This document shows, one piece after another, positions 1 through 64,000 of a stretch of DNA of 64,000 nucleotides. The stretch is from an uncultured Eubacteriales bacterium. GTDB taxonomy: Bacteria > Bacillota > Clostridia > Oscillospirales > Oscillospiraceae. Below the pieces are notes generated by a model. The model was not told the origin of the DNA. It searched no databases and worked only from the letters and a program-made list of their open reading frames with translations. How positions within the stretch are numbered: position 1 is the stretch's first letter; each line of letters opens with the position of its first letter. A program made the position numbers and the translations under genes. Location: the NCBI GenBank assembly GCA_900313925.1, contig OMTF01000005.1, positions 1 through 64,000 on the forward strand. The letters are read 5' to 3'.

Positions 1-181
1 CTCTTATTTTCTGCTCACGATAGTCGTGGATTTTGTTTGTTCTTTCCCCGCATCGCGGGCATGGATGCTCTTTCCTGAGCATTTCCAGGTAGATATGATG
101 CTCTGTCTCTGTTTCCTCCACCCGTTCTACAATGGTCTCTTCCAATCCCATCAGCTTTGTTGTATTATCTTTATAGAGCAT
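1..181 (-). CDS. ISL3-family transposase, N-terminal fragment (cut by window edge)
   Basis: About 60 codons are visible before the window ends. The translated N-terminus contains the ISL3-type zinc finger: the segment CPRCGERTNKIHDYREQKIR carries the CxxC pair and the HDYR/QKI residues typical of the domain that precedes the DDE transposase core. The ATG at 181 is preferred over the one at 190, because an AAAGGATG ribosome binding site lies about 9 bases upstream of it and would directly abut the other. The catalytic domain is outside the window, so whether the gene is intact cannot be judged. Confidence 0.72.
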   Translation of the reverse strand, partial: MLYKDNTTKLMGLEETIVERVEETETEHHIYLEMLRKEHPCPRCGERTNKIHDYREQKIR

Positions 182-270
182 ATTGAACATCCTTTCGTTT
201 TGGATTAGTCACCTATATTCTAAAGGTTTTGTTCTTTATGCTCTACTGTTTTTTCTTTTGGCGTGAAAGA

Positions 271-298
271 AGAGATCTGGAGTGTTCTCCAGATCTCT
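271..298. repeat. 12-bp perfect inverted repeat inside the IS leader
   Basis: AGAGATCTGGAG, a 4-base loop, then CTCCAGATCTCT. It lies between the presumed IS end and the transposase start, so a transcript entering from outside would form this hairpin ahead of the transposase start. In other transposons such structures limit read-through translation; here that is an inference. Confidence 0.6.
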
Positions 299-380
299 AC
301 CCCAACATTTATTATAGAACCCATAACCAAAGATATTCGTAAAATAGTTCTTTACAAAGCTCCAGTTAAGCCTCTATGTA

Positions 381-420
381 AAATTCACGACCTGCGTTGT
401 ATCTGCAGGCCGTGAATTTT
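381..420 (-). terminator. Intrinsic terminator of the V-ATPase operon
   Basis: A 15-position stem (381-395 with 405-419) encloses a 9-base loop. The single non-Watson-Crick position is a G-U pair when read on the minus strand but an A-C clash on the plus strand, so the hairpin belongs to the leftward transcript. A short U run follows. It lies about 60 bases past the atpD stop. Confidence 0.7.
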
Positions 421-480
421 TACCTTAATAGCAAATCAATATGCAACAAGAAATTTTGCCTGGTAAGGAAATAATTTTTC

Positions 481-1128
481 CTATTTGTAACCAGCGTCCT
501 TGAGTACCATTTCCTTTACTTTAAGTAATCTAACCTTTGTAGAATTTTCGTTTTCTTCTAATTTCATTGAAATATAACGAATGTTTTCCTGATACTCAGG
601 AATCATAACATATTCCAGAGCATTAACGCGACGTCGAGTCTTCTCAATTTCTTCCGCAAGCATCTGCATTGTTTTTTCTATTTGCGCTAATTCGAGCATA
701 TCCTGGAACACTTTTGACATCTTGTCCAATGCATCATCAAGTTCCCCGGAAGTCTGTGCAAAGCTGTACGGGTAGATGTCTGAAACATCGTTGCTTTTTG
801 TCTTAAACGTATATTGAGGCACATTGACGCTCATAATATTTTTATAAGACAATCCTAGTTCAACACTTTGTCTTGGGTAGAGAAGAGCCTGCTCCAACAT
901 GTCCGGAGACATGATTGAACTGGCAACCTGCAGCGAGGCAAAAGCGTCCGTTAATCCTGTCTCGACCTTCTTCCGTAGTTCTTGGTTTTTACGAATAATT
1001 TGCATGAACTGCCGCATTAGTTCATCACATTTGTCTTTCAGAAGCTTATGCCCGCGTAAGGCAGTTTTAAGTCGCCCTTTCTGCTGATTCAGAACCATTC
1101 GGGTTGGTGTAATTACCTGATTTGGCAA
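481..1128 (-). CDS. atpD: V-type ATP synthase/ATPase subunit D
   Basis: Central rotor-shaft subunit of the V1 sector, coupling catalysis in the A3B3 head to rotation of the membrane ring. The 215-residue product has the usual family length and begins with the characteristic PNQVITPTRMVLNQQKGRL segment. The whole protein looks like two long helices, as expected for the antiparallel coiled coil that enters the A3B3 cavity. The start is TTG, chosen because AAGGAGGTG lies 7 bases upstream and no ATG fits. It is the last gene of the operon, 30 bases after atpB, and is followed by a terminator. Confidence 0.95.
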   Translation of the reverse strand: MPNQVITPTRMVLNQQKGRLKTALRGHKLLKDKCDELMRQFMQIIRKNQELRKKVETGLTDAFASLQVASSIMSPDMLEQALLYPRQSVELGLSYKNIMSVNVPQYTFKTKSNDVSDIYPYSFAQTSGELDDALDKMSKVFQDMLELAQIEKTMQMLAEEIEKTRRRVNALEYVMIPEYQENIRYISMKLEENENSTKVRLLKVKEMVLKDAGYK

Positions 1129-1158
1129 TGTCTATCACCTCCTTAATCTTAAGGCTCA

Positions 1159-2535
1159 TTACTCAGTCTGTGGCATATACTTATCTATCATTTCGGGTTT
1201 AATACGCTTAAGTTCTGTCCGTGGAAGAAGAGATAGTAATTTCCATCCAAGATTGAGCGTTTCCTCTATAGTTCTATCCGTATTATTACCCTGATTAACA
1301 TACTGTTCCTCAAACTCATCGGAAAACTTTGCAAAGAGCTTATCATCATCAGAAAGTGCAGATTCCCCTAATATTGTCATTAGCTCTTTTGCATCTTTTC
1401 CGCGGGAGTATGCAGCAAACAGCTGGTTCATAGTGCTCGAGTGATCTTCACGCGTTTTCCCTTCGCCAATACCTTTATCTTTGAGTCGGCTTAGCGATGG
1501 CAAAACATCAACGGGAGGAACAATTCCCTTTCGATGGAGATCTCGTGATAAGATAATCTGTCCTTCCGTAATATACCCTGTAAGGTCGGGAATTGGGTGA
1601 GTTTTGTCATCCTCAGGCATAGTCAGGATTGGGATCATGGTAATTGATCCTTTTTTATCTTGGCGGCGTCCTGCACGTTCATATATCTGTGCCAAATCGG
1701 TATACATATAGCCTGGATACCCGCGGCGACCGGGAACTTCTTTTTTTGCTGCTGATATTTCACGTAAAGCCTCTGCGTAGTTCGTAATATCTGTTAAAAT
1801 AACAAGAACATGCATATCCTTGTCAAACGCAAGATATTCTGCTGCTGTAAGTGCCATACGCGGAGTCGATATACGTTCAATAGCAGGGTCATCGGCCAGA
1901 TTTGAAAATACAACAGTTCTATCAATTGCGCCAGTACGACGGAAATCAGAAATAAAATATTCCGACTCTTCAAACGTAATCCCTATTGCGGCAAAAACAA
2001 CCGCAAATTTTTCATTATCTCCTAAAACTTTTGCCTGCCTTGCAATTTGTGCTGCAAGGGCTGAATGCGGAAGCCCTGAGCCTGAAAAAATAGGCAGCTT
2101 CTGTCCACGGACCAGTGTATTCAGACCGTCAATCGTAGATATACCTGTCTGAATAAATTCTGCAGGATATGCACGTGCAGCCGGATTCATAGGAAGTCCA
2201 TTTATATCTCTGTGTGCATCGGGTATGATTTCAGGACCGCCGTCTATCGGCTGGCCCATACCGTTGAAAACTCTTCCTAACATATCCTCAGAAACTGCAA
2301 GTTCCAACGGATGTCCCAGAAAGCGTACTTTGGTATTTGCAAGGTTGATTCCCTGAGCGGATTCAAAAAGTTGTACTACCGCCTTATTTCCTTCAACTTC
2401 GAGTACTTTGCAACGCCTAATTTCACCATTCGGAAGTTCCAGCTCTCCAAGCTCATCATAGGTAACTCCTTCAACATGGTCGACAATCATTAAAGGGCTA
2501 GCGATCTGTCGTATTGTCTTATATTCTTTAATCAT
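1159..2535 (-). CDS. atpB: V-type ATP synthase/ATPase subunit B
   Basis: Non-catalytic nucleotide-binding-fold subunit of the V1 hexamer, 458 residues, full length for the family. It has the ATP synthase alpha/beta fold, but where the catalytic subunit has a P-loop it carries a [17 protein letters not shown] stretch, as expected for B subunits. The arginine-finger region and the [21 protein letters not shown] segment are present. It overlaps the end of atpA by 4 bases (ATGA), indicating translational coupling, and lies immediately upstream of atpD. Confidence 0.96.
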
Positions 2536-4304
2536 GCCTGATCACCTCCCTCAACAACTTCGGCAATCTCCTTCTTCATCTCATCTAGCAAAGCATCATA
2601 CTCTTCCGCGAATTTTTCCTGCGGAACCATCTTTGCGCGGCCAATTTTCTCTCTCACAGGGATATGGAAGAGTTTTAGCATATCCGCACCCTTATCCAGT
2701 GCATCCCTGCAAAGAACATCATACTGAAGCACGGTATCTAATAATTTAAATTGTTTCTCATACGAAGAATATGCATCTTCATCCACAAATGCATTTTGCT
2801 GGAGGAAATCTTCGCGAATGCTTTTCGCCGTCTCCATCGTAAGCCTGTCGGAAGGAGAAAGGGCATCAACACCGACGAGTCTAACTATTTCATTCAGTTC
2901 ATTTTCCTTCTGAAGAATTGACATCGTTTTTTCGCGATTCTGCATATACTTTTCGCCAAATTTATTTTCGTACCAAGGTTTGAGAGTATCCACATACAGC
3001 GAATAAGAAGTAAGCCAGTTTATTGCAGGGAAGTGACGTGCATATGCAAGGCTTGAGTCCAATGCCCAGAAAACTTTTACAATGCGCATTGTAGCTTGCG
3101 AAACAGGCTCGGAAATATCGCCGCCTGGAGGAGAAACAGCACCGATAGCGGTAACACTGCCCTTCCTGTCTTCTTTATCGGAGATACATTCAACACATCC
3201 AGCTCTTTCATAGAATTGTGCCAATCTGGATGCAAGGTATGCTGGATAGCCTTCTTCGCCTGGCATTTCTTCCAATCGTCCGGACATTTCACGCAAAGCT
3301 TCCGCCCATCGAGAAGTAGAGTCCGCCAAGACGGCAACATCGTAGCCCATATCTCTGAAATATTCTGCAATAGTAATGCCTGTATAGATCGACGCCTCAC
3401 GTGCTGCAACGGGCATATCTGAAGTATTTGCAATTAGGATGGTTCTCTTCATTAAGGGTTCCCCATTGCGTGGATCCTTTAATTCAGGAAACTCCATAAG
3501 AACATCGGTCATCTCATTGCCACGTTCCCCGCATCCTATATAAACAACAATGTCAACATCTGACCATTTTGCAAGCTGATGCTGTACCACTGTCTTACCT
3601 GAACCAAACGGCCCCGGCACCGCTGCCGTGCCGCCTTTTGCTATTGGAAATAACGTGTCAATAATTCTTTGTCCAGAGTTCATTGGACGGTTAGGAGTAA
3701 ATTTACTCTTATAGGGTCTTGCTATACGTACAGGCCAACGCTGCATCATAGTCAGTTCATGCTCCGCACCGTCATCACCCTTGATAACAGCAATTGTATC
3801 CGTGACAACGTGCATTCCGCTTTCAATTCGGGTCAATGTGCCTTTAATCCCGTTGGGTACCATTATCTTATGTAAAATAGCAGTAGTTTCTTGTACCGTT
3901 CCGAGGACATCGCCCGTACTTAAAACTTCCCCAACTTTTGCAACCGGAACAAAGTCCCATTCTCTCGTCCGGTTTAAAGCAGGAACATCCGTACCTCTCT
4001 GTATGTTGTCTCCTGCTATTTCGCGAATTTCAGGAAGTGGTCTTTGAATTCCATCATAAATATTATCCAGCAATCCAGGTCCTAATTCGACGGAAAGAGG
4101 CATGCCTGTCGTCTCAACTTTTGCGCCAGGTCCTAGGCCAGATGTTTCTTCATAAACCTGTATGGAAGCAGTATCGTCTGTCATATTAAGAATTTCGCCA
4201 ATAAGTCGTTGATCACCAACGCGAACGACATCCGAAACATTGGCGTCAGCCAAACCATTGGCAACTACGAGTGGTCCGGAAACCTTAATTACAGTTCCGT
4301 TCAT
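2532..4304 (-). CDS. atpA: V-type ATP synthase/ATPase catalytic subunit A
   Basis: Catalytic subunit of V1; it hydrolyses or makes ATP. At 590 residues it is typical of bacterial A subunits, including the roughly 90-residue non-homologous insert absent from F-type beta subunits. The Walker A motif GPFGSGKT and the downstream GCGERGNEM segment are clear, as are [18 protein letters not shown] (Walker B region) and [10 protein letters not shown]. The ATG start follows GAAGG 8 bases upstream. It lies between atpF and atpB. Confidence 0.97.
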
Positions 4305-4342
4305 TTACAAACCTTCTTTCTATGTGACAGTTTCCGCGCTAA

Positions 4343-4672
4343 CTAGTTATCCAATATATTGGTTCCAATCGCACGCTCAACAGCAGCCTTTAACGCGGAC
4401 TGCCCAAGTCCAACGCTGCCTTCTCTTCCAGGGATCAATATTATTGCAGGAACGGGACTTTCTTTATATTTATCAATCTCTTTCTGCATATTAACCGCAA
4501 GGGTTTCCTCAATATAAATGATCGCATATTCATCAGGGCCGTCAATCAATTTATTTAGGATTTCCAAAGCTTCCTTGTCGTCAACTGCTGGAAACACATC
4601 CAAGCCTACAGCTTTGAAGCCCATTACTGTCTCTGGCCCTCCAATGACTGCTATTTTAAGCATATAAATCAC
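4343..4672 (-). CDS. atpF: V-type ATP synthase/ATPase subunit F
   Basis: Small stalk subunit (109 residues) of the V1 central shaft; the equivalent E. hirae gene is called ntpG. The sequence opens with KIAVIGGPETVMGFKAVGLD, the conserved Rossmann-like beginning of this family, and ends at the usual length. It overlaps atpC by 17 bases and precedes atpA, the position expected in clostridial and enterococcal V-ATPase operons. Confidence 0.93.
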   Translation of the reverse strand: MIYMLKIAVIGGPETVMGFKAVGLDVFPAVDDKEALEILNKLIDGPDEYAIIYIEETLAVNMQKEIDKYKESPVPAIILIPGREGSVGLGQSALKAAVERAIGTNILDN

Positions 4673-5651
4673 GCAACCTTTCAGAAATGTTTTCCTGATT
4701 GATGCCGGCTAGTTTACCTGTCATAATCATTCTAACAGTAGTAATTTCTCCTTCTGTCGCTGCGAGATACGCGATCACTGGTTCGGCCCCAAATGAAACC
4801 AATTTAGCATTGATTAAATAAGCGGTTACAGCGTTATCACAAGCAAGTTCGAACGCAGTTTGTGATCCGCCAGAAGCGGTGGAAGCTGCAAGTGAAGCAG
4901 CCTTTCCTAATAATGTATTTGCATACAATGAAGAAAGATTTTCTCCAGAATTTGCTGCTATTAAGACTCTCTCCGTGCTCACGGTACCTCCATCTACCAA
5001 TGCGGTACGGAGGAACTCTATATTTTTGTGCATTCGAAGCGTTCGAATAGCACTTCTAAAGTTATATGAGTCAATTAACAGCTGTACATAGCCTTTAATA
5101 AACGGGCTTTCCAACTGCTTTGAAATAATGGTTAATTCTCCAAAGTATGCTTTATCTAAAATAAAATCTGCATGCTGGGGATTGCCTGTCCTTGCAAGGT
5201 AGCTTTTTGCTTCCTGAAGCGCCGTACCCATTATTTGCGGTACATCATAATATTTGTCTTCCCTAATTACATTTTCCAGCCTTTCAGGAGAAAACCTTCC
5301 TGAGTTGCTGTATAGATCTGCTCGATCAATGTCCATTGCATTTGCTTTTATGATTACCTTTGCATTATGATAATCATATTTCATTTGGAAGACTTCAACT
5401 ACTGATTTATCAGGAACAATCAAAGAAATCTCACTGAAAATTGAAGCTCTCCTGTTGTTTAAGCACTCATCGATGTCTTTTATTTTCATTCCTGACATAT
5501 CTGGATAGCCGCAATCAACTAATTGTTTAGCTGATTCTTCAAAGGTGCTGGCATTCAGAATCCTCTCAGCTTTCTCGCCGTTAAGCATCTTTGCTTCCCT
5601 AGCTCTCAAAAGGGCAGACAAATAAACGTATGATTTATTGTTTATTGCCAA
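4656..5651 (-). CDS. atpC: V-type ATP synthase/ATPase subunit C
   Basis: Socket subunit (V0D/AC39 family) that joins the central stalk to the rotor ring. About 331 residues, all helical in appearance, with family hallmarks such as YVYLSALLRAREAKML near the start and the ..NFRSAIRTLRMHKN.. segment in the middle. A TTG at 5651 is preferred because GGGAGG lies 7 bases upstream of it; the next in-frame start candidate is a TTG at 5666 without a properly spaced site. It lies between atpE and atpF. Confidence 0.92.
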   Translation of the reverse strand: MAINNKSYVYLSALLRAREAKMLNGEKAERILNASTFEESAKQLVDCGYPDMSGMKIKDIDECLNNRRASIFSEISLIVPDKSVVEVFQMKYDYHNAKVIIKANAMDIDRADLYSNSGRFSPERLENVIREDKYYDVPQIMGTALQEAKSYLARTGNPQHADFILDKAYFGELTIISKQLESPFIKGYVQLLIDSYNFRSAIRTLRMHKNIEFLRTALVDGGTVSTERVLIAANSGENLSSLYANTLLGKAASLAASTASGGSQTAFELACDNAVTAYLINAKLVSFGAEPVIAYLAATEGEITTVRMIMTGKLAGINQENISERLRDLYA

Positions 5652-5686
5652 TGTATTCCCTCCCAACTGTGAGACTCGGAAAAATC

Positions 5687-6286
5687 TTAATCAAACAAAA
5701 CTTCTGATAGCTGAGCAGACATCTCGTCTTTACATAATTCAATGAGAATTTCAATTGTGCAATTGATCTCTATGCTGCCTTGCTTCAATATCAAGCCACC
5801 TGCAAACTTACCTATATACTCAGACAGCTGAAGGTTACCTGCAATACCATTTGCGTTTAGCTTTTCGTTTGCTGCCTTCAGTAGACGCAATCCGTATTTA
5901 TCTTTATCCCTCTGATTAAGAATAATTTCCTCTTGCCCTGTCTTTGCCGACGAACTTGCTAGTGTAGCCAAAAACTCAATATATTCGACTTCCGGCAGAT
6001 TAACGATTCTATCTTGCGCAGATAAAAAGGCTTTTTGAATAATGTCCTGTTTTTCAGCAAGAACCTCTTTCTTAGCTTCCATATTCGCAAGACGCTGCAT
6101 GCGCTGCACTTTATCTTCGCAATCCTTTACGCCTTCCTGAATAATTCTTACATATTCATCATGCGCTAGTTTATCGTATTCTGCTATAGAATCCTTGGCT
6201 TTGGCATATGCATCATCAAGTAATGATTTTGCCTCAGCTTGTGCATCGGCTTCGATATGAGCGGTTATTTTATCAATACCTGTCAT
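5687..6286 (-). CDS. atpE: V-type ATP synthase/ATPase subunit E
   Basis: Peripheral-stalk subunit that works as a stator together with the H/G-type coiled-coil subunit. 199 residues: a long charged, alanine-rich N-terminal helix (about 1-100, coiled coil) followed by a globular C-terminal half containing the GGLILKQGSIEINCTIEIL segment typical of subunit E. Its place between atpK and atpC supports the call. Confidence 0.92.
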   Translation of the reverse strand: MTGIDKITAHIEADAQAEAKSLLDDAYAKAKDSIAEYDKLAHDEYVRIIQEGVKDCEDKVQRMQRLANMEAKKEVLAEKQDIIQKAFLSAQDRIVNLPEVEYIEFLATLASSSAKTGQEEIILNQRDKDKYGLRLLKAANEKLNANGIAGNLQLSEYIGKFAGGLILKQGSIEINCTIEILIELCKDEMSAQLSEVLFD

Positions 6287-6337
6287 TTCAAAGTCCTGCC
6301 TTTTCTTAACATTATGCTTCTTGAGGATTCGTTTTAA

Positions 6338-6832
<495 letters not shown>

Positions 6833-6847
6833 CTATTTTTGCTCCTA

Positions 6848-8827
6848 TTATTTTGCTATATCAAAGTAGTTTGTATTTATAGCTAACGGATTGAACGGTT
6901 TTCCTCCATCTTCATAGAATTTTTTGAAGTATTCCAGACACTGCAAACGCAAGTCGTGAACATAACACCCCAATAGGTTCAGTCCAAAATTAAGTGCGTG
7001 GCCTATCAGGAAGATAATAATAAACGTAATAATATTGCCGGTAATCGCACCAATTGTATTAAATACCTGTCCAATAACACTTCCTGCAAGCATTAACGCC
7101 ATGATACGTGAATAAGAAAGAATATCTCCAAACCACCCAGTTGCCTCATTGTATATGGCGACGAAAATGGAGAGAATTTTTCCAGCTATGCCTTTAGCTT
7201 CCATCATTGAGCCCGCAAAAAGCATGCATAAGCCAATAATAAATACAACCCAGCCTGGCGTTGTTACTTTCAATACCAGTAGGATGATTCCTACAAGCAT
7301 TACCCACATAGAGCCTTCATATAGAATTGCATTTAATACTTGCCCACGTCTCACCTTTTTAACGAAGCTGACAACAAGTCCAGTATTAAGCTGGACGACG
7401 CCAAGGCACATTGCCCCTGCAAGAACATATACGCTGTCATTCAGCGGTGAGAACAAGCTCCAGAGGCCGCCCCATGTGCTATTGGGGTTGAGCATATGGA
7501 CAATCTGATATGGTGCATCCGAAAATAAGCTTCCCGTTAAAATTCCCATAACAAAGGTAGAAATCCCGCAATAAAGCATCAGCTGTGCAAAACATAAAGT
7601 TCCCGGTCTCGGCCTTGTCTTTTTCAGAACAAGGAGTGATGCAATTATCATAAGGAGCCCATAGCCCATATCGGCCAGCATAATGCCATAGAATAAGATA
7701 AAGAAAGGTGCCATGAGTGGGTTAGGATCCACGCTGTCATAAGCAGGCAAACTATACATGTTTGTAACCATATTCATGGCATTTGTAATTTTATTATTTT
7801 TTAGAGAAACTGGGACTTTTGAGTATTCCTCAGGGGCAGGATCGCAAAATTCATAAGCGCAGTTATATCTATCAAGTACAGAAATAACTTCTTCCTGTCT
7901 TTCTTCAGGAACCCATCCTTCAAAGGCAATAGCAGATGACATACCATACATTTTATCTTCTGCTTCTGCTTCACTGACATCCGTATTGAGTCTGTCTGCG
8001 CCTAGCTTCAGGCAATCCCTAGCTGTAAAGCTGTCACAAAAATCAGGATTTTTGTCCGCCAAAGAAGCAATTGTACTGATCAGATCTTGCTTATTCTCTT
8101 CAAGTTCAATTAGCTTGGCATTGAATTTTTCGATATTCTCTTTCGCTGTCCCGCTAAACTCGGAGTTAACAGAAGGAGTAAAAGAAAAATTCGTCTGTAA
8201 TAGCTGGGCAATTTCCTGACTGTACTCTTTCCTGCAAATAAATTGAATATATTTTGTGTCTTTGTCTTCGGAAACGACAAAAATTTCTGCCTCTTCCGTA
8301 ACCGATTTCACAGATGCAATAATTTCACCTATGTCAAAAGAAGCTGGGACTGTACCAGAAAGGAGTAAAGTAGTTTTTGTGCCATGACACTCTATAGGAA
8401 TATCAGAATCTTCCCATGGCATTAATCCTTCAATGCTGCTTTTTATCCTGCTTTGCTCGGCAGTAATTCGTTTAATACGGTCATCATAACGAGTAATTTC
8501 ATCAGCCAAGCCCAATGTATTGTCAAAATGCTCAGAATCCAAAAACTTTTCTGTTGTAACCTCAGGTCTTGCAGATAGCAGCTTTTTCTTTTTCGGAGCA
8601 TATTTGTCAAAAACCTTTACAGCATGATTTAGTTCAGCATATTGTGAACGGTATCTTGTCAAATCACTGGATTCTTTAACCATGAATTGGTTAATGGAAT
8701 CGTCAAGCTCATCACTTGGGATCTCTGAAACCTCAATGCACCCTAAAACTAAAAGCTCCTTTAACAGCTGCTCCTTTTGTGAGCGGGACAGGATAAGCCG
8801 AATTTTTTTCATCTTTCTGATAGACAT
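6848..8827 (-). CDS. atpI: V-type ATP synthase/ATPase subunit I
   Basis: Membrane stator subunit (V-ATPase a-subunit homologue) holding the ion half-channels. 659 residues: a soluble coiled-coil-rich N-terminal half (to about residue 340), then seven to eight hydrophobic segments. Conserved membrane motifs are visible, including PLMAPFFILFYGIMLADMGY and FGDILSYSRIMALMLAGSVI; the latter holds the arginine expected to face the ring glutamate. Its ATG shares one base with the stop of the preceding subunit H gene (TGATG), a translational-coupling arrangement. Confidence 0.95.
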   Translation of the reverse strand: MSIRKMKKIRLILSRSQKEQLLKELLVLGCIEVSEIPSDELDDSINQFMVKESSDLTRYRSQYAELNHAVKVFDKYAPKKKKLLSARPEVTTEKFLDSEHFDNTLGLADEITRYDDRIKRITAEQSRIKSSIEGLMPWEDSDIPIECHGTKTTLLLSGTVPASFDIGEIIASVKSVTEEAEIFVVSEDKDTKYIQFICRKEYSQEIAQLLQTNFSFTPSVNSEFSGTAKENIEKFNAKLIELEENKQDLISTIASLADKNPDFCDSFTARDCLKLGADRLNTDVSEAEAEDKMYGMSSAIAFEGWVPEERQEEVISVLDRYNCAYEFCDPAPEEYSKVPVSLKNNKITNAMNMVTNMYSLPAYDSVDPNPLMAPFFILFYGIMLADMGYGLLMIIASLLVLKKTRPRPGTLCFAQLMLYCGISTFVMGILTGSLFSDAPYQIVHMLNPNSTWGGLWSLFSPLNDSVYVLAGAMCLGVVQLNTGLVVSFVKKVRRGQVLNAILYEGSMWVMLVGIILLVLKVTTPGWVVFIIGLCMLFAGSMMEAKGIAGKILSIFVAIYNEATGWFGDILSYSRIMALMLAGSVIGQVFNTIGAITGNIITFIIIFLIGHALNFGLNLLGCYVHDLRLQCLEYFKKFYEDGGKPFNPLAINTNYFDIAK

Positions 8828-9141
8828 CAGCTTTTCACAATCCTTTCCACAACTAACTCAACTGCCTTGTCAAATCTGTCATCTGCTCTAGCACGCAAAG
8901 CAGCTTTTCTGTTTTCCAAAGTACTAGAGAGCTCTTCCATCTGCGTTTTTGCTTTGGCATCAGCTTTCTCCTGAAGTTCTTTCAGTTCTGCAGCTGCTTT
9001 TGCCCTAGCATCCTCCATGGCTTTATTGCCGGACTCGACAGCTGCAGCCATAGCTTCTTTCCCTTTTGCAATAGCATCCTCTCTTATTTGTTCCGCCTTC
9101 GCTTCTGCATCGGAAATTTGCTTTATTGAGTCAAACGGCAT
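8827..9141 (-). CDS. V-type ATPase peripheral-stalk coiled-coil subunit (H/G type)
   Basis: First gene of the operon, 104 residues, almost entirely Ala/Glu/Lys-rich heptad-like sequence, as expected for the stator partner of subunit E (AhaH/NtpF-like). The start MPFDSIKQISDAEAKAEQ was chosen because GGGAGGTG lies about 7 bases upstream; a start further upstream would have no site. Its sequence alone would not be diagnostic, but the length, coiled coil and position ahead of atpI make the call firm. Confidence 0.88.
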   Translation of the reverse strand: MPFDSIKQISDAEAKAEQIREDAIAKGKEAMAAAVESGNKAMEDARAKAAAELKELQEKADAKAKTQMEELSSTLENRKAALRARADDRFDKAVELVVERIVKS

Positions 9142-10086
9142 TTTCACACCTCCCTTAAAAGATAGTGGCAAATCTATATGTACATAAATAAACTAAATCT
9201 AATCGGGAATGTTTATTTAGGCATATATAGCGCTTTTGCCCCTTCATTATGAAGAGCAACTCGTCAGTTAAGAAATAACGTAATTGCTCCGCACAGCTAA
9301 GTAATGAAATGCTTTAATTCCGTATACGGAATACGAAACTACCTATAAAATACTTATACTTACGAAACCATATTCCGAACGCAATTAAGTAAATTTAATT
9401 CTACTATCCCGCACGATGTGAATAATAACTTTCTAGGCCTGCAAGTAACAGAAAAATAACAGTATCGGCGATAGAATCATCTTCCATTGTTAATAAAATG
9501 CTTGAGATTGGGTTATAATCAAATCAATATTGTCTATATTTGATATAAGTTATATCTTGCATTTTTCTGGGAAATAAAACTATTACATTTAATAATGTCT
9601 ATTTGCTTTTAGAAATCTCACTTAATACTTTCATTCAGCATAACGTTGTAAAAATTATACAACTCATAGAAATAAAATGGAATAAAATAATATATTATCA
9701 ATGTTTTCCGCTAGATTTAATCATTAATGAAACTCATATCTTCCATTAATCACAGGATATGTATTGCGAGAGTATTGATGGGCTGATTGTTAATTATTTA
9801 TTTTAATTTACATATGCCATATTTTATATTTATGTTAAAGAAATGTCAATATGACTCTCCCTATCAAATCGGTGTTTCGTTTCTTAACTTACTTCTACTG
9901 TTTTCAATGCGATTCCTTGCACAATAAAGCAGCATAAAATAATAAATTACATTTATTATAAATTTGTTATACTTGCTATTTTTTATTGTCAATAATATAA
10001 TTAATAAACTTAAAATTTTTGTATTTTGTGCGTTTTTAAATATTATTACGAATACTGAATATTAATAAATAATGGAGGAACTGAAA
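9142..10086. other. AT-rich intergenic region between two divergent genes
   Basis: About 945 bases without a convincing gene. It must hold the promoters for the leftward V-ATPase operon and the rightward E2-like gene. On the V-ATPase side there is an imperfect inverted repeat (GAGCAA at 9254-9259 with TTGCTC at 9284-9289) and a 16-bp palindrome listed separately. The rest, roughly 9430-10070, is very AT-rich with in-frame stops in all frames. I recognise no riboswitch or RNA gene in it. Confidence 0.5.
9317..9332. promoter_or_regulatory. 16-bp perfect palindrome, possible operator upstream of V-ATPase operon
   Basis: ATTCCGTATACGGAAT reads the same on both strands and lies about 175 bases upstream of the first V-ATPase gene. 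A partial copy (ATTCCG) follows at about 9371. A dimeric repressor site is an inference from symmetry and position only; no matching regulator family is recognised. Confidence 0.3.
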
Positions 10087-10965
10087 ATGTCTGCGAACTA
10101 TCAGCGGCGTCGTGGAGATCGAGAAGAAGGTCGCCTTTTACGTTCTATTAGTGGTTTTGATAAGTTCATGTATTACGTAATGCCAACCCGCAATGATGCA
10201 TTAAATTATTTTTCGAGTTCCGTTGAAGTTACTAATGCTGATAACTGGCTACGTAGTAAACGCCTCGAAGGTTTCAAGGGCATCGGTATGTTGCATATTT
10301 TTATTGCTTCTTATATTCGCGTTGTTTCCAAATACCCTGCTTTGAACCGTTTTGTTATTGGACATCGCATATATGCTCGGAATGATATTGAAGTCGTGAT
10401 GCTTGTAAAGCAATCTTTAGAATTGGACTCACCGGAAGAACCTATTAAGGTTCATTTCTCCCCTGCTGAGACAATTTATGATGTTTATAATAAGGTGAAT
10501 GACGCAATATTGGAAATTAAGAGTGCAGAGAACACTGGAACAGAAGATTTCGCAGACGTTTTAAAAAATTTGCCTCGTCCTATTATGAAACTTGCTGTCA
10601 ATTTTCTAAGATTCTGTGACTATTTTGGCTGGTGCCGCAAATCTTGGTTAGATGTAAGCCCATTTCATGGTTCCATAATATTCACTGATCTTGGGTCTCT
10701 GGGAATTGATCCTGTCTATCACCACATCTACAATTTTGGAACTCTAAGCATCTTCTTAGCTTTCGGGCACAAAAAGAGAAAGTATGAATTAAATCGAAAA
10801 GGAGAAATTATACAGAAAAAGTATATTAACTTCCGGGTTACTTTGGACGATCGAGTTACGGATGGATTTTACTGTGCTTCCGCATTCCGGTATTGGCAGC
10901 AGCTATTATTGCATCCCGAATTATTAGAGGTTCCCCCTGAAATCGTGAATGAAGATATAGAATAA
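10087..10965 (+). CDS. 2-oxoacid dehydrogenase E2-like acyltransferase domain protein, catalytic His replaced
   Basis: Stand-alone 292-residue protein related to the catalytic domain of lipoyl E2 acyltransferases and chloramphenicol acetyltransferase, without lipoyl or E1-binding domains. The fold signature VSPFHGSIIFTDLGSLGI is recognisable. The active-site motif, normally DHRxxDG, reads DDRVTDG (residues 254-260), so the catalytic histidine position holds Asp255. From memory, clostridial relatives also lack this histidine, so this may be a family trait rather than a lesion. The true start is the ATG at 10087, because GGAGG sits 8 bases upstream; an ATG at 10072 would lie over that site. It appears monocistronic and is followed by a terminator. 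Substrate unknown. Confidence 0.65.
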   Translation: MSANYQRRRGDREEGRLLRSISGFDKFMYYVMPTRNDALNYFSSSVEVTNADNWLRSKRLEGFKGIGMLHIFIASYIRVVSKYPALNRFVIGHRIYARNDIEVVMLVKQSLELDSPEEPIKVHFSPAETIYDVYNKVNDAILEIKSAENTGTEDFADVLKNLPRPIMKLAVNFLRFCDYFGWCRKSWLDVSPFHGSIIFTDLGSLGIDPVYHHIYNFGTLSIFLAFGHKKRKYELNRKGEIIQKKYINFRVTLDDRVTDGFYCASAFRYWQQLLLHPELLEVPPEIVNEDIE

Positions 10966-11023
10966 ATTATTTTTACCGCAAAGTTTTCGTATCATATATA
11001 ATTTTATATTTCCTAAAAATAAT

Positions 11024-11076
11024 ATGAAGAGGCGTTCTTGTCTATATCGAACGACTCTTCATTTCTTATATTTTTT
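11024..11076 (+). terminator. Intrinsic terminator after the E2-like gene
   Basis: An 8-bp stem (ATGAAGAG with CTCTTCAT), one mismatch, then 5 further pairs (CGTTC with GAACG), followed by a T-rich tail ending in six Ts. It may also act on leftward transcripts from the PHP gene, since T runs occur on both sides. Confidence 0.65.
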
Positions 11077-11138
11077 ATATCTGGTTAAAAGGGTTTTTCA
11101 TTCGATTAAATTAATAATTTATTGACAAAAGCACATAA

Positions 11139-11167
11139 TTGACATTATGTCGTCCTAATTATATTAT
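11139..11167 (+). promoter_or_regulatory. Canonical sigma-A-type promoter with no obvious gene downstream
   Basis: TTGACA, 17 bases, then TATTAT. Transcription would begin near 11174 and run into the 3' end of the leftward PHP gene on the opposite strand. No open reading frame or recognisable RNA gene follows. A second TTGACA at 11122 also exists. The match is textbook quality, but function is unproven. Confidence 0.35.
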
Positions 11168-11209
11168 CCATTCAACTATGAGAATTAGTACTCTGTGTCC
11201 TCTCTCCTC

Positions 11210-12061
11210 TTAACCGTATTTCTGTTTTGCATCTTTCAGACTTGCTAAGTATTCATAAGGGACCCTGAGTTCTCCGTATCCATATCCAAGTCGTATATCC
11301 GGTTTATTTTTTCCATGGAAGTCACTTCCGCCGGTACGACATAAATTAAATTTTTTTGCAATTTCAGTGAGATATTCAACTTGTTCTTTTGAATAGCCCG
11401 AATACATGCATTCAATGCCGCAGAGGCCATTATTTTTAAGTTCCGAAATACAATCTAGCAGCTTTTCATTCGAAAAATTGTATTTTATCGGATGGGCTAA
11501 TACTGGAACTCCACCAGAATTTCGAAGAGCCGATAAACATGATTTTACATCTGGAAACACTCTTTTTACAAAATACGGTTTTCCTGGTGTAAGGTATTTT
11601 TGAAACGCCTCAGGAATTTCTTTCGCCAAGCCTTTATCAATTAATAATCTTGCAAAATACGGTCTTCCAATAATCCTTGTTCTGCTTTCGCTTCTAAGTT
11701 TTTCTATTGAAACCCGTACACCGTCGCGATTTAATAAATACGCAATTCCTTCATTTCTGCTCTCCCTGCTTAACTTAAGCTTTTTGATAGTATCCCTTAA
11801 GTCGTCACTTATATTATCAAGCAGGTAAGCTAGCAAATGGATTTCGGTCCCTTCCCACTCTGACGAAATTTCAATGCCACTAACCACTTCAATGGGAGAT
11901 TTCTTGCTTGTTTTTCCAACTTCATCCAATCCTTTAAGAGTATCATGGTCCGTAATTGCGATAGCTTTGAGACCAATACGCTCGCCTATTTTCATTACTT
12001 CACTAGGCGTACATGTCCCGTCGGACGCAGTTGTATGTACATGTAAGTCTATATATTGCAT
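11210..12061 (-). CDS. PHP-domain metal-dependent phosphoesterase (YciV/TrpH-like)
   Basis: 283-residue PHP family protein. The N-terminal metal-binding motif LHVHTTASDG, the ITDHDTLKG motif and late HP and SDFHG motifs provide the usual histidine/aspartate ligands of a trinuclear metal site. Closest known functions are RNase AM / 3',5'-nucleotide bisphosphate phosphatases (YciV), but PHP proteins vary in substrate. The ATG lies 6 bases after the stop of the upstream amidohydrolase gene, so the two are co-transcribed; no separate strong ribosome binding site is seen, which suggests translational coupling. Confidence 0.82.
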   Translation of the reverse strand: MQYIDLHVHTTASDGTCTPSEVMKIGERIGLKAIAITDHDTLKGLDEVGKTSKKSPIEVVSGIEISSEWEGTEIHLLAYLLDNISDDLRDTIKKLKLSRESRNEGIAYLLNRDGVRVSIEKLRSESRTRIIGRPYFARLLIDKGLAKEIPEAFQKYLTPGKPYFVKRVFPDVKSCLSALRNSGGVPVLAHPIKYNFSNEKLLDCISELKNNGLCGIECMYSGYSKEQVEYLTEIAKKFNLCRTGGSDFHGKNKPDIRLGYGYGELRVPYEYLASLKDAKQKYG

Positions 12062-12067
12062 GATATA

Positions 12068-13336
12068 TTATTTAAAAGTTTTCTGTAGCAATTGTTGTGC
12101 ATTCCTAAAAACAGACTCTGGGGCTTCCCCTATAAAATATTGGCCTTTTTCGTATCTTATTATTCCATTGACAATAGTCATATAAACATTACTCTTGGAG
12201 CCTGAATATACAATGTTTTTCGAGATGTTATGTATTGGTTGCATATTTGGGCATTGCATATCTAATACAATCATATCTGCTTTCTGGCCTACAGCGATAT
12301 CAACACAGTCATTTAAGCCCATCGCTTTCGCTCCGCCTATGCAAGCCATTTTCAAGACTTCATCAGCATCACACGCAGAAGCATCTTTATTTAAATATTT
12401 TTGTAAAGCAGTTGTAAGGTACATTTCACGGAACATGTCCAGCGCATTATTGCTTGCCGCACCGTCTGTTCCTATCGCAATGGGAACGCCAGCTTCTATC
12501 AACTTACAAATAGGTGCAATGCCGCTCGCCAGTTTAAGGTTTGAAGCGGGATTGGTAACTACATAAATATTATGACTTTTCAGTATCCGGATATCATTTT
12601 CTGACAACCATACACCATGAAAGATTCCTCCCCCATATTCAAATAAGCCTAAATCTTCAAAAAGCTCAACGGGGGACTTTCCACGACGTGAAATACATTC
12701 TTGAACTTCTTTTTCAGTCTCCGCACAGTGCGTGAAAAATGAGTCATGATACTTATCAATCAATGTTTTTATATATTGCATTCTTTCTATACTCGTTGTG
12801 TACTCAGCATGTATCCCTAGACGGTATCCAACTAAAGAGCTCAAATTGTTGAATTTTAAATATTCCTTTTCAACATTTTCAGGGTCATCATCGAAATTAT
12901 TCAGTGCTGAACATATAACGGTCCTAAAACCAGAATCGAGGTTCGCACGTACGTATGCATCGTTATAAAAGTACATATCAAAGCTTGCTGTAATTCCGCT
13001 TGAGAGATATTCCATTATGGCAATCTTAGTCATATAGTACACAAGCTCTGGCGTAAGTTTTGCTTCCATAGGAAACACTCTATTATTAAGCCATTCATCC
13101 AACGCCAAATCATCCGCATATGAACGCAGAAACGTCATTGCAGAATGCGTATGAGCATCTTTAAATGACGGCATTAATAAGTTTCCATGCAGATTTACTT
13201 CCCTATCAAACTTCATCTGCGTTTTTCTCTGAGGTCCTACATATTCAATTAGTTCTCCATTAGTCCATACTTCATCATTTGTAATCTTAATTCCGTTTTG
13301 AAATGTGAGAAGCAAGCCATTGTAGTACCGTATCAT
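12068..13336 (-). CDS. Amidohydrolase, S-adenosylhomocysteine / methylthioadenosine deaminase-like
   Basis: 422-residue amidohydrolase of the MtaD/SsnA/TrzN group. The metal site residues are visible: DAHTHSAM (HxH pair), HAEY and HCAE histidines, FHGVWL, and the late Asp in IGTDGAASNN. The order matches cyclic deaminases acting on SAH, MTA or related purines. The start follows GAAGG about 9 bases upstream. It is the first gene of a two-gene unit with the PHP phosphoesterase. A nucleoside-salvage role is plausible, but the substrate cannot be fixed from sequence. Confidence 0.8.
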   Translation of the reverse strand: MIRYYNGLLLTFQNGIKITNDEVWTNGELIEYVGPQRKTQMKFDREVNLHGNLLMPSFKDAHTHSAMTFLRSYADDLALDEWLNNRVFPMEAKLTPELVYYMTKIAIMEYLSSGITASFDMYFYNDAYVRANLDSGFRTVICSALNNFDDDPENVEKEYLKFNNLSSLVGYRLGIHAEYTTSIERMQYIKTLIDKYHDSFFTHCAETEKEVQECISRRGKSPVELFEDLGLFEYGGGIFHGVWLSENDIRILKSHNIYVVTNPASNLKLASGIAPICKLIEAGVPIAIGTDGAASNNALDMFREMYLTTALQKYLNKDASACDADEVLKMACIGGAKAMGLNDCVDIAVGQKADMIVLDMQCPNMQPIHNISKNIVYSGSKSNVYMTIVNGIIRYEKGQYFIGEAPESVFRNAQQLLQKTFK

Positions 13337-13579
13337 TGATTTTACCTTCGCTTTCTATAGAACTCGAATAATTAAGTAAGTGAAATAAATTTAAAACATT
13401 AATTTTCCGCTATGGTATAAAATCTATTCAATGCTTCGCTGTGATTTTTAATGAACATATTTTCTTTAATTTGAGTTTGACATAGAAATTATAGCGTATT
13501 ATTTTTTATAATAATATAGTTTAAACGCTCTTTAAATTATTTTTCAGCTTTTGCAATAAGTAAAACCGGAGGAAGTACA

Positions 13580-14770
13580 ATGAAATTTTCTGCAAAAATA
13601 GAACGGTGTTCACTATCCCCTATCCGTAAATTTAATCCTTTAGCTTTGGAGGCAGAAAGAGCTGGAAAAACAATTTATCATTTAAATATTGGCCAGCCTG
13701 ACGTTCCAACACCGAAAGAATATTTTGATGCAATAAAAAATTTCAGTCAGGAAGTTCTTGCCTATGCTCCATCTCCTGGAATATCTGAGCTTCTTGAAGC
13801 GATAAAGTTATACTATGAGAAAATAAACGCTCCCATCAGTATATCCGACATTCTGATTAGCAACGGCGGAAGCGAAGCCCTCATGATGGTAATGAGTTGC
13901 ATTTTAGATGACAATGATGAAATTCTTGTGCCGGAACCGTATTATCCGAATTATAGCACGTTTGTCAATTTAACCGGCGGCATGATTCATCCAATAACGA
14001 CGACTCCAGAAGAAGGCTATAAATATGCTATAAAAGAAAGAATAGAATCCCAGATCAATTCCCATACCAGAGCAATTCTCTTTACAAATCCAGGTAATCC
14101 AACAGGAACCGTCCTTACGAAAGATGAGCTGATAATGTTAGCTGATATTGCAAAAGAGCATAATCTATTTCTTATTGGAGACGAAGTTTATCGTGAATTT
14201 GTATATAATGACGAGCCCTTAGCAAGCCTATTACAATTAAAAGGCTATGACGAAAACATCGTTGTTATTGATTCGGTATCAAAAAGATTTTCTGCATGCG
14301 GTGCAAGAATTGGCTGTGTTATTTCCAGAAATGAAGAATTAATGAACAACATAATGAAGTGGTGCCAAGCACGTCTTTGCGTACCTACCCTCGATCAGAT
14401 AGGAGCTACTGCTTTATATAATGTCGGCCCCGACTATTTCGATTCTGTCCGAAAAGAATACCGGAACAGAAAAGATGCTCTTATTGAGGAGTTAAAAAAA
14501 ATACCTGGAGTCGTATACAGCAATCCTGTGGGAGCGTTCTATGTAATGGCAGCTCTCCCTGTAGATGACACGGACAAATTCCAATATTGGCTTCTCCAGG
14601 AATGGGACGATCATGGAGACACCGTCATGTATTCACCCGCTGAAAGTTTTTACTCCACGGCAGGTTTGGGGAAAAACGAAATCCGCATGGCATATGTTAT
14701 AGAAGTAGAGAAAATAAGACGATCCATTGAAATTCTCGGAAACGCAATCGCAGCATACAATAGCAAGTAA
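13580..14770 (+). CDS. Pyridoxal-phosphate aminotransferase (aspartate aminotransferase-like, class I)
   Basis: 396 residues, full length for fold-type I aminotransferases. Visible hallmarks: LNIGQPDVPTP near the start, the SNGGSEAL cofactor-binding segment, NPGNPTGT, DEVYREFVY with the PLP-contacting Asp/Tyr, SVSKRFSACGARIG containing the Schiff-base lysine, and a C-terminal R-containing RMAYV segment for substrate carboxylate binding. It is transcribed divergently from the amidohydrolase. GGAGG lies 7 bases before the ATG. The amino donor is probably aspartate, alanine or an aromatic amino acid; the sequence does not decide. Confidence 0.88.
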   Translation: MKFSAKIERCSLSPIRKFNPLALEAERAGKTIYHLNIGQPDVPTPKEYFDAIKNFSQEVLAYAPSPGISELLEAIKLYYEKINAPISISDILISNGGSEALMMVMSCILDDNDEILVPEPYYPNYSTFVNLTGGMIHPITTTPEEGYKYAIKERIESQINSHTRAILFTNPGNPTGTVLTKDELIMLADIAKEHNLFLIGDEVYREFVYNDEPLASLLQLKGYDENIVVIDSVSKRFSACGARIGCVISRNEELMNNIMKWCQARLCVPTLDQIGATALYNVGPDYFDSVRKEYRNRKDALIEELKKIPGVVYSNPVGAFYVMAALPVDDTDKFQYWLLQEWDDHGDTVMYSPAESFYSTAGLGKNEIRMAYVIEVEKIRRSIEILGNAIAAYNSK

Positions 14771-15137
14771 AGATTCATATAAGTATATTTCTTTATAAAT
14801 ATCGAATAGCTTATTAATTATAAGATGTGATATCCATTAAGATAAGGAAACGTTATTATTCCTTTGGAAAAATTTTCAACTTGGATTTCCTGAATTAATG
14901 GGCAAATAACAATCAGTACCTTCAGATTTGAACTCCTTGGACAGAATAATTCATCGTGAGGAGTCCTTTTCTAACTACAGAAAGTAGGAAACGGAATCAA
15001 ATAATAGTCAAAGCTTTCTAACTTTGACGCGAATAATGCTAAAAAGTCAGGGGGTCGGGTAGAGTCGATCCTCTGACTAATAATTTTTATGGAGATATAA
15101 TCCCTATTATCCTACTAACTGTGCTTATACAATCACG
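14771..15137. other. Intergenic region between convergent genes with several hairpins
   Basis: About 370 bases between the aminotransferase and murI. It holds a weak hairpin at 14932-14964 (ACTCCT with AGGAGT) followed by four Ts, a GTCAAAG/CTTTGAC inverted repeat at 15007-15028, and the better hairpin at 15045-15078. No gene is seen. Confidence 0.5.
15045..15090. terminator. Probable bidirectional terminator between aminotransferase and murI
   Basis: A 9-position stem: AGTCAGGGG (15045-15053) with CCTCTGACT (15070-15078). It is fully paired on the plus strand with one G-U. A T-rich tail follows on the plus strand, and a run of five Ts follows on the minus strand, so it could serve either of the convergent genes. 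Confidence 0.5.
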
Positions 15138-15920
15138 CTAAAATTCTTCAAAAAATCTTTTATACATCTCAATTTCGCCAAATGTGTCCTTGCTTGATGT
15201 AAATACAATTTTGCCTTCTGTTGTTTCCTTCTTTTGTATCGATTTTTCTTCAAGTTTTCTCTTAAGCTCCTTCGCTGTACCATCCCCCGAATCGTAAAAT
15301 ATTATATTACCCAATATTGCACGTATTTCATCCTTAAGAAAAGGATAATGGGTACATCCTAAAACTACCGTTCGAATTTTTTCTTTATACGGAGAAAGAA
15401 ATTCATTCAGCAGTTCAACCACTTGGGGGGAATGCGGATCTCCCTTTTCTATCTCATCAACAAGGCCTGGGCACGGAAGAATAATAACATTTCGCATCTC
15501 TTCTTCGGATACATACTTTTCTTCAAGTTTATGAAATTTTTCAAGACGTAAAGTTGCCTGAGTCGCCATCACCAGTATCCGTCCATGATTTTCATGCATT
15601 ATTGCAGGCTTCAGTGCAGGTTCCACCCCAACAATGGGTACCGATGTATATTTGTCCCGAAGAAAATCAATTGCAGCACTTGTCGCTGTATTGCAGGCAA
15701 CAACGACCGCCTTCACTCCCTCTGCAATAAGTTTTTTGACAGAATCATCCGCAAGCAGAATAATATCATCTTTTCTTTTTCCGCCGTAAGGCGCATTGGC
15801 AGAATCGCCATAATATAGGAAATCTTCATATGGGAGATATTCCTTTAATTTTTTTAATATGCTAATACCGCCTACGCCGGAATCGTAAACACCAATAAAT
15901 TTTTTATAATTCATATTCAT
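15138..15920 (-). CDS. murI: Glutamate racemase
   Basis: Interconverts L- and D-glutamate to supply D-Glu for peptidoglycan. About 260 residues, usual length. Both catalytic cysteine motifs are present: VVACNTATSAA and VLGCTHYPFL. The GVYDSGVGG N-terminal signature and the YYGDSANAPYG segment match the family. The exact start is uncertain: a GTG at 15929 and ATGs at 15920 and 15914 are all possible, and none has a good ribosome binding site. It follows the PEP/pyruvate-binding protein gene by about 70 bases on the same strand. Confidence 0.93.
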   Translation of the reverse strand: MNMNYKKFIGVYDSGVGGISILKKLKEYLPYEDFLYYGDSANAPYGGKRKDDIILLADDSVKKLIAEGVKAVVVACNTATSAAIDFLRDKYTSVPIVGVEPALKPAIMHENHGRILVMATQATLRLEKFHKLEEKYVSEEEMRNVIILPCPGLVDEIEKGDPHSPQVVELLNEFLSPYKEKIRTVVLGCTHYPFLKDEIRAILGNIIFYDSGDGTAKELKRKLEEKSIQKKETTEGKIVFTSSKDTFGEIEMYKRFFEEF

Positions 15921-15994
15921 GATTTTCACTATTATTACTTATTTTTTGATAATACGCAAAAATTTTATACATGATTTTTCATATATAAACTTTG

Positions 15995-18586
15995 TTAATT
16001 CTCTGTATTTCCACCCTGCTTGCTAAATCCAAGCAGGCATTTTTGCGTACGAAATTCTGAGTAAAGTATAAGATTTTTATTCTGCATATCATAAACGCCT
16101 ATAACATCCTTTAGTTCGCCCGTTTCATTACCGTTATAGGCATTTGGAAAAGAAGTTAATAATTCTTCATTAAAAATAACATCATACTGTTCCCGATAAA
16201 GGGCGGTATATAATGTCCCCATTTCAACCATATCTTGGAAGAAATGGCTTCCGTAGCTAAGTTCTGGCTGAAGCCCCTGCTCGTTATATGCAACTTCAGA
16301 AATAGAAATGAAATTGCAAATTTCCATAAAATTCACGGGGACTCCAAGAGAAGGGGTTGTTGTGCCCCATCTTCCGGGACCAATTAAAACTGCTTTTTTA
16401 TCCTTCAGTTCTGCATTAAGTCTTCCAATTTCACGCGCTACTTCATACTTTTTTTGTTCCGAGAGCCGCAAATATTCCTTGACATGAACGAAAACAACAT
16501 AATTAATTTCAGTCAGAATATTTCCTCCCATGAAATTGCCTGTTGTCTTAAATATGTATTCCACGATATCCGGCTCTCTCATATGTCCTGTACTTCCTAA
16601 CCCTTTTGTTTGAAGTGTCCTGCACTGCAATAGATTAATACGGTAATCGGACGCATCTTTAAAATTGCAAGCATATTCAATGTCCACCGGATACCCATAT
16701 GAAATTTCTAATTCTTCCAGAAGCTTCTTCATTGTAGAGCAAAAATTGGATTTTTTAATAATATCGTTGAAGTTCAAGATCTGCGGTATATTGATATGGC
16801 TAATTCCCATATCCCGGAAACGCTGCTCCGTCGCATAATCTCTTTCGAAAAGAAGCAGTGGATCTGTACGAAGATCGTCTTTATTGATTTTTTCAATCGG
16901 TACTGTATCAAAGCACCTTTCTACTAAATTGATTGTATCAAGATTATGCTGTGAATACTTGTATTCATCTCCATATTCAACATTCATCGGTGCCGTAGGC
17001 TTATTAAGATTTATTATTCGCGCATAATCATCGGCCTCACGATCCACTGCACGTGTACCAAGTCCAAAAACTAAGCGGAGCATTCCCTTGTTATTTTCCC
17101 CCATCTGGTTGGAATATAAATTTTTCGAATGTCCAACGCCTGCAACATGGGGATAAAAATATTTTCCGTGCTGATCGCCTGCAACCCGCATTACAAGCAA
17201 AGCCATCTGCTCATCTCTTTGCAGAAGGTTGCGTTCGGTCCTATAAAGGATAGCTCCTTTATTTAAAGTACTTGCATATACTCTACGCACGGCTTCTTCA
17301 AATTTTTCGTACCTTTCTTCAAGTGATCCTTGATTTGGGCAAAAAACACTTTCATATTTACCGGGAAATGCGTTTCCGAATCCGTCTTCCAAGAGAGAAC
17401 TTGATCGGACAATAATTGGTGATTGTCCGAAATATTCCAACATGGAGCGAAACTGTTCCTTTATCTCCTCGCTAAATGTGCCATTCAGTAGCAGGCTGTG
17501 TCCTTCCGGAGCGACGCGGAGGTAGTCTTCCGGGTTAACCATCTGAATTCGAATATTCCAAATGCCATTTTCTACTGCATAAGTATAAAAAACATCGGCA
17601 CCAATAAAATATGAATCATGAGGCTCAATATGTCTTGCATACAATTCTGGAAGTTTATCACGAATAATATTCCTAGCCAAAAGCATTCCCGTTGATTTGC
17701 CGCCAATACACCCAGTTCCGATTTCTCTCTTTTGAATATTGATTAAATCCTGCGTAGTAAAATACTTTCGACATAGAGCAAGTCTTTTCGGCTCCGTACC
17801 CAATAGGCATTGAAGTATATTTTCTCTAAGGGATATGCCATCTTCATCGGTAACATCTTCGGAGCCTTCCACAAAATTGTCAAACATTTTGTACCAGCAA
17901 TCACGCTGTTCTCCAGTCTGAGTATACATGTCGAAAAGCGCATAGCAATCCGCGCTTGAAGTTAAGGTGTCTTCTTGGAAACCTTGAATTCTTAACGGAA
18001 GATACATCTGATTAGTATATCGGCCCTGTACTTTCGTAGGTAGAATATAAACGCAGTTATGCATTTTGCGGATGTTAATTAGCACAGGTACAGCAGCTCT
18101 TGTTCGATCAATTGTCCTATATGTATGCCGTTTATATTTAATTGCCATATATGCGATATCTTTTTTTGACGCAATAAATGGCGTAATTAGGGCAATGAAG
18201 TTTGCAACCATGTTATCAGAAAACCAATATTTCTGAAGATCCGATATGCAGTCAAAGACGAAGAATGTTTCTTCCGGCTCACTCTGCAATAAAGTATATA
18301 CACGAAACGAAAAGGTTTCGAATCCCAAATGCGGATCAATATAATATTTCTGCACGTTGGAACCGTAATTTCCAAGCCCTTGCGCATCAATAATTTCCTG
18401 GTCCCCGCTGAAGCAGATATATACGATTCTTGCATGAGTGCGGGCAATACTGGTAACGAATCGATTAGCCACATAAATATACTCTGCAATATCGTCTATC
18501 TGCCATATTACGTTTTCCCCGGCTCTCAAAAAGTCAATATTATGATCTAACCCATGGATTCCTGTTGTTATTCTTTCTTTATGCAT
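15995..18586 (-). CDS. PEP/pyruvate-binding (PPDK N-terminal-type) protein with RecA/KaiC-like N-terminus
   Basis: 863 residues. From about residue 285 it shows the ATP-grasp domain of PEP synthase / pyruvate phosphate dikinase: GGKSTGMLLARN, PIIVRSSSLLEDG (about 390-402), FPGKYESVF and a late LQCRTLQ segment. The phosphohistidine swivel domain and the PEP-utilising barrel of the full enzymes are absent. The first 240 residues resemble a RecA/KaiC-like fold (TGIHGLDHNIDFLRAGENVI), but I see no Walker A lysine motif. It is therefore unlikely to be a conventional PEP synthase; a nucleotide-dependent regulatory or phosphotransfer role is possible. AAGGAG lies 6 bases upstream of the ATG. It lies upstream of murI on the same strand. 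Confidence 0.7.
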   Translation of the reverse strand: MHKERITTGIHGLDHNIDFLRAGENVIWQIDDIAEYIYVANRFVTSIARTHARIVYICFSGDQEIIDAQGLGNYGSNVQKYYIDPHLGFETFSFRVYTLLQSEPEETFFVFDCISDLQKYWFSDNMVANFIALITPFIASKKDIAYMAIKYKRHTYRTIDRTRAAVPVLINIRKMHNCVYILPTKVQGRYTNQMYLPLRIQGFQEDTLTSSADCYALFDMYTQTGEQRDCWYKMFDNFVEGSEDVTDEDGISLRENILQCLLGTEPKRLALCRKYFTTQDLINIQKREIGTGCIGGKSTGMLLARNIIRDKLPELYARHIEPHDSYFIGADVFYTYAVENGIWNIRIQMVNPEDYLRVAPEGHSLLLNGTFSEEIKEQFRSMLEYFGQSPIIVRSSSLLEDGFGNAFPGKYESVFCPNQGSLEERYEKFEEAVRRVYASTLNKGAILYRTERNLLQRDEQMALLVMRVAGDQHGKYFYPHVAGVGHSKNLYSNQMGENNKGMLRLVFGLGTRAVDREADDYARIINLNKPTAPMNVEYGDEYKYSQHNLDTINLVERCFDTVPIEKINKDDLRTDPLLLFERDYATEQRFRDMGISHINIPQILNFNDIIKKSNFCSTMKKLLEELEISYGYPVDIEYACNFKDASDYRINLLQCRTLQTKGLGSTGHMREPDIVEYIFKTTGNFMGGNILTEINYVVFVHVKEYLRLSEQKKYEVAREIGRLNAELKDKKAVLIGPGRWGTTTPSLGVPVNFMEICNFISISEVAYNEQGLQPELSYGSHFFQDMVEMGTLYTALYREQYDVIFNEELLTSFPNAYNGNETGELKDVIGVYDMQNKNLILYSEFRTQKCLLGFSKQGGNTEN

Positions 18587-18696
18587 AGGGAACTCCTTTA
18601 TCCGACAAAATGCAAATCATAAAGCAAATGATTGCTATAATTCAAAAACATGGTACGATAAATATGGTATGTATTTCTATTTATGGAGGGTTTGTA

Positions 18697-19518
18697 ATGT
18701 TTACCCTAGAAAACTATAAGGAAAGCGCAAATGTCATAAAAGAATTAACAAACGGTTTCCGTCCAGAAGTTTTGCTAATCCTTGGAAGCGGTCTTGGCTA
18801 TTTAGGTGATTCTATTGAAGACGCCATCTCTATTGATTATTTTTCTATTCCTCAATTTAAAGTTTCCACCGCGCCGGGACATCACGGTAAATTAATTTGT
18901 GGAATGCTTGAAGGGAAACGTGTTGCCCTAATGCAGGGTCGCTTTCATTACTATGAAGGATACTCTTTGGAAGAAATTGCTTATCCTGTTCGTGTCATGC
19001 ATCTTTTAGGTGCTCATACTCTCATTGTCACCAATGCGGCTGGATGTATTAATGAAAAATGGAGTGCGGGGGAGCTAATGCTTATTCAGGATCATATCAA
19101 ATTTTTTATTGATTCTCCCCTGCGCGGTCAAAATATAAATGCATTTGGAGTTCGTTTTCCCGATTCAACGCATATATACACTCCACGTCTACAGCAGATT
19201 GCATTAGCAGAAGCTGAAAACTTTGATATTCCGCTACGGAAAGGTGTGTACTTTTACTTCCCGGGGCCTCAATACGAAACACCATCAGAAATTCGTGCCG
19301 CGCGTCTTCTTGGCGGTGACGCTGCAGGAATGTCGACAGTTCCAGAAGTCATTGCCGCTTCCCATTGTGGCATGGAAGTTCTCGGTTTTAGTTTATTGAC
19401 TAATATGGCTTCTGGAATATTGGATAAACCTCTAACAGAGGAAGAAGTTCTTCTTGCAAGTGAAGCCGCAAAGCCGAAATTTTCATGTCTGGTCTGCGCT
19501 TGCCTTCGCAAAATTTAA
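18697..19518 (+). CDS. punA: Purine nucleoside phosphorylase (trimeric type)
   Basis: Phosphorolysis of inosine and guanosine for purine salvage. 273 residues from the ATG at 18697, where TGGAGGG lies 6 bases upstream; longer starts lack a site. Family motifs in order: LGSGLGYL, TAPGHHGKL, MQGRFHYYEGY, TNAAGC, FPGPQYETPSEIRAAR, GMSTVPEVIAASH and LLTNMASGI. The Glu and Asn that contact the purine base are retained. It is divergently transcribed from the PEP-binding protein gene. Confidence 0.93.
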   Translation: MFTLENYKESANVIKELTNGFRPEVLLILGSGLGYLGDSIEDAISIDYFSIPQFKVSTAPGHHGKLICGMLEGKRVALMQGRFHYYEGYSLEEIAYPVRVMHLLGAHTLIVTNAAGCINEKWSAGELMLIQDHIKFFIDSPLRGQNINAFGVRFPDSTHIYTPRLQQIALAEAENFDIPLRKGVYFYFPGPQYETPSEIRAARLLGGDAAGMSTVPEVIAASHCGMEVLGFSLLTNMASGILDKPLTEEEVLLASEAAKPKFSCLVCACLRKI

Positions 19519-19713
19519 AAGAATCATTATATTATAATAATTTATAATATAATTAATAATAATATTATTTTGTCAAGCGGACGGAATTGCTATCTATCCA
19601 TTTTTCTATTCACAAGCTATCGGGCAATTATCTTTTTCATTTTAGCCACAAGCAAGCCTTCCGTTACTATAAACTCAGTTCAACAACTCGAAATTGCGTT
19701 TCTATCCTCTTGC

Positions 19714-20325
19714 TTATGTTTTCTCTCCGGCAGCACTCAGGATTGCTTGTAGCAGATCATCAAATTCTTCATATGAAGGGATATCCATATTGTTTCTTTT
19801 GATTTCTGGTGTTGTACGGAATAGAAAACCTGCAGCACTTGCGCGAATCATATCTAAATCATTATAGCTGTCGCCGCATGCAACAGTATTAAAGCCAATT
19901 AATTGCAGAGCCCTTACCGTAGACAGTTTGGACTGCTTCGTCCTCATTTTATAATCCGTAATCATTCCGTTCTTATCTACTACAAGCGAGTTGCAGAATA
20001 GGGTCGGCCAAGAGAGTTTCTTCATAAGGGGCATAGCAAATTGCTTAAACGTGTCACTGATAATAATAACCTGCATTTTTTCACGAAGTCTGTCTAAAAA
20101 TTCATTTGCTCCTTCTAGTGGATCAATCTCTTCTATTACTTCTTGAATTTGGTTCAGGCCCATGCCATGCTCTTGCAGAATATTTAATCTCCAACGCATT
20201 AATTTATCATAATCGGGCTCATCTCTTGTAGTCTTTTTCAACTCGGGTATACCGGCAGCTTTAGCGAATGCAATCCAAATTTCTGGTACTAAAACGCCTT
20301 CCATATCAAGACATGCAATATACAT
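19714..20325 (-). CDS. thrH: Phosphoserine phosphatase / phosphoserine:homoserine phosphotransferase, ThrH type
   Basis: HAD-superfamily enzyme of 203 residues. ThrH members dephosphorylate phosphoserine and can transfer the phosphate to homoserine. The N-terminal motif here is CLDMEGVLVPEIW; in ThrH the usual second Asp of DxDxT is Glu, as seen. Motif II (IISDTFKQF), a motif III lysine (TKQSKL) and motif IV (CGDSYNDLDMI) follow. The ATG at 20325 is chosen because GGAGGG lies 5 bases upstream. A long leader (about 250 bases) with a possible structured RNA precedes it. Confidence 0.88.
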   Translation of the reverse strand: MYIACLDMEGVLVPEIWIAFAKAAGIPELKKTTRDEPDYDKLMRWRLNILQEHGMGLNQIQEVIEEIDPLEGANEFLDRLREKMQVIIISDTFKQFAMPLMKKLSWPTLFCNSLVVDKNGMITDYKMRTKQSKLSTVRALQLIGFNTVACGDSYNDLDMIRASAAGFLFRTTPEIKRNNMDIPSYEEFDDLLQAILSAAGEKT

Positions 20326-20813
20326 AGTACCCTCCAAAATTAAATAAATTTATAAGTTAATTTTAATCCTAATCTTTATTAATTTAAACGGCAAACTAAT
20401 CACTAGAAATAAAGAGAAATTCGAAAATTCGCACATAAATGCATGGTTCGTTTTTCCTGAAATTTTTGTATAACTCTACTAAGCACGTCTGCTTTATGTA
20501 TCACGACGGGATGAATCGCAAGAGATGTAATTTCAGCCGCTAGGATTGCCGTGGGTTTTCTTTATTATTACTAATTATTACTATTATACCTCATAAAATC
20601 TTATGTAAACCCTGTATTTTTATGCAGCTTTTTGTTGACACAATAATCTGCAGGACATCTGTGTCTTTTTCTAATATAAAATGCGTTTAGGCAAATCCCA
20701 CATGAATATGAAGTTGAATCGACCTAAATCACTTCAATCTAATAATACAGGAAAGATTAAAGTGGCGTTTTTCTGCCTTCGGAATATACTGCGAATCACG
20801 TATTCTTAATTAA
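20326..20813. other. Intergenic region, presumed thrH leader
   Basis: About 490 bases. On the minus strand a TATAAT (20583-20588), with a TTTACA 15 bases upstream, could start a roughly 250-nt leader for thrH. That leader would contain the paired segments listed separately. No gene is seen. Confidence 0.35.
20457..20536 (-). ncRNA. Possible structured leader RNA upstream of thrH (unidentified)
   Basis: The ends form an 8-bp perfect stem (20457-20464 with 20529-20536). Inside are a 4-bp stem (20474-20477 with 20521-20524) and a 5-bp hairpin (AAGCA with TGCTT, 20481-20494). The enclosed sequence matches no riboswitch consensus I know. The strand is inferred from thrH lying downstream on the minus strand; pairing alone does not decide. 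Confidence 0.22.
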
Positions 20814-22091
20814 TTATTTCCATATCAGCCATATTAGTATATATCCTGTGACAACAGCAACCATTGAAAATGGTACGCCAATTCTAATAAAGTCTTTATT
20901 TCTAACTTCATAGCCTTCCCGCCGTAGGATGCCAATAGCTGTAATATTTGCCGAAGCGCCTATTGGGGTCAGATTCCCTCCTAAAGTTGCGCCAATTAAA
21001 AGGCCGAAATATAAGAGATAAGGTTCAATTCCCTGAAGTATGGCTAGGTTCTGAACGACTGGGAGCATAGTTGCAACATAAGGGATATTATCAATGAACG
21101 CTGAAAGTACTACGCTGATAAAAACAACAATCGTATACGTGAGGAAAATATTACTCCCGCCTAAATTTGCAATGACTCCCGCAATGGCGTCAATAACGCC
21201 CGCTTGCGTTATACTTGCAATTACTACAAATAAGCCTGCTAGGAGGAGCAAAGTTGTAAAATCAATGTCAGCAATAGATTTAAACAATTCTCTTCTTGTC
21301 GATACTATCTTGCGTTTCTTAATAAAATTTGAAACAAATCCAATTAGGTATAGAGTTATGCAAATTAGGCCATTCGTATAACTTGGTTTATTTTTTATAA
21401 AGGATGCCCCAATAAGAAGTATTATTGTCCCTGCTAATAGCACCGTAGGTAGATAATCGGTAACAACCGTCCGTGTTTGTGATATTGTGGGCTGTGTTTC
21501 CTTTCTGAAAAGATATAGCAGTACAAAAACGGTCATCAGAGCGCCAAATTCCACAACGAAGAATAGCCCAATTCTGCCTTGAAACCAGAAAAAATCCATG
21601 AAATCCATATGAGCATAACCGCCCAACAGAATTGATGTTGTATCGCCAACAAGTGTTGCAGCGCCTTGAAGATTTGATGAAACTGAAATAGAAATTACTA
21701 TAGGTACGGGAGATATATCAAATTTTCGTGCTATTGCAATTGCGACCGGAGCAATCATAAGAACCGTTGCTACATTGTCCATAAAGGCAGATACAAAGCC
21801 AGAAAATAATGATAATGCGATTATTGTCCACTTAACGTTTGGCATCCGGTCAAGAATAATGTCGGCCATAAGAGAAGGCATCCCGGAGTCACTAAATAAA
21901 GACACAAGTCCCATTGTGCCACCAATCATGAGCAAAACGTTAAAGTCAATCGATGAGAATACCAGATTTAGCGGCATTATCCCAATGGCAATATATAGTA
22001 TTGCTGTTCCAACAGCTATCCAGGACCTATATTTTGGCAGCGCAAGTAGGAGAATATACATAATTATAAATATAATTAGTGCGGATACCAT
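20814..22091 (-). CDS. ArsB/NhaD (ion transporter superfamily) membrane permease
   Basis: 425-residue integral membrane protein with about 11-12 hydrophobic segments. It belongs to the ArsB/NhaD/SLC13-like ion transporter superfamily: the repeat-related segments ...SAFMDNVATVLMIAPVAIA... and ...SAFIDNIPYVATMLPVV... contain the conserved DN signatures, and GDTTSILLGG and GGNLTPIGASANI are further matches. The ATG follows GGGAGG 8 bases upstream. Its leader is a Mn2+-sensing yybP-ykoY riboswitch with a terminator, so its expression probably rises with manganese. By that context a metal-ion or metal-linked efflux role is likely; substrate not proven. Confidence 0.82.
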   Translation of the reverse strand: MVSALIIFIIMYILLLALPKYRSWIAVGTAILYIAIGIMPLNLVFSSIDFNVLLMIGGTMGLVSLFSDSGMPSLMADIILDRMPNVKWTIIALSLFSGFVSAFMDNVATVLMIAPVAIAIARKFDISPVPIVISISVSSNLQGAATLVGDTTSILLGGYAHMDFMDFFWFQGRIGLFFVVEFGALMTVFVLLYLFRKETQPTISQTRTVVTDYLPTVLLAGTIILLIGASFIKNKPSYTNGLICITLYLIGFVSNFIKKRKIVSTRRELFKSIADIDFTTLLLLAGLFVVIASITQAGVIDAIAGVIANLGGSNIFLTYTIVVFISVVLSAFIDNIPYVATMLPVVQNLAILQGIEPYLLYFGLLIGATLGGNLTPIGASANITAIGILRREGYEVRNKDFIRIGVPFSMVAVVTGYILIWLIWK

Positions 22092-22199
22092 ATATGATTC
22101 CTCCCACTACATTAGCGAAATAAATAGATGTAAACCTTAAATTGCAAAAGAGCAGCCCCTATTTTCCTGCGCTATTTTATGAAAAAATCAAATATCAAA

Positions 22200-22238
22200 T
22201 AATAAAAAAAGACTCTACCGTAGAAACGGTAAAAGTCT
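22200..22238 (-). terminator. Riboswitch-controlled intrinsic terminator
   Basis: On the minus strand, GACTTTTACCG pairs (one bulge, one G-U) with CGGTAGAGTC, followed by seven Ts. Its 5' arm shares the TTTTAC bases with the closing helix of the yybP-ykoY aptamer. A ligand-stabilised aptamer would therefore prevent this hairpin, which is an ON-switch layout. Confidence 0.8.
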
Positions 22239-22340
22239 TGCACTCTTTCAACGCGGAAACGGGCTTATGCCGTACTGACGTCTCCGTATCACAATCTTCA
22301 GCGGCTATCAAGCTAAGATTGCGGGCTACTCCCCTTTACG
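22229..22340 (-). promoter_or_regulatory. yybP-ykoY (Mn2+) riboswitch aptamer
   Basis: The minus strand shows the conserved 5' block GTAAAGGGGAGTAGC, a P2 helix (CAATCTT with AAGATTG), the GACGTCAGTAC internal-loop segment and the 3' block GCAAGACTTTTACC. These match the Lactococcus and other yybP-ykoY Mn2+ aptamers in order and spacing. GTAAA/TTTAC closes the element. It lies between a promoter and a terminator upstream of an ArsB/NhaD-type permease. Confidence 0.9.
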
Positions 22341-22346
22341 TGAGTG

Positions 22347-22375
22347 ATTCTAAACGAAACTATTTCTGCTGTCAA
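22347..22375 (-). promoter_or_regulatory. Promoter for the riboswitch-transporter transcript
   Basis: Minus-strand TTGACA (22370-22375), 17 bases, TAGAAT (22347-22352). The predicted start near 22340 coincides with the first base of the riboswitch. Confidence 0.75.
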
Positions 22376-22561
22376 GGTTCCCACCTGCAGCTTTTCCATT
22401 TTTCCGTTCTTATTTAATATTTTTTCAACTTTTATTTTTCTAACTTTTCAGGTTTATTGAGCCAGATTTCGTGAATTTCTTATATTGAATGATATATAAA
22501 AATGGCACTCATTAACTAACGCAAGCTATTAAATAGAGCTCAAAAGTAAAGGGGAATCTCA

Positions 22562-22732
22562 TTGGGAAAAATTAATAACCAAATTCAGCAGGAATTAATA
22601 ACGCCTCTGCGCAGCCTTAGTCATCGATCTTATAATCAATACAGTAATATGATTGTTCATCAAGTAATGTTGAAATTTCCATCAATGGAAACAATTGAAA
22701 TATTCGAATGCAAATCTTGCAATTCAAATTAA
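22562..22732 (+). CDS. Possible small protein, 56 residues, TTG start
   Basis: A short frame from TTG at 22562 to TAA. AAAGGGG lies about 9 bases before the TTG, similar to other TTG-started genes in this window. The product begins MGKINNQIQQELITPL, has no membrane segment and ends with a CxxC pair (FECKSCNSN). A possible promoter, TTGAGC with an 18-base spacer to TATATT, lies about 90 bases upstream. Its 3' end overlaps the presumed tRNA promoter. I recognise no family; it could be chance. Confidence 0.35.
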   Translation: MGKINNQIQQELITPLRSLSHRSYNQYSNMIVHQVMLKFPSMETIEIFECKSCNSN

Positions 22733-22745
22733 GCTGTGCTAAACT
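22717..22745 (+). promoter_or_regulatory. Possible tRNA-Arg promoter
   Basis: TTGCAA, 17 bases, TAAACT. The predicted start falls about 12 bases before the tRNA. Confidence 0.4.
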
Positions 22746-22763
22746 GAACAACGCTGCAGATGT

Positions 22764-22840
22764 GCGCCGTTAGCTCAGCTGGATAGAGCGTCTGGCTACG
22801 GACCAGAAGGCCGGGGGTTCGAATCCTCTACGGCGTACCA
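22764..22840 (+). tRNA. tRNA-Arg (anticodon ACG)
   Basis: Cloverleaf with a 7-bp acceptor stem (GCGCCGT with ACGGCGT), a GCTC/GAGC D arm, anticodon stem TCTGG/CCAGA around loop CTACGGA, T loop TTCGAAT and an encoded CCA end. The anticodon ACG is expected to be modified to ICG and read CGU/CGC/CGA. Confidence 0.95.
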
Positions 22841-22842
22841 GG

Positions 22843-22886
22843 AAAAAGATCCGATTATACAGTTTACAGTATAATCGGATCTTTTT
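22843..22886 (+). terminator. Intrinsic terminator after tRNA-Arg
   Basis: AAAAAGATCCGATTATAC, an 8-base loop, then the perfect complement ending in five Ts. Nearly symmetric, so possibly bidirectional. Confidence 0.85.
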
Positions 22887-22965
22887 ATCAAGTTATAATC
22901 AAGTAATAATAATTTTACAACCCAGAATTTTTCAGGATTCTATTTTTCAAATTTGAACGGATAGG

Positions 22966-23175
22966 TTATAAAGCTTCTATTTCGGATTTAATTTTCTCCT
23001 TCGTCTCTTGCGGAACTTTACTAGTCGGAACCATATTGAAAATTTCCGATAGTTTCTTTTTTCCAAGAAGCTTGAGTCCAGGTGTTTTTAATAGCGATGG
23101 AGCATACTTGTTAACAATGGCGACTACACCGTCATTCGCTAGAGCTTCCTTTAATGTTGTTGTGTTGAAATCCAT
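22966..23175 (-). CDS. Small conserved-looking protein of unknown function
   Basis: 69 residues from an ATG at 23175 with AAGGGGGAT 5 bases upstream, a strong site. The product (MDFNTTTLKEALANDG... ending ...KEKIKSEIEAL) is lysine-rich and apparently helical at the C-terminus, with no membrane segment or cysteine motif. I do not recognise the family. It lies between tRNA-Arg (opposite strand) and another gene of unknown function. Confidence 0.6.
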   Translation of the reverse strand: MDFNTTTLKEALANDGVVAIVNKYAPSLLKTPGLKLLGKKKLSEIFNMVPTSKVPQETKEKIKSEIEAL

Positions 23176-23327
23176 AATGATCCCCCTTAAATTATTTTGT
23201 GCTTCGCACTTTTTCATCATAAGCTAAGTTGTAACATCTGTCAATTAACGTGAAGAAAAGCTATTATTTTTTAGTATAATCGATAAATATTATTCAATTG
23301 TTTTTTCCATAACATACAAATTTTAAA

Positions 23328-24068
23328 TTATTGATTTGGCTCAAGACCTTCTTCCCCAAATGGCATTATTGTTAGTCCCCGCTTTAAGTCTCCAAACGGA
23401 ATAGGACGAATTTTTCTATCTCTACAAATCAGCATTGCCCTGCCCGTTTCTTTGTACGGTTCTAAAGCAAGCCCTGCAATACCGTCCGTCTGGAAGAGCA
23501 CATAGGCTACAAGAGAATCTTGCTGTTTCCATTCCTCTCCCCGCGGTTGTTTCCAGTCCTGTGGTATATCATTTCTTCTCCCAATCTGAATTCCAACAAT
23601 TTTTGTCCCAATTATTTCAGAAAACAGAGTATTCAAGTCAATATTATGAAATTGATGATTTGATTCGATTCCTGATGGCAATGTATTCATTGAAATTCTA
23701 ATTTCACTAATGCTGTTGAATTCCAATTCAAGTTGATCCCCAGTATCAAAGCCAATGATAATCGGTTTATCAATTAAAACAATTCTGCTGAAAATATGGG
23801 AGTCGGGTATGCATTCCGTTATTGGTGGAAAATACTCTTTCTCTGGTTTTTCCTTCATGTTGGCTGCTAAGGCATAGTTGTCTAACCATTCCTTGGAGTA
23901 GTTGTACCCAGGGCCTACGGAATAAACGCTTTTTATCGTTCGTCCAGCTATCATTAAATTCGTCAGAATACTGCGTACTTCTTCCGGCGATTGGTAGATT
24001 GGCGCAGACCAGTCATTCTCGTCAAATGTACCCGAAACGAAATTATTGGAACCGCATATTTGTATCAT
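23328..24068 (-). CDS. Protein of unknown function
   Basis: 246 residues, soluble, with no signal peptide or membrane segment. GAGGAG 7 bases before the ATG supports a real gene. Notable segments: ICGSNNFVSGTFDEND at the N-terminus, VLIDKPIIIGFDTGDQLELEF in the middle and a C-terminal region rich in charged residues. I do not recognise the family; it does not look like an enzyme with a familiar motif. It is divergently transcribed from the pseudouridine synthase gene. Confidence 0.65.
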   Translation of the reverse strand: MIQICGSNNFVSGTFDENDWSAPIYQSPEEVRSILTNLMIAGRTIKSVYSVGPGYNYSKEWLDNYALAANMKEKPEKEYFPPITECIPDSHIFSRIVLIDKPIIIGFDTGDQLELEFNSISEIRISMNTLPSGIESNHQFHNIDLNTLFSEIIGTKIVGIQIGRRNDIPQDWKQPRGEEWKQQDSLVAYVLFQTDGIAGLALEPYKETGRAMLICRDRKIRPIPFGDLKRGLTIMPFGEEGLEPNQ

Positions 24069-24199
24069 TGCTAACTCCTCTATAAAATATTATAGGTTTT
24101 CAAATCTTTACTAACTGTTAGTACTGCTTCGCGATTAAAAAATATAATCTGTATGCTATAGTTATAATTAATTATATGAAATGGGAAAGGAGGGATCTC

Positions 24200-25126
24200 A
24201 TGCCCCACATTGCAGTAACAATACCCGCTGCTTTCGATGGTGATTCAGTTGCGCATGCCGCTCATACTCTATATAACGTAACAGAAAATCAAATTTCGCG
24301 TTTAAAATTTATCGCCGATGGAATCGTATTGAATGGCAGAAGAAGCCATACAAATGCAGTAGTCCATGCCGGAGATGTTTTGGAGCTTTATCTAGATGAT
24401 GTTAATAAGGCAAATCCCTTTGTGCCTGTACATATTCCCTTATCAATTATATATGAGGATCCTTTCATAGCGATTCTTAACAAGCCCTCTAATCTTGCAG
24501 TTCACGGTTCCCCGCGTAACAGCTGTCCAACCCTGGCAAATGCTCTTTCTTATTGCTGGGGAAGTAATATTTCTTTTCACCCTGTTAGCAGGCTCGACCG
24601 AACGACATCTGGTCTTATGCTGATTGGAAAAAATGCCTATATTCATGATTTTTTTCGGAAGAATTTGCACTCTCCATATTTTCTTCGCATCTATATTGCG
24701 TATGTGCAAGGGGAAATAAACAGCAATTTTGGTTGCATGTCAGAGCATATCAGCCAAAACAAAAATAAATTTGGACAATATTTTTGTAGTAGCGATTCTC
24801 ATTCAAGGCCTAGCTACACCTACTTTCGTCTGCTAAAGCGGAGTCCCGAAGTCTCTAAGGTTTCCGTCATTCCTTTAACTGGAAGGACTCACCAAATCAG
24901 AGTACATTTTGCTGCTCATGGCCATTCGCTTTGTGGAGATACTCTTTACGGAGGAAACAATTGTTTCCTTAAGCGCCCCGCACTTCATTCAGCGGAATTA
25001 TATATCTATCATCCTATCTACAAGAGATATCTTCATTTCGTGTGTCCAATTCCAACCGATCTGGAAAAAGTCGATGAATGGGTTCTCAATAGAGCTAGCC
25101 TTGTTTCGCAACATCAACAATCATAA
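24200..25126 (+). CDS. RluA-family RNA pseudouridine synthase
   Basis: Converts uridine to pseudouridine in rRNA or tRNA. 308 residues from the ATG at 24200 with AAAGGAGGG 5 bases upstream. An S4-like N-terminal region (to about residue 75) precedes the catalytic domain. The active-site motif reads SRLDRTTSGL, with the catalytic Asp kept although the usual first His is Ser. LTGRTHQIRVHFAAHGH and GDTLYGG complete the RluA signature. The target base cannot be assigned. Its 3' end overlaps the convergent gene by 32 bases. Confidence 0.88.
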   Translation: MPHIAVTIPAAFDGDSVAHAAHTLYNVTENQISRLKFIADGIVLNGRRSHTNAVVHAGDVLELYLDDVNKANPFVPVHIPLSIIYEDPFIAILNKPSNLAVHGSPRNSCPTLANALSYCWGSNISFHPVSRLDRTTSGLMLIGKNAYIHDFFRKNLHSPYFLRIYIAYVQGEINSNFGCMSEHISQNKNKFGQYFCSSDSHSRPSYTYFRLLKRSPEVSKVSVIPLTGRTHQIRVHFAAHGHSLCGDTLYGGNNCFLKRPALHSAELYIYHPIYKRYLHFVCPIPTDLEKVDEWVLNRASLVSQHQQS

Positions 25127-25511
25127 TGTCTTCTGTATTTATATCCACAACAGGGAAAGAAATTGCATCCAGACCAAGAAGTTCAAAAACGGCATGTATG
25201 CTTTTCGCAATAAAAGGCTCAATTAATTTATAGCTTTCAATATGAAGAGATTTTTTACCCGCATTGTCTCTGATTCTGTTCCTATCTTTTTTTATATCGA
25301 AGAGTGCGACAATATACAGCTTTATTAGAAGCTGTTCTTTATTTCTACGATCTTGGATTGTTACTCTAGCTTCACTTCTGCACTGATTCAATGCTAAATG
25401 TGCTTCTACAGAATATTGTATATTAGATTCAAGTTCCAGTTTCATCGGATCGTTGATATTGCTGACAACTTCAAGGCTACGGATTTCCTTATTTACCAAT
25501 CTAATATCCAT
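25095..25511 (-). CDS. Unknown protein, weakly SecB-like
   Basis: 138 residues with alternating strands (YSVEAHLALNQ, EARVTIQD, LLIKLYIVALFDI) followed by a helical segment and LLGLDAISFPVVDINTEDI. The pattern loosely resembles the SecB chaperone fold, but I see no decisive motif. The ATG has GAGAG 8 bases upstream. It lies 48 bases downstream of aroQ on the same strand and overlaps the convergent pseudouridine synthase gene at its 3' end. Confidence 0.5.
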   Translation of the reverse strand: MDIRLVNKEIRSLEVVSNINDPMKLELESNIQYSVEAHLALNQCRSEARVTIQDRRNKEQLLIKLYIVALFDIKKDRNRIRDNAGKKSLHIESYKLIEPFIAKSIHAVFELLGLDAISFPVVDINTEDIMIVDVAKQG

Positions 25512-25559
25512 AAAAGCACTCTCATTCTTGAAAAAATGAATTGATGCAAAGTTGCATCG

Positions 25560-26015
25560 CTATCTATCGCTCGAATCTAAGGGTTGCAATGTGTTTAGAA
25601 GAATTTTAAATGCTTCTTCATAGCCCTCAAATCCCTTTCCGGTTATCGTCTGAATAGCAGCCTTGGAAATATAGGAGCGGTGTCTAAATTCATCCCTCTT
25701 GTATATCGCAGTTAAATGTACTTCAACAGTGGGAATTGTGGCAGCAAGCAATGCATCTAATATTGCGATGCTAGTGTGCGTATAAGCAGCAGGATTAATG
25801 ATAATTCCATCGATTTTTTCAAAGTATGCTTGCTGAATTCGATCAACAATTGCTCCCTCATGATTGGACTGAAATATTTCCACTTCTATGCCGTATTTTT
25901 CTGCAGTGCACGTAATATAGTCACAAAGAGATTTATAGGTTCTTTTTCCATATAAATCGGGCTCTCTGATCCCGAGCATATTAATATTGGGGCCATTAAT
26001 AACAAGTATTTTCAT
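25560..26015 (-). CDS. aroQ: 3-dehydroquinate dehydratase, type II
   Basis: Third step of the shikimate pathway. About 151 residues from the ATG at 26015; a TTG at 26039 is possible, but type II enzymes normally start MKILVINGPN. Catalytic features are present: LYGKRTY with Arg/Tyr, NPAAYTHTSIAILDAL, VHLTAI histidine and FRHRSYIS. It lies downstream of the main aro operon on the same strand after a 391-base gap, and supplies the one central shikimate step missing from that operon. Confidence 0.93.
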   Translation of the reverse strand: MKILVINGPNINMLGIREPDLYGKRTYKSLCDYITCTAEKYGIEVEIFQSNHEGAIVDRIQQAYFEKIDGIIINPAAYTHTSIAILDALLAATIPTVEVHLTAIYKRDEFRHRSYISKAAIQTITGKGFEGYEEAFKILLNTLQPLDSSDR

Positions 26016-26406
26016 GATCTCTTTTTGGCTGACCGCCAATCCTCTCCGTTAATTCATTCACAGGCTGATCTTTACTTAATTATCTTAGTAGTTTTATATT
26101 AAACTATTAGATGTAAAAATAATGTGAATTTTTTTCATGCCGGAATACAATAATTCTGTATTTGAGGTATTCCAAATGTCATCTGGCAATCTTCCTTTAT
26201 CATGTTTTGTATTGCATATATGGTTGAGCTCTTACCAAGTAATTTTTTAAATAAAATCATTGCAGTACATTAATTTTTATTGAAAGAAGCCCTCTGTGGG
26301 CGTCTTTCATACGATACAATAATGGTGATATTATAATGGCATTATTACTTTTCTATTCCAAATAATAATTATATGTCTTGCACAATACCATGTTTCCTTC
26401 CGCTTT
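26016..26406. other. Gap between the aro operon and aroQ
   Basis: About 390 AT-rich bases. The only structure is the inverted repeat at 26282-26308. The region presumably holds an aroQ promoter, but I could not pick one with confidence. Confidence 0.4.
26282..26308. terminator. Inverted repeat downstream of the aro operon, probable terminator
   Basis: GAAAGA, one mismatch, GCCC, 5-base loop, GGGC, mismatch, TCTTTC. It lies about 100 bases past the stop of the last aro operon gene. There is no long T run, so termination is plausible but not clear. Confidence 0.4.
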
Positions 26407-27891
26407 TCAGTTTAGCTTTAGCTCCCTAATGATCTTTTCTGCGCAATCCTCTGGTGAACTTCCTTCAATAATTAGATCGCTCCATTTTTCATAAATTGGT
26501 AGTCTTTCTTTTGCCAGATACTCAACGGGGACAGATTGAGATATTGGTCTTCCTGTATCGGGAAGGTTTTGTAGATCTTCTCTTTTTAGATATATAATAC
26601 AACTATTTTGCCGGAGTAAATTATTGTTCTCCTCTCTAGTGACAACGCCCCCGCCTGTTGCAATAACCAAATGGTTCATTGCACTATATTTTTGTAAAAC
26701 ATTTGTTTCGGCTACTCTGAATTCTTCCTCAGAATGTTTCTTAAAGTAGTTTTCTATCGAGCAGCCCAAAAGTTCTTCAATTTTGTCATCGAGGTCTACA
26801 AATTCACGTCTGAGTTTTTTTGATAAAACTTGCCCCGTGGTAGTCTTGCCACAGCCTGGCATTCCAATCAGCGCTATATTGGATGTATTCGATAGAATTG
26901 CCTTATAAACCTCTCTGCTTTTATTAGCTGCAAATTGACTTTTCGTAAAAAGTTCGCTAGCGCGGATCGCCTGCATAATAAGCATTGGCAATCCGCCGCT
27001 GCAAGGTATTCCCTTTTTTTCAGCATCAAGAATAAGTTTAGTACGAAGAGGATTATATACTACATCTATAACCCCCTCTAAATGCCGGAAAATATCAAGA
27101 TTTACTAGACTGTTTCCATTATCGGGATACATCCCGACTGGTGTAGCATTAACAATTATTTCCGAATCTGCATGCCGTGATAAATTCGAATAATTGTTCT
27201 CTCCATGTCTAGACACCGTAATTATTTCCCGTGCTTCATGATTTCGAAGTACGTCTCGTATAGTTGGAGCAACCCCGCCATTTCCTAAAACGAGGCACTT
27301 TTTATTTTTAGGCATTATTCCTGTATATTTTATTAGATAATCAAATCCATCATAATCTGTGTTATAGCCATGCAAGCGACCGTTTTCCTCACGAACTACT
27401 GTATTTACGCTTCCAATTCTTCTTGCTGCAGGCGAAAGACTATCAAGGAATGGAAGGACGGCTTTTTTGTATGGGATTGTAACATTCAATCCATCGAAAT
27501 TTCCATTTTTTAGAAACCGTTCTACTTCATTAAACTCCTTTTCATATAGACAATAAGTGTAGTTGCCCAGCATTTTGTGTATCTGCGGAGAATAGCTATG
27601 ACCCAATTTTTGTCCTAGCAAGCCGAATCTGCCTATCCTCGAGAATTGATATGACTTGCTCAGATCCATGAGTTTATGGAGAAGAGCCTCCGCATATATC
27701 TCGTATTTCTCCGGGCACGTCTCTTTAAGTGCATCGATTTTCTTTTCTTCCCTTTCCAAATCCTCAATCGGTTTGTTAATCTCCTTTTTAATTTCTGACA
27801 TATTAGCTACGGCGTCCATTCTCATGCAAAAGAGGGAAATTATTTTTCTGTCGATTGAATCGATTCTCGCCCGTATTTCATCAAGTGTCAT
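26407..27891 (-). CDS. Trifunctional fusion: chorismate mutase - shikimate dehydrogenase - shikimate kinase
   Basis: 494 residues in three parts. Residues 1-85 are an AroQ-class chorismate mutase (RARIDSIDRKIISLFCMRM, IKKEINKPIEDLEREEKKI). About 86-335 is AroE: LLGQKLGHSYSPQIHKML with the substrate-binding Ser pair, NVTIPYKKAV with the catalytic Lys, NTDYDGF and a nucleotide-binding LGNGG. About 338-494 is AroK: LIGMPGCGKTTTGQ (P-loop), DLDDKIEELLG and IATGGGVV. All key residues I can locate are present, so all three activities are expected. It overlaps aroC by 11 bases and closes the operon. Confidence 0.92.
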   Translation of the reverse strand: MTLDEIRARIDSIDRKIISLFCMRMDAVANMSEIKKEINKPIEDLEREEKKIDALKETCPEKYEIYAEALLHKLMDLSKSYQFSRIGRFGLLGQKLGHSYSPQIHKMLGNYTYCLYEKEFNEVERFLKNGNFDGLNVTIPYKKAVLPFLDSLSPAARRIGSVNTVVREENGRLHGYNTDYDGFDYLIKYTGIMPKNKKCLVLGNGGVAPTIRDVLRNHEAREIITVSRHGENNYSNLSRHADSEIIVNATPVGMYPDNGNSLVNLDIFRHLEGVIDVVYNPLRTKLILDAEKKGIPCSGGLPMLIMQAIRASELFTKSQFAANKSREVYKAILSNTSNIALIGMPGCGKTTTGQVLSKKLRREFVDLDDKIEELLGCSIENYFKKHSEEEFRVAETNVLQKYSAMNHLVIATGGGVVTREENNNLLRQNSCIIYLKREDLQNLPDTGRPISQSVPVEYLAKERLPIYEKWSDLIIEGSSPEDCAEKIIRELKLN

Positions 27892-28885
27892 ATCCCATAG
27901 CCTCCTGAAGAAATGTAAGAATTACAATGCCGGCCATAGCATCAACGACAGGAACTGCACGGTAAGCTACGCATGGGTCGTGTCTTCCTTTTATTTTAAT
28001 TTCGCAGTTTTGCATCGTTTTTAGATTAACGGATTTCTGCGGTATAGATATGGAGGGTGTTGGACGAAATACAAGCTCAAAGGTAATCGGCATTCCATTA
28101 GAAATTCCTCCATTAATACCGCCAGAATTGTTTGTTATTGTTTCTATTACATTTACATTCTCCTCGTTTACTTTAAATCCGTCATTTGCTTCACTTCCAA
28201 GCATGTTTGCAAATTCAAATCCGGCTCCAAACTGAATTCCCTTTACAGCTGGTATTGCGAACATTGCACGTGCAATTTCTCCTTCAATATTTTTGCCAAT
28301 ATCCGGAGCTCCTATGGCAGATGGAAATCCGGTAATTTTGCACGCTATGCAGCCTCCAATGCTGTCTCCTGCACGTTCTGCTTCCGCAATTTGATTTTCA
28401 ATTTCTTGCTCTTTTGGGTTTCTTATACCATGAATGCTTGAAATATATGAGTTAACAAAGATTTTCTTTTTCATTAGTTGCAGTCTGGCGATGGAGCCCG
28501 CGAAAACCAAAGGTGCTGTGAGTCTTCCGGAAAAATGACCTCCTCCGCGAAAATCATTATATCCGCGATATCGTATCCATCCTGTATAGTCTGCATGAGA
28601 AGGCCTTGGAATATATTTCAGGTCTTCGTAATCTTCGGAATGTTTATCATCATTTGAAAAAACAGCACATAAAGGTGTTCCGGTTGTCTTGTTATTATAA
28701 ATACCGGAAAGTATTTTCGGTTTATCGCTTTCCTTTCGTTCTGTCGAAAGAGGGGTTCTTCCAGGAGCACGTCTATCCATCTGCGATTGTATAAAATCTT
28801 GATCTAAATAGATCCCGGATGGAATATCTTCAATTACAATTCCTATTGCCGGTCCATGTGACTCTCCGAATAATGAATATTTCAA
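27881..28885 (-). CDS. aroC: Chorismate synthase
   Basis: Makes chorismate from EPSP using reduced FMN. 334 residues, slightly shorter than the E. coli enzyme but complete. Signatures: FGESHGPAIGIVIEDIPSG, DRRAPGRTPLSTERKE, RPSHADYTGW and DFRGGGHFSGRLTAPLVFAG. The catalytic His in the GESHG region is present. It starts 1 base after aroA and overlaps the fusion gene, so the cluster is tightly coupled. Confidence 0.96.
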   Translation of the reverse strand: MKYSLFGESHGPAIGIVIEDIPSGIYLDQDFIQSQMDRRAPGRTPLSTERKESDKPKILSGIYNNKTTGTPLCAVFSNDDKHSEDYEDLKYIPRPSHADYTGWIRYRGYNDFRGGGHFSGRLTAPLVFAGSIARLQLMKKKIFVNSYISSIHGIRNPKEQEIENQIAEAERAGDSIGGCIACKITGFPSAIGAPDIGKNIEGEIARAMFAIPAVKGIQFGAGFEFANMLGSEANDGFKVNEENVNVIETITNNSGGINGGISNGMPITFELVFRPTPSISIPQKSVNLKTMQNCEIKIKGRHDPCVAYRAVPVVDAMAGIVILTFLQEAMGYDT

Positions 28886-28886
28886 A

Positions 28887-30149
28887 TTAATCCATCCTTT
28901 CGATATTTCCGCCGAGGATTTGATAATCCTTGAAAAAACGTGGATATGATTTTTTCACACATTCTGCTCCGTGCAATGTCACACCATTTTTGCTTCGGAT
29001 GGCCGCAATAGATGCCATCATTGCGATTCTGTGATCATTCCATGCGTCAACATCCGCATTATGAAATCCCGGATCACCCCGTATCGTCAGGCCATCTGAA
29101 AATTCTTCTATCTTCCCTCCAAGCAAGCGGATCACTTCCGCAGCTGCCATCAGCCTGTCACTTTCTTTATAGCGCAGTCGTTCTGCATTATAAATAATAG
29201 TTTCTCCCTTTGCAGCGCTAGCACAGACGCAAAGGGCAGGGATAAGATCGGGTATATTTTTAGCATCTATATCTATTGAATGCAGATCCTGTGGGTAGAT
29301 TGTAATTAAATCTCCGCTACTATCGATCTTCGCACCGAATTGCGCTAAAAGTTCCACGATTCTCCTATCTCCTTGCAGGCTTCCCCTATTTAATCCCGAA
29401 ACACTCACGGAATTTTCTGCAAAAGCTCCAGCACATAGCCAAAATGCAGCGTTCGACCAGTCGCCTTCAACGTTCCACCTCTTTGCTTTATATTCTCCTC
29501 TGACCGAGAAGTCGTTATTATCTACAGCAACATCTAGACCAGCTTTCAATAAGCAGTCCACCGTTATTGCCACATAAGGAGAAGACTGGATTTCTCCCAT
29601 GACATGAATATTCCCACCGCCGCACAAAGGCAATGTCATCAGCAACCCGCTAATGAATTGAGATGAAATTCCTCCATCGATTTTAAAATCCGTATTCGAC
29701 AGTGGCCCTTCTGCCAGCAGAGTAGACTTGTCCTGCAAAATAAACTTTGCCCCATGTGCAGAAAGTTCCTCCATCAAAGGCAAAATCGGTCGTTCTGCCA
29801 ATCTTCCGTGAAGTAAGAATTTTGCCTTACATCCAAGAGCGCATATAATTGGGAGCAGGAACCGAAAAGTCGTTCCGGACTCCCCGCAGTCTAGCATGCA
29901 TTCTCTGTTCCTTGCGCTGTCTTTATCTAGAGGAGAAACCGCTATTCTATCCCGGCAAATAGTAATCTCTGCCCCTAAAGCTTCAAGACAGTTAATCGTT
30001 GCTTGAATGTCCGCAGAAATCGTGCTGCAAAAGATATCCGATGGACCATCTGATAAAGATGCGCAAATTAGCATTCTGTGTGCGTATGATTTAGATGACG
30101 GTGCGGCTACCGTACCGGAAAACTGGTTTGCAGAAATGTGCACAATCAT
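28887..30149 (-). CDS. aroA: 3-phosphoshikimate 1-carboxyvinyltransferase (EPSP synthase)
   Basis: 420 residues from the ATG at 30149, chosen because GAGGAGAT lies about 6 bases upstream; a longer frame lacks a site. Active-site segments: APSSKSYAHR with the catalytic Lys, CGESGTTFRFLLPI, DGGISSQFISGLL, RYKESDRL and WNDHRIAMM. It lies between aroB (37-base gap) and aroC. Confidence 0.95.
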   Translation of the reverse strand: MIVHISANQFSGTVAAPSSKSYAHRMLICASLSDGPSDIFCSTISADIQATINCLEALGAEITICRDRIAVSPLDKDSARNRECMLDCGESGTTFRFLLPIICALGCKAKFLLHGRLAERPILPLMEELSAHGAKFILQDKSTLLAEGPLSNTDFKIDGGISSQFISGLLMTLPLCGGGNIHVMGEIQSSPYVAITVDCLLKAGLDVAVDNNDFSVRGEYKAKRWNVEGDWSNAAFWLCAGAFAENSVSVSGLNRGSLQGDRRIVELLAQFGAKIDSSGDLITIYPQDLHSIDIDAKNIPDLIPALCVCASAAKGETIIYNAERLRYKESDRLMAAAEVIRLLGGKIEEFSDGLTIRGDPGFHNADVDAWNDHRIAMMASIAAIRSKNGVTLHGAECVKKSYPRFFKDYQILGGNIERMD

Positions 30150-30186
30150 ATGGTATCTCCTCTTTCGAGCAAAGCATGCATGAACT

Positions 30187-31239
30187 TTACAGTCCTTGCG
30201 AAATAAAATCTTCCAATTCTGCAAATGGAATATCCTTCATAACGCATTCTCCTATGCGAACAGGAATTATCATTCGAACTGTGTTTGTTTTTTTCTTTTT
30301 ATCATTTTCTATAGCCCTGCTGATTTGCTTTGCCGAATAGTCTGTGTACGTCGGGAGATGAAACATTTCTAGAAAACTGCATATTTTTTCCGGAGCATTA
30401 TTCGGACAAATGGTTTTCGCTGCTGCACGCGATACAACTGACATGCCAATTGATACTGCACGCCCATGCGATATATTGTAGCTGGATAGCAACTCGACGG
30501 CATGGCCTACGGTATGCCCAAAGTTCAGCATCATTCGCAGATCTTTATCTTTTTCATCTGCCTCTACAAAATTTCTTTTAATTTCTACGCATCGCAGAAT
30601 AATATTTTGAATATTTTCATTGACTCCCTTTAATAATTCAAGGAGATGCGGATCTGAAAGTACGGCATATTTAATAATTTCCGCACATCCGTCTTCAAAT
30701 AAATTTTTTGGTAATGTACGCAGTGTCGAATAATCACAAATCACAGCACTAGGCTGCCAAAAAGTACCGACAAGGTTCTTGCCTTCAGGAAGATTAATTC
30801 CCGTTTTCCCTCCGACCGAAGCATCTACCATAGCTAAAAGTGTCGTGGGAATTTGTAAATAATGTATTCCGCGCATATATGTGGAAGCTGCAAAGCCAGT
30901 CAGATCGCCTGTAACTCCACCGCCTAAAGACACGAGAAAATCTTGCCGCGAAAGACCCGCTTTTACGCAAGCTTCAAGCAATTCCAGGTAAGTATTTGCG
31001 GTTTTGGATTTTTCTCCGTGCGGGTATACGAATTTATAGACCTGAAATCCCGAAGCCTTTAAAGATTTGCAAACATCATCTGCATAAATTTTATTCACAA
31101 TATCGCCGCATACTACAATGCATTTTAATCCGCTGCAGGAATTTCGCGCAACTTCGCCAGTCAATTTAAGAATGCCGTTATCAATAATAATGTGATAGGC
31201 ACTTGAAGCCTGAACAATCACCTCAGCCATCTTTGCCAT
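30187..31239 (-). CDS. aroB: 3-dehydroquinate synthase
   Basis: Second step of the pathway (DAHP to dehydroquinate). 350 residues. NAD and Zn motifs: VSLGGGVTGDLTGFAASTYMRG, TTLLAMVDASVGGKTGIN, EIIKYAVL, and NFGHTVGHAVE with metal-binding histidines. Two ATGs (31239 and 31230) share the AAGGTGG site; the longer is given. It overlaps tyrA by 17 bases. Confidence 0.95.
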   Translation of the reverse strand: MAKMAEVIVQASSAYHIIIDNGILKLTGEVARNSCSGLKCIVVCGDIVNKIYADDVCKSLKASGFQVYKFVYPHGEKSKTANTYLELLEACVKAGLSRQDFLVSLGGGVTGDLTGFAASTYMRGIHYLQIPTTLLAMVDASVGGKTGINLPEGKNLVGTFWQPSAVICDYSTLRTLPKNLFEDGCAEIIKYAVLSDPHLLELLKGVNENIQNIILRCVEIKRNFVEADEKDKDLRMMLNFGHTVGHAVELLSSYNISHGRAVSIGMSVVSRAAAKTICPNNAPEKICSFLEMFHLPTYTDYSAKQISRAIENDKKKKTNTVRMIIPVRIGECVMKDIPFAELEDFISQGL

Positions 31240-32062
31240 CCACCTTTTCTTTCAGCTCTCTTCCTTCTGCTAGCAGCACTTCTAATTTCTCTGCATCGCC
31301 ATCGGAAATAGCATCGCGAAATTGTTCCAACGATCCAATTAAATTATTCAACTCATATAATAGGTTGTCCGAATTTTCCATAAATAACTGTGTCCACATT
31401 TTCTCATTTAAATGCGCAACCCTAGTCATGTCCTTATAACTGCCCGCTGAAACTCCTGCATGGCTTTGAGCTGTTGGACTTTTGATATATGCACAGGATA
31501 CAACGTGCGCTAATTGTGATGTGAATGCAATCGTCTTATCATGCTTTGCGGAAGTCGTAACCGTTATTTTTCCAAATTTTGCTGGTGCCAATAGGTCCTT
31601 TATTTTCTGCAATTCATTGATATCATCATAAAACTCCGGAACAATTACCATCGGCTGCCCCGCAAACAATCCCGAAAAGCTGTTTTTAAAACCCGAATAC
31701 TGCGTCCCTGCCATCGGATGACCTCCGACATATGTGTAACCATATTGATGAGCCAGCTGAAACCCTGCTTTGCAGATTATTCTTTTGGTTCCTCCGCAAT
31801 CCATCACAACGGTTTTTTTACTAACATTAGGAGCAATGTTACGCATATACTCTATCGTATCTTCCGGAAATTTGGCAATGAAAATAATATCGCATTGGGG
31901 AATAGTAATTTCATTTAATTCCCCGTCTGAAACTCCGGCCAATTGGGCATATTCTGTTACGCTTTTCGTTCTGTCCTCTACGTAGACTGTATGTCCAGCT
32001 TTTTTATAATCTCGAGCCAGAGAGCCGCCAATGAGTCCTATTCCAGCGAACCCTGCAATCAT
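31223..32062 (-). CDS. tyrA: Prephenate dehydrogenase
   Basis: Oxidative decarboxylation of prephenate to 4-hydroxyphenylpyruvate in tyrosine synthesis. 279 residues: Rossmann motif GIGLIGGSLARDYKKAG at the N-terminus, VMDCGGTKRII, GGHPMAGTQYSGFKNS with the catalytic His, and a helical C-terminal dimerisation domain. It has no ACT domain. It overlaps aroF by 4 bases and aroB by 17. Its presence next to DAHP synthase fits the tyrosine-rich leader peptide. Confidence 0.93.
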   Translation of the reverse strand: MIAGFAGIGLIGGSLARDYKKAGHTVYVEDRTKSVTEYAQLAGVSDGELNEITIPQCDIIFIAKFPEDTIEYMRNIAPNVSKKTVVMDCGGTKRIICKAGFQLAHQYGYTYVGGHPMAGTQYSGFKNSFSGLFAGQPMVIVPEFYDDINELQKIKDLLAPAKFGKITVTTSAKHDKTIAFTSQLAHVVSCAYIKSPTAQSHAGVSAGSYKDMTRVAHLNEKMWTQLFMENSDNLLYELNNLIGSLEQFRDAISDGDAEKLEVLLAEGRELKEKVDGKDG

Positions 32063-33063
32063 AATATTGCCTCCCGAATTCGTTTCACCTTTGTCATTAG
32101 TACATCAAATGCGTCCGGGGTAATTGACTGTGCCCCGTCGCATTTTGCTTTTGATGGCTCATTATGTACTTCTATCATCAAGCCGTCTGTTCCTGCCGCT
32201 GTAGCGCCAAGGGCAACGGGAGCCACCAAATCCGCATGTCCTGTTGCATGGCTTGGATCCGCAATCACAGGGAGGTGGCTTAATTTATGGATTAGAGGAA
32301 TGGAAGAAAGATCAAAAGTATTTCGTGTATAGGATTCGTATGTTCGTATCCCTCGCTCGCATAGAATAACATTTCTGTTTCCCGAGGAAAGAATATATTC
32401 CGCAGACATGAGCCATTCTTCTATGGTGTTCGCAAATCCGCGCTTAAGGAGTATTGGCTTTCTGCAATGACCAAGTTCTTTCAGTAGTTCATAGTTCTGC
32501 ATATTCCTAGCGCCAATCTGGATAATATCTACATCTTCAAATAGGTCAAGAGTTGAAATGTCCATCAATTCCGTAATGATAGGTAGACCTGTTGCCTTTT
32601 TTGCTTCAAGGAGAAGTAAAATTCCCTCTTTTCCCATTCCCTGGAACGAATAAGGCGATGTTCGCGGCTTGAAGGCACCGCCCCGAAGGATTTTTGCTCC
32701 CGATTTTTTCACTTGCTCAGCAATAAAAATAATTTGTTCCTCATTTTCGACAGAGCACGGTCCTGCTATAACGACAAAATTTCCATTTCCAATCTTTGTT
32801 CCGTCCTTGAGCTCAATGACTGTGTTCTCCGGATGGAACTTTCTATTTGCCGCTTTAAACGGCTCCGAAACCCGTTTTACGCTCTCTACAGTATCTAAAG
32901 CTTCTAAAAGTTCAGTGTCGATTTTACTTACATCACCAACAAGGCCAATAATCGTAATATTTGTTCCTTTGGAAATGTCGGGTTCAACGCCTTGCTCTTT
33001 TAACCAAACTACAAGGTTCCTGATTTGCTCATCCGTAGTACCGGGCTTCATTACAACGACCAT
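32059..33063 (-). CDS. aroF: 3-deoxy-7-phosphoheptulonate (DAHP) synthase, type I-beta
   Basis: First committed step of aromatic biosynthesis. 334 residues. Residues 1-70 form a ferredoxin-like regulatory domain (MVVVMKPGTTDEQI...), as in Thermotoga and related enzymes. The barrel follows, with VVIAGPCSVEN, RGGAFKPRTSPYSFQG, QIGARNMQNYELL, LLKRGFANTIEEW and ADPSHATGH, which supply PEP, erythrose-4-phosphate and metal ligands. The ATG follows TAGGAGGG. It is the first structural gene of the operon, behind an attenuator-type leader. Confidence 0.95.
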   Translation of the reverse strand: MVVVMKPGTTDEQIRNLVVWLKEQGVEPDISKGTNITIIGLVGDVSKIDTELLEALDTVESVKRVSEPFKAANRKFHPENTVIELKDGTKIGNGNFVVIAGPCSVENEEQIIFIAEQVKKSGAKILRGGAFKPRTSPYSFQGMGKEGILLLLEAKKATGLPIITELMDISTLDLFEDVDIIQIGARNMQNYELLKELGHCRKPILLKRGFANTIEEWLMSAEYILSSGNRNVILCERGIRTYESYTRNTFDLSSIPLIHKLSHLPVIADPSHATGHADLVAPVALGATAAGTDGLMIEVHNEPSKAKCDGAQSITPDAFDVLMTKVKRIREAIL

Positions 33064-33087
33064 AATTTCCCTCCTAGAAGTTAAAAT

Positions 33088-33123
33088 AAAAAAACCGTGT
33101 AGTGAATCACCACACGGTTTTTT
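33088..33123 (-). terminator. Attenuator terminator in the aro operon leader
   Basis: On the minus strand AACCGTGTGGTGA pairs with TCACTACACGGTT, followed by seven Ts. The one non-Watson-Crick position is G-U on the minus strand but A-C on the plus strand, assigning it to the leftward transcript. It lies between the leader peptide stop and the aroF ribosome binding site. Confidence 0.82.
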
Positions 33124-33164
33124 ATCTTACTGAAATATTATTTATTGTTCCGCATGATAAATCA

Positions 33165-33230
33165 CTATTCCTCAAAAAATGAGCAATAGTAATAATAAGA
33201 TGCACCTGTTTTTACCATAAAGTTATCCAT
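33165..33230 (-). CDS. Tyr/Phe-rich leader peptide of the aro operon
   Basis: A 21-codon frame starting ATG at 33230, with AAGGA 6 bases upstream. The peptide begins MDNFMVKTGAS and then contains four consecutive Tyr codons, Cys, Ser, two consecutive Phe codons and two Glu before TAG. It lies about 20 bases after the predicted transcription start and about 40 bases before the terminator. The run of Tyr and Phe codons in front of DAHP synthase and prephenate dehydrogenase is what a ribosome-mediated attenuator sensing charged tRNA-Tyr and tRNA-Phe would need. The alternative antiterminator pairing could not be drawn with certainty. Confidence 0.78.
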   Translation of the reverse strand: MDNFMVKTGASYYYYCSFFEE

Positions 33231-33258
33231 AACAATTCCTTATCGAAAGATTATTTTT

Positions 33259-33287
33259 TTTATAGGCTTTTTAAAGCTTTATGTCAA
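33259..33287 (-). promoter_or_regulatory. Promoter of the aro operon
   Basis: Minus-strand TTGACA (33282-33287), 17 bases, TATAAA (33259-33264). The start is predicted near 33251, about 20 bases upstream of the leader peptide ATG. Confidence 0.82.
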
Positions 33288-33345
33288 GAGAATCCTATTA
33301 ATTTGGCAATATCACAAAGAATTCGAGAAACAGTGTCTACATATA

Positions 33346-33407
33346 ATGCAAATTTTACCAAGAAAACCGGCATACCGTGCGCTAGGTTCTACTGGTAAAA
33401 TTTGCAT
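33346..33407. repeat. 15-bp perfect inverted repeat with 32-base loop
   Basis: ATGCAAATTTTACCA (33346-33360) pairs perfectly with 33393-33407. The loop itself contains AACC/GGTT. It lies between the pyc stop and the aro promoter and has no T tail. It could be the 3' end structure of the pyc transcript or a small repeated element. Confidence 0.6.
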
Positions 33408-33501
33408 ATCCACGTACTACGAAGCTGCCATTTTCCCTTCGATAGATAAATAGAGTACGGTCTATGATAAATGGTCGGATTTACTTTTGGTATTCATTCG
33501 T

Positions 33502-36500
33502 TTATTTGAGCTTCATTATCAGCTCACCTGCTTTAACCGTATCGCCAACTTTTGCAAGAATATCTGTAACTTCTCCGTCCATTCTTGCAACAACGCTTGT
33601 TTCCATTTTCATTGCTTCAACTATTGCAACGACCTGATTTACTTTTACCTTGTCACCTTTTTTCACGTTGATCTTCGAAATCATTCCCGGAATCGCAGCT
33701 CCGATTTGGCTCTTATCGTTCGGATCTGCTAATACAACCTGCTTCGCTGTAGCTTTTGCAAACGGATCAGGAACATTGACAACTCTGCGGGAACCGTTCA
33801 GCAGGAAGACGACATCGCGAGTACCATCATCATGCTGATCTCCAAGCCCGAGATAACGAATAACCAGCGTCTTTCCGTCTTCAATGTTAATTTGGTTTGT
33901 TTCGCCCATTGCTAGACCATTGAAGAAAACATGGCTTCCCATACGCATGATATAGCCGTATTCCTGACGATGCTTGCAGTAATCTTCAATAACTTTCGGA
34001 TACATTACGTAAGAAATCAACATTTCTTCCGAGGGATTCGGCAGAAACTCAGAGAGTTTTTTGCGCTCCGCGTCAAAATCTACAGGCGGAAGTAGTTCGC
34101 CGGGTCTGCATGTAATCGGTTTTTCGCCCTTTAGAACAATTTTCTGAAGTTCTTTGGGAAATCCCCATGAAGGCTGACCCATCATGCCTTTGAAATAGGA
34201 TACAACAGAATCCGGGTAGCTAAGTTCTTTTCCTTTTTCCAAAATATTTTCCGGAGTCAGGTCGTTCTGAACCATGAATATTGCAAGATCGCCAACCATC
34301 TTTGAGGATGGAGTAACCTTAACGATGCCTCCAAGCATATCATTTACTTTCTTATACATTTCCTTTACATCTTGGAAGCGATCACCAAGACCTAGAGACT
34401 GTACTTGCGGGTATAGGTTTGTATATTGACCGCCAGGAATTTCATATTTGTAGATATCTGTAACAGGGCTCTTTATACCATTATCGAAATTCTTGTAGCG
34501 CAGACGAACATCCGCCCAGTAATCCGTAAGATACTGAAGTCTATCCAGGTCCAGTCCGGTATCTCTTTCCTGCCCGTGCAGTGCCGCAACAACTGCGTTC
34601 AAAGAAGGCTGGCTGGTTAAATGCGACATGGATGAAATTGCCAAGTCAACGACGTCCACGCCCGCTTCCGCAGCCATAAGAACCGTTGAAACCTGATTAG
34701 AGGTCGTATCGTGCGTGTGGAGATGGACGGGAATGCCAATTTCCTGTTTTAATTCGTAGACGAGTTTTTTTGCTGAATAGGGTTTCAGTAAGCCTGCCAT
34801 GTCCTTAATTGCAAGCATATGTGCACCGCGGCGCTCAATTTCTTTTGCCATCTTAATGTAATAATCAAGTGTAAATTTGTCGTTTTTCGGATCGAGGATT
34901 TCCCCTGTATAGCAAATCGTTGCCTCCACGACTTTTCCTGTCTTCAGAGCCTCATCCATGGCAATTTCCATGCCGGGGATCCAGTTCAGAGAATCAAATA
35001 TTCTGAATATGTCTATCCCCGCTTCAGCAGAAAGATCAACAAACTTCCTAATAACATTATCCGGGTAGTTCATATAGCCAACAGCATTCGCGCCGCGAAG
35101 GAGTATCTGGAATGGTATATTGGGAATTTTCTCGCGCAGCATATGCAACCGTTCCCAAGGGTCTTCATGCAGGAAGCGGAATGCAGTGTCGAATGTTGCA
35201 CCGCCCCACATTTCCAGCGAGAAACAGTCGGCAAGTATCTCTGAAGTACCTTCCGCACATTTGACCATATCACGGGTGCGCATTCTAGTGGAAAGTAGTG
35301 ATTGGTGCGCATCGCGCATTGTCGTGTCCGTAACCAGCAATTTTTTCTGCGCAAGGACCCAATCCGCAAGAGCTTTCGGACCTTTTTCATCTAAGAGAGG
35401 CTTTAGTCCGGGTTTACGCTCCCCCGTTACGGGCGGGAAACGCGGTGCCTCGAATTGGCTTCTTTCCGCGTTAGGGTTCGAGACTTGAATATTCGCGATA
35501 TATTTTAGTACCCGAGTTGCCCGATCTTTGGATTCTTCGATCTCGAAAAGTTCCGGAGTCTCGTCAATAAATTTCGTTGAGCATTTTCCAGCAATGAAGG
35601 TAGGATGCGTCAAAACGTTTGTCACAAATGGAATATTCGTTTTTACGCCGCGAATATGGACTTCATTGATAGCTCTAGCCGCTTTATGGCATACAGCAGG
35701 AAAAGAACTATCCCAGGAAGTAACTTTTAATAATAGAGAGTCATAATATGGGGAGATAGTCGTTCCTTCCCCTGCGCACCCCGCATCTACTCGAACACCG
35801 AATCCGCCAGGCTGTCTATAGGAAGTGATTGTTCCCGTGTCCGGTGCGAAATTGTTCAGCGGATCTTCCGTTGTAACCCTGCACTGGATTGCATAGCCGT
35901 TAATATGCACGGAATCTTGGCTTTTAATGCCGATTGAGTCGTCCGAAAGAGTCTTCCCTTCCGCAATAAGGATCTGCGAGCGCACAATGTCAATTCCCGT
36001 TACCATTTCCGTAACAGTGTGCTCTACCTGAATCCGTGGATTCATTTCAATAAAATAATGATTTCCATCCTGATCCACAAGAAATTCGACTGTGCCGGCA
36101 GAAACATACCCAACATACTTTGCAATCTTAACAGCATCCTTATAAAGAGCCTGCCGTGTTTCTACCGGAACGGAAAATGCGGGAGCAAATTCGACAACTT
36201 TCTGATAGCGTCTTTGAAGAGAGCAGTCTCTTTCTCCCAGGTGAACAACGTTTCCTTGTTTATCTCCGAGAACCTGAACTTCAACATGTTTCGGATTTAC
36301 AAGAAATTTTTCGATAAATATATCATCATTGCCAAAAGCTTTTTTGGCTTCGCTTTTAACCATTTCAAATGCAGGCTTTATATCTTCCGGCTTTTCGCAA
36401 CGCCTCATTCCTCGGCCGCCGCCACCTGCAGCTGCCTTAAGAATAATGGGGAAGCCAAAGCTTTTCGCCATCTGCAAAGCTTCCTCTGCATCCTTTACTG

Positions 36501-36933
36501 GTTCCGTGGTACCAGGGATGGTCGGCACTCCGCAGGCATGGGCGATATTCTTAGCTTCGAGTTTATCTCCCATTTTTGACAGGACATCAACGGTGGGTCC
36601 TATAAAGATAATCCCTGCTTCCTCACAGGCTTTTGCAAATTCAGGATTTTCCGATAGAAATCCATATCCAGGGTGGATGGCATCTACGCCACGGACCTTT
36701 GCAAGATGGATGATGGACGGTATATCTAAATATGCGCCCAGTGGGCTTTTATTCTTACCAATCAGATATGCCTCATCCGCACTCGTTCTAAAGAGTGAAT
36801 TAACATCTTCATTTGAATACATCGCCACTGTACGGATTCCCAGATCGTGGCACGCTCTGAAAATTCTAATTGCAATTTCACCGCGATTTGCGGCAAGAAT
36901 TTTCTTGAATTCTCTTTTTTGGATAGCAGCCAT
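33502..36933 (-). CDS. pyc: Pyruvate carboxylase
   Basis: Biotin enzyme making oxaloacetate from pyruvate, bicarbonate and ATP. About 1143 residues in one chain. The biotin carboxylase domain comes first (KILAANRGEIAIRIFRA, the glycine-rich KAAAGGGGRGMRRC, FIEMNPRIQVEHTVTE). The carboxyltransferase barrel follows (DTTMRDAHQSLLSTRMRT near 540, LHTHDTTSNQ metal ligands). The C-terminal biotinyl domain carries VEAMKMET with the biotinylated lysine about 34 residues from the end. GGAG lies 9 bases before the ATG at 36933; an ATG at 36942 is possible. It is transcribed alone. Confidence 0.96.
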   Translation of the reverse strand: MAAIQKREFKKILAANRGEIAIRIFRACHDLGIRTVAMYSNEDVNSLFRTSADEAYLIGKNKSPLGAYLDIPSIIHLAKVRGVDAIHPGYGFLSENPEFAKACEEAGIIFIGPTVDVLSKMGDKLEAKNIAHACGVPTIPGTTEPVKDAEEALQMAKSFGFPIILKAAAGGGGRGMRRCEKPEDIKPAFEMVKSEAKKAFGNDDIFIEKFLVNPKHVEVQVLGDKQGNVVHLGERDCSLQRRYQKVVEFAPAFSVPVETRQALYKDAVKIAKYVGYVSAGTVEFLVDQDGNHYFIEMNPRIQVEHTVTEMVTGIDIVRSQILIAEGKTLSDDSIGIKSQDSVHINGYAIQCRVTTEDPLNNFAPDTGTITSYRQPGGFGVRVDAGCAGEGTTISPYYDSLLLKVTSWDSSFPAVCHKAARAINEVHIRGVKTNIPFVTNVLTHPTFIAGKCSTKFIDETPELFEIEESKDRATRVLKYIANIQVSNPNAERSQFEAPRFPPVTGERKPGLKPLLDEKGPKALADWVLAQKKLLVTDTTMRDAHQSLLSTRMRTRDMVKCAEGTSEILADCFSLEMWGGATFDTAFRFLHEDPWERLHMLREKIPNIPFQILLRGANAVGYMNYPDNVIRKFVDLSAEAGIDIFRIFDSLNWIPGMEIAMDEALKTGKVVEATICYTGEILDPKNDKFTLDYYIKMAKEIERRGAHMLAIKDMAGLLKPYSAKKLVYELKQEIGIPVHLHTHDTTSNQVSTVLMAAEAGVDVVDLAISSMSHLTSQPSLNAVVAALHGQERDTGLDLDRLQYLTDYWADVRLRYKNFDNGIKSPVTDIYKYEIPGGQYTNLYPQVQSLGLGDRFQDVKEMYKKVNDMLGGIVKVTPSSKMVGDLAIFMVQNDLTPENILEKGKELSYPDSVVSYFKGMMGQPSWGFPKELQKIVLKGEKPITCRPGELLPPVDFDAERKKLSEFLPNPSEEMLISYVMYPKVIEDYCKHRQEYGYIMRMGSHVFFNGLAMGETNQINIEDGKTLVIRYLGLGDQHDDGTRDVVFLLNGSRRVVNVPDPFAKATAKQVVLADPNDKSQIGAAIPGMISKINVKKGDKVKVNQVVAIVEAMKMETSVVARMDGEVTDILAKVGDTVKAGELIMKLK

Positions 36934-36942
36934 ACATTTCAT

Positions 36943-37280
36943 CTCCAGTAAAAATAATAACTGTAAGCGTTCATGGGCCGTAGAATCCCTTCGTATACAC
37001 CAATCGCGCTATATACATAATATAAAGATTATCAAGGTATTTTTCAACTGCTAAGTCGTGATCCAAATATCTATATTTTTATCGAGACCATACCTTATTT
37101 TGTGCAACATTCATAATTAATAACTTGTTTCCTCACTTGATAAAAAGATAATTTGTGCACTGTGCTTATGTACAGCTTCTGGCTCCTAAGGGCTGTTCTA
37201 ATCACCGTTAGCATCAAAGTGTCTTTAATTTCATCGTTACTGGCTCCAATAATGTCCGGAACACTGTTTCCACTCCTAGT
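36943..37280. other. Intergenic region upstream of pyc
   Basis: About 340 bases. It presumably holds the pyc promoter. A short hydrophobic frame exists on the plus strand (37168-37284), but it lacks a ribosome binding site and runs into the terminator. No riboswitch is recognised. Confidence 0.4.
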
Positions 37281-37317
37281 GTAAAAAAAACTAGGCTAAG
37301 TAAATGCAATAGCCTAG
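37281..37317 (-). terminator. Intrinsic terminator of the DUF1292 gene
   Basis: CTAGGCT, 13-base loop, AGCCTAG, then eight Ts when read leftward. It lies about 85 bases past the gene stop. Confidence 0.85.
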
Positions 37318-37401
37318 CAGAGTGTTAAATTTACTTGTAATTCTTATTTTCCCTTTTGAATTGGTCATTAGGCATAATCCATTGTGTCCTAGCTACATCT
37401 A

Positions 37402-37734
37402 TCAGCCATTATTCTCTGGATCTTCTGCTTCTTCAGCACCTTCCTCATCGCCGTCCGTCTCTTCCTCGTCTTCAGCATACAATTCCTGCATAAAAATATC
37501 ATATACTTTTTCCGCTATAGAATCTTCAATTGATACAAGGTAATCATCCTCGCCCTCTTTTGTATTTTCCATGATAATATATCCGAATTCCGGGTCGTCC
37601 TCATCCATATCAGCGGGGAGCAAAATATAATATTCGCTACCATTATAATCAACGGTATCAACAAACTCGAAGACATATTCTTCACCATTATCATCCGTAA
37701 GGGAAATGTAATTGGAGCCATATTCTTCATCCAT
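37402..37734 (-). CDS. DUF1292 family protein
   Basis: 110 residues, very acidic, with the DUF1292 pattern: ISLTDDNGEEYVFEFVDTV, then EYYILLPAD and a C-terminal tail made almost only of Glu, Asp, Gly and Ala. Firmicute members usually sit near ruvX/alaS genes; here the gene stands alone. The ATG at 37734 is preferred because GGTGA lies 5 bases upstream; an ATG at 37746 would abut AAGG. Function unknown. Confidence 0.82.
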   Translation of the reverse strand: MDEEYGSNYISLTDDNGEEYVFEFVDTVDYNGSEYYILLPADMDEDDPEFGYIIMENTKEGEDDYLVSIEDSIAEKVYDIFMQELYAEDEEETDGDEEGAEEAEDPENNG

Positions 37735-38201
37735 AGCTGTCACCATCCTTCATTGTTTGATATGATAGTATACAAAATAAAAAATTTTTTCAATATGATT
37801 TCATTCTCACTTCGCCTGTCTTGCCACTTCACGCTTTGTGTTGCTTGCTACCAGACTTATCTGCGTGCCTTTCAGGCCTTCATTCTAGCTCTCCATCAGG
37901 AGTTGCTTATATCCTTACTTAAAAAGCTCCACGACAATTTTAACAGCCTTAACTCTGACATAAAAGGGGTGTTCTCCCTCAATTTCTGAACGTTTTATCA
38001 TTTCTCTGGCTTTTTCTTGTACCATACCGAGGAAAATACGAATCATCGCAGAATGGGAAATAATGCGTAATATCTTTAAAAAAGTTATTTCTTTATTTAT
38101 TTAGATATGTATGCTAAAATGTGACAATGCATGTAATATTTAAAATACTTTTGTTTATTTTTATCTCCTTAAATGAATTTCAACGGTGGTGAAGCCTTAA
38201 C
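37735..38201. other. Intergenic region between DUF1292 and the PBP gene
   Basis: About 465 bases between divergent genes. A 36-codon minus-strand frame (37915-38025; product ending FYVRVKAVKIVVELFK) looks protein-like in composition but has no ribosome binding site, so I do not call it. No structured RNA is recognised. Confidence 0.4.
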
Positions 38202-40430
38202 ATGAATAAAGCAAAAAGTAGTTCCCATAGCGCTTCTGCAGACACAGCAATCAAAACTGCAGGAAGTACGATTGGCACTATTCTGAAAGTTATTGGAACG
38301 ATTTTCCTTATTTTCGTGCTTTCAGTTCTGATTTTTGCTTGTATTTTCGCTTTATATATTAAAACGGAAATTACTCCAAGTATAGATATTAAACTAGAGG
38401 ATTTTGCTCTAAACCAGACAAGCTCCATTTTATACAACAATGGCACAGATTGGGTTGAACTTAAGGAACTTGATAGCAGTGAAAATCGTGTTTGGATTGA
38501 CTACGAAGATATCCCCCAAAATATGGAGCATGCTGTAGTTGCAGTTGAAGATAAGCGCTTCTATAAGCATAAGGGTGTTGACTGGTATCGAACTATCGGT
38601 GCATTTTTCAATATGTTCTTAGGTGTCCGTTCTGACTTTGGCGGATCCACAATAACACAGCAGCTGATAAAAAATCTAACGCGGCAGGATGATATCACTG
38701 TACAACGAAAACTGCTTGAGATCTGCGAGGCCCTTGAGCTCGAGAAGCGATATGATAAAAGCGAGATTATGGAATGGTACCTGAATGCCGTGTATTTCGG
38801 AGAAGGGTGCTATGGCGTTGAAGCGGCGGCGCAGACATATTTCGGCAAAAGTGCGAAGGACCTTGATTTGGCAGAATGCGCTTCGATTGCCGGTATCACT
38901 AACCTGCCGACATATTATGATCCTTACTACAGCAGAGAAAACAACAAAAAGCGGCAGGAAGACATTCTTTATTTAATGTATGATCAAGGTTACATTACGA
39001 AAGAGGAATATGAAAGTGCGAAATCGGAGGAACTAAATTTCATATACTCTGAATCTTCCGACTCAACGTATGAAGTATATTCTTATTATGAAGAAGCCGT
39101 TATTAGCGACGTTTTAGATGATCTTGTCGAGCAGAAAGGACTTTCCAGAGATACCGCAACGCAGCTTTTATATCGCGGCGGTTACAAAATATACTCCTGC
39201 TTTGATCCGACGATTCAGTCGTACGTCGATGAAATGTATTCGAATTTTGATAACTTGCCAAGTCCTTACTACGAAGAAACGGATCAGCAGCTTGAAAGCG
39301 CTATCGTTATCATCAAGCAATCTACGGGAGAAATCGTAGCTTTGAGTGGCGGCACAGGAAGCAAGGATGTCAGTTTCGGACTCAACCGGGCAATGGACAG
39401 TCAGCGACCTCCTGGATCTTCCATTAAGCCTATCGCAGTTTACGGGCCTGCTGTAGAATATGGTCTCATTACACCTTCTACCAAAGTTATGGATTCCGCT
39501 AATATCAAGCTGAAAGGTACGGATTGGATGCCCAGCAACTCTGGCGGTGGTCACTATGGTCTTATCACGATTCTGCAAGGATTGCAGCATTCTTTAAACA
39601 CGGTTTCCGCTCAAATTCTGGATGTTTTAACACCTTCCGTTTCCTACGACTTTCTGATTGAGCGCCTTGGGGTTAAAAGTCTAGATCCTGCGGACTGTGA
39701 TTACGCTCCGATTGCATTAGGTCAGCTAACCTACGGCATTACAGTACGCGAAATGGCTCAAGCCTATGCTGCATTAGCGAACGATGGAACATTTATAAAA
39801 TCAAAATTATATACAAAAGTAACGGATGCTAACGGAAACATTATCTTGGATAACACAACTCAGTCGCATCAAGCGTTCAGCGCGAATTCCGCTCACGTTA
39901 TGTCCTATATGCTGGAATATGCTGCAACATACGGTACTGGATATGAAGCCAGCTTCTCCGGTATGTCTGTTGCGGGTAAAACAGGAACTACTTCGGATTC
40001 CTGCGATCGATGGTTCTGTGGCTATACACCCTATTACACTGCAGCCGTCTGGGTTGGTTATGACACTCCTTCTGAGTTATACTTCAGCGGAAACCCGGCT
40101 TCGCAGATTTGGCGCAGCATCATGGAGAAGGTTCACGCAGACCTTCCTTACGCAGAATTCCCTGAAGCAGATTTGGGCGAACCGACTGGTATGCTTGACA
40201 GCTATTACACAAATTCCTCTTTCTATGAAGAAGAATCTAGTGATGATACTGTTTCCCCTTCGCCTTCTGAGTCTACACAACCTGAGGAAACCGATACAGG
40301 TGGTGTCAGCGAAACAGACATTGGAAGTACCGTAACGAGCAATGGCGGCACTGAGACAAATTCACAGGTTGGTATTATATTTCCAAATATATCCAAATAC
40401 CTTTTGAATTTCTCTTCTCTTTCAAAATAA
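38202..40430 (+). CDS. Class A penicillin-binding protein (bifunctional PBP1A type)
   Basis: Peptidoglycan polymerase and transpeptidase, 742 residues. A cytoplasmic tail and one membrane helix (about 30-55) are followed by a GT51 glycosyltransferase domain: EDKRFYKHKGVDWYRT with the catalytic Glu, GGSTITQQLIKNL and EIMEWYLNAVYFGEGCYG. The transpeptidase domain has SSIK (catalytic Ser in RPPGSSIKPIA), SLN (HSLNTVSAQ) and KTG (VAGKTGTTSD). The last 50 residues are Ser/Thr/Glu-rich and low in complexity. GGTGGTGA lies about 10 bases upstream. The next gene begins 19 bases after the stop. Confidence 0.95.
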   Translation: MNKAKSSSHSASADTAIKTAGSTIGTILKVIGTIFLIFVLSVLIFACIFALYIKTEITPSIDIKLEDFALNQTSSILYNNGTDWVELKELDSSENRVWIDYEDIPQNMEHAVVAVEDKRFYKHKGVDWYRTIGAFFNMFLGVRSDFGGSTITQQLIKNLTRQDDITVQRKLLEICEALELEKRYDKSEIMEWYLNAVYFGEGCYGVEAAAQTYFGKSAKDLDLAECASIAGITNLPTYYDPYYSRENNKKRQEDILYLMYDQGYITKEEYESAKSEELNFIYSESSDSTYEVYSYYEEAVISDVLDDLVEQKGLSRDTATQLLYRGGYKIYSCFDPTIQSYVDEMYSNFDNLPSPYYEETDQQLESAIVIIKQSTGEIVALSGGTGSKDVSFGLNRAMDSQRPPGSSIKPIAVYGPAVEYGLITPSTKVMDSANIKLKGTDWMPSNSGGGHYGLITILQGLQHSLNTVSAQILDVLTPSVSYDFLIERLGVKSLDPADCDYAPIALGQLTYGITVREMAQAYAALANDGTFIKSKLYTKVTDANGNIILDNTTQSHQAFSANSAHVMSYMLEYAATYGTGYEASFSGMSVAGKTGTTSDSCDRWFCGYTPYYTAAVWVGYDTPSELYFSGNPASQIWRSIMEKVHADLPYAEFPEADLGEPTGMLDSYYTNSSFYEEESSDDTVSPSPSESTQPEETDTGGVSETDIGSTVTSNGGTETNSQVGIIFPNISKYLLNFSSLSK

Positions 40431-40448
40431 TACGAGGAGGAATAACTT

Positions 40449-40742
40449 TTGGCAAAAGCAAATATTTTAGAGTATAAAGGCCATCCAGTACAACGCAAGG
40501 ACAACCTTATATATTATGGCAGCATGCAGGATGAATATATTGTAATGCTGCAGATCATGGAAACAAAAAAAATCAAAGATCTTGACGTTGCGACAAAAAT
40601 ACTCGTACAGCTACAGCATACGGATCCAAATGTAAGTACTAAAGATATGATCGTAAAAACGAGCGAAAAAAAAGGACTGTACGATGCTCTTGATATCGCT
40701 TCCATCTGGCTTGATAGAGCGTTGAAGCCCTCTTCTGAATGA
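40449..40742 (+). CDS. Small conserved-looking protein of unknown function
   Basis: 97 residues from a TTG start with GAGGAGG 9 bases upstream. The product begins AKANILEYKGHPVQRKDN and is soluble and mixed in charge, with no recognised motif. It directly follows the PBP gene and is probably co-transcribed with it. From memory, similar short proteins occur in Clostridia without an assigned function. Confidence 0.75.
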   Translation: MAKANILEYKGHPVQRKDNLIYYGSMQDEYIVMLQIMETKKIKDLDVATKILVQLQHTDPNVSTKDMIVKTSEKKGLYDALDIASIWLDRALKPSSE

Positions 40743-41238
40743 AGATTTTTACACTAGTAAAATTTTTCGCTTGAAAAATAGCATTCGTTTTGTCGCAGAC
40801 CTCAAGCATTTTCTTTTATGTACTTATATATGAACTTATATATTCTTTGTACGTGTGAAACAACAATATTACCATTATAAGTTTAACAGCACCCATCTTT
40901 CGCTCGGCGCATAGGATACTTTGCCTGACTGCAGCATAGGGTGTTGTTTTTATGCAAATAGAAATTCTTATAAAGAATCTTAAAAAGAAATCATACGACG
41001 GGAGAGCGCGATAAGAATGTTTTGTACATTTCCATAGGATAGATCCTATCCTGTTACAAAGCTCACATCTTGAAATGAAATAAATTTTCAATAAGGCATT
41101 TACGGATTTCATTTTGCCGAATGCAATCTTTCCCATTACCTATCTGCCGCATAATAACGCGCAGTAGAATGTGGCAAACTAAATAATACAAGTGTAGTGC
41201 TTCAGTCAACGGCTGTAATTAGCTTCCAGTCAGGATAA
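40743..41238. other. Intergenic region between convergent genes
   Basis: About 500 bases. It contains a hairpin with a T tail at 40885-40953 and a 7-bp inverted repeat (AGGATAG/CTATCCT, around 41035-41051). A 106-codon minus-strand frame has no supporting features and is not called. Confidence 0.4.
40885..40953 (+). terminator. Long-loop hairpin with T tail, possible terminator or small RNA end
   Basis: AACAGCACCC (40885-40894) pairs with GGGTGTTGTT (40939-40948), one G-U on the plus strand, followed by a T run. The 44-base loop is longer than usual for a terminator, so a small RNA or leader is possible. It lies about 140 bases past the last plus-strand gene. Confidence 0.35.
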
Positions 41239-41292
41239 AGGCTCCCTTCTTGCAGAACCTCTAAAATGCTTCTGCAAGAAGGGAGCCTAATT
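41239..41292. terminator. Strong terminator of the symporter gene, bidirectional
   Basis: A 19-bp perfect stem (41239-41257 with 41270-41288) and a 12-base loop, located 20 bases past the symporter stop. T-rich sequence lies on the leftward side. Confidence 0.85.
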
Positions 41293-41307
41293 CTATACTA
41301 TTTACTT

Positions 41308-42675
41308 TTAATTTTCACCCTTAGTTTCTGTACTGTTGCCTTCTTCTACAAAGGATGCATCCTCAATGCTTGGTGTTTTTTCCGCCGCATTAACAGCTGC
41401 CATTTCCGGGTGAAGCTTTTTCTGCAGCCAATCCTTTCCATCAACATAGCGAGAAACAATGAAGGAAACGACATAGTCCCCAGCAGAGTTAACCATCGTA
41501 GCAGGAGGATCTACAAGGTTTCCGATAGCTAAAGCAAGTGTATACGCTACTGTCAGTTGCTCCGGTGAATTATTAAAGAACAAAGAACACAAGATAAGTT
41601 CTCCGACTCCTCCGCCTCCTGGAATGCCAGACATCGCCACAGAAGAGAAAACTGCAACAATGATTGCAAGTATTGCTTTCCCAGTTCCGAACGGCATTCC
41701 CGCAATGCCAAATAGGAATGCAACTTTAACGATCGCAGACATGGCCGAACCATCCATGTGCATAGTTGCGCCCATCGGAAGCACGATTTCCGAAACATCC
41801 TTGGAAATTCCGGTTTCCTGAGCAACCTCCATGTTCGTAGGAATCGTTGCTACAGATGAACAGGTGCCGAATGAAACCGCCGCAGGGCGGAATAAGTGCT
41901 GGAACATAACTTTTGCTGCGCCTTTTCCACCTCCAAAGCGGGCATAAATTGGGAAAAAGACAAACATATAAGCGAACGCTGTCACATAGTACACTATCAG
42001 CGTTTTCCCATAGCTACCTATAAGCTCGGGACCGTAAGTCGCTGCAAGGTAAGCAAAAAATCCAAAAAATCCGATCGGTGCATAGTAGGTAATTAGCTTA
42101 ACCGTTTTCATTATACATTCGGTTAAATCCGACAGGACCTTCGCCGTTTTTGTATTCGGGCCGCCTGCCATTTGAACGCCAAAGCCGAAGAGTATTGCAG
42201 CAACAATCAGCGGAAGCATGGCTCTCCTGGAAAGGAGCTGGTTAAAGTCCGAAACAGTGAAGAAGTTTACTATCATTTCGCCGACAGTAATTTGCGTTTG
42301 TTCCTCGGGTTCCGTTACCATTTCTTCAACGCTAAAATTGTCAGGAACAATATTAACCACACAGACAATGATATACATTACAATCGCTGCAATTGCGGCT
42401 GTAACAAGGAAAGTTAAAATCGTGCTCCCCATCACCTTGCCAGCACGTTTCAATGTCTTCATATTCGCAATTGCCGAAGAGATGGATACAAATACCATCG
42501 GTACAACGACGCAGAACATTGCATTGATAAACACCGTGCCGAATGGCTCCAAAGCAGTTGCCCCCGGCCACAGCAATCCCGTGATCGTGCCGGCTACAAT
42601 AGCTACTATCATGCAAATGACGAACCAGTAGTTCTTCCAAAAGGACCGCTTTGTTGTAGTTACTTCATTACCCAT
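41308..42675 (-). CDS. Dicarboxylate/amino acid:cation symporter (DAACS family)
   Basis: 455-residue membrane transporter of the glutamate/aspartate/serine symporter family. Signatures: the serine-rich hairpin GTCSSVATIPTNMEV, MGATMHMDGSAM, GIPGGGGVGE and DPPATMVNSAGD, which form the substrate and Na+ sites. The C-terminus is acidic and cytoplasmic. The leader carries a lysine riboswitch with a terminator, so expression should fall when lysine is plentiful. That suggests uptake of lysine or of a precursor such as aspartate. The ATG follows AAAAGGAG. Confidence 0.92.
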   Translation of the reverse strand: MGNEVTTTKRSFWKNYWFVICMIVAIVAGTITGLLWPGATALEPFGTVFINAMFCVVVPMVFVSISSAIANMKTLKRAGKVMGSTILTFLVTAAIAAIVMYIIVCVVNIVPDNFSVEEMVTEPEEQTQITVGEMIVNFFTVSDFNQLLSRRAMLPLIVAAILFGFGVQMAGGPNTKTAKVLSDLTECIMKTVKLITYYAPIGFFGFFAYLAATYGPELIGSYGKTLIVYYVTAFAYMFVFFPIYARFGGGKGAAKVMFQHLFRPAAVSFGTCSSVATIPTNMEVAQETGISKDVSEIVLPMGATMHMDGSAMSAIVKVAFLFGIAGMPFGTGKAILAIIVAVFSSVAMSGIPGGGGVGELILCSLFFNNSPEQLTVAYTLALAIGNLVDPPATMVNSAGDYVVSFIVSRYVDGKDWLQKKLHPEMAAVNAAEKTPSIEDASFVEEGNSTETKGEN

Positions 42676-42833
42676 AATACATCTCCTTTTCTCATTTCTC
42701 TTATATTGAACCGAATCTTCGGTTAATAAGCAAGAAACCCTTCATCGTTTTTTTAATGATCTAAGACGCCATATCATACTTCCAATCATTTTGCCACCTG
42801 TGAGGAGGAACTAGGGTTCATGATTTTTTCGCG

Positions 42834-42872
42834 ATACAAAAATAGCCATGAGTTCAATAAAGAGCTCATGGC
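42834..42872 (-). terminator. Lysine-riboswitch-controlled terminator
   Basis: GCCATGAG, 12-base loop, CTCATGGC, then TATTTTT on the minus strand, directly after the lysine aptamer and before the symporter gene. Confidence 0.82.
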
Positions 42873-42902
42873 CGAATTTCTAAATAAATAATCTCACGAA
42901 CC

Positions 42903-43064
42903 ATAGATAGCGCTTCATCGAAATGACAGTTCGCCGGATATTTTCCGACGTCCCAGGTAATTACGGAAGCAGGAACTCCGAAACCCTTCGGCGGCGACTC
43001 CTTTCACTTCGACGTTTCCTGACGCTTTTAGGAAGCTACTCTTAGCAACCGCACCTCTATCTTT
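42903..43064 (-). promoter_or_regulatory. Lysine riboswitch (L box)
   Basis: On the minus strand the closing helix AGATAG/CTATCT encloses AGAGGTGCGG, AGAGTAGCTTCC, GTGAAAGGAGTCGCCGCCGAAG and an ACTGTCATTTCGATG segment. These match the order and conserved blocks of the B. subtilis lysC lysine riboswitch (GAUAGAGGUGCG, AAGAGUA, GUCGCCGAAG, GGCUGUC). The 162-base length fits. Confidence 0.9.
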
Positions 43065-43076
43065 TGTTAGCCATGA

Positions 43077-43104
43077 TTTTTACATTTTCTTATTATATTG
43101 TCAA
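43077..43104 (-). promoter_or_regulatory. Promoter of the lysine riboswitch transcript
   Basis: Minus-strand TTGACA at 43099-43104, with an A/T-rich -10 (TAAAAA) 16 bases further on, ending about 12 bases before the aptamer. Confidence 0.55.
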
Positions 43105-43174
43105 TATGTTGCTAGAACTTTATGCGTTTTAAATCAAATTTCTCAAATTGACATAATCATTTTATACATTATCA

Positions 43175-44080
43175 TCAACCGACAAGTTCAATACGGCTAT
43201 GCAGGCATTCCAGTTCGGCACTGTCCTGAACCGTTTCCTTTTCTCCATCGAGTGACATATCCAGAGAATTTTCCGGAATCATTTTCATCTCTCGAGTTTT
43301 AAAGAATGTAATATGAGGATCGGACAAGTCTTCTCTTCGCAAAGCTTCTATCGTTTCTTGCAAATCACGCCTGTTTGCAGGCATATGAACTAATCCTACT
43401 TCCATAATGCCATCGTCTGACTGAATTAATCGGCCTTTCTTTGAAAGAACGCCTGCAAGCATAGTAGCATTGCAGATAATTCCGAAAATATAGGTGCCTT
43501 CATAGGTTCCCCCGTTTGCTTCAATGCGAAGATGCTGCCCTTTAATCTTATTCAGGTCCCTTATGCCCTCCAAGATGTATGCATAGGCTCCAAGCGTATT
43601 TTTGCTTTCTTGCGGTGTTGTATATGCCAGCCACGTAAAGGCGCCGAAATCCGCTGCATTAAAAATATTTCGTCTTCTGCCGTTTGTTTCAAAGCGTATT
43701 ACGTCAACAAATCGTCGATTTCCTTTTACTATATTCCTGGCTGCTTTTGTCATTGATTTTGAAATTTGCTGATAGGTTGCGAAATCATTGTAGCTTCCCG
43801 AAGGCATATAACCGATCGGAACATAGTGGCCTCCGGAAATTACTCCTGTTGCAGTTTCATTGAAGGTACCATCCCCGCCGGAGCATGCTATTATATCATA
43901 CTCCCCTCCACATAGCTTTGCCGTTTCTGTTGCATCGCCACGTCGCTGTGTTACATGCGTAGTTACTAAAAATCCTGCAGAAGTAAATATTTCTAAGACA
44001 TTTGCTATCTCACGCTTTACTTCTTGCTTTCCTGCAACAGGATTTATAATGAATAGCATCCTCTTCTCATCTTGATACAT
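43175..44080 (-). CDS. dagK: Diacylglycerol/lipid kinase (DagK/YegS family)
   Basis: Phosphorylates diacylglycerol or a related lipid, recycling it into phospholipid synthesis. 301 residues; the N-terminal LFIINPVAGKQ and SGGDGTFNETATG motifs bind nucleotide, YMPSGSYNDFA follows, and the C-terminal domain carries NATMLAGVLSKKG and SLDGE. AGGGGTAG lies 8 bases before the ATG. Single gene, divergent from trmO. Confidence 0.9.
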   Translation of the reverse strand: MYQDEKRMLFIINPVAGKQEVKREIANVLEIFTSAGFLVTTHVTQRRGDATETAKLCGGEYDIIACSGGDGTFNETATGVISGGHYVPIGYMPSGSYNDFATYQQISKSMTKAARNIVKGNRRFVDVIRFETNGRRRNIFNAADFGAFTWLAYTTPQESKNTLGAYAYILEGIRDLNKIKGQHLRIEANGGTYEGTYIFGIICNATMLAGVLSKKGRLIQSDDGIMEVGLVHMPANRRDLQETIEALRREDLSDPHITFFKTREMKMIPENSLDMSLDGEKETVQDSAELECLHSRIELVG

Positions 44081-44243
44081 AAAACACTACCCCTAAAGAT
44101 TTTTAGAGCACATTCCTAATAAAACCCTGTATAATGGTGCCTGCTGGTAATGCTCCGGTTCATGGAGTATAGTGAAACTGGAAGCATTCGCGAGGCTAAT
44201 TATACAGAATATTACGGTAAAGGGATTAATAAGGTGTTAACTA

Positions 44244-44945
44244 ATGGACTCGTATAAAATTCATAGAATTGCCGTTATTCAATCCGATTTCACAGAAAAA
44301 TTTGGAGTTCCACGGCAAAGTAGTTTGGTTACAGAACTTTTTTCGAAAATTATTTTTGATAAAAAATATCGCACACCCAATGCAATTCGTGAATTGGATA
44401 ACTTCTCGCATATTTGGCTTTTATGGCTGTTCTCTGAATCCATAGATTCATACCGCTGGTCTCCAACAATCCGTCCGCCGCGTTTAGGTGGGAATAAACG
44501 CATTGGCGTATTTGCATCAAGATCTCCATTTCGTCCCAATCATATCGGTCTTAGCAGTGTAAGACTCGAAGGAATAGACGAAGACCCTAATTATGGTCCT
44601 ATCCTTACCGTATCCGGCGCTGATTTAGTGAATGGAACTCCCATCATTGACATAAAGCCGTACATACCATACTCCGACTGTCATCCGAACGCTATAGCCG
44701 GATATGCACAAGAAGCACCAAACCGGGTTCTTACTGTCTACATTCCTCCTGAGTTAAAATCTCTGTTGGGTATTCAGAGAACCGAGGGATTGCGAAAAGC
44801 ACTTGCTTTGGACCCGCGTCCACAGTATCAAAAAAGTTCGCAAAAGGTATACGGCATGTCTTTTGCCGGTTACAATATCAAGTTTCAAATTACGGATGAT
44901 AAACTTAGCGTTACGGATTTTTCTCCTGCTCATGGAAATATGTAA
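44244..44945 (+). CDS. trmO: tRNA (N6-threonylcarbamoyl-A37) N6-methyltransferase, TrmO/TsaA family
   Basis: Methylates t6A37 in threonine tRNA using SAM. 233 residues; the beta-barrel signature includes ELDNFSHIWLLWLF, RPPRLGGNKRIGVFASRSPFRPNHIGLS and LLGI..GLRKALALDPRPQYQ, the last typical of the C-terminal domain in the longer bacterial members. It precedes the threonine dehydratase gene by about 160 bases on the same strand. Confidence 0.93.
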   Translation: MDSYKIHRIAVIQSDFTEKFGVPRQSSLVTELFSKIIFDKKYRTPNAIRELDNFSHIWLLWLFSESIDSYRWSPTIRPPRLGGNKRIGVFASRSPFRPNHIGLSSVRLEGIDEDPNYGPILTVSGADLVNGTPIIDIKPYIPYSDCHPNAIAGYAQEAPNRVLTVYIPPELKSLLGIQRTEGLRKALALDPRPQYQKSSQKVYGMSFAGYNIKFQITDDKLSVTDFSPAHGNM

Positions 44946-45102
44946 CCCAATAGCAATCTATAATCGATTTATTAATGACGCAACACATTCGGATTTAATA
45001 ATTACTTCACTTGCCGATAGAGCTTACCATCGGGCGCAGTCACGGTATTATAATAAGAATGCACTGCAACTAGGATTTTTCACTTTTTAAGGAGGGATTT
45101 TC

Positions 45103-46290
45103 ATGCTATCTATGCAGATGATTCGAGATGCAGCGGATGTTTTGGATGGAGTTGCACGCTGCACTCCTCTTTACCCTGCTCAGCATTTAAATGATAACGT
45201 TTATTTCAAAGCAGAAAACCTGCAAGTGACCGGCGCATTTAAAATACGCGGTGCATATTACAAGGTGAATAGTCTGACAGCTGAAGAAAAGGCGAAAGGA
45301 ATCATCGCCTGTTCTGCGGGAAATCACGCACAGGGCGTTGCGTATTCCGCGGCAAAGAGTAATTGTAAATCGATTATATGTATGCCCTCTTCCGCGCCTA
45401 TCAGTAAAATAGAAACAACGAAAAAATATGGTGCCGAGGTAGTCCTAGTCGACGGGGTCTATGATGATACATATAAAAAAGCGTTGCAATTGAAAGAAGA
45501 ATACGGGTATACGTTTGTGCATCCCTTTAATGATGAAATGGTCATCGCCGGGCAGGGTACTATCGGTTTGGAACTGCTAGAGCAGTGCCCGGAAGTAGAC
45601 CAGGTGATTGTCCCTGTCGGAGGAGGTGGGCTTATCAGTGGAATTGCATATGCCATAAAGCATATTAAGCCGGAATGCAGGGTGATCGGCGTGCAAGCCG
45701 CAGGTGCTCCCAGCATGTTTAAATCTATAAATCTTGGTCATATTATTACTTTAGATAATGTATCTACAATTGCCGACGGTATTGCTGTAAAAACGCCTGG
45801 TGAGATTACTTTTGACATTGTGCGCAAATATGTCGATGACATTGTAACGGTCAGTGAAGATGAAATATCCTCAGCTATTCTTATGCTCATGGAAACACAG
45901 AAATCCGTTGCAGAAGGAGCCGGAGCGGCAAGTATTGCCGCAGCAATGTTTAATAAAGTGGAGGTAAATAACCGAAAAACTGTATGCATTGTATCGGGGG
46001 GAAATATTGACGTTAGCATTATATCCCGTGTAATAACAAGAGGCTTAGCTAAGAGTGGAAGACTCGTAGAAATAGTCTGCAAGATTCCTGATACGCCGGG
46101 AGAGATGGCCAGAATGCTGTCCGTCATTGGAAAAACCCGAGCTAATATAATTAATATCCGTCATGATAGAAATTCCATTGTAAATACTTGTTTTGTTACA
46201 ACTGAACTTGAAACTCGCGACAGCCATCATATAGAAGAATTGATTTCTGCTCTTTCCAAGCACGGCTATACCGTTTTGAACAAATCCTAG
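45103..46290 (+). CDS. ilvA: Threonine ammonia-lyase (threonine dehydratase) with C-terminal ACT domain
   Basis: PLP enzyme converting threonine to 2-oxobutyrate and ammonia. 395 residues. The PLP lysine lies in TGAFKIRGAYYK, the phosphate-binding loop is VPVGGGGLISG, and SAGNHAQGVAYSA is the substrate loop. After about residue 320 an ACT domain (VEIVCKIPDTPGEMARML) follows. This length and single ACT fit the shorter, catabolic-type TdcB/IlvA subgroup; whether it feeds isoleucine synthesis or catabolism cannot be told. AAGGAGGG lies 6-7 bases before the ATG. Confidence 0.92.
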   Translation: MLSMQMIRDAADVLDGVARCTPLYPAQHLNDNVYFKAENLQVTGAFKIRGAYYKVNSLTAEEKAKGIIACSAGNHAQGVAYSAAKSNCKSIICMPSSAPISKIETTKKYGAEVVLVDGVYDDTYKKALQLKEEYGYTFVHPFNDEMVIAGQGTIGLELLEQCPEVDQVIVPVGGGGLISGIAYAIKHIKPECRVIGVQAAGAPSMFKSINLGHIITLDNVSTIADGIAVKTPGEITFDIVRKYVDDIVTVSEDEISSAILMLMETQKSVAEGAGAASIAAAMFNKVEVNNRKTVCIVSGGNIDVSIISRVITRGLAKSGRLVEIVCKIPDTPGEMARMLSVIGKTRANIINIRHDRNSIVNTCFVTTELETRDSHHIEELISALSKHGYTVLNKS

Positions 46291-46720
46291 TAGGATTGAG
46301 CTCACCGTGAAGGTTTCAAATGATATATTAGCTGCAGCTAGCGTGAGCTCCTCTTTTGGAACGTACAGAATACCGCGAAATCCCCTGTATCGAAACCATC
46401 CGTTCTTTTCTGAGGTGCATACTGTACTGCCGATATTCCATAGCATAGCTTTCGTTGGTTCGTTTCCACGCTCTGCAGTATTTGCGGTTGATACTGGATA
46501 TGCACACGGTTTTCCCTATTCGCGTCGATTAAAGTTGTGCAGCTATCCTAAGGACTGATCTTTGCGATGATTTGCCCATGGGTATATTCCCAAATTCCGG
46601 TTTCCTTCCATTTTCATGATATTGGAAACTTTTTCCTCCCAATTTTTATTACAACTTTTGTAAGCATTCCGGACTCTCACCGGTTAGAAAAGTACAATAT
46701 CGAGTAAAGCAAAAAATAAA
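46291..46720. other. Intergenic region, nothing recognised
   Basis: About 430 bases between ilvA and the tRNA-Ser terminator. Short frames on both strands lack ribosome binding sites, and the minus-strand one runs into ilvA. No structured RNA was recognised. Confidence 0.4.
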
Positions 46721-46751
46721 GGACGCTAACTTCATATCAAAATTAGCGTCC
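46713..46751 (-). terminator. Intrinsic terminator after tRNA-Ser
   Basis: GGACGCTAA (46721-46729) pairs with TTAGCGTCC (46743-46751); read leftward it is followed by TTTATTTTTT. Confidence 0.85.
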
Positions 46752-46756
46752 CTCTC

Positions 46757-46848
46757 TGGCGGAGAAGGAGGGATTCGAACCCTCGAAGAGCTTTTGACCC
46801 TTACACGATTTCCAATCGTGCGCGCTCGACCAACTACGCGACTTCTCC
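46757..46848 (-). tRNA. tRNA-Ser (anticodon GGA)
   Basis: 92 bases including CCA. The acceptor stem is GGAGAAG/CTTCTCC. The anticodon stem CACGA/TCGTG encloses TTGGAAA, giving anticodon GGA. The long variable arm and T loop TTCGAAT are class II features of serine tRNAs. Confidence 0.95.
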
Positions 46849-47128
46849 CGATAGTATACCGAATCTGTTATTATTCAATTAGCCGTGCTATTATAAAATA
46901 GAAGATAATAAAAGTCAACCGGTACAGCCGCAAGACTTGTTATAGATGAAAAGGGCAAATTAATTCTTTTAATATACACTCTTTTCATCCTATACGGATT
47001 TTGCTGTTTCATTCCAAAGATATTGGTTGCTTATCTTATTTGCGGCAGTTACGCACAATGTACATGCAACTAGCATTTTTTATCATTCCTGCCGTTTTTA
47101 GAAAATATGCCGACGGGGGTGTATTCTG

Positions 47129-48331
47129 TTGAATTTCAGAAAAACCTATTATCGCGGTTATCAGTCCGCAGTAAATTTCAGGCCTTCCTTTTTCAGAGCT
47201 AAAAAGCCTGAGCTTATATACGGAAATGGAGCTATTGAGCAACTCCCTAATGTGATTCGCTCATGTAATCTTGCCAAAGTTATTATTGTCTGTAGCCCAA
47301 CTGTCGGCCGCCTGTATCTCCCCAATGTGATTAAAATATTGGTTAATCAAGGAATTAAATTTGAAGTATTTTCTGAAGTAGAATCCGACCCGAAGCCGAC
47401 AACACTGGATCGTATTTACCAGCGCTATGTAAAAAATGCATGCCAAGGTTTCGTTGCTCTTGGCGGTGGAACCGTCATTAATGCAACGAAAGCTGCTGCC
47501 GCACTGGTTGCTCATCCAACCATGAATTTTAGTATATTAGAGGGAAATTTCAAAACACTTCGCCCTGTTCCTCCAATAATTTCGATCCCCACAACTGGCG
47601 GAACCGGATATGAATGCCTTGATATTTCCTTAATATCAGAAGAAGATACTCATCAAAAAATAATGATAAGAAATCGAAATCTTATTTCTGCATATGCAAT
47701 ATTAGATCCGTCACTATCTTTGAGCTTACCGCCGGAATTAACTGCTGCTGCCGGTATGTATAGTCTTACTAGGTCTATTGAAGCTTATCTTAGTTGGATG
47801 GGGAATTCTTCAGAAGATCTCTTGCTAGAAGAAGAGTCCATTTGCGAAATCATCATAAATCTGGAACGTGCTTTTCACAACGGAAGTGATATTGAAGCCA
47901 GCCTCCAGTTGATGCTGGCTGCCTACAAGTCTGGTATTGCGTCGAACCCATCTGGCTTTGGAAATACGCAAGCGATCTCTTATGCCCTTGAATGCGTATA
48001 TGGTGCACCGCGTGGGCTGGCTTGCGCCATTGCACTTCCTTATGTTCTCATTGAATACGGAAGCGTTGTATGGAGAAAGCTCGCACACCTTGCAGAAATT
48101 ACTGGAATAAAATATTGCGGCTCTGATAATGAGCTTGCTACTGCTTTCATTAACAAGCTCTGGGATATTAGTCGAAATATTCATATCCCATCAGAGTATG
48201 AAAGTATTCAGGAGCGGGATTTTCCCAAATTGTCTCATCTGGCTTCGTCCGCAGTTAACCCACGTTGTCCCGTGCCTGTTGTATTTAGCAAAAGGCAGTT
48301 CGAACAGGTATTTCGGTCCATGATGAAATAG
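47129..48331 (+). CDS. Iron-containing alcohol dehydrogenase homologue lacking metal ligands
   Basis: 400 residues, full length for the group III (FucO/DhaT-like) family. The nucleotide-binding segment GGGTVINATKAAA and the IPTTGGTGYE loop are recognisable. The four metal ligands (Asp, His, His, His in FucO) are all changed: GVDALTH is GMYSLTR (Tyr211, Arg215), the third position is Gln281, and the PHG histidine is Arg295 (APRG). A metal-dependent dehydrogenase reaction is therefore unlikely. The frame is intact and has a good start (TTG with GGGGGTG 8 bases upstream), so it looks like a maintained non-canonical protein rather than a pseudogene. Confidence 0.75.
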   Translation: MNFRKTYYRGYQSAVNFRPSFFRAKKPELIYGNGAIEQLPNVIRSCNLAKVIIVCSPTVGRLYLPNVIKILVNQGIKFEVFSEVESDPKPTTLDRIYQRYVKNACQGFVALGGGTVINATKAAAALVAHPTMNFSILEGNFKTLRPVPPIISIPTTGGTGYECLDISLISEEDTHQKIMIRNRNLISAYAILDPSLSLSLPPELTAAAGMYSLTRSIEAYLSWMGNSSEDLLLEEESICEIIINLERAFHNGSDIEASLQLMLAAYKSGIASNPSGFGNTQAISYALECVYGAPRGLACAIALPYVLIEYGSVVWRKLAHLAEITGIKYCGSDNELATAFINKLWDISRNIHIPSEYESIQERDFPKLSHLASSAVNPRCPVPVVFSKRQFEQVFRSMMK

Positions 48332-48480
48332 CTATCTGTTTCGAAACTTATGTAGAATGGTTTATGGTTTTTTTCCTAATGTTTTTCAAGATTCAATGCT
48401 GATTGAGTTGCGAATGTGCAATTCCATTGGGACGTATTAGTACTGTAGGTACACTTATAACAGACCCTTCAAAATTGCGA

Positions 48481-48517
48481 TGGACCTGCTTTTCCGGTAG
48501 TTAGATACGCAGGTCCA
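48481..48517. terminator. Inverted repeat between convergent genes, probable terminator
   Basis: TGGACCTGC (48481-48489) pairs with GCAGGTCCA (48509-48517). It lies between the Fe-ADH homologue and uraA stops. There is no strong T run on either side. Confidence 0.5.
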
Positions 48518-48550
48518 TTCATATATATACAATATTCGCAGTTTAAAGAT

Positions 48551-50038
48551 TCAGTGCTTACTGTTCTTTTCCTCTGCTTGCTTTTTGCTTACATAGTCTT
48601 CGTCCGTGATTTTAACGGTCCCCATATTTTCAACGTGCCCAGTAAGGCCGTCTACATCGCCAGGATCTTCATCCTCAAGTTTTCCATTATTAACAACCAA
48701 ATTCGTAATGATTCCTATAATAAGGGAAACCGCAAGTGATGTAATGGAGAGCAAAGGTCCTCCTGTTACTGGGTTTTTCCCGATTTCTAGCGTCAGGCCT
48801 CCAATTCCGCATACAAGTATGGAAGAGACAACAAATAGGTTTTTGTTGTTTCCAAGGTCAACATTCTTTAGCATTTGCAAGCCACTCACAGCGATGAAAC
48901 CGTACAAGGCGACGCAGGCACCACCCATAACGCATTTGGGAATTGAATTAACAATGACAACAAACGGAGTGAAAAAGCTCAGAAGCATGCATCCAATTCC
49001 AGTGTAAATAATTGTAATTACGGAAGCATTCTTTGTTATGGCAACGCATCCAATTGATTCTCCGTATGTCGTGTTCGCTGCACCTCCAAAAAACGCACCT
49101 ACAATTGAGCCCAATCCGTCACCAGTCAAAGTCTTATCAAGTCCCGGATCTATGATTAAGTCACGGTTTATAATGGAGCCAAGATTTTTATGGTCTGCTA
49201 TGTGCTGTGCTAATTCTACAACCGCTATAGGTACATAAATAAGTGCAATATTTCCTATCGCTGCACCGTCTATAGGCAAATACTGTCCCTTAGTGTTAAT
49301 TGCTTTCATGAAGAAGAAACTCGGAACATCAAAGAATGATCTGAAGCTAACGGGAGAAAATTCATCAATAAATGGCTGGAAATTCATAATTTGAAGGCTT
49401 GCAATGCCTGAAGTGTTTCCGATAACAGTCAGAATTAGCGCTAAAATATATCCGACTCCAATTCCAATGATAAATGGTATCAACTTAACCGTTCGTGAGC
49501 CCTTGACAGATGCAACAACAATGGACAAAAACGTAATTATCCCTACAGCAATTGTTATAAGGCTGTACTCACTACCGCCATTTGAAGCCATCCATGTGGT
49601 AGCTGTGCCGGATAATGATAAGCCAATCAGCGTTACAATAGGCCCAATGATCACAGCTGGCATCAGCTTGTTCACCCAGCGCGAACCGACAGCTTTGATA
49701 ATAATCGCAATAATAATATATACGATACCTGCAAAACATACACCGATTAGTACTCCCCAGTAACCATAATTCTGCTGTATGCTTGCAGCATAGGCGCCAA
49801 GAAATGTAAATGAGCTACCCAGGAACGCCGGGCTTCTTTTCTGTGTGCAGATAATATACACAATGGTACCTATTCCTGCACCGAATAAAGCTGCTGCAGG
49901 GTCCGCCTCCAAGCCGTAGCTGGAGACTAGAATCGGAACAAGCAGTGTGGCTGCCATAATTGCGATCATCTGCTGTAGCGCAAAGATGATTGTCTGTTTT
50001 GTACTGGGCTTATCTGCTACATCATAGATTAATTGCAT
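48551..50038 (-). CDS. uraA: Uracil permease (NCS2 family)
   Basis: Nucleobase:cation symporter, 495 residues with about 12-14 hydrophobic segments. NCS2 signatures include FLGSSFTFLG (TM3 half-helix), PIAVVELAQHIADHKNLG with the substrate-contacting Glu, and GGAANTTYGESIG with the TM10 Glu. The C-terminal 50 residues are acidic and cytoplasmic. The gene lies downstream of upp on the same strand but has its own promoter and attenuator-like leader, consistent with pyrimidine control. Uracil is the likely substrate because of upp. Confidence 0.93.
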   Translation of the reverse strand: MQLIYDVADKPSTKQTIIFALQQMIAIMAATLLVPILVSSYGLEADPAAALFGAGIGTIVYIICTQKRSPAFLGSSFTFLGAYAASIQQNYGYWGVLIGVCFAGIVYIIIAIIIKAVGSRWVNKLMPAVIIGPIVTLIGLSLSGTATTWMASNGGSEYSLITIAVGIITFLSIVVASVKGSRTVKLIPFIIGIGVGYILALILTVIGNTSGIASLQIMNFQPFIDEFSPVSFRSFFDVPSFFFMKAINTKGQYLPIDGAAIGNIALIYVPIAVVELAQHIADHKNLGSIINRDLIIDPGLDKTLTGDGLGSIVGAFFGGAANTTYGESIGCVAITKNASVITIIYTGIGCMLLSFFTPFVVIVNSIPKCVMGGACVALYGFIAVSGLQMLKNVDLGNNKNLFVVSSILVCGIGGLTLEIGKNPVTGGPLLSITSLAVSLIIGIITNLVVNNGKLEDEDPGDVDGLTGHVENMGTVKITDEDYVSKKQAEEKNSKH

Positions 50039-50183
50039 GCCTTTTTCCCTTTCTTTTTCTCTATTGTTCTGGCTACAGGCGCATTCCCATCCGACAGCCT
50101 GTCTCCCTCAAGCTATCTGTGTGCAAAATTCATTACAGATGACTTTTTCGTAAGAAAGTTCAGCGAAGCTAGATTTCCGAATG

Positions 50184-50211
50184 AAAAAAGACCCCGCACT
50201 TTGGCAAGGTC
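50184..50211 (-). promoter_or_regulatory. Attenuator terminator in the uraA leader
   Basis: On the minus strand GACCTTGC pairs with GCGGGGTC (two G-U), followed by six Ts. Upstream in the same leader TTGGCAAG (50271-50278) is complementary to CTTGCCAA (50201-50208), which covers the terminator's 5' arm, so a mutually exclusive antiterminator can form. No PyrR-binding consensus is obvious. Confidence 0.7.
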
Positions 50212-50329
50212 CCTAAGGAAAGTATTGATGAAAATAATTTCGCCACAAAACTAACTTTTACCTTCTACATCTTGCCAACATCACAGTATTGGATTAAAGA
50301 AATCTAGACGAAATTTACACACTTGATAG

Positions 50330-50358
50330 ATTTTATAATAGAATGGTTTATACGTCAA
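50330..50358 (-). promoter_or_regulatory. Promoter of the uraA leader
   Basis: Minus-strand TTGACG (50353-50358), 17 bases, TAAAAT (50330-50335). It would give a leader of about 140 bases up to the attenuator. Confidence 0.65.
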
Positions 50359-50400
50359 TAATTATTTAGACTAGATATAGTGTCAATTTAAGACATGCCC

Positions 50401-50448
50401 GCTATTTGCCTACAACTTTTAGCGTTAAATAGCTAAGAATCTGTAGGC
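50401..50448 (-). repeat. Two interleaved 7-bp inverted repeats (pseudoknot-capable)
   Basis: GCTATTT (50401-50407) matches AAATAGC (50427-50433), and GCCTACA (50408-50414) matches TGTAGGC (50442-50448). The two stems interleave in the H-type pseudoknot arrangement, with no bases between their first arms. A shorter nested TTAGC/GCTAA hairpin is an alternative. It lies about 30 bases past the upp stop and about 40 bases before the uraA promoter. Confidence 0.6.
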
Positions 50449-50475
50449 AGAAGCTCTGCGATTCAAAGTTGCTGA

Positions 50476-51147
50476 TTATTTATTTTCGCATTTTTTCGGC
50501 TTATAACTGACTGTCCCGCATATTCTATCACCTGCGTCACCGGCAGCGGTAAGAATATATCCCTGCTCATTCAAAGGAGCCTCGGAGAACTTCGCGGAGT
50601 ATATTAATACGTCCGGGTGGTTTTCAAGGAGCAATTCTACTCCCTGCGCCGCAGAAAAAATACACATGATTTTTATTCTTTTGCACCCAACACTTTTTAT
50701 TAGATCTACTGCTGCCTTTGCGCTAACACCTGTTGCTAGCGCAGGATCAACGATTATTACTTCACCTTTGTCGGCATCCACCGGCAATTTAAAATAATAT
50801 TGCTTAGCTTCAAGTGTTTTCTCATCCCGATAAAGACCCACATGCCCAACTTTGCATGTAGGGGAAAGACTACGTAAGCCGTCCACCATTCCAAGGCCAG
50901 CGCGGAGAATTGGAACAATCGTGAACTCCTCAGCGAGTACTGGAGATGTAATTTTCTTCAAGGGAGCTTGTACCCTTATGTCCTTAAGCGGAAGATCTTT
51001 CAAGGCTTCATATCCCATTAGCATTGCGAGTTCATTTGTAAGTTCACAGAACTCTTTCGTTCCCGTGTTGATGTCACAAAGGTGCGTAACCTTATGCTGA
51101 ATTAATGGATGATTAAATATAACAAGGTTCGGATATTGATTATACAT
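50476..51147 (-). CDS. upp: Uracil phosphoribosyltransferase
   Basis: Salvages uracil to UMP with PRPP. 223 residues, slightly longer than the usual 208-210. VTHLCDINTGTKEF near the N-terminus, PILRAGLGMVDGL, and the PRPP loop VIIVDPALATGVSAKAAVD are present; the usual DPMLATGGS reads DPALATGVS. The ATG follows GGGAGAACC. It is functionally paired with the downstream uracil permease. Confidence 0.93.
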   Translation of the reverse strand: MYNQYPNLVIFNHPLIQHKVTHLCDINTGTKEFCELTNELAMLMGYEALKDLPLKDIRVQAPLKKITSPVLAEEFTIVPILRAGLGMVDGLRSLSPTCKVGHVGLYRDEKTLEAKQYYFKLPVDADKGEVIIVDPALATGVSAKAAVDLIKSVGCKRIKIMCIFSAAQGVELLLENHPDVLIYSAKFSEAPLNEQGYILTAAGDAGDRICGTVSYKPKKCENK

Positions 51148-51374
51148 GTCGGTTCTCCCAATGAATTTTTTATTTTATCCTATCATTGCGAAAAATCCAT
51201 TGCAAACAAATCTTCCAACCAATCAATCTTTTCTTTTTAAATAATCAAAGCGTATAATGGAAAAAGGCATGCGATTCGAAATGGATAATACTATAGAAAT
51301 ACTATTTCTTTCTCAGAAATGAATTGAACATCAAATGCCAATAAATTTTATAAATCGAGGTGTCAATCTGTACC

Positions 51375-51821
51375 ATGGCTGTAATCCTTGTCAGCGCCTG
51401 CCTAATTGGCTGCCCCTGCAGATATGACGGTGAGGCCTGCGAATGTGCTGTACTTAATGAGATAGCTAAAAGCAATACTCTCGTTCCTATCTGTCCCGAA
51501 CAACTGGGAGGACTTCCTACTCCACGCCTTCCTTCTGAGCGGTGGGGAGATAAAATTCTTATGAAAGACGGAACCGATGTTACCCTGCAATATAGGAGGG
51601 GTGCGGAAACAGCCCTAAAAATTGCCTTAACTTGCGGCGCCGATTTCGCTGTTTTGAAAGCCAAAAGCCCTTCCTGCGGGAAGGGGTCGATTTATGATGG
51701 CTCATTTTCAGGCACTCTTACAGCTGGTAATGGCGTAGCAGCGGAAAAACTAATGCACAATGGGATTTCTGTATTTTCCGAAAATGAGCTTCCCGAAATA
51801 ATCTCCTTATGCAGCCACTAG
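51375..51821 (+). CDS. DUF523 family protein
   Basis: About 148 residues from an ATG at 51375; GAGGTG lies 12 bases upstream, and a GTG at 51360 has no site. The family pattern is clear: VSACLIGCPCRYDG, VPICPEQLGGLPTPR and KSPSCGKGSIYDG, which hold five to six conserved cysteines that may bind metal. Function unknown in any organism I know of. It is convergent with the AmmeMemoRadiSam genes. Confidence 0.88.
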   Translation: MAVILVSACLIGCPCRYDGEACECAVLNEIAKSNTLVPICPEQLGGLPTPRLPSERWGDKILMKDGTDVTLQYRRGAETALKIALTCGADFAVLKAKSPSCGKGSIYDGSFSGTLTAGNGVAAEKLMHNGISVFSENELPEIISLCSH

Positions 51822-51911
51822 TTTTTCCATTTGTCTATTATTCTTCTATAAAACATGCACAATCAGGAAATTCAAATATTGCACCCGCGCGGAATGGGAT
51901 CGTTGCTTCTT

Positions 51912-52793
51912 TCAGCAGTTTCCACAGTACACCCAGTTCAGATACTTCCGCGCTATAGAAACCAGTTTGTATATTTTTGAAACCGGCGTAGAAGGAATAT
52001 CCAGCATCCGATAGTGCGGATAATAGCGGCTGATATGCAAGGGGATTTCCGCTCCCCTTCCTTCATGGAGCCCAGCAATCCAAGATGCAAGCCTTCGCAT
52101 TTCCTGTTCCGAATCGTTTTTTCCAGGAATAACCAATGTTGTTATCTCTACATGGCATTCCTGCGATGCTGCATTGATAAATTCCTTCACCATTGGCAAA
52201 TTTCCCATAAGTGTCCCGCTGTACCATGCCTCTGTAAACCCTTTAAGATCTATATTCATTGCATCGATATACGGGAGCACTTCTCTTAGAACTTGCAGCG
52301 TAAATGCTCCATTGGTGACAAGTACTGTTTTGAGCCCATGTTTTCTGCAAAGCTTTGCAGTGTCTCTAACATATTCATATCCAACTAGTGGTTCATTGTA
52401 TGTAAATGCAATTCCAATATTACCCATTTGCACTAAATTTTTAGCTTTTACAACCGCTTCTTCAGGAGAAATAGACTTCTGCGGGATCGAGAATGTTCTA
52501 TCAGATATTTTGATTTCTAAACCGCCGTTCTCAGAGTTCTTGGCACGTGAAATTTCAAAATTTTGGCAGAATGGGCAAAACAGATTGCAGCCGTAGCTTC
52601 CTAATGAAAAAATTTGACTTCCTGGAAAGAATCTTTTAAATGGCTTTTTTTCAATTGAATCTACGGCTTCTGAAGTTATAATTCCGTAATTTTGCGCCTC
52701 AATTTTTCCATTTCTGCACACACGTGCCCCGCAAACACCTGTTTGTCCTTCCTGAAGTTTGCAGTTACGGAAGCAAGCATCGCAACTTGGCAT
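51912..52793 (-). CDS. AmmeMemoRadiSam system radical SAM enzyme
   Basis: 293-residue radical SAM protein. The [4Fe-4S]/SAM motif is CNLFCPFCQN in LGSYGCNLFCPFCQNFEI. An additional N-terminal cysteine cluster (CDACFRNC and GVCGARVC) is typical of this subfamily, related to PflA-like activators. Its partner, the Memo-AMMECR1 fusion, starts just upstream (15-base gap), defining the AmmeMemoRadiSam gene set. The molecular product of the system is not established to my knowledge; the naming follows from the co-occurring families. Confidence 0.9.
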   Translation of the reverse strand: MPSCDACFRNCKLQEGQTGVCGARVCRNGKIEAQNYGIITSEAVDSIEKKPFKRFFPGSQIFSLGSYGCNLFCPFCQNFEISRAKNSENGGLEIKISDRTFSIPQKSISPEEAVVKAKNLVQMGNIGIAFTYNEPLVGYEYVRDTAKLCRKHGLKTVLVTNGAFTLQVLREVLPYIDAMNIDLKGFTEAWYSGTLMGNLPMVKEFINAASQECHVEITTLVIPGKNDSEQEMRRLASWIAGLHEGRGAEIPLHISRYYPHYRMLDIPSTPVSKIYKLVSIARKYLNWVYCGNC

Positions 52794-52808
52794 ATTTTAG
52801 CATCCTTT

Positions 52809-54197
52809 TCAATAATGTCTTGTAACCTTAAACCGCTTCAAGGAAACATCCCAGTCTAATGAAGAAATTCCAGCTTTCTGCTTCGCAATTGATACCTGCT
52901 GTTCCGGTGTTTCAACCCCCTCTAAGTCCGGAAGCAAAACGCCTCTTTTACTACCTTTTGACACTATTACACCGTATATATTCGGATCGAGTTCCTCTAA
53001 AGTACTAATGGATTCTGCCGGTTCAAGGACATCTACGCTAATCTCCAGCATCCCAAGCTCTTCCATGCGAACCGGCGGAAATCGCGGATCACGAACAGCA
53101 GCACTTACGGCGTTGTTTATTATTTCGTCTGCAATGCAATCGGTAATAGGTTCTATGGTACCTATACACCCTCTCAATTCCCCGTTTTCATGAAGGGAAA
53201 CGAAAACACCAAGTTTATTTTGCGTCAATTCCTTCGGAAGGTCGTCCGGTCGTTTTAAATATTCCCCGCAAAGCAGGTAATTAATAAGGGATTTTCGGGC
53301 AAGGTGTACATAGGTATCTTCCTTATGAATCCGTTCCATCAAAATTTTTTCCTTCTTCGCGGTCCAGTCTTTTAGAAAATGGCGCTCCGGATCTTCCCCT
53401 GTAACAAGATACGTGCCTACTCCGTAGCCAACACCGGTTACATCCTGATGGCTCAGCAATTTTGGCTCTACCTTTTTTCCATCCAGAGCGCCTGCCATCA
53501 TTACAAAGCTTCGATGCCCGCATTCGGCAGCTTTTTCGCAAAAATCATCAGAGAAATCTAACAGCTCTCCGAAATTTGCATTTTCCATTATATTTACAAT
53601 TCTGCGCTCATATTCCTGGCCCTCCTTACTTATGCCGTACGGGCCATTTTTTCTGAGTTTATGGGACAAATCCCCACTTGCAATATAAAATATCCGCTTA
53701 TTCAGTTTTTCTGCTGCTTTTTGAATGCATTCTCCAACCCTATAATGCATTGCCAATGGTAACCCAGAAAGTGATATCCGTACTACTTTAAATTGTGGAA
53801 ACGCCTCCTGTACAAAACGAATCGGGATTATCGTGGCATGATCCAAATGTTTGTCTTTTTGTCCGTCCGCCCCCAGAGGGAGCTGCTGCTTTTGTGCTTC
53901 TTCCAAGATTGCAAGGACAAACTGTGTATCATAATCCACATGCGCTTTAACCTGTCGCGCACCGTAATATGCCATATCCCCATCTGCACCGGCTCCAGGT
54001 GAAATGGAAAAGTAATTCCTATACATAACGATATGAGGGCTCGATATAACAATTGTTTCCGGTGCAAGTTTTTTTATAAACAACGCTGCTTCTCGATATG
54101 CTGCAGTTGTTTCTTCAATGCAGGCTTCCCGACCCAAGCCAATTTCCGGCAGAATCAGCGGTGGATGCGGAACAATGCAAGAACCGACGATAGGCAA
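52809..54197 (-). CDS. AmmeMemoRadiSam system protein B-A fusion (Memo + AMMECR1)
   Basis: About 462 residues. Residues 1-265 are a Memo-family domain (a class III dioxygenase-like fold: GSCIVPHPPLILPEIG, ASGDLSHKLRKNGPYG, ECGHRSFVMMAGAL) with histidines that could bind metal. From about 285 to the end is an AMMECR1 domain (LGVFVSLHENGELRGCIGTIEP, AVRDPRFPPVRMEEL, KRGVLLPDLEGVETPEQQ). Start: AGGAG lies 9 bases before a TTG at 54197, while an ATG at 54206 would abut the site, so TTG is preferred. The two domains are separate genes in many genomes. It lies upstream of the radical SAM gene. Confidence 0.88.
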   Translation of the reverse strand: MPIVGSCIVPHPPLILPEIGLGREACIEETTAAYREAALFIKKLAPETIVISSPHIVMYRNYFSISPGAGADGDMAYYGARQVKAHVDYDTQFVLAILEEAQKQQLPLGADGQKDKHLDHATIIPIRFVQEAFPQFKVVRISLSGLPLAMHYRVGECIQKAAEKLNKRIFYIASGDLSHKLRKNGPYGISKEGQEYERRIVNIMENANFGELLDFSDDFCEKAAECGHRSFVMMAGALDGKKVEPKLLSHQDVTGVGYGVGTYLVTGEDPERHFLKDWTAKKEKILMERIHKEDTYVHLARKSLINYLLCGEYLKRPDDLPKELTQNKLGVFVSLHENGELRGCIGTIEPITDCIADEIINNAVSAAVRDPRFPPVRMEELGMLEISVDVLEPAESISTLEELDPNIYGVIVSKGSKRGVLLPDLEGVETPEQQVSIAKQKAGISSLDWDVSLKRFKVTRHY

Positions 54198-54420
54198 GAA
54201 AATCATCTCCTAAAAATTACGCTAAACCTTATTTATCACGTTTTTCAAGTCTATTTTCCTGAATATTTTTCAATATGCAGCAAAATGTAGCCATTACCAC
54301 ATAATTAATCACACTACTATGATAAAAAATATACGGAACTTGAAGCATCGGAAACATTCTAGAGATTTATTGCGCGAGAATTGAAACTTAAATTGTAACT
54401 CAAGAAAGCATTGGAAAGAT

Positions 54421-54546
54421 ATGGACGGTGACTGCAGTATCTTCGTTTCGGCAGCCGGTATCTATATGGGAAAGGTGTTGACTGCTTTGTTTTTGGTTTT
54501 CGGAAATGCATCCGGAAAAATGGCTTGTGAAATGCTGAGCCGTTAG
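54421..54546 (+). CDS. Possible small hydrophobic peptide, 41 residues
   Basis: An ATG frame with GGAAAG just upstream (close spacing). The product begins MDGDCSIFVSAAGIYMGK and continues with a hydrophobic stretch (VLTALFLVFG). A hairpin with T tail follows about 60 bases later on the same strand, which could make this a transcription unit. No family recognised and no clear promoter; may be chance. Confidence 0.22.
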   Translation: MDGDCSIFVSAAGIYMGKVLTALFLVFGNASGKMACEMLSR

Positions 54547-54603
54547 TTACTCTATATTTTACTTGATACCAAACCTCTCTTTTTCACATTTCTCTTTCTT
54601 CAG

Positions 54604-54645
54604 AAGACCATACAGAAAATTTCTGTATGGTCTTTCTGCATTTTT
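54604..54645. terminator. Hairpin terminator between the small plus-strand frame and rho
   Basis: AAGACCATACAGAA (54604-54617) pairs perfectly with TTCTGTATGGTCTT (54621-54634); T-rich sequence follows on the plus strand. It lies about 40 bases past the rho stop and probably also terminates the rho transcript. Confidence 0.65.
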
Positions 54646-54671
54646 CGCGATACTCTACAAATCAGCATCTT

Positions 54672-56384
54672 TTACATTTTCATCAGCATATTAATACACT
54701 GCTGATTATTCTCTGCACTGGAAAACATATTTATAATCTGATCCACATACTCTTCTGCACGAAGTCCGTTGACAGCACGGTGAATTGCATTAAGAGCACG
54801 CTGCTCTTCCGGATTGAGTAAGAGATCATCACGTCGAGTTCCGGATTTCTGGATATCAATCGCTGGAAAGATTCTCCTTTCCTGCAGTTTGCGATTCAAT
54901 ATCAGCTCCATATTTCCAGTTCCTTTGAATTCCTCATAAACTACATCATCCATTTTAGATCCCGTATCCACTAGTGCTGTAGCTAAAATTGTCAGGCTTC
55001 CCCCTTCACGCATATTCCGAGCAGCGCCAAAAAATTTCTTTGGCATGTGCAGTGCCGCTGGATCAAGTCCGCCCGAAAGCGTTCGTCCAGAAGGAGGGAC
55101 CAGAAGATTATAGGCACGTGTAAGCCTTGTAATACTGTCCAGCAGAATTACAACATCCTTTTTAAACTCAACGAGTCGCTTTGCCCTCTCTATTACCATC
55201 TCAGCGACACGCTGATGATGCTCCGGATGCTCATCGAAGGTGGAATACAATACCTCGGCGTTATCCCCCCGAATACTATCCTGCATATCTGTAACTTCCT
55301 CGGGACGTTCATCAATGAGCAGTACAATCAAGTGAACTTCCGGATAGTTATGGAGAAGAGATTTTGCGACTTCCTTCAATAGTGTAGTTTTTCCCGCCTT
55401 TGGGGGCGAAACTATCAAACCGCGCTGCCCCCTTCCAACGGGGCTTATCAAATCCATCAGTCTCATAGCCACAGAAGCCCCAGGCATTTCTAGGATATAG
55501 CGGCTGTTCGGAAAGATTGGCGTCATCGACTCAAATGTATTTCTCTTAACTGCTTCTTCCGGCGGCATACCGCATACGGAAGTTAGTAAATCTAATGCAG
55601 CGAGTTTCTCTGATGTAGACTTTTCCCGAGCCTTTCCATTCAGATAATCTCCTGTTTTCAGTCGAAAACGGCGAATAATTCCTGGTGCTACATAGGTATC
55701 GTTATTTCCCGGAAGATAGTTCTCACTGCGGATGAATCCGTATCCGTCTTGCATAACCTCCAAGATTCCTGAAACCGTTGTCTGCGGAATAATAGTCGTA
55801 GATTTGCTCGGAGTCGGCATTGCTCCTTCAACCGCCTTACTCTCAGAAGCCGCTGGTTTTAATTCTTCTGTAGAAAGCCCTGCTGCCTTTACATGGATCG
55901 GTTTCTGCTGCGTTTTATTGCTTATTTCCGAATTTCGGCCTTTGCTCTGGCTCATACGATGAACTGGATAACTTTTGTTAGAATTTTTTACATTGAGTTT
56001 TCTGGCAGGGGTTGATTTGTCTATAGAAGCCGTTTTGGTCCCCATACTGTGCGCACGATTACCATGTGAAGAAGACGAATTTTCCTTCTCATCATTTTTT
56101 CTGATCTCGTGCGGAACGGCAGCAGAATTTCTTTTTTTTGCAGTATTTGTCTGCTTGTTTCCAACCTTTTTTTCTGGAACTGCGTGTTCTTTCTTTGGCG
56201 CACTTTTCTCCGGTATATCGTGGTCTTTGCCCTGGGAATGATCTAATGGAGCTTTTTGGGCGTCCAACTGCATTATCGCTTCAATAAGATCCGCTTTTTT
56301 CATCGAGGAAAAAGAATGAATCTTTCTTTCCCTTGCAAGCTCTCTAAGTTCTACAAGCTTCATGCTGTTATAATCTTGAGTCAT
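54672..56384 (-). CDS. rho: Transcription termination factor Rho
   Basis: Hexameric RNA helicase that ends transcription. 570 residues, longer than the usual ~420. The N-terminal Rho_N helix bundle ([19 protein letters not shown]) is followed by about 150 residues of low-complexity, Lys/Ser/Asn-rich sequence (about 45-205). The RNA-binding domain comes next ([19 protein letters not shown]), then the ATPase core with the P-loop [35 protein letters not shown] and the Q-loop region [19 protein letters not shown]. Such inserts occur in other Firmicutes and Bacteroidota and may affect RNA binding or condensate formation. Confidence 0.96.
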
Positions 56385-56709
56385 AAATCTGCTCCCCGCT
56401 TATTGCGTTCCATTTTTTATCCTCGTTTGGAATATTTCTGAATAAATATTCAGTTAAATCAGAAATTATTATAATGACAAAATAAAAGTGCTCTGAAAAA
56501 GTAAAGAATGTCTGTGAATACACGGCTAACGTGTATATTTTTCTATAGTTTTCTGAGTTAATTGGTGGGATACCAGAAACTGCGTATGAAACACGCAGCT
56601 CATAGATAGCAGAATTTCTTTTCTGCTGAAAGCTTACAAATGAATTCTATTAAAGAACTTAACCCTTGTCAAGATAATGCCAACGGAACACAAAATTTGT
56701 CACATTTTT
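56385..56709. other. rho upstream region
   Basis: About 325 bases holding the presumed rho promoter. It contains three small inverted repeats: ATACACG/CGTGTAT (56518-56536, followed by ATTTTTC), CTGCGT/ACGCAG near 56579-56600, and AGCAGAA/TTCTGCT near 56608-56627. No gene or known RNA element is recognised; a Rho autoregulatory leader is possible. Confidence 0.35.
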
Positions 56710-56752
56710 ACAAAATTGCCTGAAAAAAGAATCCTCTCTGTTTCAGGCAATT
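56710..56752 (-). terminator. Terminator of the YbaK-type gene
   Basis: GCCTGAAA (56718-56725) pairs with TTTCAGGC (56741-56748); read leftward it is followed by AATTTTGT. It lies about 50 bases past the gene stop. Confidence 0.7.
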
Positions 56753-56798
56753 GATAGCTTCTTCGAATCCTATGAGCTTTATGCAAACCTAGAAGCCC

Positions 56799-57278
56799 TT
56801 ATTTTTCTTCCGGTTCTTTACATACATCAACCCAGCCCTCAGCGTTCGAAATCTTTTCCAATTCATCCACACTTAGTTTCACCGCACTGTGGTCGTTACC
56901 CGCTGCAGGATATACCGTATCAAATTTCTTCAAACTTACATCCAAATAGATCGGAATCCCATCTTTAATACCGAACGGGCAAACGCCTCCCGGTGCATGG
57001 CCGATCATTTCTTCAACCTGAGAAAAGGGGATAAGCTTAGCCTTTGTATGGAAAGTCTCCTTATATTTGTGGTTATCTATTTTCGCGTCACCTTCCGTAA
57101 GAATGAGAATTGGGTTGTTGTCCTTCAATAGAAGAGACATTGTTTTCGCAATTTCCGCAGGCTGACATCCGATCGCCGTCGCAGCCTCATCAACCGTAGC
57201 GCTGGAAGCATCAAATTCCAAAACACGCTCTCCAAATCCTACGCTTTCTAGATACTTTTTTGCTTTTTCTAAAGACAT
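56799..57278 (-). CDS. ybaK: YbaK/EbsC-family aminoacyl-tRNA deacylase
   Basis: Trans-editing hydrolase of mischarged tRNA (Cys-tRNA-Pro or similar). 159 residues; KTMSLLLKDNNPILILTEGDAKID includes the catalytic lysine region and HAPGGVCPFGIK is the conserved substrate loop. The ATG follows AGGAAAGGAAG. The exact tRNA specificity (YbaK, ProXp or EbsC type) is not decided by sequence alone. Confidence 0.88.
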   Translation of the reverse strand: MSLEKAKKYLESVGFGERVLEFDASSATVDEAATAIGCQPAEIAKTMSLLLKDNNPILILTEGDAKIDNHKYKETFHTKAKLIPFSQVEEMIGHAPGGVCPFGIKDGIPIYLDVSLKKFDTVYPAAGNDHSAVKLSVDELEKISNAEGWVDVCKEPEEK

Positions 57279-57490
57279 GAAGATCTTCCTTTCCTCTATA
57301 GGATTAAATGCTATGTAACGCTTCCTCCTGCATTGTCGGCGGAAATCCGTAAATATAAAGTGTATATATTCAAAAAGTGGGAATTCCAGTAGCCATCTGA
57401 TTATTGGAATTACCCAGATGTATATTCGCTTTTCTAATCTGATATTGTTGATATTACTACACCCATGCGAAAAGGTACAGTGCTACAGCT

Positions 57491-58876
57491 CTAATTTTTC
57501 TGCTCTTTTTCGGGGAGTAGCGCAAAGTCTTTCTTTCGAAGGTGATAATAGAATCCTGTCATCGCAATACCCGTAATTATCCAGGAAATCGGATAGATAA
57601 TAAGAAGCATCTCAAATGTGCTAAAAATCGGGAAAAGCAGATACACCCAAATCAAACGGATAACGCATGTACCTAAAATGGTAATAAGCGCCGGCAACAT
57701 GGAATGCCCCATACCTCGAAGCGTTGATCCGCTGATTTCGTAAGTTGCAGAAATCGGCTGCGTTGAAATAACTATAACCATTCGAATCAATGCATAATGG
57801 ATTACCTGAGGGTCCTGGGAAAACAGCTGAATACATGTCGTTCGCGTAAGAACAAGCGCGGCGTCAAATATCAAAATGGAAAGGAATCCGCACCAAAAGC
57901 ATTCTCTGAATATTTTCTTGCATCGCTGCGCTTCTCCTGCAGCATAGTTTTGACTTGTAAATGTTGTTGTCGCTTGATCAAACGCATTCAGAATAAAATA
58001 TGAAAGAAATTCAAAATTTACCGCAGCAGAAGAACCCGCTACCGCGTAGTATCCAAACCCGTTCAGCGCAGACTGAATGCAGACATTGGAAATGGAAAAT
58101 ACAACGCCCTGCAGTCCAGCAGGGGCTCCGATATATATGATTCGGCTGCTGAGAGTACGGTCTAGGCACAGCTTTTTCCATTCGAAATGGAAAACTCCTT
58201 CTTCACGGGATAAAAACCATAAAATCAAAAAACAGCAGACAACATTGGACATAACCGTTGCGATTGCCACGCCGCTAACGCTCATTTTATAATAAATTAC
58301 AAGCAGAAGATTCAGTCCAACGTTTAAAATCCCTCCGAAAACAAGGCAGATTAACGGTCGGTGGCTGTCTCCTTTGCTCCGTAGTACCGCAGCCCCAAAA
58401 TTATATAGCAGCATAAATGGCATTCCAGTAAAATATATTTTAAGATACTTTACCGCCAAATCGATAATTTCCTTCGGCGTATTCATAAGCGTTAGCATGG
58501 GGCGTGCTACGAACTGTCCTACTATTAGAAGGAAAAAGCCGCTGATAATCGCTATTGAAAAAGCGGAATGCATTGCCCGGGGAATTCTCTTTCCTTCGCC
58601 GCTTCCAATCAGAGACGCTAACACAACGTTTGCACCAGTAGAAAGTCCAAGGAAAAGATTAACCAGTAAGCCAATTACTGGCCCAACGCTGCCTACGGCC
58701 GCAAGAGCTTCACTGGTATCAAACCTTCCAAGAACTGCAACATCCGCGGCATTAAATAATTGCTGCAGAATTCCAGTAGCAAGAATCGGTAGTGCAAATA
58801 ATACTATTTTCTTCAGCAAAGGACCATGCAGCATGTCGACTTCTCTGCTGCGTTTTTTTGCCTTTACCTCTTCCAT
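57491..58876 (-). CDS. MATE family multidrug/metabolite exporter
   Basis: 461 residues with 12 hydrophobic segments in two repeated halves, the MATE pattern. The first half begins ...MLHGPLLKKIVLFALPILATGILQQ and contains AADVAVLGRFDTSEALAAVG, the standard MATE N-terminal signature. The ATG at 58876 is chosen because GGGAGAG lies 5 bases upstream; a TTG at 58891 has no site. Substrate unknown, probably cationic compounds driven by Na+ or H+. Confidence 0.92.
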   Translation of the reverse strand: MEEVKAKKRSREVDMLHGPLLKKIVLFALPILATGILQQLFNAADVAVLGRFDTSEALAAVGSVGPVIGLLVNLFLGLSTGANVVLASLIGSGEGKRIPRAMHSAFSIAIISGFFLLIVGQFVARPMLTLMNTPKEIIDLAVKYLKIYFTGMPFMLLYNFGAAVLRSKGDSHRPLICLVFGGILNVGLNLLLVIYYKMSVSGVAIATVMSNVVCCFLILWFLSREEGVFHFEWKKLCLDRTLSSRIIYIGAPAGLQGVVFSISNVCIQSALNGFGYYAVAGSSAAVNFEFLSYFILNAFDQATTTFTSQNYAAGEAQRCKKIFRECFWCGFLSILIFDAALVLTRTTCIQLFSQDPQVIHYALIRMVIVISTQPISATYEISGSTLRGMGHSMLPALITILGTCVIRLIWVYLLFPIFSTFEMLLIIYPISWIITGIAMTGFYYHLRKKDFALLPEKEQKN

Positions 58877-58891
58877 TGTTCTCTCTCCCAA

Positions 58892-59284
58892 TACATCATT
58901 TTGCGCAATGATGTTTCTATCGTATAAATTTGTACTTTATACATTTAGGAACGCCGAAATTCATCCGAACCGCCAAACTTCATACCAAAAAACCCTATTG
59001 ATATTATTATGGCAAAAGTAATTTTTTATTTAGAAGCTGAGCTATTCTAATAAAGATATGAAATATTTGCAAGCATTTGCATCTATAGAGACTGCTTCAG
59101 TTTTTTAAAATTTTATCCGGAACTTATCTATGATCATTAACTCCGCTTTTTCGATACGATCTTCATTCCCCTAATGTATAAAAACGCATATTATTTCTAT
59201 GGTGAACGAAACATGTGCTATATAATATGCTATGCATAGATTAACGCCGTTAGTCGGAAAAAATGCGGATGGGCTACTGTCGAA
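58892..59284. other. Intergenic region, nothing recognised
   Basis: About 390 AT-rich bases upstream of the MATE gene. It presumably holds its promoter. No open frame with a ribosome binding site, and no clear structured RNA. Confidence 0.4.
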
Positions 59285-59321
59285 ATAGAAAAGCAAAAGT
59301 TCGGATTTCCGGTACTTTTGC
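59285..59321 (-). terminator. Terminator of the DUF362 gene
   Basis: GCAAAAGT (59293-59300) pairs with ACTTTTGC (59314-59321), with an inner CGG/CCG stem; read leftward it is followed by TTTTCTATTT. It lies about 73 bases past the gene stop. Confidence 0.65.
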
Positions 59322-59393
59322 CTATTCATAATATTCTCTCTTGCATGATCCACTGCTGTTTAGCTCTCTGTATTCCTTCTCATTCCCTTTCAC

Positions 59394-60290
59394 TCAATCG
59401 ACAAGTATAAGTTCATAGGATCTTGTTCCCATTTCAAGTTTTTCCGCAGCTTCCAGAATGTGTGTACCGTGGCGGCTATTAACTCTTTCCAAAAAATGTT
59501 CTTGCCCTGGATCGTCTTTTGCCTCATAGATCCGATCCATGCATGCCTGATCTACAGCGACTGGGTCGAGAGATGCCAATATACCTATATCTTGCATACA
59601 AGGAGCTTCTGCGTTTGTTACACAGTCGCAGTCCACCGAGAGGTTCTTCATTGTGTTGATGTAGGCAATTCGTCCGTTGAAATGATCTGCAACAGAGCTT
59701 GCAGCATCTGCCATTGCCTCAAGGAATCTGTCCTGTTCCGCATGTTTCTCCCAGCATTCTATGTTGCTTGTACTTCCTCCTCCGGAATGAATCCAGGCCT
59801 TTCCTTTTGACGAGGCGCATCCTATGGAAAGCTGTTTTAAAGCTCCACCGTAGCCTCCCATCGGGTGGCCTTTAAAATGGGATAAAACAAGCATGGAATT
59901 ATAATTCAGCAGGTGTTTTCCAACATAGTTCTGTTTAAGGATTATTCCGTTCGGAATCTTTAAGACGGCATCCGGTCCTTCCGCATCCATCAAATCCACA
60001 GTAAAATATTTTGTCCACTCATGTTTTTCAAGAAGGATTCTATGATTTTCTGTATGGTCACGAACTCCCCCATAATAATCGCCATATGCTGTGTTGCACT
60101 CAACAACTGTCCCCTGCAGCTCATCAATGATCGGTTTAAAATAAGTCGGCCGTAGAAAGTTCTGATTGTTTATTTCCCCTGAATGCAGCTTAATCGCTAC
60201 TTTGCCCGGAAGCTCTATTCCCAGCGCATGGTACATGTCTCGAAGCATTTCCGGACTAATTCTTTTTGTAAAATAAACCTTGGATTTCAC
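59394..60290 (-). CDS. DUF362 domain-containing protein
   Basis: 298 residues from a GTG at 60290, chosen because TTGGAGGG lies 7 bases upstream. The DUF362 core is recognisable: VAIKLHSGEINNQNFLRP, VVECNTAYGDYYGGVRD, VLSHFKGHPMGGYGGALKQL (conserved His/Gly loop) and the cysteine-containing VDCDCVTNAEAPCMQDIG. The two-[4Fe-4S] ferredoxin domain often fused to this family is absent. Function is not well established; cysteines and genomic associations suggest a redox or metal role. It stands upstream of the divergently oriented oxidoreductase gene. Confidence 0.82.
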   Translation of the reverse strand: MKSKVYFTKRISPEMLRDMYHALGIELPGKVAIKLHSGEINNQNFLRPTYFKPIIDELQGTVVECNTAYGDYYGGVRDHTENHRILLEKHEWTKYFTVDLMDAEGPDAVLKIPNGIILKQNYVGKHLLNYNSMLVLSHFKGHPMGGYGGALKQLSIGCASSKGKAWIHSGGGSTSNIECWEKHAEQDRFLEAMADAASSVADHFNGRIAYINTMKNLSVDCDCVTNAEAPCMQDIGILASLDPVAVDQACMDRIYEAKDDPGQEHFLERVNSRHGTHILEAAEKLEMGTRSYELILVD

Positions 60291-60450
60291 TAAGTTTCCC
60301 TCCAATCCTAGTTAGCAGTTAGCCGCACTGGCAACCCCAATTTATTATATTTTCCATTGCCCCTCTATGTAAAATAATATCGTATTAGTCAATAAAAAAC
60401 TCCCAGATTGAGAAATAGGGCTAATTATGGAATTCCAATGTTCAAACAGG

Positions 60451-60479
60451 TTGCTCTTGAATATTTTATTCATTATAGT
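60451..60479 (+). promoter_or_regulatory. Promoter of the Fe-S/GltD-like oxidoreductase gene
   Basis: TTGCTC, 17 bases, TATAGT; start predicted near 60486. Immediately downstream an inverted repeat AGTAGA-CATTAT-TCTACT (60497-60514) could be a repressor site overlapping the early transcript. Confidence 0.45.
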
Positions 60480-60556
60480 AAAATCTTCTAAGAAAGAGTA
60501 GACATTATTCTACTGATGTGTATACTATTCTGCTATTTTGTATGAGGGGGATAACT

Positions 60557-63256
60557 ATGGCAGTACGAGCAAAAATCTTGGCACTTGCAAATAAAATTAC
60601 ACTGGAAGCCCACACAGGCGTTCCCAATGTGCCTTCAGATCCAGAATATCGAATTCTCGCAGAAGTTGTAACCGATGAGCAAGCAGATGTTGCAATGGCC
60701 TGCAAAGTAAAAGTGAATCGTACGCTCAGTGAAATTGCAAAACGTTGTGGGAAATCCCCAGAAGAAACCAAACGAATACTCTATGAACTCAGCAGTGAAG
60801 GCGTCGTTGTTCGATTTACTCCGCCAAACTCCAAAGAAGAATTATTCGTTCTTCCTATTTGGGTCCCCGGCATTATGGAGATGATGGTGGGAAATAAAGC
60901 GCAGGTGGAAGCACATCCGGTAATTGCGCGTTGTTTCGATGAATATACAAAAAAGAATGCACGTTTTATGGCTCCGAATCTACCCGTTGGCATGGGAGTT
61001 ATGCGCGTTATTCCCGTAGAAAAAGCCATAAACACGAATAATGAAATGAAGTCCTATGAAGAACTCAGCTACTATATTGAAAATGCATGGAAACTAGCCG
61101 TTACTGACTGCTCATGCAGACGCTCCCGGCGCCTTGCCGGTGAAGGCTGCGGCCACCTTGAAAAGGACATGTGCATTATGCTCAACCGTTCCGCTGACTT
61201 TCAGATTGAGACCGGACATGGCCACGAAATCTCCAAGGAAGAAGCCTATGCAATTCTACAGCGTGCGGAGGATAATGGACTTATTCACGAGGTCTCGAAT
61301 ATTGATGGCACTGGAGAAGTAAACGGCATCTGCAACTGTTGCGAATGCTCCTGCTTCTCTCTGCGCTGCGGTTTGCTTTATAACTCCTATGACATGCTTC
61401 GTTCAAACTACCATGCGGAGGTGGATCATGAAAAGTGCGCTGCATGCGGCAAATGTGTAGAAAACTGTCAGATGAATGCGGTACGGCTTGGACAGAAGCA
61501 CTGCACGGACGGTTCTGTCCAAAACATCACCTCCGAAACGCCGCATGATAGATTATGGGGGAAAGATCGTTGGGACCTTGACTATCGCGAAAATCGAAAA
61601 ACAGTTACCGACCGCGGCACAGCGCCATGTAAAGTCAACTGCCCTGCTCATATAGCTATTCAAGGCTACATTCGTTTGGCTTCTGAGGGAAAATATCGGG
61701 ATGCATTAGAACTGATAAAAGAAGAAAATCCCTTTCCTGCAATCTGCGGCCGCGTTTGCCCTAAATTCTGTGAAGGTGCCTGCACGCGCGGCAGTTTAGA
61801 TGAGCCTATAGCTATTGATGACATAAAGAAATTCATTGCTGAGCAGGATATGAACGAAAAGCACCGCTTTGTCCCTAAGATGATCAATCAAACCGGGGAA
61901 AAGTTCACCGAAAAAATTGCCGTTATTGGCGGTGGCCCCGCCGGTTTAAGCTGCGCCTATTATCTGGGGGTTAAGGGGTATCCGGTTACCGTCTTTGAAA
62001 AAGAAAAGAAACTCGGTGGCATGATGACGCTTGGAATTCCCTCTTTTCGCCTAGAAAAGCAGGTTGTTGAGTCTGAAATCGATGTTTTGAAAGAAATGGG
62101 GATCGAATTTAAAACCGGCGTGGAAGTCGGCAGAGATATATCGATCGAGGAATTGAGAAAACAAGGTTTCAAGGCTTTCTATCTTGCGATAGGCGCTTCT
62201 AAAGGAAGCACTCTTTCTTGCGAAGGCAGTCACTTGGGCGGTGTTATCACCGGACTTGATTTCCTGCGTAGTGTCAATCAGGGAAAAAAGCCTCCCATCG
62301 GTAAAAACGTCGCCGTCATAGGGGGCGGCAATGTGTCCATTGATGTCGCCCGTTCCGCACTTCGCTTGGGAGCTGAAAATGTATATTTGATTTATCGTCG
62401 GGGGAAAGAAGAAATCAAGGCCGATGCGGAAGAAATTGAAGATGCCATTAATGAAGGGCTGAAATTAATGCTTCTTCGCTCACCGAAGAAGATTGAAGGG
62501 GAAAACGATCATGTCCAACGCATTACCCTGGAAATTATGGATTTAGGCGCCGCTGACTCTTCCGGCAGAAGATCTCCGGTTTCAACTGGAAAACTTGAAA
62601 CCTTGCCTGTTGACAGTGTTATTAGCGCTATCGGGCAAAAAGTAGACTTAGGACAGCTCGACATCGGACAGCTACAGACACAGCATAATGGAACCGTTAT
62701 AGCAGATGCGCTGTCATATCAAACAAATCAACCGGATATTTTTGCTGGTGGTGACGTCGTAACAGGACCGCGATTTATCATTGATGCCGTCGCGGCAGGT
62801 AAAGAAGGCGCAATTTCTATTCACCGCTTTGTGCATGATGGGCAAACCCTAAATATAGGACGCGATCGAAAACTTTACAAAGAAATGGATAAAGCCACAG
62901 CGGCGGTAAGTATTGGAGGATATGACGCAACCTGCAGGCAGCATGCAGCATCTGTATCCCCCGCTAAAGCAGTAAAAACCTTCCGCGATCTTCGCCGTGT
63001 GTTTACTGAAGAACAGATTAAGAAGGAAGCCAGTCGCTGCCTAAATTGCGGGGCCGCTTTTGTGGATCGGTACCGGTGCGTAGGTTGCGGCATTTGTACT
63101 ACGAAATGCCGGTTTGATGCAATACACCTTGTCCGTGATGGCGACTATATCTCGCCTGATGTCCGCAAACTAGCTCCATATCTCATTGGAGGTATGGCGC
63201 GCCGTGGCAGCAGGATCGCCATCAATCTAATCCGTGGGAAAGACTCCGCAAATTGA
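60557..63256 (+). CDS. Multi-domain Fe-S flavoprotein oxidoreductase (GltD-like) with N-terminal winged-helix and cysteine-rich region
   Basis: 899 residues; the ATG at 60557 has GAGGGGG 7 bases upstream. Residues 1-90 look like a winged-helix domain (LSEIAKRCGKSPEETKRILY). A cysteine-rich zone follows (TDCSCRRSRR near 183, CNCCECSC near 258, then CAACGKCVENC near 293, a [4Fe-4S] motif). From about 355 is a glutamate-synthase-small-subunit-like NAD(P)H oxidoreductase: CPAHIAIQGYI, VIGGGPAGLSCAYYL (FAD, near 457), VIGGGNVSIDVARSALRLG (NAD(P), near 589) and FAGGDVVTGP. The C-terminus has CLNCG and CVGCGICTTKC (near 828-850). It is thus an electron-transfer protein joining NAD(P)H to Fe-S clusters; its redox partner is unknown. 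There is no large GltS subunit next to it. Confidence 0.85.
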   Translation: MAVRAKILALANKITLEAHTGVPNVPSDPEYRILAEVVTDEQADVAMACKVKVNRTLSEIAKRCGKSPEETKRILYELSSEGVVVRFTPPNSKEELFVLPIWVPGIMEMMVGNKAQVEAHPVIARCFDEYTKKNARFMAPNLPVGMGVMRVIPVEKAINTNNEMKSYEELSYYIENAWKLAVTDCSCRRSRRLAGEGCGHLEKDMCIMLNRSADFQIETGHGHEISKEEAYAILQRAEDNGLIHEVSNIDGTGEVNGICNCCECSCFSLRCGLLYNSYDMLRSNYHAEVDHEKCAACGKCVENCQMNAVRLGQKHCTDGSVQNITSETPHDRLWGKDRWDLDYRENRKTVTDRGTAPCKVNCPAHIAIQGYIRLASEGKYRDALELIKEENPFPAICGRVCPKFCEGACTRGSLDEPIAIDDIKKFIAEQDMNEKHRFVPKMINQTGEKFTEKIAVIGGGPAGLSCAYYLGVKGYPVTVFEKEKKLGGMMTLGIPSFRLEKQVVESEIDVLKEMGIEFKTGVEVGRDISIEELRKQGFKAFYLAIGASKGSTLSCEGSHLGGVITGLDFLRSVNQGKKPPIGKNVAVIGGGNVSIDVARSALRLGAENVYLIYRRGKEEIKADAEEIEDAINEGLKLMLLRSPKKIEGENDHVQRITLEIMDLGAADSSGRRSPVSTGKLETLPVDSVISAIGQKVDLGQLDIGQLQTQHNGTVIADALSYQTNQPDIFAGGDVVTGPRFIIDAVAAGKEGAISIHRFVHDGQTLNIGRDRKLYKEMDKATAAVSIGGYDATCRQHAASVSPAKAVKTFRDLRRVFTEEQIKKEASRCLNCGAAFVDRYRCVGCGICTTKCRFDAIHLVRDGDYISPDVRKLAPYLIGGMARRGSRIAINLIRGKDSAN

Positions 63257-63280
63257 AAAAATTTCTATTTCTGCTGCAAG

Positions 63281-63318
63281 GAAGGATCCGAAAAACGGAT
63301 CCTTCTGCTTTCTATTGG
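63281..63318 (+). terminator. Intrinsic terminator after the oxidoreductase
   Basis: GAAGGATCCG, 5-base A loop, CGGATCCTTC: a 10-bp perfect stem, followed by a moderately T-rich tail. Confidence 0.75.
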
Positions 63319-63394
63319 AAAAATTCGAATAACGCACTTTTTTCGTATATAATATATTAACGTAATTTCTAATTATTTTTTTCGGAGGCATAAC

Positions 63395-63907
63395 TTGAAA
63401 GAGATATATCTTGCCGGAGGCTGCTTTTGGGGAACAGAGCGCTACCTTGGCTGCATTTCCGGTGTAACTTCAACGCAAGTCGGCTATGCAAATGGAAATG
63501 GAAAACCGGTAACATATGAGGAAGTTTGTACGGGAATTCCCGGGTATGCTGAATGTGTTCATGTTCTGTATAATGATTCCATACTGCCGCTTGAAAATCT
63601 TCTGGAATTTTATTACAAGTCCATTGACCCGCTTTCGTACTGCAGGCAGGCTATGGATTATGGGATTCAATACCGCACTGGAATTTATTACGTTAATTCA
63701 TCGGATTACTTCATTATCGATTCTTCCTTACGGAACCTTGCAAAATCACTGCATGTGCGCAAGACGGAAATCGAATCCATGCCGCTGAAAAACTATTTTC
63801 CAGCGGAACCTTATCACCAGAAGTACTTGGAAAAAAATCCAAACGGATACTGTCACATTCCCCCCCGTATATTTGCTGAAGTGAGGGCTATCAATCATGG
63901 TTCCTGA
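63395..63907 (+). CDS. msrA: Peptide-methionine (S)-S-oxide reductase
   Basis: Repairs methionine-S-sulfoxide in proteins. 170 residues; the catalytic motif is AGGCFWGTE with Cys10. VGYANGNG, YEEVCTGIPGYAECVHVLY, YYKSIDP and FPAEPYHQKYLEKNP are family segments. The start is TTG with CGGAGG 7 bases upstream. It overlaps the next gene by 11 bases, suggesting coupling. Confidence 0.94.
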   Translation: MKEIYLAGGCFWGTERYLGCISGVTSTQVGYANGNGKPVTYEEVCTGIPGYAECVHVLYNDSILPLENLLEFYYKSIDPLSYCRQAMDYGIQYRTGIYYVNSSDYFIIDSSLRNLAKSLHVRKTEIESMPLKNYFPAEPYHQKYLEKNPNGYCHIPPRIFAEVRAINHGS

Positions 63908-64000
63908 AAATTCAATTTCCAAAACGCGTGTCGCCGTGCTAAGCATCATCGTTGAAAATACAGAAAGTACTGATGCACTGAATCGCATACTTCACGAATA
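63897..64000 (+). CDS. TM1266-like iron-only hydrogenase system regulator (truncated by window edge)
   Basis: About 34 codons are visible. After MVPENSISKT the sequence RVAVLSIIVENTESTDALNR matches the N-terminus of the TM1266 family, small proteins associated with [FeFe]-hydrogenase maturation loci (iron-only hydrogenase system putative regulator). GAGGG lies about 10 bases upstream of the ATG. The gene continues outside the window. Confidence 0.7.
   Translation, partial: MVPENSISKTRVAVLSIIVENTESTDALNRILHE

Follow-up and report, generated by a model that had tools for sequence, protein, structure and literature searches.

The window, i.e. the whole 64,000-nucleotide stretch of DNA analysed here, carries on its minus strand an operon for aromatic amino acid synthesis. 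The first gene is aroF, encoding DAHP synthase (32059–33063; PF00793, 3e-78, with the ferredoxin-like domain PF18152, 2e-22), which has a Shine-Dalgarno sequence, AGGAGGG, at 33068–33074 as read from the sequence. Downstream on the same strand lie tyrA (prephenate dehydrogenase, 31223–32062; PF02153 and PF20463), aroB (30187–31239; PF01761 and PF24621), aroA (EPSP synthase, 28887–30140; PF00275), aroC (chorismate synthase, 27881–28885; PF01264), a single ORF that fuses chorismate mutase, AroE and AroK (26407–27891; PF01817, PF08501 and PF01202) and a type II dehydroquinase gene, aroQ, which is likely the last gene of the operon (25560–26012; PF01220). The pyruvate carboxylase gene, pyc, lies upstream of the aroF leader on the same strand. 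Between pyc and the aroF promoter there is an imperfect inverted repeat (33346–33407; 23-nt arms, 87% complementary, 16-nt loop), present in one copy in the genome and lacking a U tract, which is perhaps the 3' end of pyc. Elsewhere in the window, Rfam recognised a lysine riboswitch (42900–43067, minus strand, 84 bits).

Upstream of aroF, again on the minus strand, a sigma-A-type promoter, TTGACA-N17-TATAAA (33259–33287), matches the consensus at 11 of 12 bases (-35 hexamer at 33287–33282, -10 hexamer at 33264–33259, spacer of 17 nt); a simple promoter scan misses it solely through requiring the last base of the -10 hexamer to be T. The promoter is followed by a leader ORF, MDNFMVKTGASYYYYCSFFEE (33165–33230, minus strand; 21 codons and TAG), whose ATG lies 6 nt downstream of a Shine-Dalgarno sequence, AAGGA, also read from the sequence (33237–33241, minus strand). 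The ORF contains four Tyr codons in a row, TAT TAT TAC TAT (33186–33197), and further on two consecutive Phe codons, TTT TTT (codons 17-18, 33174–33179), giving a Tyr-dominant ratio of 4:2. Taken alone this run is mildly unusual and only suggestive: when the 300-nt region is shuffled with its dinucleotides preserved, 12 of 500 replicates reach its score. The strong case comes from comparison, Tyr/Phe-rich leaders also lying 5' of the orthologues. With its promoter, its Shine-Dalgarno sequence and a conserved run of end-product codons, the short frame has the composition of a candidate attenuator leader.

The leader is followed by an intrinsic terminator (33089–33123, minus strand; regions 3:4), consisting of a 16-bp stem and a U-rich tail, ∼135 nt downstream of the near-consensus promoter and directly 5' of aroF. 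Its stem is the longest among five terminator-like sites within 8 kb, and leader and terminator together fold with a z of -5.3 relative to dinucleotide shuffles, of which the terminator probably contributes most. The first-pass annotation had listed a near-consensus promoter, a ribosome binding site, the 21-codon Tyr/Phe frame and a terminator ahead of aroF, and all of these are present in that place on the minus strand; the Pfam matches given above likewise bear out its assignment of DAHP synthase and prephenate dehydrogenase to the operon. A plain terminator of pyc, or a constitutive leader, with the small ORF irrelevant in either case, would be in keeping with the position of pyc upstream on the same strand and with how common inter-operon terminators are. 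We regard this as extremely improbable given the distance of the terminator from the promoter, its place directly before aroF, and the recurrence of leader, antiterminator and terminator, with coevolving pairing, in most of the relatives examined.

Predicted competing RNA structures at the leader

The segment that starts at the leader stop codon, UAGUGAuUUAUCAUGCGG (33150–33167, minus strand; region 2), can form 17 bp with 33117–33100 and is the candidate antiterminator arm. The antiterminator uses the 5' arm of the terminator, so that the two structures are mutually exclusive, and the terminator itself stands before the first structural gene. In the MFE fold, part of the Tyr run (33193–33185) is paired with 33169–33161 in a 1:2 hairpin (33161–33193, minus strand); these codons therefore compete for part of the antiterminator arm. 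When the ribosome-free RNA of the window was folded with a ribosome stalled at the Tyr codons or at the first Phe codon, the antiterminator formed at -18.8 to -22.7 kcal/mol, and with a stall at the second Phe codon it formed at -13.2 kcal/mol; with the ribosome at the stop codon the antiterminator helix was lost. The geometry thus modeled predicts that a stall at the control codons would free the arm and that arrival at the stop would mask it. RNA folded without translation retained about half of the antiterminator, and basal termination may therefore be leaky.

That the codon run does pair with the segment following it is also what would be seen in an RNA-only switch, i.e. a T-box or riboswitch sensing tRNA or Tyr, in which the Tyr/Phe codons were a by-product of the pairing strands. 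However, neither a T-box (RF00230) nor any other Rfam family was found over threshold at the window leader, with the gathering cut-offs or with a lax E-value, and the RNA 5' of the terminator is only ∼125 nt long and is largely occupied by the reading frame, so that a T-box stem I could hardly be accommodated. The reading frame, Shine-Dalgarno sequence and start codons are kept in relatives, and an RNA-only switch would not need the change between Tyr and Phe codons with operon content that is described below. We therefore consider a switch of this kind very unlikely.

The Rfam matches seen on the terminator region were below threshold and at chance level (trpB motif, 31.8 bits against 59; rli60, 22.6 against 60; Leu_leader, 21.7 against 50), and the window leader scored 17.2 bits with the Phe_leader model RF01859, for which the gathering cut-off is 55. 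Rfam searches on 20 relatives with leaders returned nothing at the leaders, and among 20 loci of which most lack a clear leader they returned one T-box (in L103), so replacement of the leader by a T-box is not a general rule. The window's own genome has seven T-boxes, which precede valS, thrS, alaS, cysS, pheS, an asparagine-synthase-like gene and an ABC transporter gene, with gene names assigned from the protein sequences encoded downstream.

Conservation and coevolution in Clostridia

A search with the DAHP synthase as query was used to find orthologues in 60 relatives and in named genomes; most of these are MAGs from Oscillospiraceae and other Clostridia. A frame with at least seven Tyr or Phe within 12 residues was present in 58 of 106 orthologue upstream regions, whereas the antisense strand had none and shuffled sequences would be expected to give 0.85; residue pairs other than Tyr and Phe gave no comparable excess in these regions. 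In a class-wide draw of one genome per family, the Tyr/Phe leader was present in 27 of 39 (antisense 0; 0.25 expected). Example frames are FAYEYFYFYFYFTLKNKVKAIRAA (L028), KKYYYYFSFTSFFGKACFGSLQ (L016) and ARFFFYYYYFFPGKR (L107). Cultured relatives with a similar arrangement include Angelakisella massiliensis (L060) and Bittarella massiliensis (L101). Across the leaders, each of the two Tyr codons and the two Phe codons is used in the runs (TTT 181, TAC 95, TAT 79, TTC 38). In-frame starts have a mean Shine-Dalgarno energy of -7.2 kcal/mol, compared with -2.3 kcal/mol at out-of-frame starts, and 93% of them reach -4 or better; the window leader is at -5.1. A promoter with at least 10 of 12 consensus bases precedes 48 of 57 leaders of relatives (shuffled mean 8.2). 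Terminators accompany the Tyr/Phe frames, i.e. relatives keep the terminator and the codon run, and not the terminator alone, the pattern that the first-pass annotation had named as evidence against an attenuator. As judged from sequence, the Tyr/Phe leader is a normal element 5' of DAHP synthase in most of the families of the class that were sampled, and the earlier view that such an attenuator is less usual in Firmicutes does not hold for this lineage.

Other leaders were also seen. A second class, with a motif like FGWxRFxGxGFF, i.e. with Phe and Trp and few Tyr (L213, L221, L224, L225, L129 and L139), stands before DAHP synthase-aroB-...-pheA operons, and leaders with Trp occur as well in Pelosinus, Clostridium ganghwense and several class-level families. 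In a Treponema MAG (L116), a leader-like frame, LYYSYFYYYYF, lies 5' of DAHP synthase without a clear terminator; the label of this bin as a spirochaete suggests horizontal transfer or mis-binning. DAHP synthase copies near trpE (G004 C52, G005 C3 and G017 C36) lack their own leader.

In the 57 leaders with a clear terminator, a linker segment is complementary to the terminator 5' arm and loop, and this antiterminator arm lies a median of 19 nt after the last Tyr/Phe codon. We used an alignment-free swap test, in place of covariation counts from MAFFT alignments, to compare the pairing of each linker with its own terminator and with those of other species. Cognate pairs had a mean energy of -13.9 kcal/mol compared with -9.4 kcal/mol for different-species pairs, and none of 10,000 permutations was as good; for the window alone the values were -13.9 (cognate) and -7.5 (non-cognate). 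In a set of 23 sequences, 69% of cells were paired in register and 35-49% after the partner was slid by 1-3 columns; the corresponding values in a set of 12 were 86% and 28-56%. Column-by-column covariation in these small MAFFT alignments was weak when compared with shuffles (45/500 and 34/500; 29/500 and 50/500), in the larger set because two terminator registers are mixed in it. The first-pass annotation had proposed that relatives be compared for a competing antiterminator and for covariation; the coevolving antiterminator is upheld by the swap test, whereas the signal of covariation in single columns is weak.

The arm also pairs upstream, with a mean probability of 0.63 over 52 loci, although in several relatives the overlap between the 1:2 hairpin and the arm is small, amounting to few bases. 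We modeled masking of the arm with an assumed ribosome footprint, from -15 to +11 relative to the A-site, which is a size taken from general knowledge. With this footprint, 0-1% of the arm was masked by a ribosome stalled anywhere in the run and a mean of 46% by a ribosome at the stop codon, which thus typically leaves some half of the arm exposed. In 40 of the 52 loci a ribosome at the stop masked a larger part of the arm than one at the last stall position. The conserved run, the coevolving antiterminator and the stall/stop geometry together support the proposal, made in the first-pass annotation, of an E. coli-type leader-peptide attenuator.

Leader codons and operon content

Operon content was determined from 10-kb neighbourhoods, with prephenate dehydratase recognised by PF00800 and by a dehydratase-only BLAST query that separates pheA from the chorismate mutase domain. 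The proportion of Tyr among the Tyr and Phe codons of the leader was 0.73 in tyrA-only operons (n=15), 0.43 in operons with tyrA and pheA (n=35) and 0.24 in pheA-only operons (n=10; Kruskal-Wallis p 6e-9). In all four genomes with both kinds of operon, the leaders differ in the expected direction, e.g. G016 has NYGYSYYRYY before aroF-tyrA and FFGSYARFTGMGFF before an aroF-aroB-pheA operon. The state of pheA changes about 12 times on the tree; after correction for the tree there were 5 well-supported independent pairs, of which ∼4.2 went the same way and 0 the opposite way, and with a median p of 0.125 these are too few for significance alone. We consider it probable that the leaders form a class-wide aromatic family in Clostridia whose control codons are retuned over evolution to the tyrA and pheA content of the operon, the window leader being the Tyr-tuned form. 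With the same good probability, the family has Tyr, Tyr+Phe and Phe forms, some with Trp, and operon content reveals which amino acid is sensed.

The window operon is of the tyrA-only kind, having tyrA and no pheA, and the dominance of Tyr in its control codons fits this. No prephenate dehydratase (pheA, PF00800) and no anthranilate synthase component I (PF04715) or trpE family member was recognised anywhere in the window's own genome (G000, 99.3% complete), which is probably auxotrophic for Phe and Trp or has an unusual route to Phe; pheA is present in two genus mates. The leader carries two Phe codons although the genome has no recognisable pheA.

These Phe codons bear on the claim of the first-pass annotation that the attenuator senses both Tyr and Phe. 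Equal sensing of the two amino acids would agree with the folding results, in which a stall at codons 17-18 also frees the antiterminator, and with the mixing of Tyr and Phe codons in most sister operons. However, tyrA operons without pheA, like that of the window, have Tyr-dominant leaders in 14 of 15 cases, and the window has four Tyr codons in a row against two Phe. We consider equal sensing rather unlikely. As leader composition tracks operon content, and the window operon has tyrA without pheA, the claim is better restated as primarily Tyr; given where the Phe codons sit, secondary sensing of Phe by the window leader is possible in the model.

Proposed mechanism and relation to known attenuators

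We put at roughly 0.9 the probability that the window leader is a ribosome-mediated transcription attenuator of the E. coli trp/pheA type, primarily Tyr-sensing, which most likely turns on the aromatic amino acid genes at low tyrosine. Transcription would start near 33250, and the leader would be translated as it emerged. As long as charged tRNA-Tyr (and tRNA-Phe) was abundant, the ribosome would proceed to UAG and cover the antiterminator arm, which starts at this codon; the terminator would form, and transcription would end 5' of aroF. With uncharged tRNA-Tyr, the ribosome would stall on the four Tyr codons and break the 1:2 hairpin, and the freed arm would pair with the terminator 5' arm and loop (17 bp), allowing RNA polymerase to enter aroF-tyrA-aroB-aroA-aroC-CM/aroE/aroK-aroQ. 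The anatomy, the conservation, the coevolving antiterminator, the stall/stop geometry and the match of leader codons to operon content are shown here, and all of the evidence for the attenuator is comparative and structural. We infer that the leader is translated and termination modulated, with Tyr as the main signal and Phe as a secondary one.

The attenuators of E. coli pheA (pheL; RF01859), trp and his have a control-codon run, a 1:2 hairpin, an antiterminator 2:3, a terminator 3:4 and a biosynthetic operon downstream, all of which have counterparts in the window. Unlike the pheA attenuator, to which it has no sequence relation, the window leader is Tyr- and not Phe-dominant and precedes a DAHP synthase-tyrA-shikimate operon in Clostridia. 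The mechanism is therefore classical, and similar Phe/Tyr leaders have already been reported. The aroF leader of Corynebacterium glutamicum encodes Phe-Tyr-Phe (PMC4046766) and, like that of the window, combines Phe/Tyr codons and an attenuator before a DAHP synthase gene; in that Actinobacterium there are three control codons, whereas the window, in Clostridia, has four Tyr in a row and a whole operon downstream. In a five-genome study that includes Clostridium novyi, two candidate uORFs containing Phe and Tyr are, according to the figure legend, associated with genes of the shikimate pathway and in this resemble the window leader (PMC6429828 Fig. 6b). The uORFC-13-1 motif of Acholeplasma has a promoter, a Shine-Dalgarno sequence, a Phe-coding uORF and a terminator before aroF but, unlike the window leader, encodes Phe only, and it is restricted to Acholeplasma and unassigned environmental sequences (PMC8632094). 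Listeria Rli60 (PMC5864092) and the Leu leader of S. aureus ilv-leu (PMC5794164), both with experimental support, and the His leaders predicted in Firmicutes (PMC2965389, PMC9413887) are, like that of the window, Firmicute leader-peptide attenuators, although for other amino acids and operons and with no sequence relation.

Neither the spread of such leaders through the class nor the correspondence between their codons and the operon seems to have been described so far, no account of either having been found in the open-access literature, to which the search was confined (subscription papers lay outside it). In textbooks the amino acid operons of Firmicutes are controlled by T-boxes and TRAP, and leader-peptide attenuators belong mainly to Proteobacteria. 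The results presented here suggest instead that across Clostridia, which include many gut bacteria, the gene for the first enzyme of aromatic synthesis is usually preceded by a leader-peptide attenuator. This would help annotators to recognise many small ORFs that are now unannotated, and the match between leader and operon would predict the amino acid sensed by each operon. As codon content tracks operon content, the family would also provide a clean natural experiment on the evolution of sensing specificity.
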